Of a DNA stretch of 25,604 bases, positions 1 through 25,604 are shown piece after piece. The stretch's first letter is position 1. Each line of letters starts with the position of its first letter. This DNA is from a virus. The stretch covers positions 1 to 25,604 of the IMG/VR virus record IMGVR_UViG_3300035660_000076; one strand, given 5' to 3'. Under the pieces are notes generated by a model. That model did no database searches and was not told the DNA's origin. It saw nothing but the letters and a program-made list of their open reading frames with translations. Made by a program: the position numbers and the translations under genes.

Positions 1-159
1 GGGCCAGGTTGCGAGTGTGCGCGGGAGGAACTGAACTTGGAGTGGGAGGCATCGGGCAGTGGGGAGGTACTGTGGCACCTGAATTGCAAGGACTGCGGTG
101 TATCTTGGCTCTACGTTCTGATTCCTGCCCCGGATGCTCCAGCATCGGAGACGGAGTAG
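1..159 (+). CDS. small zinc-ribbon-like protein, 5' end missing
   Basis: The first reading frame is open from the window edge to a TAG at 157-159, giving at least 52 residues. It contains a CEC pair near residues 4-6 and a CKDCG pair near 29-33, separated by a W-E/W-H-rich segment, which looks like a compact four-cysteine metal-binding fold. A competing frame starting with TTG at 9 is longer but Gly-rich and lacks a paired cysteine pattern, so I prefer this frame. The true start lies outside the window. The function is unknown; it may be a small DNA- or RNA-binding protein. Confidence 0.45.
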   Translation, partial: GPGCECAREELNLEWEASGSGEVLWHLNCKDCGVSWLYVLIPAPDAPASETE

Positions 160-164
160 AGCGT

Positions 165-254
165 GTGGATTTGTCCGAATCGGGTTTGGATTACCTGTGC
201 GGATACGAAGGCTGCTCGGTACTGGAAGTGACTGTGGAGGTACTGGGGCCATGA
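165..254 (+). CDS. possible tiny ORF, 29 aa, frame uncertain
   Basis: A GTG at 165 follows a GGAG at 153-156 with 8-nt spacing. The frame runs 29 codons to a TGA that overlaps the next ATG as ATGA at 251-254, an overlap style used throughout this window. A competing reading from GTG at 163 gives a 22-residue peptide (stop 229-231) with two cysteines. Both readings share the same SD. Neither peptide is recognisable, so this entry says only that a short translated ORF is plausible here. Confidence 0.25.
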   Translation: MDLSESGLDYLCGYEGCSVLEVTVEVLGP

Positions 255-328
255 GGCTCTGGCTTCTCAGGCGGTGGTTCCCCGGCGAACGGCGCCGCCG
301 CGTGGCTCGCCGACTCAAGGGGAAGTAG
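251..328 (+). CDS. tiny basic peptide, 25 aa
   Basis: ATG at 251 has a GGAGG at 236-240 upstream and overlaps the preceding stop by four bases. The 25-residue product has a hydrophobic/aromatic N-terminus (MRLWLLRRW) followed by an arginine/lysine-rich tail. This is an amphipathic cationic composition that could bind membrane or nucleic acid, but no family is recognised. Support is limited to the SD and the coupled start. Confidence 0.3.
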   Translation: MRLWLLRRWFPGERRRRVARRLKGK

Positions 329-360
329 GGCGGGCAACCGCCAGAAAGGGGAGTACATCT

Positions 361-990
361 GTGAACCTGTGGAAAGAGTACAAGGTCAGCCTACAGTTCA
401 CCAACGAGATCATGGGCGGTACGCCCAAGAGTCCAGAACTCATCTGGGACTGGCTTGAGGCGCGCAAGGCGCCAGACCCGGAGAAGAACGCCGAGGAGAT
501 AGAGGCGGGCATTGACGCCAGCGAGGACCGTTCCTGGTCCGGCTTCCAGCGTCAGGATGGCGTGGGCCTCTGCCTTCGGGGGTATCACGTCAAGGCCCAC
601 ATCAAGGACTGCGCGAATATCCTCCGGGCCATGCTGCCCAAGCGGGGCAAGGCTGACGGGACTGAGGTAGCGATGGCATGGCGTAGCATGGTCGCTGACC
701 GGTGCTACGTCGTGGAGGACTACATTCCCCTTGGTGCTAAGGAGCCGAGCGGCTTCTTTGAGCATCCCGTCCACGTGATGACCCGGCAGGGGCCGAGGAA
801 CGCCCTCAAGCGCACCGACTACGTCGACAAGCCCACGATCACCTTCACCCTGAAGTTACTCGCCGACAAGGTGGTGACGGAGGAGGTCCTGCGCCAACTG
901 TTCGAGTACGGTGGGACTCACGGCATGGGCAGCGACCGGGGCATGGGCTTCGGGCGGTACGAAGTGGCCGAACTCACAGAGATGGCATGA
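361..990 (+). CDS. conserved phage protein with RAMP-like glycine-rich loop, 209 aa
   Basis: GTG at 361 is preceded by AAAGGGGAG at about 345-353, so I take it over an upstream in-frame ATG at 274 that lacks a good SD. The N-terminal strand (residues 5-20) and the C-terminal segment ending in a Gly-rich stretch (residues about 184-200, GGTHGMGSDRGMGFGRYEV) recall the ferredoxin-like RAMP fold of Cas6 and Csm/Cmr proteins, where a G-x-G...G-x-G-R loop contacts RNA. From memory, stand-alone phage proteins with a P-x-G-P-R-x-x-L segment and such a C-terminal loop exist, and residues about 142-149 fit this. Function is unproven; RNA binding is inference. The TGA stop is the first part of the pentamer array that follows. 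Confidence 0.7.
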   Translation: MNLWKEYKVSLQFTNEIMGGTPKSPELIWDWLEARKAPDPEKNAEEIEAGIDASEDRSWSGFQRQDGVGLCLRGYHVKAHIKDCANILRAMLPKRGKADGTEVAMAWRSMVADRCYVVEDYIPLGAKEPSGFFEHPVHVMTRQGPRNALKRTDYVDKPTITFTLKLLADKVVTEEVLRQLFEYGGTHGMGSDRGMGFGRYEVAELTEMA

Positions 991-1492
991 CGGCGAGGAT
1001 TGTACTGGCGTGGCATGGGGTTTGGTGCCGTGTTTTGGAGTGGCGGCGAGAAGTGACCTGCGCTGAATGGGCCTGAAGTGTCGCCGAGGACTGCATCGCG
1101 CGGAGGTGGCATGACGGCGAGAGTTGCTTCGGTTGGGTATGACGGCGAGAGTTGTGGTTGGGCATGGAGTGATTTGTCGCGGAGTGACGGCGAGGGCTGA
1201 TCTGGTGGGCCGTGCTGTGGGCTTTACTGAAGTGGCGGCGAGGAATGGATTGCGTTGACGTCTACTGGCCTGCCGTGGACTGACGACGAGAAGTGGGATG
1301 CCGTGGACTGGGGTGAAGCGTCGGCGAGGATTGGGCTGAAGCGTCGTGGCGTCCTGTGGCTTGGTATGGCGGCGAGATGTGGCGAGATGTGATTTGGAAT
1401 GTCCTGGGGTGGGGTGCTTTGGCGGCGAGATGTGGTATGAGGTGGCGTGGAATGAAGCGACTTGGAATGACTACGAGTAGTCAGGTGCGATG
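980..1492 (+). repeat. 5-bp-phased NNNTG array with interspersed 13-mers
   Basis: This non-coding stretch between the preceding gene and terS can be read almost entirely as pentamers of form NNNTG (CANNN on the other strand), interrupted by a 13-mer of form (A/G/T)CGGCGAG followed by RNNTG. Full 13-mers lie at 990-1002, 1043-1055, 1081-1093, 1114-1126, 1142-1154, 1187-1199, 1235-1247, 1283-1295, 1321-1333, 1369-1381 and 1422-1434. A shortened copy is at 1382-1391 and a decayed copy at 1470-1482. Distances between successive 13-mers are 53, 38, 33(*28 after the fourth), 45, 48, 48, 38, 48 and 53; all but the 45 equal 13 plus a multiple of 5. By hand count about 64 pentamers lie between them, roughly three quarters ending in TG in register. 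The + strand is full of stop codons. A 5-nt unit is incompatible with a fixed codon repeat, so this is a nucleic-acid-level signal. Its function is unknown. Confidence 0.9.
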
Positions 1493-1521
1493 AGACGCAT
1501 TTCCCCCTTGCCCTTCGGTAG

Positions 1522-1527
1522 TATAAT
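1522..1527 (+). promoter_or_regulatory. possible -10 element upstream of terS
   Basis: A consensus TATAAT lies 9 bases before the terS ATG, in a short AT-richer patch after the array. No convincing -35 hexamer at 16-18 bp and no TG extension is visible. If used, transcription would begin at or within a few bases of the start codon, giving a nearly leaderless mRNA. The GAGG at 1528-1531 could still serve as SD for transcripts entering from upstream. Treat as tentative. Confidence 0.35.
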
Positions 1528-1536
1528 GAGGCTACT

Positions 1537-1953
1537 ATGGCCCGCCCCTGCAAACTGACGCCCGAGGTACAAGAGAAGATCGTTACCGCGATTGCTGCTG
1601 GCAACGCTGAGGAGACAGCGGCGGAGTACGCGGGCATACACCCGGCGACATTCTTCCGTTGGATGGCGGAAGGGCGCCCCTGTAGGAACGGTGGACCTAA
1701 AGGCGAGTTTTACGAGGCAGTAAAGAAAGCGCAGGTCCAGGCCGAGGTCTCTCATGTCATCGTCATCGAACAGGCCAAGGATAAGGCGTGGCAGGCCGCC
1801 GCCTGGTGGTTAGAGCGGCGCCACCACGACCGCTGGGGCCGACGTGAGAGTGTGGACCTGACCATCAAGCGTGAGGCCGAGCGCATCGCCAAGGAAACCG
1901 GCCTTGACCCAGACGAGATCCTGCGTGAGGCCGAGAGGCTGGTAAGGGGATAA
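1537..1953 (+). CDS. terS: terminase small subunit, 138 aa
   Basis: The small terminase recognises phage DNA and hands it to the large subunit to start packaging. The N-terminal 50 residues carry a helix-turn-helix of the type seen in phage TerS proteins (LTPEVQEKIVTAIAAG, then a segment ending in HPATFFRWMAEG). The rest is a charged helical region (KKAQVQAEVSH..., WWLERRHHDRWGRRE) suited to ring assembly, ending in a short acidic/basic helix. Start at ATG 1537 with GAGG 5 nt upstream. It lies directly after the pentamer array and just before terL. Packaging sites often lie in or near terS, which makes the array a candidate recognition site. The length is typical of the family. Confidence 0.88.
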   Translation: MARPCKLTPEVQEKIVTAIAAGNAEETAAEYAGIHPATFFRWMAEGRPCRNGGPKGEFYEAVKKAQVQAEVSHVIVIEQAKDKAWQAAAWWLERRHHDRWGRRESVDLTIKREAERIAKETGLDPDEILREAERLVRG

Positions 1954-1973
1954 GGGGAGCAGGAGAAGATGAC

Positions 1974-3614
1974 CTGACGCACGCGGCAGTCCTCGATGCC
2001 CTCCCCCTGGCCGCTGCCAAGCTCAAGTTAGAACGCGAGCGCCGGCAGCCGGGCCCCACTGTCGCCGTCGATCCCTGTGATTGGATCGAATCCAACTTCT
2101 ACGTCTACCAGGGACACGAGCCGCGGCTGATACGACTCCTCCCTCACCAGAAGGCCATCGTCCGCTACGCCTTCAGTCGGCGCCCCGATGGCCACTTCCC
2201 ATTCAGCATCATCGTCTATAGCACGCCCAAGAAGTCGGGCAAGAGCACACTGGCCGCCGCTGTCGCCCGCTGGTTCGCTGAGACTCAGGTCCGCATGGGG
2301 TCTGTCTTCTGCGTCGGCAACGATGCTCGGCAGGCCCGAGAGCGGTCCTATGAGTTCATCCGCCAGAGCATAGCCGGCGCCCCCGCCTTCATCGGGGGCA
2401 AGGATATCCTACCGGGCCGGTGGGAGTGCCAGGTCAACACCCTACGCTGCCTATCGAGTGGGACTAAGGTCGAGGCGTTGGCGGTAGACGCTCGGGGCGA
2501 GGCTGGTGGGCAACCCTCGCTCTCGATATGGACGGAACTCTGGGGCTTTGAGACATTGGAGGCCAAGCGCTTCTGGGATGAACTCACGCCCGTGCCTACC
2601 CTGCCCGACAGCATCCGGCTGGTTGAGACCTATGCCGGGTATGACGGCGAGAGTGACCTCCTGCGTGGCCTCTATGATACGGGCCTTCAAGGGCGACAAC
2701 TCACGGCCGGCGATCTAGCCGCCGCCGTATGCCGTGACGTTGACGGGGAGCGGTACGGGGACTTTCTGGGTGCCTTCAACCCCGCTGGCGACCCAGAAGC
2801 CCTCGTGCCAATATGGGTGGACGAGAGTCGGGGGCAGTTCACCTACTGGGACGATGGCATGGAGGCCCGCCGTATGCCATGGCAGCAGGGGGAAGAGGGC
2901 GAACGGTACTACCGTGAGCAGGAAGCGCAACTGCCGCCCGCGGCCTACCGCCGGCTGCACAACAACGAGTGGGTCGGCGCCGAGAGTGCCTTCGTGCCCC
3001 TCGAGGTCTGGGATGCTCGAGTGGACCCGACACTGCCCGACTTCCGCCTGCTGCGGGAGGACGGGAAGGCTATGGAGCAGGCAGGCTGCGTTCTAGGCGT
3101 GGACGCTGCCAGCACCGGCGACTGCTTCGGCGTGGTGGCTGTCACCCGTCACCCTCAGAGGCCGAAAGAGCCGGCGATACGTGCGGCTGCTGTGTGGGAG
3201 CCGACGAAGGCCCATCCCCGCATTGACTATTCCGACGTTGAAGCTACCCTACGGACCCTGTGCAAGCGGTATAATGTGGTCGAACTGGCCTATGACCCGT
3301 ACCAGCTTGAGGACATGATGCAGCGATTGCGGCGTGATGGCGTCGCCAGATGTAGGCAGTTCAATCAGATGCAGGACAGATTGATCGCCGACCGCCAACT
3401 CTATGACCTCGTGATGAACGGCGGCCTGTCCTGGGCCCCCGACCTGAATCCTGCCGTGCGCCAGCACATCGCCAACGCCAACGCCAAACTCCAGAAGGAC
3501 GAGGCGAGCAAGATGCGGATCGTGAAGAAGGCTGCGAACAGACCGATAGACCTAGTGGTCTGCATGAGCATGGCGGTACACCGCTGCATGAAGCTGATCA
3601 TGGAGAACGCATGA
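1974..3614 (+). CDS. terL: terminase large subunit, ATPase-nuclease, non-canonical or damaged start
   Basis: The packaging motor ATPase and headful/cos nuclease. The frame is open from 1929. Coding-quality sequence begins about 1971, well before the first in-frame ATG at 2295. Walker A (STPKKSGKST) lies at 2220-2249, upstream of that ATG, so a start at 2295 would remove it. No ATG, GTG or TTG exists in frame before 2295; CTG at 1974, 8 nt after AGGAG (1961-1965), is used here, giving 546 residues. An out-of-frame ATG at 1969 reads only two codons; one base missing after it would give a normal start. The Walker B position reads SIWTELW (T187, E188) instead of the usual D-E. RNase H-type acidic residues are probably D377 (GVDAAS), D441 (AYDPYQ) and D526 (PIDLVV). 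The length fits the family. Confidence 0.9.
   Translation: MTHAAVLDALPLAAAKLKLERERRQPGPTVAVDPCDWIESNFYVYQGHEPRLIRLLPHQKAIVRYAFSRRPDGHFPFSIIVYSTPKKSGKSTLAAAVARWFAETQVRMGSVFCVGNDARQARERSYEFIRQSIAGAPAFIGGKDILPGRWECQVNTLRCLSSGTKVEALAVDARGEAGGQPSLSIWTELWGFETLEAKRFWDELTPVPTLPDSIRLVETYAGYDGESDLLRGLYDTGLQGRQLTAGDLAAAVCRDVDGERYGDFLGAFNPAGDPEALVPIWVDESRGQFTYWDDGMEARRMPWQQGEEGERYYREQEAQLPPAAYRRLHNNEWVGAESAFVPLEVWDARVDPTLPDFRLLREDGKAMEQAGCVLGVDAASTGDCFGVVAVTRHPQRPKEPAIRAAAVWEPTKAHPRIDYSDVEATLRTLCKRYNVVELAYDPYQLEDMMQRLRRDGVARCRQFNQMQDRLIADRQLYDLVMNGGLSWAPDLNPAVRQHIANANAKLQKDEASKMRIVKKAANRPIDLVVCMSMAVHRCMKLIMENA
2637..2654 (+). repeat. 18-bp exact match to the pentamer array, inside terL
   Basis: The 18 bases GGGTATGACGGCGAGAGT occur here, encoding part of a G-Y-D-G-E-S segment of the large terminase, and again at 1135-1152 inside the array, where they span the fifth 13-mer. 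It may be a shared protein-binding site or the source of the array unit, or chance helped by shared GC-rich composition. Only one unit is present here and no pentamer register surrounds it. Confidence 0.55.
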
Positions 3615-3934
3615 GTATGGAGACAGATGTCTCTTCCTGCCCTCGCTGTCAGAAACAGAGCCAAGCGTTGGCTGGAGTTGAAGAGGCTACTCGAATTCGG
3701 ACACTGGTCGCTTTGGAGTTATCCTGTGAAAGTTCGGAACTGGAACGGGCTCATATTCTTTGTTCTATGTCCGAAACCCTGAAAGGAATAGCGGAACGGG
3801 CATCGCGCGAAATGCACCGTGGCCGATCTCTGCATATTACGCATCATTCTTTGATGGTAGCGGCAGCAGAATTCCGTGCTTTCGTTTATTTCATGGGGTC
3901 GATGGGGGAGCGGGAGGCCGACGATGGCCAATGA
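3611..3934 (+). CDS. unrecognised small protein with N-terminal CxxC, 107 aa
   Basis: The ATG overlaps the terL stop as ATGA and the end overlaps the portal start by 11 bases, so it is translationally coupled to both. A single CPRC pair (C10, C13) near the N-terminus could be half of a zinc ribbon. The remainder is predicted helical with many Glu/Ser/Ala. GC content drops visibly here compared with terL and portal (frequent GAA, ATT, TCT codons), which suggests a later insertion (moron) between two core head genes. I do not recognise the family. Confidence 0.65.
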   Translation: MSMETDVSSCPRCQKQSQALAGVEEATRIRTLVALELSCESSELERAHILCSMSETLKGIAERASREMHRGRSLHITHHSLMVAAAEFRAFVYFMGSMGEREADDGQ

Positions 3935-5444
3935 CGGCGACGGAACAAAAGACCTGGCGCAAGTCCTGAAGCGCAGCCCGGTAGAGGTGGCTCAGGAAAC
4001 GCAGCTCCCCGGCCTGGGGTGGCTCCTCTACGTCACGATGCCCAGCTCCGACGGCTTCCCGCAGTGGGGCACCGATACGAAGCGCCGCGACGGGATGCTG
4101 CGGGACTTCATCACAAAGGAGAGTTTCTTCGCTTCCGCCCTGGCATCGGTGCAGGCCCGCAACGCCGCTATGCGGTGGACAGTGACGGGCCCGCCACGAA
4201 CCTCCGAGGTCTACAAGACCATCCTGAACGATGCCAACTTCGGTGCTGGCTGGCAGGACCTCATGTCGGCTGTGAGTGAGGACCTCTATACCCAGGACAG
4301 TGGTGCCTTCGTGGCGCTGGTACACCAGACTGAGAGCGCGGCATCGCCTGTCATCGGCGTCCACCACCTGGACGCCGCCCGCTGTTACCCCACCGGCAAC
4401 CCAGACAACCCCGTCATCTACCTGGACCGCAAAGGCGTCTATCACAGGCTGCGCCCATTCGAGATATACCAACTCCTCGAACTCCCGGCCTCAGTCGAAC
4501 ACCCGTCGGTCGGGCCTCTGTATCGCCTGCAGCGGTGTGCCCTGACTCGCTTCCTCGAGACGGCCATCCGTATGAGGAACCAGGCCATCTACATGAAGGA
4601 GAAGACCGGCGGGCGATTCCAGCGTGCAGTCCATCTCGTCCAGGGTGTGCCGGCGCAGAAGATCGAGGACTCCATCAAGATCATGGAGACCCAGGCGGAT
4701 GCTGAGGGTCTCAGCCGCTTCACCAAGCAGATCATCATCGGTGGCGTGGACTCGGACACGCCCGTGGACGTCAAGACGATCGAGTTCGCCAGCATCCCTG
4801 ACGGCTTCAGCGAGGCCGACTGGATTCACAACTACTACGTCGCTCTGGCCTTGGCCTTCCTAACCGACGTGCAGGAATTCGCCCCTCTGCCCGGCGGTAA
4901 CCTGGGCACCAGCGCCCAGAGCGAGATGCTGCACATGAAGTCCCGGGGCAGGGGGCCGGCTCTCTTCCAGAACCTCATCTCCAACCTCATCAACTGGCAC
5001 ATCTTCCCTAAGAACGTAGAGTTTCAGTGGCAGGAGCGCGACATCCAGGCCGAACTGGAGCAGGCGCAGGCAGACAAGGCGAAGGCCGAGGGGCGCAGTC
5101 TCCTGGTGACAGCGGGCATCCTGACACCCGAGGCCGTGCGGCAGATGATGGTGGACGCCGGGGAGATCCCGCAGGAGATCCTCGAGATGATGGGTGGCCA
5201 GGATGTGACGGACGAACGCACTACCGACGCCGAGAGCAAGCCAGGACGGGAGGAGACGGCGCCGGCTGGTGAGGAGGCCGCACCCACGGGCGGCGAGGTC
5301 GTGCCACAGGAGACGAAGGCGAAGGGCGGGCCTGATGATGAACGTGTAGCCCTCGAAGCCGATGTCGCCGAGGCCATCGCCGTGCCTCTGGCGCGGATCG
5401 GGCGGAATGTGAGGGCGCGGCTGAAGCGGGAAGCGGAAGGCTAG
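3924..5444 (+). CDS. portal protein, 506 aa
   Basis: The dodecameric ring at the capsid vertex through which DNA is pumped and to which the tail is joined. Identification rests on length, position after terL and before MuF, and a portal-like sequence: an N-terminal region with FITKESFFASALASVQARNA, a central RMRNQAIYMKE helix, and a late segment rich in Gln/Glu helices (about residues 365-385). The last 90 residues are acidic and low in complexity (runs of Glu, Ala, Pro), ending in a basic helix. Start at ATG 3924, preceded by CGGGAGG at 3911-3917, rather than the earlier in-frame ATG at 3876, which sits in the previous gene. The stop TAG shares a CTAG with the stop of a convergent minus-strand gene. 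Confidence 0.88.
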   Translation: MANDGDGTKDLAQVLKRSPVEVAQETQLPGLGWLLYVTMPSSDGFPQWGTDTKRRDGMLRDFITKESFFASALASVQARNAAMRWTVTGPPRTSEVYKTILNDANFGAGWQDLMSAVSEDLYTQDSGAFVALVHQTESAASPVIGVHHLDAARCYPTGNPDNPVIYLDRKGVYHRLRPFEIYQLLELPASVEHPSVGPLYRLQRCALTRFLETAIRMRNQAIYMKEKTGGRFQRAVHLVQGVPAQKIEDSIKIMETQADAEGLSRFTKQIIIGGVDSDTPVDVKTIEFASIPDGFSEADWIHNYYVALALAFLTDVQEFAPLPGGNLGTSAQSEMLHMKSRGRGPALFQNLISNLINWHIFPKNVEFQWQERDIQAELEQAQADKAKAEGRSLLVTAGILTPEAVRQMMVDAGEIPQEILEMMGGQDVTDERTTDAESKPGREETAPAGEEAAPTGGEVVPQETKAKGGPDDERVALEADVAEAIAVPLARIGRNVRARLKREAEG

Positions 5445-5641
5445 TCGGAGACCGACATTAGGATGATCATACCGATGACAAGCCAGATGACAAAGGTGGC
5501 TGTGGCAAAACCCAGGCCCATGAAGAACCCTTGGCTGAACCAGCGCATACTACGGCCTGGCTCGACTCGTACTCTAAGGACGCCGTCAGCATCCGCCACA
5601 TGGCCTATCGTCCACTCTTCGGCTTTTGATGGGGCAACCAT
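5441..5641 (-). CDS. small single-pass membrane protein, antisense moron, 66 aa
   Basis: This is the only convincing minus-strand gene. On the minus strand a perfect AGGAGG (plus-strand 5647-5652) lies 5 nt before the ATG at 5641, and an extended -10 lies just upstream. The protein has a soluble N-terminal half (residues 1-33) and one strongly hydrophobic helix at about residues 39-63 (MGLGFATATFVIWLVIG...), with no cleavable signal, so it should be an inner-membrane protein. Its stop codon and the portal stop overlap in a CTAG. An independently transcribed, oppositely oriented membrane gene inside the head module is typical of a lysogenic-conversion or superinfection-exclusion moron. That role is inference. 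Confidence 0.75.
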   Translation of the reverse strand: MVAPSKAEEWTIGHVADADGVLRVRVEPGRSMRWFSQGFFMGLGFATATFVIWLVIGMIILMSVSD

Positions 5642-5668
5642 GATAACCTCCTGGGCGGGGCAAAGGAC

Positions 5669-5677
5669 ATTATAGCA
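5669..5677 (-). promoter_or_regulatory. extended -10 promoter for the minus-strand membrane gene
   Basis: Read on the minus strand, TGCTATAAT is a full extended -10 element. Transcription would start near 5662 and give a leader of about 20 nt that contains AGGAGG. The -35 region at 16-17 bp is poor, as often found with extended -10 promoters. The element also lies right against the ATG of the plus-strand MuF gene (5677), so transcription from it would run antisense to the portal gene. Confidence 0.65.
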
Positions 5678-6246
5678 TGAGCCGTCAAGCCCTGAAGGCC
5701 CTGGAAGACATCACCACCGATGAAGCCTTCTGGCTGGAACAGCGCGCCGAGATGACGGGCGTGAGTCTCCTGGTCTTCAAGGAACTCTACATGGAGGCGG
5801 CGCAGGCCCTGGCTGAGGCCCAGGCGTACCCGTTCGACTTCGAGGCCATTAACACTGCCGCTGACCGCTTCATCGCTGGCTATACCGACGCATGGTGGCG
5901 CGGGCTAGAGAAGACAACTAGGGAGGGCTTGCGGACCGCCATTGCCACGGCACGCACTGAGGGCCTGGGCGTCGAGTATGTGCTGAAGCAGGTCGAACCG
6001 CTGTTCGGGGCACAGCGCGCCGAACGCATCGCCGTCTCAGAGACTACCGAACTCATCGGCGCCGGTGCCCAAGAGTCTATGCGGCAGGCGGGCGTTGACG
6101 GATGGGATTGGTCAACGGTCAATGACCCCGCTGTCTGCGACCCCTGCCTTGACATGGAGCGCGGCAGTCCATACCCGATGAGCCAGTCCTTTCATCGGGC
6201 GCACGTCAGTTGTCGGTGCGCGCCGAGTCCGAGGATGATGGGATGA
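5677..6246 (+). CDS. MuF / SPP1 gp7-like head morphogenesis protein, 189 aa
   Basis: A minor head protein that binds the portal and enters the capsid in small copy number. The C-terminal third carries the family's signature: a W-D-W-x-T-x-x-D-x-x-V-C-D-x-C segment with C154 and C157, then H173, H176 and a C-R-C pair (C179, C181), a likely metal-binding cluster. The N-terminal two thirds are helical. It follows the portal, as expected, apart from the inserted minus-strand gene. AAAGGA at 5662-5667 is the likely SD, about 9 nt away. The end overlaps the next gene as ATGA. Confidence 0.88.
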   Translation: MSRQALKALEDITTDEAFWLEQRAEMTGVSLLVFKELYMEAAQALAEAQAYPFDFEAINTAADRFIAGYTDAWWRGLEKTTREGLRTAIATARTEGLGVEYVLKQVEPLFGAQRAERIAVSETTELIGAGAQESMRQAGVDGWDWSTVNDPAVCDPCLDMERGSPYPMSQSFHRAHVSCRCAPSPRMMG

Positions 6247-6623
6247 AGTCGACCTTCTATCGGGCTTTCCCGCCAATTGAGCCGACCTGTGAGACTAAAC
6301 CTCGGACAGGTGATACTCTAATTTGCTGTGGTTGCTGCACCGAGACTCTGGCGGTCATCAAACCAAGAATTGGTTTGAAGTTCCATGCTAGACCTGGTAT
6401 TCCGAGCTTCCGAAGAACAGCCGACTTGTTTCTTTGTGATGATGGCGTTTGGCGCTGGACAACGGCAGAAGTATTTGGCACCTTTCGCATTAGACCCCGT
6501 TGGCTTACTCGGAACAACCCACGTGCAGGGCAGGCACATGACTTCAATAGTGACCTTCTGGATGGTAAAAACATAATCATTGAATGCGGCCACTGCGGTA
6601 GAAGGAATCGCCTGCATAAATGA
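6243..6623 (+). CDS. unrecognised split zinc-ribbon-like protein, 126 aa
   Basis: Starts in an ATGA overlap with MuF and ends in an ATGA overlap with the next gene, so it is tightly coupled. It has a cysteine cluster CCGCC at residues 28-32 and a C-terminal CGHC (C115, C118), consistent with the two knuckles of one zinc ribbon separated by about 80 residues containing Trp/Arg-rich beta-like segments. Its bases are less GC-rich and its codons differ from its neighbours (AAA, AAT, ATA, TTT are common), suggesting a more recent insertion into the head module. The family is unknown. An in-frame start at 6210 exists but would lie deep inside MuF. Confidence 0.7.
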   Translation: MKSTFYRAFPPIEPTCETKPRTGDTLICCGCCTETLAVIKPRIGLKFHARPGIPSFRRTADLFLCDDGVWRWTTAEVFGTFRIRPRWLTRNNPRAGQAHDFNSDLLDGKNIIIECGHCGRRNRLHK

Positions 6624-7033
6624 AGTTCCGCGCCATCGTCCCCAAGCATCCGCCCGTCGACCTTCGCGCCGTCAGTGACAAGGTCCATCATGACCTGCGC
6701 GACTTCGGCGTGGAATTCCAGCACAAGATGGAGGACTACCCGCCGGCCCGGCCCTGGAAGCGACCGCCGAAGAGCGGATTGCGACGTGGGGGCAGGCGCA
6801 CCGGGGCGCTGAAGGGCGGCTGGGCAGGCGGCCTGCACATGGGCCACTTCGAGGTCACGGTAGAGAACCGCGTGAAATATGCGCCCTACGTTCAGGGGAA
6901 GCGACCGGGACGGAAGGGTGAGGCGCAGACTGAGCACATGCGGCGCCGAGGCTGGCAGAATGTGACCGATACGGCGAGGGCGCTGTGGCCCAAGTACCAG
7001 ACGCGGCTGCGGAAGTCGCTGGCAGGGAAGTAG
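6620..7033 (+). CDS. HK97 gp10-like / virion morphogenesis (tail completion) protein, 137 aa
   Basis: Probably a small head-tail joining or tail-completion protein. The pattern R-R-T-G-A-L-K-G-G-W, then a V-E-N-R-V-K-Y-A-P-Y-V-Q-G segment, then Q-T-E-H-M-R-R-R-G-W (residues about 59-112) matches the gp10-type plan: a TG-L-xx-W strand, an N-x-V-xY-A-xx-V strand and a C-terminal helix. The protein is strongly basic. Its place between MuF and the protease is where Mu-like phages carry their virion morphogenesis gene (gpG), whereas lambda-like phages put gp10 after the capsid gene. The exact family is uncertain. Confidence 0.7.
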   Translation: MKFRAIVPKHPPVDLRAVSDKVHHDLRDFGVEFQHKMEDYPPARPWKRPPKSGLRRGGRRTGALKGGWAGGLHMGHFEVTVENRVKYAPYVQGKRPGRKGEAQTEHMRRRGWQNVTDTARALWPKYQTRLRKSLAGK

Positions 7034-7047
7034 GATAGGGAGAAGCG

Positions 7048-7236
7048 ATGGACGAAATCCGCTGTTGGCGATGCGACCGCAAGTTGGGTGAGTCCTCACT
7101 TGAGGCTTCACGCCCTACGGTAGTCTGCCCCGCCTTGCACCCAGCCGCCGACAAGGAGCGGGTCGTCATCAATTGCCCGCGCTGCCGCGCACCCAATGTG
7201 GTGCTGATAGTTGACAAGGCCATGAGTACGGCTTAG
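7048..7236 (+). CDS. Com-like zinc-ribbon protein, 62 aa
   Basis: Two cysteine pairs, IRCWRC (C6, C9) and INCPRC (C43, C46), in a 62-residue protein closely follow the plan of phage Mu Com, a zinc-binding translational activator that binds mRNA of the mom DNA-modification gene. An extra C27 and H31 lie between. AGGGAG precedes the ATG by about 7 nt. No mom-like gene is visible in this window, so the partner mRNA is unknown. The terminator and promoter of the capsid operon lie at its 3' end, which makes a local RNA-binding role worth considering, but that is inference. Confidence 0.75.
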   Translation: MDEIRCWRCDRKLGESSLEASRPTVVCPALHPAADKERVVINCPRCRAPNVVLIVDKAMSTA

Positions 7237-7239
7237 GAT
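7211..7239 (+). promoter_or_regulatory. sigma-70-like promoter at the end of the Com-like gene
   Basis: A perfect TTGACA (7211-7216), a 17-bp spacer and TAGGAT (7234-7239, four of six consensus bases) form a plausible promoter overlapping the end of the Com-like coding sequence. The start site would be near 7246. An intrinsic terminator only about 40-60 bases downstream means the transcript is either a short RNA or must read through to reach the protease and capsid genes. Confidence 0.5.
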
Positions 7240-7282
7240 TATCAAAACCGCATAGATGTTCCACGAGGCCCCGCGCATCGAG

Positions 7283-7308
7283 CCCCCAACGCGCAGTTGG
7301 GGGTTTTT
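7283..7308 (+). terminator. intrinsic terminator before the protease/capsid genes
   Basis: CCCCCAAC (7283-7290) pairs perfectly with GTTGGGGG (7296-7303) around a GCGCA loop and is followed by TTTTTCT, a classic rho-independent terminator on the + strand. It lies just 6 bases before the protease ATG, so it shapes how much transcription enters the capsid operon. The T-run itself occupies the place of an SD, so initiation at 7314 may depend on the mRNA form. Confidence 0.88.
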
Positions 7309-7313
7309 CTGTT

Positions 7314-8990
7314 ATGCCCTACACCGGCCCTGGAGATGACACCCTCCCGGACAATGTGAAGAAGTTGCCCGACAACAAGCGGGCACAGTGGGTCCACGTC
7401 TTCAATAGCACCCTGAAGAACTGCTTGTCCGAGAACACCGGCGGTGGTGCTGGCACCCAGGCCAAGTGTGAGAGTACCGCCTTTCGCTTTGCCAATGGCG
7501 TGGCGAAGAAGGAGTTGGAGGAGATGGAAGAGGGCGAGAAGGTGGGGCGGATGATCTCGGCGGCCAATGCAGGGGAGATCATGGCGGCGGTCAGCCAACT
7601 CCAAGCTGTTCTCAAGAAGGCCGGGATCACCCTGGCCGCCGAGGAACCGGGACAGGCCGAGGAGGTCAAGGCGGCACTTGACGCCTATGAGCGGGAGAAC
7701 GAAGAGATGACCCTATTCGGCAAGATCAAGGAACTCTTCTTCGGCCAGAAGGTCGTCACCAAGACCGAAGGCGGCGACTCCTTCCCCGCCGCAGACTATG
7801 CCTATGTTCCCGATGCCGAGAGTCCCTCGACCTGGAAACTGCGTCTCACTGAATCGCCGGGCAAGTTGACCGTCATACAGGTGGCTCGCGCCATCACAGC
7901 CTTGCAGCCTTCGGGCTTTCGCGGTCAGAAGGTAGACATCCCCAGCGGCGACAAGTCGGGCGTGATCAGCAAGATCAGCGGCGCCATCGGGCGCATCCCC
8001 GGTGCCAGCGATGACCAGAGGACAACCCTACGCGACAGACTGAATGCGGTGAAGCAGGCCAGTTCTGCCTTCACCGTCACCAAGGATAAGGCCGGCAACC
8101 TCCGCTGGCTCACCATCACCAGCAACCGTTACTACGACCGGGACGAGGAGGTCTTCCCGGAGGCCGTACACCAGGAAGCCGTCAAGGCCGCCAGTGAAAA
8201 GGGAGACTATCCCGAACTCTGGCTCTGGCACACGCCCGGCAGCCGTATCGGTAAGGGTGACTGGGCCGATTACGCTGATGGCTTCCGTTTCGATTCGGGC
8301 ACAATCGACCCCGGCTCTGAAGGGGTCGCGGTGAAGTTGGCCCACGCCGACCTGGGCGTGAGTCATGGCTTCACGTTTGTCAGGGAGGGCGATACCTATA
8401 CGCAGTACATGACCCATGAGGTCAGCCCGTTGCCGCGGCAATACGCTGCGAATCCCTGGACGGGTCTCGTGGTAGAAAAGGAGGAGAACAGGGACATGGG
8501 TTTCACAACTGAGAAGCGCGCCTTCCTCGTCGATGCCCTTGGCGAAGACAAGGTGGCACAGATCGAGGTCGGTGCAACAGCACTCCGCAAGGAGTTGGAG
8601 GATGCCGGAGCAGCCTTCAAGGACCTGCTCGATGAGGGCGAGGTGGGTACGGGTGCCCAGGCGGCCACAGTCGACCTCGCCCCACTCACGGGCCTCCTTG
8701 AGGAACTGAAGGGCGGCATCGCCAAGATGCAGGAGACTTTGACTGGCCTCGAGGGTCAGGTGACCGACCAGGACAAGGCCATCAAGGCTCTGCAGAAGAC
8801 TGATGATGAGAAGGTCGCCGCTGGCATCGCCCCGAAGGGTGCCCTGCGGCCTGACCAGTCGCCAGCCAACAAGGACGGCAACATCGTCAGCGAGGAGGAG
8901 GCCCGGAAGGAAGGCGCCGGGGGCCCACCGCCGTCGCCAGTCAGCGCCTTCGTCGCCCAAGCGGAGAGGACGCTGGGACTTCAAGCATAG
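7314..8990 (+). CDS. ChaB-domain prohead protease-scaffold fusion, 558 aa
   Basis: Matures the capsid: cleaves scaffold and capsid protein inside the prohead. Residues 1-66 resemble a ChaB domain (MPYTGPGDDTLPDNVKKLP..., ESTAFRFANGVAKKE). Residues about 155-250 contain a FPAADYAYVPDAESPSTWKL region common in phage head proteases. Residues about 262-390 look like an XkdF/prohead-protease fold, with H306 (LWLWHTPGS) and S350 (LGVSHGF) as candidate catalytic residues and E369 near MTHEVSPLP. Residues about 420-500 are helical/coiled coil and may be the scaffold, followed by a low-complexity tail. No clear SD precedes ATG 7314 because the terminator U-run is there. An internal ATG near 7707 could yield a shorter product. 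The family call is fairly secure, the catalytic residues less so. Confidence 0.8.
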   Translation: MPYTGPGDDTLPDNVKKLPDNKRAQWVHVFNSTLKNCLSENTGGGAGTQAKCESTAFRFANGVAKKELEEMEEGEKVGRMISAANAGEIMAAVSQLQAVLKKAGITLAAEEPGQAEEVKAALDAYERENEEMTLFGKIKELFFGQKVVTKTEGGDSFPAADYAYVPDAESPSTWKLRLTESPGKLTVIQVARAITALQPSGFRGQKVDIPSGDKSGVISKISGAIGRIPGASDDQRTTLRDRLNAVKQASSAFTVTKDKAGNLRWLTITSNRYYDRDEEVFPEAVHQEAVKAASEKGDYPELWLWHTPGSRIGKGDWADYADGFRFDSGTIDPGSEGVAVKLAHADLGVSHGFTFVREGDTYTQYMTHEVSPLPRQYAANPWTGLVVEKEENRDMGFTTEKRAFLVDALGEDKVAQIEVGATALRKELEDAGAAFKDLLDEGEVGTGAQAATVDLAPLTGLLEELKGGIAKMQETLTGLEGQVTDQDKAIKALQKTDDEKVAAGIAPKGALRPDQSPANKDGNIVSEEEARKEGAGGPPPSPVSAFVAQAERTLGLQA

Positions 8991-9008
8991 CGACCGCTTG
9001 CCGGTCGC
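8990..9008 (+). other. stem-loop between protease and capsid genes
   Basis: GCGACCG (8990-8996, including the last base of the protease stop codon) pairs perfectly with CGGTCGC (9002-9008) around a 5-nt loop. No T-run follows, so it is not a standard intrinsic terminator. It may stabilise the 5' end of capsid mRNA or be an RNA-processing site, which would help raise capsid over protease expression. Confidence 0.45.
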
Positions 9009-9038
9009 CCAGGAACGGGGAGCGGGAGTAAAAGATAG

Positions 9039-10487
9039 ATGCCTACACAGATCGAAAAGGCAGTGGCCGATCTACTGGCCCTCATCGGAAAGGGTGAGAA
9101 GCACACGGCCCCTGGCCTCTTGACGGGGACACAGTACGCTCACGGTCCTGGTGGGCTACTGTCCTATCCCGGCGTTGACCCTGACGTCTACACGTCGATG
9201 CTCGGCAACATAGGTATCGTGAACATGTTGCTGACCAAACCATCGGTCTTCGCCAACCCGGTCTTCACGACCATCACCGGCGTCCAGGACGACAGCGGCA
9301 GTGAACCTACCACGCCTTGTGCGGAGCCGCCCTCGGCGGGCCTCAAGAAAGCCTGCACCGTTAGGGCACCGTTTGGGCGGTATGCTCGGCAGACCCGCGA
9401 GATCGACATCACCCGCATCGGCATGTTCAACGACATGGCCGACCCGAACTATCTGAGGCTGGTCAACAACCCGATTCAGCCGGGCGGCCTGTTCAACACT
9501 GGTGCGGGGGACACGACGACACCCAGCGGTCTTCTCACCAACGAGATCGAGCAGAAGTTCTGGGAGTTGGCTGTCGGTCTGAACCGGCTCCTCAGCCCCC
9601 AGGTCTTCCGAGGCAACCCGGCCAACAACCTGGGCACGGGCTACGCCGAGTTGACAGGCTTCGACACCCTGATCAACACGGGGTATGAAGACCTCACGAC
9701 TGGGACGACCTGCCCGAGCATGGACTCCGACATCAAGAATTTCGCCTGCGCCGACGTTGCGACCCACGCAGACAGCCTGATCCGCGCCCTGTCCTACATG
9801 TACCGCTATGTGAAGGACCAGGCGTTCCGTCAGTCGATGCTCCCGGTCAACTGGGTACTTGCCATGCGGCCGGAACTGTTCTTCGAGATCAGCGCCGTCT
9901 GGCCGTGCGCCTATCTGACCTACCAGTGCGGAATCCTTGGTGACGACAACAATGCCCGTGCCGTCATCGTCAACGCTGCGGATCAGGTTGCGATGCGCGA
10001 CGACATGCGGGCCAACTCGTACCTGATCATCAACGGGGACAGGATTCCCGTGGTTCAGGACGATGGCATTGCCGAGATAGACGGCGGGAACAACGCAGGA
10101 GAGCCCCCTCCGGGCTGTTTCTGCTCCGACATCTACCTCATCCCGCTATCGGTCATGGGCGGGCGAGCGGTCACGTACCTGGAGCACATGGACTGGAATG
10201 CCGCCGGCGCCGCTAGGGATGCGCTGGCCAAGCAGGGTCTGTTCACGATTCAGGGGCCGTGGATCGTCATCCCGAGCCAGCTCCGCAACTGCATGTTGTG
10301 GGAGGCCATCATCGAGCCTCGCCTCGTCATGCGGACGCCCTGGCTCGCTGGACGGCTCCAGAACGTCGCCTACTGTCCGCTGCAGCACACCAGGCAGCCG
10401 TTCCCTGACGACTCCTACTGGAAGGATGGCGGGGTGACCTACCGAACCACTCTGCCGACTCACCACGACGTTTGGGATAGGCAATAG
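9039..10487 (+). CDS. major capsid protein, 482 aa
   Basis: Called from its place directly after the protease/scaffold gene, its length, and capsid-like features: an N-terminal helical arm, a T-R-E-I-D-I-T-R-I-G segment (residues about 118-127), a MLPVNWVLAMRPELFFEIS helix (about 266-285), an RDDMRANSYLIINGDRIPVV strand pair (about 323-342) of the kind found in HK97-fold major capsid proteins, and a C-terminal ITxxR-like segment (about 425-445). SD GGGAG at about 9023-9027. Ten cysteines are unusual for a capsid protein and could form inter-subunit disulfides or bind metal. Position-based confidence is high; fold details are inferred. Confidence 0.82.
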   Translation: MPTQIEKAVADLLALIGKGEKHTAPGLLTGTQYAHGPGGLLSYPGVDPDVYTSMLGNIGIVNMLLTKPSVFANPVFTTITGVQDDSGSEPTTPCAEPPSAGLKKACTVRAPFGRYARQTREIDITRIGMFNDMADPNYLRLVNNPIQPGGLFNTGAGDTTTPSGLLTNEIEQKFWELAVGLNRLLSPQVFRGNPANNLGTGYAELTGFDTLINTGYEDLTTGTTCPSMDSDIKNFACADVATHADSLIRALSYMYRYVKDQAFRQSMLPVNWVLAMRPELFFEISAVWPCAYLTYQCGILGDDNNARAVIVNAADQVAMRDDMRANSYLIINGDRIPVVQDDGIAEIDGGNNAGEPPPGCFCSDIYLIPLSVMGGRAVTYLEHMDWNAAGAARDALAKQGLFTIQGPWIVIPSQLRNCMLWEAIIEPRLVMRTPWLAGRLQNVAYCPLQHTRQPFPDDSYWKDGGVTYRTTLPTHHDVWDRQ

Positions 10488-10509
10488 GCCGGCCAACCTG
10501 AAGTAGTTT

Positions 10510-10537
10510 GGAGGGGCGGGGATTAACTCGCCCCTCC
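10510..10537 (+). terminator. perfect GC-rich stem-loop after the capsid gene
   Basis: GGAGGGGCG (10510-10518) pairs fully with CGCCCCTCC (10529-10537) around a 10-nt loop. No T-run follows; the next bases lead into the SD of the sugar-cassette dehydratase. It probably attenuates read-through from the strongly expressed capsid gene into the sugar cassette or protects the capsid mRNA 3' end. A rho-independent terminator without a U-tract would be weak. Confidence 0.5.
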
Positions 10538-10554
10538 ATAGCAAAGGGGAGCGA

Positions 10555-11487
10555 ATGCTGAAGGGCAAGATCCTTATTACGGGAGGGTCGGGCTTTCTCG
10601 GACGGGGTCTCCTCCGTCGCATCCGGCGCGAGGGTTGGCAATGCGAGGTTACGGTCTACTCCCGTGACGGCAAGAAGCAATGGGAATTGCGCCGTCTCTA
10701 CCCCGAGGTGCACTGCGTTCTCGGCGATGTCCGCGATCTGAACCGCCTCACGGCTGTTGCCGCTGGCCATGACCTCATCATTCACGCTGCCGCTCTCAAG
10801 CACATCCCTGAAGCTGAGAGGAACGTCGATGAGTGCATAGCCGTAAACGTCGAGGGGAGCCGTAACGTCGCCCTTGCAGCCGTTCAGGTGGGCATCCCCC
10901 AAGTAATCGGACTCAGCACCGACAAGGCATGTTCGCCCATGAACACCTACGGGCTGACCAAGGCCCTCATGGAGCGCATCTTTGCCGAGGCCAACCGCTG
11001 GGGAGGCACGCAGTTTGCTACCGTGCGTTATGGGAACGTCGTCGGGTCGACGGGAAGTGTCATCCCTCTCTTCTACCAACAACTCGATGACTTCGGCGAA
11101 CTGCACGTTACCGACAAGAACATGACACGGTTCTGGATATCGGTCGAGGAAGCCATCGACCTGATCTCTTATGCCGTCAGCAAGCGGAAGGGCACTATCA
11201 TCTATCGCTGTGGGGCGATGAAGGTCATCGACCTGGCCGAACTCATAGCTAACGGCAAGCCGATCAAGGTAACTGGCATCCGCCCGGGCGAGCGACTGGA
11301 TGAACGGCTGCTAGATTACTCCGAATCCCAACACTGCGAACAAGAGGGCGACTACTACCTGCTCTATCCGCCAACGGGCAAGGGCAACGGCGTGCATGAA
11401 CCCTGGACTTATCTATCATCCGCGCCCGCCCATTGGATCAGTAAGAAAGAGATGGCGACCATGATTGAGGATGCGAGGGGAGTTTGA
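10555..11487 (+). CDS. UDP-GlcNAc 4,6-dehydratase-like SDR (PseB/CapD type), 310 aa
   Basis: A nucleotide-sugar dehydratase, by family probably turning UDP-N-acetylglucosamine into a 4-keto-6-deoxy sugar with NADP(H). Visible motifs: TGGSGFLG (residues 9-16) for the dinucleotide, HAAALKHIPEAE (about 77-88), STDKACSP (121-128) and Y132-x3-K136 catalytic pair, then VRYGNVVGSTGSVIP and MTRFWI as in PseB. SD AAGGGGAG lies before ATG 10555. First gene of the cassette; no aminotransferase follows, so the route diverges from pseudaminic acid. The alternative substrate dTDP-glucose is less likely given the PseB-like motifs. Confidence 0.85.
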   Translation: MLKGKILITGGSGFLGRGLLRRIRREGWQCEVTVYSRDGKKQWELRRLYPEVHCVLGDVRDLNRLTAVAAGHDLIIHAAALKHIPEAERNVDECIAVNVEGSRNVALAAVQVGIPQVIGLSTDKACSPMNTYGLTKALMERIFAEANRWGGTQFATVRYGNVVGSTGSVIPLFYQQLDDFGELHVTDKNMTRFWISVEEAIDLISYAVSKRKGTIIYRCGAMKVIDLAELIANGKPIKVTGIRPGERLDERLLDYSESQHCEQEGDYYLLYPPTGKGNGVHEPWTYLSSAPAHWISKKEMATMIEDARGV

Positions 11488-11489
11488 CC

Positions 11490-12638
11490 GTGGATAACGG
11501 CCTCTGCCAGTCGGTTGGAGGCTGCAGGGTCTGTAGTGGGAAGATCAGTGAGCCCTTCCTTGACCTTGGACTCCTGCCACTTGCCAACGATTGGCAGGTC
11601 ACTCCGGGCGCTGACTGTCGCCGGTTCCCCTTAGCCGTGTGGGAATGTACTACTTGTGGCCTTGTTCAGTTGACCCATGTTGTCTCTCGGGAAGTGCTGT
11701 TCGAGGATTACGCCTACATCACATCTTGCTCACCCCCGATGGTAGATCACTTTGCAGGTCTCGCTAGGCAGTTCGCCTTTCCTGGCGCGAAGGTCGTCGA
11801 CATCGGCTCGAATGATGGGACTCTGCCGGCGGCCTTCGCTACCCTTGGCTGCACCGCGATAGCGATAGAGCCGGCACAGAACATCGAATGCAAGGTGCCC
11901 AAGATAACCCGCTTTCTCGATGAGGCGGCGGTGTCTGAGGCCATCGACACCCTGGGGGGCAAGGCCGATATCATCACGGCCACCAATGTCTGCGCCCACG
12001 TTGACGATCTGGTGGGGTTCCTAAAGTACGTTCGGGCCCTGATATCGGATGACGGGCACTTTATTGCTGAGTGGCCTGACTGGGAAAAGACAGCCGAGGC
12101 CGGGGCCTTCGACCAGATATACCACGAGCACTTGTCCTATCTCACCTTTGGTTCATTTGCCTATGCCTTGCGCGAGGCTGGTCTCCAGGCAGTCCAGCTT
12201 CAGTATATTCCGGTCCATGGTGGCTCTCTCCGAATCCTGGCTCGTCCTGCGAGAACAAATGAGATCGCACCGCTGCCAACCTACAAATCCTTAGTGGCTG
12301 GCTTCATGCAAGCTGCGGAGAAGACGATAGCCGAACTGCCGGTGTTCCTGGAATCCTGGAAGGGACGCATCGCTGGCTACGGGGCACCCGCGAAGGCTAC
12401 AACGCTCCTGAACGCCGTGAAGATAGACGAACCACTCCTACCCTACACGGTGGACAGCACTCCCTTCAAAGTCGGGCGCTACATTCCCGGCACATCTATC
12501 CCGATCAGGCCGGAGTCCGAGTTGGGGAATCCCGAATGCGCCTTGATCCTGGCCTGGAACTTTGCCGAAGAGATCATGCGGAAACTACCTGAAGGGACCA
12601 GGGGCGCCGTGCCAATCCCATTTCCGAAGGTGTTGTGA
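11490..12638 (+). CDS. sugar C-methyltransferase, SAM-dependent, 382 aa
   Basis: Three parts are visible. An N-terminal zinc-binding segment has CxxC pairs (C12/C15 and C53/C56). A Rossmann SAM domain has motif VVDIGSNDG (residues about 102-110) and a following acidic IEPAQN. A C-terminal domain has KGRIAGYGAPAKATTLLN. This is the layout of deoxysugar C-methyltransferases of the TylC3/NovU/TcaB9 type, which act on keto sugars such as the product of the preceding dehydratase. The start is taken as GTG 11490, 7 nt after AGGGGAG; the TTG at 11484 that overlaps the previous stop is only 1 nt from that SD. Good match in length and motifs. Confidence 0.87.
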   Translation: MDNGLCQSVGGCRVCSGKISEPFLDLGLLPLANDWQVTPGADCRRFPLAVWECTTCGLVQLTHVVSREVLFEDYAYITSCSPPMVDHFAGLARQFAFPGAKVVDIGSNDGTLPAAFATLGCTAIAIEPAQNIECKVPKITRFLDEAAVSEAIDTLGGKADIITATNVCAHVDDLVGFLKYVRALISDDGHFIAEWPDWEKTAEAGAFDQIYHEHLSYLTFGSFAYALREAGLQAVQLQYIPVHGGSLRILARPARTNEIAPLPTYKSLVAGFMQAAEKTIAELPVFLESWKGRIAGYGAPAKATTLLNAVKIDEPLLPYTVDSTPFKVGRYIPGTSIPIRPESELGNPECALILAWNFAEEIMRKLPEGTRGAVPIPFPKVL

Positions 12639-13348
12639 TGAAACTCCCGCCTATAACCATCGTCTCACCTGTCTTCATTCCACAGACTGAGGGTGGGTGG
12701 TCTCGCATGATGGGCGCGAAGCAGAGCGTCATCTCCTGGGGCCGACATCTACGCTATGCCGATGGCCTCCGGTTGCACCTAGTCAATGACTCTGTGGATG
12801 TGCCAGAAGTCGAGGTGGCGAAGATAGTCCCGTACAGCCCATTCGAGACCGTAATCAGTCACACGCACGGCCGCGGCCTTGGCGCGGCCCTCAACGAAGG
12901 AGTGCGTGCTGGCCTTGCGGTTTCACCCCTTGTATTCGTGGTGGACGACAGTTACTCCCTTGTCGCCGACCTGGATCTGACGCCCTGGGCAATGACTCTG
13001 ATGCAGCATGAAGAGATCGGGGCGCTAGGTCTCATGCCGCCGTTTCGAGGGCAGACAGGTGGCGACGTCAAATACATCGATGACATCAGGACAGAGGGCC
13101 TTGTCCTCATAGAGTTCCACCGCCATGCCTTTGCCTGGAATGGCAGGCCGGCCCTATATCACGGGCGATGGTTCGATGCCTATGGGTGGTTCCTAGAAGG
13201 CGTCACGGGAAACGAAGAGGAAGTGGACTACGCCGGACGGTATGTGAATACGCCTGGCCCGCCCATCCTCTATGCCTTCCTTGACCCCTGGCAGCATGTC
13301 TGGTCAGGAGTCCGGCTGGGAGACAAGCCGCCAGGGTGGAGAGGCTAG
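12638..13348 (+). CDS. GT-A type glycosyltransferase-like protein, 236 aa
   Basis: Begins at ATG 12638, whose A is the last base of the previous TGA. The N-terminus has a beta strand TIVSPVF, then LHLVNDS (about residues 46-52), a GRGLGAALNEGVRAG helix (about 76-90), and FVVDDSYSL (about 97-105) with a DxD-like acidic pair, as in GT2 nucleotide-sugar enzymes. It is divergent: the family match is by pattern only. A WGRW/Trp-rich C-terminal half could hold the acceptor site. It probably adds a sugar made by the cassette. Confidence 0.65.
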   Translation: MKLPPITIVSPVFIPQTEGGWSRMMGAKQSVISWGRHLRYADGLRLHLVNDSVDVPEVEVAKIVPYSPFETVISHTHGRGLGAALNEGVRAGLAVSPLVFVVDDSYSLVADLDLTPWAMTLMQHEEIGALGLMPPFRGQTGGDVKYIDDIRTEGLVLIEFHRHAFAWNGRPALYHGRWFDAYGWFLEGVTGNEEEVDYAGRYVNTPGPPILYAFLDPWQHVWSGVRLGDKPPGWRG

Positions 13349-13350
13349 TA

Positions 13351-14070
13351 ATGACAGATAGCGCCAAGGTGAGCGTCGTCGTCCCGGTCGGCCCTTTCGC
13401 TGTCTACAAGCGGTGGCTAGGCCAGTGCCTCGAGAGCGTATGGGTGCAGACCTATCCAGCCGATGAGGTCGTGGTGGTCGACGATATGGCGAATGTCACC
13501 ATGGCCGATACGGGCGGCTTCGCTGACGAACTCTACTGGGGTGCTACGCGCCCTGAATCTGGTGTGATCCTAAAGGATGGCAAGCCGTTGGGCAAGGTCT
13601 GGCGCACGCCCTGGCGCCTCGGCCATGCGGCGGCTTTTAACTGCGGCGTGGGGCTGGCCCGCAATGACCTGGTCTTCCTCCTCAGTTGCGACGATACGAT
13701 GGAACCGCAGTGCTTGGAGTTATGCGTGGCCGAGTGGGAAAAGCAGGAACGGCGGGACGCCTTCTACTACGTCGGGGCTCACATCATAGGCTGCGAAGGC
13801 GAAACCGTAGCCCCTGACCAGAACTGCCCCTTCGGTAATGCGATGGTAACGAAGGACCTGTGGCGCATGACGGGCGGGTTCAGAATCTTCGAAGGGCCCA
13901 GTGATCTTGATTTCCTCACTCAGGTTCTTGGCGATTTTCAGAATCGATGCCTTCCCGTGGCTAAAACTATGCCCCTCTATAATGCCCGGTCTCATGATGA
14001 ATCCATAACACGTGCGCGTGCCAGTCAAGCGCCGGCGCGAGGACCTGCGGATTGGGGAAGACTCTCATGA
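13351..14070 (+). CDS. GT2 glycosyltransferase, 239 aa
   Basis: SVVVPVGPF at the N-terminus, VVVVDDMAN (first acidic pair), GHAAAFNCGVGLARNDLVFL and LSCDDT (DxD-equivalent metal site) are in the standard GT2 order. FRIFEGPSDLDFLTQVL further on fits the catalytic-acid region. ATG 13351 has GGAGAGG 7 nt upstream, so I prefer it over the in-frame GTG at 13336. It overlaps the acetyltransferase by ATGA. Donor and acceptor cannot be told from sequence. Confidence 0.85.
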   Translation: MTDSAKVSVVVPVGPFAVYKRWLGQCLESVWVQTYPADEVVVVDDMANVTMADTGGFADELYWGATRPESGVILKDGKPLGKVWRTPWRLGHAAAFNCGVGLARNDLVFLLSCDDTMEPQCLELCVAEWEKQERRDAFYYVGAHIIGCEGETVAPDQNCPFGNAMVTKDLWRMTGGFRIFEGPSDLDFLTQVLGDFQNRCLPVAKTMPLYNARSHDESITRARASQAPARGPADWGRLS

Positions 14071-14573
14071 TAGAAGTTGGACGGGGAACCTACATCGTTC
14101 CCCCTTGTCATGAGTATTGCGACCCCATCGTCCACATCGGCAACTTCTGCTCGATTGCGGATGGTGTGACCTTCTGCGGCGCCCATAACCACGCGTGGGT
14201 CGGCGATAAGAAGATAGTCAGTACCTGCCCCTTCGGTCACATCTGGCCGCACCTTGGCATCCAGATCGGCAATGTCTCACGGGGGCCGATTATCATCGGC
14301 AACGATGTCTGGGTCGGTAAGGATGCCTTCTTCATGGACGGCGTAACAATCGGCGACGGGGCGATTGTCGGGGCTAAGGCGGTGGTAGCCAAGGACATCT
14401 CCCCCTACGCCATCGCCGTGGGGAACCCCGCAAAAGTCATCCGCTACCGCTTCTCGCCTAACCGGATAGAGAAGTTATTGAGAATGAAGTGGTGGGACTG
14501 GGATGACCAGACGATCCAAGCCCGAGTCGCCGAGATGCTGAACATCGACACCTTCCTGGAAAGGTACGGTTGA
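14067..14573 (+). CDS. hexapeptide-repeat O/N-acetyltransferase, 168 aa
   Basis: A left-handed beta-helix acetyltransferase of the xenobiotic/CatB-sugar type. Repeats of [LIV]-G-x4 steps run through PIVHIGNFCSIADGVTF and later PIIIGNDVWVGKDAFFMDGV, IGDGAIVGAKAVVAKDI. A GAHNHAW segment (residues 38-44) contains the likely catalytic His, and VGNPAKVIR is the typical C-terminal end of the helix. A C-terminal Trp-rich helix follows. It uses acetyl-CoA to acetylate an amino or hydroxyl group, probably on the sugar made by the cassette. Start is the ATG of the ATGA overlap at 14067. Confidence 0.9.
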   Translation: MIEVGRGTYIVPPCHEYCDPIVHIGNFCSIADGVTFCGAHNHAWVGDKKIVSTCPFGHIWPHLGIQIGNVSRGPIIIGNDVWVGKDAFFMDGVTIGDGAIVGAKAVVAKDISPYAIAVGNPAKVIRYRFSPNRIEKLLRMKWWDWDDQTIQARVAEMLNIDTFLERYG

Positions 14574-15271
14574 TGCACTGGCCGAACCTCTGTATCTGCC
14601 TCTTGACCTACGACCGCCTTCAATACGCCGAGCGGACGCTGCGGTCAACTCTCAATAATGTGCGTTACTCCGGCCGCCTGGCCATCCACATCGGCGACGA
14701 CGGTTCGGGCAAGGAATACCAGGATCACCTTTGGCAGTTGGCAGGGGCATTCCCTCAGGTCGCTAGTCTGGGCCTGACGGACTCCCAACGCGGTGGATAC
14801 GGGCGCAACTATAATCTGGCGATGGCAGATATCCGCCAGCACTCCTCGATCATCCTACCCTTAGAGGACGACTGGGAACTCCACCGGCCACTCGATCTTG
14901 ACCCGCTAGTCATGGTCCTGAGCGACCCCCGTGTCGGCTGCATCCGTTTGGGTTATCTCGGCTTCAGCGCTGAATACCTTGAGGGCAAGATGGCGCACAT
15001 CGCTGGTGCAACTTACTTCCTACTCGACCCCGATGGAGGCGAGCACCACGTCTTCAGCGGGCACCCACGGCTTGAGACGGTGGAATGGCAGCGAACGCTT
15101 GGCCCCTGGCCGGAAGGGTTGGAGCCGGGCGCGACGGAGTTCGATGTCTGTTGGCGGCGCGAGAGCAGGGAAGGAGTGGCCTGGCCAGCCGACTTGATCC
15201 ACCCAAGTGGCGATCTCTTTGGGCACTTTGGGACTATCAAGGCACCCGAACTTGAGAAGGTAAGAGCGTGA
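14573..15271 (+). CDS. GT2-like glycosyltransferase, 232 aa
   Basis: LCICLLTYDRLQYAERTLRST at the N-terminus, IHIGDDGSG (first Asp pair), GGYGRNYNLAM and LPLEDDWEL (metal-binding EDD) mark a GT-A fold of family 2. The ATG overlaps the previous TGA by one base, with AAAGG about 8 nt upstream. The second half (Gly/His-rich, FSGHPRLETVEWQ) is not typical of well-known subfamilies. It works alongside the other transferases of the cassette; substrates unknown. Confidence 0.8.
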   Translation: MHWPNLCICLLTYDRLQYAERTLRSTLNNVRYSGRLAIHIGDDGSGKEYQDHLWQLAGAFPQVASLGLTDSQRGGYGRNYNLAMADIRQHSSIILPLEDDWELHRPLDLDPLVMVLSDPRVGCIRLGYLGFSAEYLEGKMAHIAGATYFLLDPDGGEHHVFSGHPRLETVEWQRTLGPWPEGLEPGATEFDVCWRRESREGVAWPADLIHPSGDLFGHFGTIKAPELEKVRA

Positions 15272-17907
15272 AGGCGTACATCTATCCCTCCTTCGGCGGC
15301 GAAGACAACGGCGACGGCGGCATCCGGCGCGTGGTGGAAGCGCAGGAACGCTACCTGCCGAGTATGGGCGTTGAGTTGGTAGATGACCCCGCCGAGGCTG
15401 ACATCATCATCTGCCACGCCATGACACCGCCGACCTACTGGACGAACTATCCCGAGAAGGTCTTCGTTGTTCACAACTATGGTCTCTACTGGGCAGAATA
15501 CGAGTGGCAGAGGTGGGCACTGAAGGCCAACGCCGATTGCCTAGAGTCTATCAGGCGGGCTGACGCGGTCACCACTCCCAGCGAATGGGTTGCTCAGAAC
15601 CTACGGCGCCACACGGCCCGAAAGGTAACGGTGCTCCCTCTCGGCGTGACCTTGGAGGACTGGGAACCGGGAGAGAATGGCGGATATGTCCTCTGGAATA
15701 AGACACGTCCTGATCCCGTCTGTGACCCTGCCCCCCTGAATGCACTCGCCGCAATCCTACCCGAGACCAACTTCGTCACCACCTTTGGTGACCCGGCGCC
15801 AAACGTCACGATTACAGGCCGCCTACCGTTTGTCCAGGCCAAGGACGTACTGAGGAACGCCGGAATCTATCTCTGTACCACGCGGGAGACCTTCGGTCTC
15901 GGAAGCCTCGAAGCCTTGGCTTGTGGCGTCCCCATCGTCGGCTATAACTGGAGTTCACAGGCTGAGTTCCTGACCCACGGCAAGGATGCCTGGCTGGTAG
16001 AACCCGGCGATATTGAGGGACTGGCGGAGGGCGTGGGTTGGGCGATAGCGAACAGGGCGCGGATAACTACGGCGGGAAGGGAGACCGCCAAGGCCTTCTC
16101 CTGGGAACGGTCAATGGCGGCGCATGTGGAACTTTACCGTAGTCTCCTTGAGAACTGCGCCGGCCCGAAGGTAAGCGTCGTCGTAACCGCCTATGGCGTG
16201 GAAGAGTTCCTTGAGGAATGCCTAGACTCGGTTCTGGCCCAGACTATGCCCGATTGGGAGTGCATCGTGGTCGATGACGCCTCCCCCGATGGCTGCGGCG
16301 CCTTGGCAGACGAATATGCCGCCAGCAACAGCCGCATCCGGGTCATCCACAACGCCGAGAACCAATACGTCAGTCAGGCTCGCAACATCGGGATGGCTGA
16401 GAGCAAGGGGAAGTACATCATCCCTCTCGACGGCGATGATGCCTTGAGACCTGACGCCCTTCAGGTCCTATCCGATGCCTTGGATAATGACCGTTCGATT
16501 CACATAGCCTACGGGAACTTGGAGATCCTGACCTCTGGCGGAAAACGGCTTCACTCCGGTTGGCCGATAGATTTCAACTACTCGTGGCAGGCGGGACAGA
16601 GAAATCTTCTGCCCTACTGCGCCATGTTCCGGCACCAAGTATGGGAAGAGACCTGCGGGTATCGTAGGCGCTGGCGCACGGGTGAGGACGCGGAGTTCTG
16701 GCTGAGAGCGGCGAGTTATGGCTACCGGCCGCAGATGGTTACCACAACTGATATCCTGACCCACCGGATGGGTCGACCTGGATCATTGAGCAACCTCTAT
16801 CCTGAGAGTGACTGGGCCAAGTGGCTCTCCTGTAGTCATGATATGGAGGCAGCGCCGGCGGGGGCAGTGACGGATCACCAGCTCCCCGTCCCCTCACTCG
16901 ATCCGCCGGCCGTCTCAATCATCATCCCTGTTGGACCCGGCCATGAGCGGCTGGTCCTGGACGCCATCGACAGCGTTGACGCCCAGACCTTCCGGCAGTG
17001 GGAATGCATCGTGGTCAACGACACGGGGGGGCCGTTGGGGACATCATTGCCATCATGGGTACGCCTCATTGAGGCTGACTGTGGTCACAGTGTCGCCCAC
17101 GCCCGCAACCTCGGCATCAAGGCCAGCCGCGCCCCCCTCTTCGTGCCCCTCGATGCCGATGACTACCTGCAGCCCGACTACCTAAGAACAGCGTTGTGGG
17201 CGCACCAGGAGAGCGGCGGGGACCTCATCTACACCGATTTTTGGGAAGACCCAGAAGTCGAGGGTAAGTTCCGTATCTTCCGTGAGTACGACTCCGACCC
17301 AATGGAGACATTCAAGGGTAGCCTGCCCGTGACCATGCTCACACCGAAGGTCGCCTGGGAGCAAGCCGGGGGTTATGACGAAACACTGCCAGCCTGGGAA
17401 GATTGGGACTTCCAGTTCGCCTGCCTGGCCCGGGGGTTCTGTTTCCGGCGCCTGGCGGGGCCCCTCTGGACGTACCGCAAGCATACCGGCTGGCGGCGAG
17501 AACAGAATGCCACGCGGTTTGAGGAGGGCAAGCAGGGCATCCTCGCCAAGTGGCACCAATACTGGGAAGGGAGCAAGGAACTCATGGCCTGTAGTTCCTG
17601 TGGCAAGCGAAAGACCCTCACGCCAAACCTACCGAGGACCCGCAACCTTCCGGTGGCGGAAGGTGCCGTGCTGGTTGAGTACACGGGACCAAGGCAGGCT
17701 AGCATGACCTTCCGTGGTGCATCGGGCACACTCTACCGCTTCGGCGCTGGCGACCCAGCTAAGTATGTCCTCGAGGAGGACGTGCCTATGTTCGAGGCCA
17801 GAGTGGACTTCAAGCGGGCGAACGGAAGTGGCCCGCCACTGGCGCCCGACCGGCCCATCTTGGTTACGGAGATGGCACCGAAGCGGGAGGAGTTGGTGAG
17901 TGCTTGA
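15268..17907 (+). CDS. three-domain glycosyltransferase fused to a phage structural domain, 879 aa
   Basis: Starts at GTG 15268 in a GTGA overlap. Residues 1-297 are a GT4/GT-B transferase with the E-x7-E motif (E207, E215 in RETFGLGSLEALACG). Residues about 300-525 are a GT2 domain with VVDDASPD (about 334-341) and LDGDDAL (387-393). Residues about 548-770 are a second GT2 domain with VVNDTGG and LDADDYL (628-634) and an ED pair at 711-712. Residues 773-879 have a CxxC (C775, C778) and a VEYTGPRQASMTF...LYRFG segment like a small head/connector-associated phage protein. So one polypeptide could add two or three sugars and carry a structural tail. The fused part also has its own start (see next entry). 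Confidence 0.85.
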   Translation: MKAYIYPSFGGEDNGDGGIRRVVEAQERYLPSMGVELVDDPAEADIIICHAMTPPTYWTNYPEKVFVVHNYGLYWAEYEWQRWALKANADCLESIRRADAVTTPSEWVAQNLRRHTARKVTVLPLGVTLEDWEPGENGGYVLWNKTRPDPVCDPAPLNALAAILPETNFVTTFGDPAPNVTITGRLPFVQAKDVLRNAGIYLCTTRETFGLGSLEALACGVPIVGYNWSSQAEFLTHGKDAWLVEPGDIEGLAEGVGWAIANRARITTAGRETAKAFSWERSMAAHVELYRSLLENCAGPKVSVVVTAYGVEEFLEECLDSVLAQTMPDWECIVVDDASPDGCGALADEYAASNSRIRVIHNAENQYVSQARNIGMAESKGKYIIPLDGDDALRPDALQVLSDALDNDRSIHIAYGNLEILTSGGKRLHSGWPIDFNYSWQAGQRNLLPYCAMFRHQVWEETCGYRRRWRTGEDAEFWLRAASYGYRPQMVTTTDILTHRMGRPGSLSNLYPESDWAKWLSCSHDMEAAPAGAVTDHQLPVPSLDPPAVSIIIPVGPGHERLVLDAIDSVDAQTFRQWECIVVNDTGGPLGTSLPSWVRLIEADCGHSVAHARNLGIKASRAPLFVPLDADDYLQPDYLRTALWAHQESGGDLIYTDFWEDPEVEGKFRIFREYDSDPMETFKGSLPVTMLTPKVAWEQAGGYDETLPAWEDWDFQFACLARGFCFRRLAGPLWTYRKHTGWRREQNATRFEEGKQGILAKWHQYWEGSKELMACSSCGKRKTLTPNLPRTRNLPVAEGAVLVEYTGPRQASMTFRGASGTLYRFGAGDPAKYVLEEDVPMFEARVDFKRANGSGPPLAPDRPILVTEMAPKREELVSA
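17584..17907 (+). CDS. nested in-frame small structural-type protein, 107 aa, internal start
   Basis: Within the long glycosyltransferase, ATG 17584 is preceded by AAGGA (17575-17579) at 4-nt spacing. Translation from it in the same frame gives a 107-residue protein, MACSSCGKRK at its N-terminus followed by a VLVEYTGPRQASMTFRG...LYRFG segment. Separate small phage proteins of this sort lie next to capsid genes, where a Y-x-F-G-like segment is followed by an acidic D-V/D-A position. Here the independent start would restore such a protein despite the fusion. Whether it is used is not shown by sequence alone. Confidence 0.5.
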   Translation: MACSSCGKRKTLTPNLPRTRNLPVAEGAVLVEYTGPRQASMTFRGASGTLYRFGAGDPAKYVLEEDVPMFEARVDFKRANGSGPPLAPDRPILVTEMAPKREELVSA

Positions 17908-18190
17908 GGAGATCATCATTGTGGGTCTAGCGGCATGGCGTCTGTCTCACCTCCTGATTGGGGAAGACGGCCCGTGGTCTTTGTTGGCACGTCTGCGCTC
18001 CCTCCTGGGCGTGCCGGAAAGGGGCGAGGTCACGGGCCTATTCCCCACCCTGTTCACCTGCCCCTGGTGCCTGACAGTCTGGACAGCGGCGGTCATGTGG
18101 GGACTCTGGCAGGTTCATTGGGCGATCCCTGGCTTTGTGGCCGCAACGACCGTGGCGATGATTCCCGAAAGGTGGGTCGGCGATGGGTAG
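17900..18190 (+). CDS. DUF1360-like membrane protein, 96 aa
   Basis: Starts at GTG 17900 with GGGAGGAG 7 nt upstream, overlapping the previous gene by 8 bases, and ends within the next gene. AWRLSHLLIGEDGPWSLLAR followed by a TCPWCLTVW motif is the signature of the DUF1360 family (short membrane proteins of unknown function seen in Firmicutes and phages). Hydrophobic segments at about residues 2-20 and 55-85 suggest two membrane-spanning parts, with the CPWC pair between. A role in the phage is not known. Confidence 0.78.
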   Translation: MLEEIIIVGLAAWRLSHLLIGEDGPWSLLARLRSLLGVPERGEVTGLFPTLFTCPWCLTVWTAAVMWGLWQVHWAIPGFVAATTVAMIPERWVGDG

Positions 18191-19412
18191 AGCAGAGACC
18201 GTAACAAGACTACCCCTGGATACGTGGGCCCGCATTATGGGCATCAACCCCTTGCACTTCAACCAGGTCGACTACGGCACGCCTGAGCGATCCTGCGAGG
18301 AGACCTGGGTACAGTATGAGTGGCAGGAAGCAGACCGAGTTGGCCGTGAGGCAGTTGCCCGCTCCATCGGTGAGGCCGAGTCGGAGATTGAGAACGCCCT
18401 CGGCTTCCACCTGTTGCCCGCCTGGGACGAGGACGAGTGGCACCGGACGATCCGGCCCTATGACAAGGAACTCTTCAACCTCAACAGTCAGGAGCTTCGG
18501 GGTTATCAGCAGATCGTCAGGGCGGAGTGGGCACACTTTATCAGCGGCGGGATCGAGGCGAAGACGCTCATCGCAGGGGGGCCATGGGCGATAACCTGGA
18601 CCGATGAGGATGGCGATCTCTACTTTGAGACAGGGACGGTCGCGGTGCCGGTTACGACCACCGACGTTTGCGAACTCGCCGCCTACTATCCCGGGAAGGA
18701 TGGCGCGGACACCTGGGAGATCCGCCCCATCAGCGTCAGCATCGCTGGCGGCGTGGCGACGATCATCTTTCGCCGGGAACTCTGCGTTCTGGAGGCGCTC
18801 CTGGAAACCACATCGCCAGCGGCGGTCGACGGTAGTGACGATGCCAACTTCCTTGACGACGTCGATGTCTACCGTCACTGGAACGACCCGCAGACTCAGG
18901 CGGTTCTTCAGTGGGAGAACTTGGGATGCGAGTGCGGGTTGTCGACCTGCGCGGTCTGCTCCAACAGCGTCCAGGATGCCTGCCTAAATGTGCGAGGGCA
19001 GCCGCGGCACAGTTTGGTCTCCTATGCGCCGGCCACCTGGGATGCCGAGGAGGAGGCCTTCACAGCGGCAGCGTTGGCCATCTGTCGCCAACCGGATGTC
19101 GTGCGCCTCTGGTATCGCTCGGGCTTCAGGGACAGACGGAAGGCTTGTCCGACCCTGCAGATGGCCGATCAGTGGGCACGAGCCGTAACCTACTTCGCCG
19201 CCAGCAAGATCGACCGCCCGATCTGCGAGTGCAGCGCGCCCCAGGTCGACAAGTGGCGTAAGGATCTGGCCTTCAGCGGCGGCGCCGAGGAACTAGCCAC
19301 CTACAATCTGGACCGCTACCTGAACAACCCCTTCGGCACGACTGCTGGCGCTATTTATGCCTGGAGGCAGGTTCAGATGGCAGGGGGAAGGATTGATGCC
19401 GTCTTTGCGTGA
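18183..19412 (+). CDS. head-tail connector-like virion protein, 409 aa
   Basis: Overlaps the previous gene by 8 bases. An ARSIGEAESEIENALGFHLLPAW segment (residues about 59-81) resembles the N-terminal helices of phage connector (adaptor) proteins, where a helical pair binds the portal. The middle, about residues 110-250, is beta-rich (repeated W-T, E-T-G-T-V, T-W-E-I-R), and a cysteine-rich loop (C249, C251, C256, C259 in the CECGLSTCAVC segment, C267) may bind metal or form disulfides. The C-terminal 120 residues are helical. It is long for a connector, so the extra middle and the Cys loop are additions. Function assigned from position and partial pattern. Confidence 0.6.
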   Translation: MGRAETVTRLPLDTWARIMGINPLHFNQVDYGTPERSCEETWVQYEWQEADRVGREAVARSIGEAESEIENALGFHLLPAWDEDEWHRTIRPYDKELFNLNSQELRGYQQIVRAEWAHFISGGIEAKTLIAGGPWAITWTDEDGDLYFETGTVAVPVTTTDVCELAAYYPGKDGADTWEIRPISVSIAGGVATIIFRRELCVLEALLETTSPAAVDGSDDANFLDDVDVYRHWNDPQTQAVLQWENLGCECGLSTCAVCSNSVQDACLNVRGQPRHSLVSYAPATWDAEEEAFTAAALAICRQPDVVRLWYRSGFRDRRKACPTLQMADQWARAVTYFAASKIDRPICECSAPQVDKWRKDLAFSGGAEELATYNLDRYLNNPFGTTAGAIYAWRQVQMAGGRIDAVFA

Positions 19413-19896
19413 GACCACCTACACAGATGGTGACGGCCGCAAGTGGGCGGTCCTGTTGCCCGAGGACGCGCCGGATTCCTTTGCGGCGCAGGGGGTGCCC
19501 GTCGGCCCGCCTTCGTTGGCTAACCTCGGTCTGCCAATCAACATCGAGGTTCGCCTACATAACCAGTTATTCGCCCGCCGTCTTCTCACAGAGAGAGATG
19601 TGCGGCTCCGGCCACAGGATGTCATGGGCGCGATCATGGCGGCGCTCAAGATCGATAAGCAGCGGATAATCGCCGCCTACGGTGGCGGACAAGGGGGAGC
19701 GGAAGGAGCAGGGAGCGATGCACGATCCGTCGCTTCAGAAGTCGAGCCAGACGAGGATCTGGACCATCGAGGACCGGGCGGGGCCGGCCAACAAGCCCAC
19801 CTACCAGGGAAGAGCTCGGGCCGGGGCTCTGGCCTGGCCCCAGGGGGACATCACGCCCGTTCGGGCACCATCGCCGGACGAGTACGAGAAGTTTGA
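19396..19896 (+). CDS. small connector-region protein with an implausible C-terminal extension
   Basis: ATG 19396 follows AGGGGGAAGG and overlaps the previous gene by 17 bases. Residues 1-96 are protein-like: RLHNQLFARRLLTERDVRLRP and ALKIDKQRIIAAYGG match a short family found beside connector genes in phages, normally ending right after this point. The last ~70 residues (Gly/Pro/Arg/Ser-rich, HRGPGGAGQQAHLPGKSSGR...) lie in 179 bases where the next gene is read in another frame and look like out-of-frame translation. So the true stop has probably been lost (indel) or is bypassed. A GGGGG run at 19691-19695 is a plausible slip or error site. The extension may not be expressed as such. Confidence 0.6.
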   Translation: MPSLRETTYTDGDGRKWAVLLPEDAPDSFAAQGVPVGPPSLANLGLPINIEVRLHNQLFARRLLTERDVRLRPQDVMGAIMAALKIDKQRIIAAYGGGQGGAEGAGSDARSVASEVEPDEDLDHRGPGGAGQQAHLPGKSSGRGSGLAPGGHHARSGTIAGRVREV

Positions 19897-21220
19897 GACC
19901 GTCGACACCCTCCTGGGGCAGCAGGGCCTCCCATCCCTCACCACCGAGTTCCGGCTGACACGGGATATCTCTGATGTCCTCCGGCTGATCCGAAAGCGGT
20001 GCCCCATCGACCTGCAGGTTCATGCGGGGGCCTGCAAGGAGCCCTCGAACTTCAATCAGGGGTTCGAGAAGGTCTACGTCTTGGAGAACGCCCGGGCCAC
20101 CGACTACGGCGTGTCGGACCTCGGTGCCCTCAGCGACGACCAGGAGGCGATTGTCAACCAGACGGTGCCCTGGACGGGCGACAACTGGTACGAGATCGCC
20201 CGCCTCATCCCGGCCGAACTCGGCGAGACGGAGATCGTCCAGGAGATCATCGCCCTGGTCATCTGCGACTCGGCGAGTTGCGGTGCCTGTGGCATACCGT
20301 CCGACGGTTGCCAGAAGGTGTACGCCGTAACCCTATCGCACGGCGGGTCTCCAGGTCTGCCGGCGGAGGTCATCTTCTCGCCGGACGGCGGCCTGACATT
20401 GGGTGATACAAACATCACCACCCTCGGTCTCAAGGACCCCAGTGATGCGGCCTGCGTGGGCGTCAACCTCGTAGTCATCAGTAACGAGGACGTAGCCCTG
20501 CACTATGCATCGCTGGCCGACATCCTGAATGGGACTGAGGTCTGGACGCGGATGGTGACCGGCTTCGTGGCTGGTGGCCCGCCGAATGCCATCTGGTCCC
20601 TGAGTTCCATCATGACGTGGATCGTCGGTGATAACGGTTACATCTACTTCTCCGATGATCCCACAGCCCTAGTCACAGTCCAGGACCCAGGGGTCTCCGG
20701 CACGACCGAGGACTTGCAGGATGTCCACTTCGTTGATGAACTCAACGGCGTGGCCGTAGGGGGCAACAATGCCGTCGTAGTCACCACCAACGGCGGCGAC
20801 ACATGGTCGGGCATTACTGGCCCGGCACCCGCCATCGACTTGAACTGCATCTGGATGCAGACAAAGTTGGTGTGGTTCATCGGTACGGCCGGGGGCGACC
20901 TCTACTACACCATCGACGGCGGTGAGAATTGGGTCCTGAAGGCGTTCCCAGGCTCCGGCGCCGGCGAGGTGCGGGAGATAGCCTTCGGCACGCCGTCAGT
21001 GGGCTACATGGCCCACGACACGGCGGCGCCGGCGGGCCGCATCCTGCGGAGCATCGACGGCGGCTACTCCTGGCAGGTGCTGCCCGAGGCCGCCGGGACC
21101 ATGCCCGCCAACGACCGCATCAACGCCCTGGCTGCCTGCCCCGAGGACCCCAACGTGGTATGGGGCGGCGGACTGGCGGACGACGCGGTAGACGGGATTC
21201 TGGTGAAGGCTTCGGCCTAG
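19718..21220 (+). CDS. tail structural protein with Asp-box (Ycf48/BNR-like) repeats, 500 aa
   Basis: ATG 19718 follows GGGAG at about 19709-19713. Residues about 50-210 form a region with a TRDISDVLRLIRKRCPIDLQ..H-A-G-A-C-K-E segment and an NQGFEKVYVLENARATDY segment, followed by CDSASCGACGIPSDGCQ. The second half has repeated S/T-x-D-G-G-x-x-W units (near residues 355, 397 and 445), the Asp-box signature of BNR/Ycf48 beta propellers, which in phages occur on tail proteins and may bind sugars or host surface polymers. Likely the major tail protein with a propeller decoration. Six cysteines in the first half may be disulfide-bonded. Confidence 0.72.
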   Translation: MHDPSLQKSSQTRIWTIEDRAGPANKPTYQGRARAGALAWPQGDITPVRAPSPDEYEKFETVDTLLGQQGLPSLTTEFRLTRDISDVLRLIRKRCPIDLQVHAGACKEPSNFNQGFEKVYVLENARATDYGVSDLGALSDDQEAIVNQTVPWTGDNWYEIARLIPAELGETEIVQEIIALVICDSASCGACGIPSDGCQKVYAVTLSHGGSPGLPAEVIFSPDGGLTLGDTNITTLGLKDPSDAACVGVNLVVISNEDVALHYASLADILNGTEVWTRMVTGFVAGGPPNAIWSLSSIMTWIVGDNGYIYFSDDPTALVTVQDPGVSGTTEDLQDVHFVDELNGVAVGGNNAVVVTTNGGDTWSGITGPAPAIDLNCIWMQTKLVWFIGTAGGDLYYTIDGGENWVLKAFPGSGAGEVREIAFGTPSVGYMAHDTAAPAGRILRSIDGGYSWQVLPEAAGTMPANDRINALAACPEDPNVVWGGGLADDAVDGILVKASA

Positions 21221-21240
21221 AAGAAAGGAACGGGGAGCGA

Positions 21241-21795
21241 ATGGTCAAGAAGAAGGCGAAGTCCCTGGAGGCCAGGGCCTTCGAGGCGGCAGTGAAGGCC
21301 GGCGGCGACGGGGCGTTAGCGACGGTGCTCCTTTCCAGCGGCATCGTCCTGAAAGTGCGCCCCGTCCCGCCCCTGGCCATCCGGCAGGCCGTGATGAACG
21401 TCGAGCGGCCACGAGTGCCCATCGTCTTCATCGAGGAGAAGGGGCGCGAGGAGGAAAACCCGGATGACCCAGGCTATCGGGATGCCCTGGTCGAATACCG
21501 GATAGCGACGGGCATGGCGGCGATGAAGGCACTGCTTGTCCTGGGGACGCAGGTCGAATCATTGCCCGATGGCCTCTCGGGGCCGGAAGATGACGGCTGG
21601 CTGGAGGAGCTGCAGGACGCGGGCCTGGACATTGAGGCCAGCTCGCCCCGTGCCCGCTACCTCGCCTGGCTCCAGTTCTACGCCCTAAAGACCAATGAGG
21701 ATCTGGCCGCTGCGATGGACGGGCCTCGGAAGGCTTCGGGGATAACCGAGGAGGATGTCGCCCTCGCGGTGCAATCCTTTCGCGGTCTATCGTGA
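21241..21795 (+). CDS. tail assembly chaperone-like protein, 184 aa
   Basis: ATG 21241 follows AACGGGGAG. Lysine-rich N-terminus, then a VLLSSGIVLKVRPVPPLAIRQ strand and helices with a long acidic linker. The order (tail protein, this gene, a short overlapping second frame, tape measure) is that of the G/GT tail assembly chaperones of siphoviruses, which assist tape-measure folding and usually make a frameshift fusion. The next gene begins 41 bases before this stop in another frame. I infer the role from position; the sequence itself is not diagnostic. Confidence 0.65.
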   Translation: MVKKKAKSLEARAFEAAVKAGGDGALATVLLSSGIVLKVRPVPPLAIRQAVMNVERPRVPIVFIEEKGREEENPDDPGYRDALVEYRIATGMAAMKALLVLGTQVESLPDGLSGPEDDGWLEELQDAGLDIEASSPRARYLAWLQFYALKTNEDLAAAMDGPRKASGITEEDVALAVQSFRGLS

Positions 21796-22051
21796 CGGCG
21801 AACTCATAACTGAGGCGCCGCTACGGAAGGTGGTGCATACCGGCATAGGATTCGAGCCCATCCTGCCGGGGCTCGTGCCTGAGATAGAGGAGCGGGAGGC
21901 TTGCCTGTTCAGTGGCTACACCTGGCATGAGTGGCAGGAACTCCCGAAGGCCGAGAAGGTTGATGGAGTCGCCCATTTCCGGCTTCACCACCTCATGGAC
22001 CTCCACAAGGCGGAGGCGGTCGAAGATGCCGCCGAACGGAGGAGACGGTAA
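21755..22051 (+). CDS. second tail-chaperone ORF or frameshift extension, 98 aa
   Basis: Read in the +1 frame relative to the previous gene, overlapping its end by 41 bases. It has its own ATG at 21755, but a GAGGAGG lies directly against it with no spacing, so an efficient independent start is doubtful. If the frame is reached by frameshift, the heptad-like TCC TTT C (21775-21781) allows a tRNA-Phe to slip from TTT to TTC (+1), joining the two into a G-GT-like fusion. The protein has a TWHEWQELPKAE motif and a charged C-terminal helix (AEAVEDAAERRRR). GGAGGAG near its end serves as SD for the tape-measure gene. Confidence 0.6.
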   Translation: MSPSRCNPFAVYRDGELITEAPLRKVVHTGIGFEPILPGLVPEIEEREACLFSGYTWHEWQELPKAEKVDGVAHFRLHHLMDLHKAEAVEDAAERRRR

Positions 22052-24454
22052 GTGGCCCTAGAGAAGGTCGGCGTCCAGGCCGTCATCGAGGGGCTGAATC
22101 CCTACCTGGCCGGGATCAACAAGATGAACTCGGCTACGGCTGGCCTCGGCACGTCCATTCAGAGGGGCTTGCAGCGGGCCACGATGCTGGCGACGGTTGG
22201 AATCGTGGCCGCCGGCGCCGCCGCTACCGGCTTCGCCATCAAGGGCCTGAAGATGGCGGATACCATCGAGCAGGCCAAACTCGCCTTCGAGACTCTCCTG
22301 GGTTCCGCTGATGCCGCTGGAAAGCGTATCAAGGAACTCTCCGACTTCGCCGCCCGCACGCCATTTGAACTTCCCGGGATCATCGAAGCTGACCGCCTCC
22401 TGACGACTTTCGGTGCCCGCAGTATCGAGAACCTGACGCTGGTGGGTGACGCTGCGGCTGGCGTCGGCGTGGGCATCGAGGAGATCGCCTTCTGGTTCGG
22501 TCGGGCATACACAGCCATCCAGTCGGGCCGGCCCTTCGGCGAAGCCCTCATGCGCCTACAGGAACTTGGCCTGGTCACAGGGGAGGCCCGGAACCAACTC
22601 GAAGACATGCAGGCGGCCGGTGCTCCTGCCGCTGAGGTCTTCGGCGTCCTAACGGACCAACTGGGTCGCTTCAACGGCCTCATGGAGAAGCAGAGCCAGA
22701 CCCTGGGCGGCCTCATGTCGACCATCAGCGATAACTTCAACCTCGCCCTTGCGGCCCTCGTGCAACCGTTCCTGCCTGAACTGAAGAAGGGCCTCGGCGC
22801 GGCCATTGAATACCTAGATGACCACCAGAGGGACATCGAGGACTTCGGCCAGGCCATGTCCGATGCCCTTGGCCGCGACATACCTCAGGCGATCAGAATC
22901 GTAACCCCTGCCATTGAGGATCTCCGGACTGACTTTGAATGGTTCATCCAGAACAAACCAGCCCTGGTTACTGCGATTGCTGCCATTGGTGTCGCCTTTG
23001 CATGGGCAAATCCTGTGGAGGGTGCCCTGGCTGCCGTGGCTGGTGCCTTCGTCATCTTCCGTGGTCAGGTGGAAGATCTGCCTGGCCCACTGCAGCGCCT
23101 TCAGTACATCCTAAAGGGACTTGCGGCTGGCATCCTCGAACTTGCCCAGGGCTTCCTCGTGGCCGCCGAGAAAATCAGTGACTTCGGTAATTGGGTCGGA
23201 GTCATTGGGGATGATGTCGAGAATCAGGTTGACGAAGCATTAGCCGAAGTAGATCGCCTCAGGATGGGCCTCCTGGCCGACATGGACGACATGGACCGTA
23301 TGTGGGCGGCCCAATCCGCGATCAGGGTCGAGAATGCCACGGCTATGCAGGCCGAATTGGCTCGTAACTTTGGGGTCGTGACTGGACCAACAGTTGAACC
23401 GATATCTCAAGATGTTGAGCGTCTCCTCAGAAACACAGGGGCGGCTGCACGACAAGCCGCACCCGAAATCGCAAATTATGGTTCAGCGGCTGGCGGTGCT
23501 GCGGAGAAGACTGAGAAACTCGTCGATCCCCTTGAGGCCCTAGCCGATGCCCTCGATGCCATCGTGGCCCCGGCGAACGCAGTGTTCTCTGCCCTCGACA
23601 AACTGCTCGGCCTCCCATCCCGTGAGAGTGCTGAGGCTGACGTGCGCCTTGCCGAACTCAAGCTCCAACTTCTCGATGAAGAAGCCGCTGCTGAGGAAGG
23701 CAAACTCAGGCGCGAGAAGCAGATCGCTGACCTCCAGGGGCGCCTGAACGGAATCCAAGGCAAGGGTAATGACCTTCTGGAGAAGAAGTTGCAGGACCAG
23801 ATTGAGGCACTCCAGGGCGGTCAGAGTCCGGAGGAGAAAGCCCTAGATGCCACTCAGAAACAGATTGACCTATTGGAGCACGACAAGGACCGGCGTGCCG
23901 CCGTGCGTGACCTGGACCGGGCGAGGGCAATCGCCGCTGACCAGAGCCTCCTATCCGAGCAGCAAATCCTCGATACGGTTGACACTCTCATCGCCACCAT
24001 CCCGGGCATCACTACTGAACAGCTCGCCAACATCACAGCGGCCCAGGTGTGGATGGGCGTGAACGAGCAGATCGCCAGCCAGTATGCGGCCATGTGGATA
24101 CAACTCAAGGACATTGCCGCCATCCAGGCTGTCATCGGCGGCGCGCCGACGGGCAAGACTGAGAGCGGTTGGGCCTTCGTCAAGGGCCAGTGGGTCTATA
24201 CGCCAGGATTCCAGTATGGCGGGGTCGTCCCGGGCCCCATAGGTAGACCCATCATGGCTATGGTCCACGGGGGGGAGATGATCCTGCCACCGGGCAACCT
24301 AGCCCTGAACATGCCGATGACCTTGAACATGGCACAGAATGCCGATTGGGCCATGATGGTCCGCGCTGCTCATGTGGCCTTGGACACGGCTCTTGGGGAT
24401 GCCCGCACGCAGAGCTTCAAGGGCGGGAACTCGCTCGGATCGGGGATAGGGTAA
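22052..24454 (+). CDS. tail tape measure protein, 800 aa
   Basis: Sets tail length and probably helps DNA entry. GTG 22052 follows the preceding stop directly, with GGAGGAG about 7 nt upstream. Residues 1-60 are an Ala/Gly-rich amphipathic helix and a hydrophobic segment ATVGIVAAGAAATGFAIKGL, the usual tape-measure start. A second hydrophobic segment lies near residues 310-340. A long charged heptad-like region lies about residues 530-630. The C-terminus has a YGGVVPGPIGRPIMAMVHGG E-M-I-L-P segment (about 718-745), a typical tape-measure end. At about 0.15 nm per residue this predicts a tail near 120 nm. A middle domain of about 100-240 with ANP/Gly stretches is less typical. Confidence 0.9.
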   Translation: MALEKVGVQAVIEGLNPYLAGINKMNSATAGLGTSIQRGLQRATMLATVGIVAAGAAATGFAIKGLKMADTIEQAKLAFETLLGSADAAGKRIKELSDFAARTPFELPGIIEADRLLTTFGARSIENLTLVGDAAAGVGVGIEEIAFWFGRAYTAIQSGRPFGEALMRLQELGLVTGEARNQLEDMQAAGAPAAEVFGVLTDQLGRFNGLMEKQSQTLGGLMSTISDNFNLALAALVQPFLPELKKGLGAAIEYLDDHQRDIEDFGQAMSDALGRDIPQAIRIVTPAIEDLRTDFEWFIQNKPALVTAIAAIGVAFAWANPVEGALAAVAGAFVIFRGQVEDLPGPLQRLQYILKGLAAGILELAQGFLVAAEKISDFGNWVGVIGDDVENQVDEALAEVDRLRMGLLADMDDMDRMWAAQSAIRVENATAMQAELARNFGVVTGPTVEPISQDVERLLRNTGAAARQAAPEIANYGSAAGGAAEKTEKLVDPLEALADALDAIVAPANAVFSALDKLLGLPSRESAEADVRLAELKLQLLDEEAAAEEGKLRREKQIADLQGRLNGIQGKGNDLLEKKLQDQIEALQGGQSPEEKALDATQKQIDLLEHDKDRRAAVRDLDRARAIAADQSLLSEQQILDTVDTLIATIPGITTEQLANITAAQVWMGVNEQIASQYAAMWIQLKDIAAIQAVIGGAPTGKTESGWAFVKGQWVYTPGFQYGGVVPGPIGRPIMAMVHGGEMILPPGNLALNMPMTLNMAQNADWAMMVRAAHVALDTALGDARTQSFKGGNSLGSGIG

Positions 24455-24458
24455 AGAC

Positions 24459-24839
24459 ATGGCTTATCCGTGGGCATCCTTCGGCGCCTTCCTCTTCCAG
24501 AAAGAAGAGAGGCCGCTGCACGGCTCCGATAGCGGCTGGAACCGCAGCCCGAGTGTGAGCCGCAGTCGGCCGCTGGGTGCGTCAACAGATGACATCGTGG
24601 CCCTCGCCATCGGGTCTGCTGAACGCTCCTTTGAATGCCACCTGACGCCCTCGCGCTTCGCCACTCTACAGGCGCTGGTGAACACCACCGGAACCTTCGT
24701 GGACTGGGACCGCCCGACGCCGGATAGCCGCTCGGCCTACCTTCAGCGGGTGACGCAGGTCTCCTGGGTTGCCGCCCTCTGCGAGGACGGCACCACACAG
24801 CGGAAGATTCGGACGAGGTTCGACTTGGTGAGTCAGTGA
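24459..24839 (+). CDS. distal tail / tail-tip region protein, 126 aa, unrecognised
   Basis: Begins 4 bases after the tape-measure stop; no strong SD is visible (AGGGTAAAGAC region). The place immediately after the tape measure is where siphoviruses carry their distal tail or tail-tip initiator. Visible features are a beta-rich pattern, a T-F-V-D-W-D-R-P-T turn and two cysteines. I do not recognise a defined family. It overlaps the next gene as GTGA. Confidence 0.6.
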   Translation: MAYPWASFGAFLFQKEERPLHGSDSGWNRSPSVSRSRPLGASTDDIVALAIGSAERSFECHLTPSRFATLQALVNTTGTFVDWDRPTPDSRSAYLQRVTQVSWVAALCEDGTTQRKIRTRFDLVSQ

Positions 24840-25348
24840 AAAAGCTAGCAATCCTCCTCGCCTGCCTCCTGGCCTTTACCCTGGCTGGCACCTCGGCCAG
24901 TACCTACTCCGGCTACCACTGGGGCTCGGCCAAGAGCCTATCCCTCGTGGATACCACGACGATGCCGCAGTGGACACAGGCGGTAGACGTGGCTGTGGCG
25001 GGCTGGAATGAGTCGCCCTACGTCAAGTTCAAGGTGACACGCAAGGCCGAGTGCGGCAACGCCAAGGTGTGCGTCTGGGAGTTCGATAATCCAGGCGGGC
25101 CGTTCTACGCCTACGTGGTGATTTGGCTGCGCGGGGGAGACACCATCAGGCAGGCGATTGTCTACCTGAACGACAATCAGATCGACTGGACGCGGGAGCC
25201 GGAAGTGTACCAGCGGACGCTGTGCCACGAGTTAGGGCACGTCCTGGGGCTAATGCCTGACGCCGACCCCGACTCCTGCATGGGCGGGAGCGTGGGTCAT
25301 CCGAGTGCTAGGGACTATGAGATGCTGGCCGCAATCTACGGACGCTGA
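24836..25348 (+). CDS. secreted zinc metalloprotease, snapalysin/matrixin-like, 170 aa
   Basis: The N-terminus MKKLAILLACLLAFTLAGTSA is a signal peptide with probable cleavage after A21 (TSA|ST). The mature part has HELGHVLGLMPD (H131, E132, H135, G138, D142) as zinc site: HExxHxxG, with D142 in place of the third His of the common HExxHxxGxxH pattern, similar to snapalysin-type aspzincins that use Asp as third ligand but with one extra residue. A later SCMGG could be the Met-turn. Start GTG 24836 in a GTGA overlap. It is placed in the tail-tip operon, so it may act on host surface or extracellular protein, or be a cargo gene. Role inferred. Confidence 0.78.
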   Translation: MKKLAILLACLLAFTLAGTSASTYSGYHWGSAKSLSLVDTTTMPQWTQAVDVAVAGWNESPYVKFKVTRKAECGNAKVCVWEFDNPGGPFYAYVVIWLRGGDTIRQAIVYLNDNQIDWTREPEVYQRTLCHELGHVLGLMPDADPDSCMGGSVGHPSARDYEMLAAIYGR

Positions 25349-25604
25349 TGCCGACTCTCACCGAATACTATGAGGAGGTAGATGCCAACAAGCAGTCGAC
25401 CCTCCGAGTCGTCATCGCTGGCATCACCGTCTCCCGCGTCCAATCCGCTTCCTGGTCCTTCGCCATCGGCCAGGTCCCCTCAGCTTCTATCCGCATAAAG
25501 AATCCACCAGCGGCCCACATGGCCTACTTCGCCGATGTCTACATAGAGGCTGGCTCCAACAACGTCGTCCAGCGAGTCTTCACCGGCAAGGTGATGCACG
25601 TCAA
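25348..25604 (+). CDS. tail-tip protein, 3' end missing
   Basis: ATG 25348 shares its A with the TGA stop of the protease gene and the frame is open for 85 codons to the window edge. The visible part (MPTLTEYYEEVDANKQSTLR, then IAGITVSRVQSASWSFAIGQVPSASIRIKNP and a VFTGKVMHV end) looks like alternating beta strands of the kind seen at the start of phage tail-tip/hub (gp44/late control D-like) proteins. The family cannot be settled without the rest of the gene. It continues the tail operon. Confidence 0.6.
   Translation, partial: MPTLTEYYEEVDANKQSTLRVVIAGITVSRVQSASWSFAIGQVPSASIRIKNPPAAHMAYFADVYIEAGSNNVVQRVFTGKVMHV

Follow-up and report, generated by a model that had tools for sequence, protein, structure and literature searches.

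The segment 361-1477 of the viral contig analysed here is very probably a VIPR-type system, in which a small RAMP protein, Vipr, is combined with about 11 short, discontinuous guide RNAs arranged as an array. The window, meaning the whole stretch of DNA that was analysed, comprises positions 1 to 25,604 of the IMG/VR record IMGVR_UViG_3300035660_000076 (25,604 nucleotides). We favour reading the array as one of VIPR-type guides because the adjacent gene encodes a RAMP and carries such an array in 48 of 56 related viral loci. VIPR (Viral Interference Programmable Repeat) is described for phage SUSP1 and, as type II, for P. fulva, and comprises a phage RAMP together with vrRNAs of alternating GGY and NN, which read their targets two bases at a time and skip one, mostly at the codon wobble position (PMC13142463). 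The targets lie in competing phages, and binding, silencing and phage interference are reported for these systems; seven types are named, with GGY/NN 'or a related consensus', as well as staggered and ribozyme-interspersed arrays (PMC13142463). We confirmed the GGYNN arrays of SUSP1 in its public genome and found nothing else of this form in the literature beyond PMC13142463. The preliminary description of the window knew of no described element of this form, a statement that has to be withdrawn, as the vrRNAs are built on the same principle, though their constant letters are different.

Between 980 and 1492, TG pairs at a distance of five nucleotides occur 40 times compared to 11.3±2.9 times in 1000 dinucleotide-preserving shuffles of this segment (z 9.9, with 0 of the 1000 as high), which bears out the 5-nt register proposed earlier. 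An excess of TG is also seen at lags 10, 15, 20, 28, 33 and 38, and nowhere else in the window does a 500-nt segment give a comparable lag-5 signal. Plus-strand ORFs of at least 60 amino acids are absent from the array region, in line with its being regarded as non-coding, and an assembly artefact could be ruled out by the recurrence of the same form in dozens of independent viral contigs. The array is punctuated by octamers of the pattern [ATGC]CG[GCA]CGAG starting at 990, 1043, 1081, 1114, 1142, 1187, 1235, 1283, 1321, 1369, 1422 and 1470, and the distances from start to start (53, 38, 33, 28, 45, 48, 48, 38, 48, 53 and 48) equal 8+5n in 10 of 11 intervals. The sole exception is the register slip at about 1150-1186, which had already been noticed near 1155-1166. 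While the regular punctuation was confirmed, 12 octamers were counted in place of the 11 copies reported before, the last one (ACTACGAG) being degenerate; of the NNNTG pentamer the constant G stands, with position 4 being T or sometimes C and position 3 leaning to G. The first octamer overlaps the TGA stop of the upstream RAMP gene, the array thus beginning on a stop codon. No Rfam family (hammerhead or others) matched in 900-1600, a search for sigma-70 promoters gave none, and terminator-like sites numbered one, about the same as in shuffled sequences. A structured 3' tail was not seen on the guides, which have the octamer repeats in its place. All features are compiled in Table 1. Downstream of the array, the listed terL ORF begins only at 2295, and the sequence just after terS (window 1970-2295) resembles a terminase N-terminus.

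Table 1: Features of the vipr-like locus and its neighbour in the window.
Feature	Start	End	Strand	Description
vipr-like gene	361	990	+	209-aa RAMP (Cas7/Csm3 fold); GTG start, TGA stop
Guide array	985	1477	+	11 guides built of NNnYG pentamers, bordered by 12 octamer repeats
Octamer repeat 1, ACGGCGAG	990	997	+	
Guide 1	998	1042	+	9 pentamers; NN = GA TA GC GC GG TG CC TT GA
Guide 2	1051	1080	+	6 pentamers
Guide 3	1089	1113	+	5 pentamers, irregular
Guide 4	1122	1141	+	4 pentamers
Guide 5	1150	1186	+	holds the +2 register slip
Guide 6	1195	1234	+	8 pentamers; NN = GG AT GT CC CT GG TA AA
Guide 7	1243	1282	+	8 pentamers
Guide 8	1291	1320	+	6 pentamers
Guide 9	1329	1368	+	8 pentamers
Guide 10	1377	1421	+	9 pentamers
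Guide 11	1430	1469	+	8 pentamers
Terminal degenerate octamer ACTACGAG	1470	1477	+	
terS	1537	1953	+	neighbour, outside the system

The gene in front of the array had been called RAMP-like, and its predicted fold agrees with this. AlphaFold gave a model with pLDDT 90 and pTM 0.81 from an alignment of 47 sequences, and the best match among solved structures is the type VII CRISPR Cas7 (Foldseek E 9e-9; Z 12.8 and rmsd 5.2 over 168 residues in the superposition), with Csm3 also among the best matches (Z about 12.8). HMM libraries returned weak RAMP matches alone (Csm4, Cas6, Cmr6). In a profile comparison with the Vipr family of phage SUSP1 we obtained P 2.5e-4 over 136 collinear columns and an HHalign probability of 43%, so on the basis of its sequence profile the protein is likely a remote homologue of SUSP1 Vipr. 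A tblastn search with Vipr in the phage collection yielded five weak matches. No vap homologue was found in the window by tblastn, and no cas gene was recognised among the scanned window ORFs. In about 18 relatives a small conserved gene with the motif KHEQIxDALERxxITGKxAEQMNQxLKG... adjoins vipr, mostly between vipr and the array (L081:10698-10925, L103:759-992 and about 16 others), and is a candidate for the vap accessory gene.

A pattern scan of viral contigs brought up several unrelated ones with an array of this build, mostly directly after a RAMP-like gene, and the RAMP-like proteins encoded beside these arrays align with one another. The 56 related loci were collected in a profile scan with the RAMP protein, an array being called where a strong TG or GT lag-5 signal was present within about 1.4 kb of the gene. 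A strict-pattern scan of genome contigs gave 24 matches, about the chance expectation, none of them a real array. From 41 distinct arrays the pentamer consensus N-N-(G-leaning N)-Y-G was derived, with 0.01, 0.00, 0.16, 1.21 and 1.79 bits of information at positions 1-5; position 3 is G in 47%, position 4 is T in 85% and C in 11%, and position 5 is G in 97%. The leaning of the third base to G, taken over all arrays, is stronger after C. The octamer consensus over the relatives is roughly [A>N][C/A]G-N-CGAG, and the repeat spacing equals 8+5n in 303 of 389 cases. We describe the layout as repeat-guide-repeat because many arrays start and finish with an octamer plus one pentamer. L053 has DNA similarity to the window over 362-1066 alone (84%), a segment that takes in vipr and the first part of the array, with no similar DNA between the rest of the window and the fetched part of the L053 contig. 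The two proteins are 92% identical and the guides completely different. From these sequence comparisons the system seems to behave as a cassette that moves between phages while its guides turn over.

Several loci deviate from the arrangement in the window. Arrays are located upstream and not downstream of vipr in L062 (6298-6831), L068 (102-620) and L080 (1197-1965), and one phage contig (L097) has four separate array-like stretches (5006-5256, 8459-8905, 10659-11410 and 17224-17503). L020 (IMGVR_UViG_3300043220_000029) shows a clear pentamer array with octamers on the minus strand at about 8985-9313, and no vipr gene was found at E<=0.001 in the whole 43-kb record; perhaps this is an orphan array using the Vipr of another element. 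At L107 (10648-11100) and L139 (2560-2900), where the Vipr relatives come from other sources, human-gut phages among them, the constant dinucleotide at lag 5 is apparently GC and not TG. Downstream of a Vipr relative in Microcystis phage Mae-JY09 (L138:2700-3228) there is a period-5 CC on the plus strand, equal to GG on the opposite one, and this array may run in the opposite direction.

The reading code of the array family was determined by comparing 418 guides with 3.34 million bases of phage DNA on both strands, leaving out the loci that had been fetched by guide patterns (L109-L132), and with ten sets of shuffled guides as controls. Read-2 and read-3 codes with skips of 0-3 were tried, using E<0.01 as significance threshold. 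With read-2-skip-1, 6 of 181 sufficiently long guides were significant (shuffled mean 0.2, maximum 1), the best E values being 1.2e-7 and 3.1e-6 compared to 8e-4 for the best shuffled control. Read-2 codes with skips 0, 2 and 3 showed no excess over shuffled guides, and read-3 codes were at or near control. The evidence for a read-2-skip-1 code in this array family is strong. The strongest single match (L174) stems from an irregular array, and its target is on the same contig, with mismatches at 7 of 40 positions. In L081, L086, L089 and L091, the part of vipr that encodes the glycine-rich loop agrees with an L092 guide at 20 of 20 read bases, and an L072 guide matches 16 of 16, in antisense, at the DPPY motif of DNA methylase genes in two unrelated viruses, which differ from each other at the skipped bases only. 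Two further matches of L072 guides fall in neighbouring stretches of an HK97 capsid gene, the capsid gene of L072's own contig having two mismatches to each of these two guides, and tyrosine integrases are matched at their catalytic motif by guides of L057 and L092, in each case with a single mismatch. Where vipr, methylase or serine recombinase genes are the targets, the wobble position is the one that is skipped.

The serine recombinases are candidate targets of the window's own guides. Five of its guides (1, 6, 7, 9 and 10) were scanned for targets in viral contigs. Guide 6 can be decoded as G[I/M]VPLGY[K/N], from which we expected a serine recombinase before the search, though this was not written down, unlike the prediction for guide 9. 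From its 12 viral matches 9 are in phase in an open frame, and 6 of these 9 are serine recombinases hit at their conserved GG[IM]VPLGY motif (GIVPLGY), with the wobble base skipped. For guide 10, a search with 8 of its pairs gave four viral matches, each of them in frame and skipping the wobble base. One is in a gpA-type terminase (IDSGG motif), and another, in L121, extends to all nine pairs in a protein of unassigned function. As guide 1 has no exact target among the viral contigs, guide 7 has eight exact viral matches with no gene family in common, and the P-loop target predicted for guide 9 was not found (its single match being out of phase), the sequence matches of the window's own guides are suggestive.

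Other readings of the array have to be weighed against a VIPR-type guide array. One of them would keep the guides and change the code, with all three NNN bases read contiguously and YG bulged out, which would be unlike published VIPR. It could account for the correlation of the third base with N2 and with the next pentamer's N1 (p 1e-4), as in contiguous DNA, while N2 and the next N1 do not correlate (p 0.89), and for the mild excess of read-3-skip-0 (6 of 361 guides compared to a mean of 1.7). However, in matches defined by NN the third base agrees with the target at about chance level (roughly 21 of 68), and it does not avoid stop triplets (TAG seen 60 times, 57 expected). Because of these two results the third base is most likely not read, and we regard contiguous reading as quite improbable; the idea that the third base is a copied wobble base was rejected, as stop triplets are not avoided. 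It is also unlikely, if slightly less so, that the guides regulate genes of the phage itself or of its host and not those of rivals. For some guides the contig that carries them does contain a matching gene, at 2-7 mismatches (the L072 capsid and L174), but in the phage DNA searched the exact matches lie in other viruses, the mismatched own copies are what is expected for homologues of rival genes, and guide 6 has no counterpart in the window even when up to 3 mismatches are allowed.

Two further readings, both raised in the preliminary description, connect the array to the terminase genes. The position immediately upstream of terS suggested a packaging (pac/cos) site, bound by a TerS ring at one TG per 5 bp, and a search for such arrays upstream of terS in relatives had been proposed. 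None of the nine contigs related through TerS has an array (tblastn of TerS in the phage collection gave no match), and the array stays with the RAMP gene where the surrounding genes are unrelated, for example before a portal-like gene in L019 and at several places in L097. Together with variable bases that match genes of other phages, this leaves a packaging site hardly credible. Control of the terminase operon at the RNA level, TRAP-like or by an attenuator and with NNN as meaningless filler, would be in keeping with the RNA-binding fold encoded next door and the regular register, but is very improbable as well. The information sits in the variable bases, whose first two per pentamer decode to targets above control under one skip rule only; the guides of the window and L053 are wholly different despite the 92% identity of the proteins, and Rfam gave no match. 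TRAP-binding RNA does share a roughly 5-nt register, yet in TRAP the constant triplets carry the specificity, whereas here it lies in the variable pair, and the protein fold is different.

For the VIPR-type system we propose that in each NNnYG unit the first two bases would pair with target DNA, the weakly constrained third would go unread and one protein subunit would presumably hold the constant YG or flip it out, so that five guide bases span three target bases (two read, one skipped). The octamer xxGxCGAG marks the borders of the guides, like the repeat of a CRISPR array, and the RNA may be processed there. The RAMP would probably oligomerise on the guide RNA and bind target DNA, and the complex would probably silence genes of competing phages. 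The earlier idea that an oligomeric protein recognises each 5-nt unit, the octamers serving as punctuation, was judged right, the oligomerisation being probable. For 361-1477, we infer RNA expression, processing, oligomerisation, DNA binding, silencing and a benefit in phage competition.

Measured against the description of VIPR, the window and its relatives share the small phage-encoded RAMP of about 20 kDa, the neighbouring array of non-coding pentamers in which two bases are hypervariable, the read-2-skip-1 code that passes over the wobble base (of the skips tried, 1 nt alone is clearly above control) and the apparent lack of CRISPR adaptation genes, as well as the targeting of competing phages and among their genes also of other vipr genes, as shown for the relatives of the window (PMC13142463). 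In contrast, the constant part is nYG and not GGY, which sets it apart from the published GGY/NN form, though it may fall under the 'related consensus' that the seven types allow; the guides have 4-10 pentamers and not 9-16 as in published vrRNAs; an 8-nt xxGxCGAG repeat stands between the guides where type II has a structured 3' tail; and the vap accessory gene typical of VIPR was not found in the window (PMC13142463). Class 1 CRISPR systems with Cas7/Csm3 effectors resemble the locus in the RAMP fold, which is closest to type VII Cas7 and Csm3, in the repeat-spacer-repeat layout with an 8-nt, handle-sized repeat and in the turnover of spacers. They differ in that the guide here is discontinuous with a 5-nt period, the repeat is not palindromic, and there is one effector gene with no cas1/cas2 or other cas genes seen. 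Membership in CRISPR-Cas was rejected on account of the discontinuous pentamer guides, the 8-nt repeat and the absence of a cas gene among the scanned window ORFs.

Whether these loci form a distinct VIPR type is a more tentative matter, and we consider it quite possible without favouring it. Such a type would combine read-2-skip-1 guides in repeat-spacer-repeat arrays, an 8-nt handle-sized repeat and a mobile cassette of vipr plus array with guide turnover, it would be intermediate between VIPR and CRISPR, and its guides would favour conserved protein motifs. If this is true, skipping the wobble base at motifs of integrases, recombinases, methylases, capsids and rival vipr genes would hamper escape.

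In summary, a gapped RNA-guided code that so far rested on one 2026 preprint has been independently confirmed from sequence alone, and its known range now takes in dozens of uncultivated phages whose arrays follow another repeat consensus and are punctuated in a CRISPR-like manner. The arrays can be decoded and thus record which rival phages, and which of their genes, are being attacked; they also provide a test case for the turnover of guide arrays and the possible origin of CRISPR arrays.
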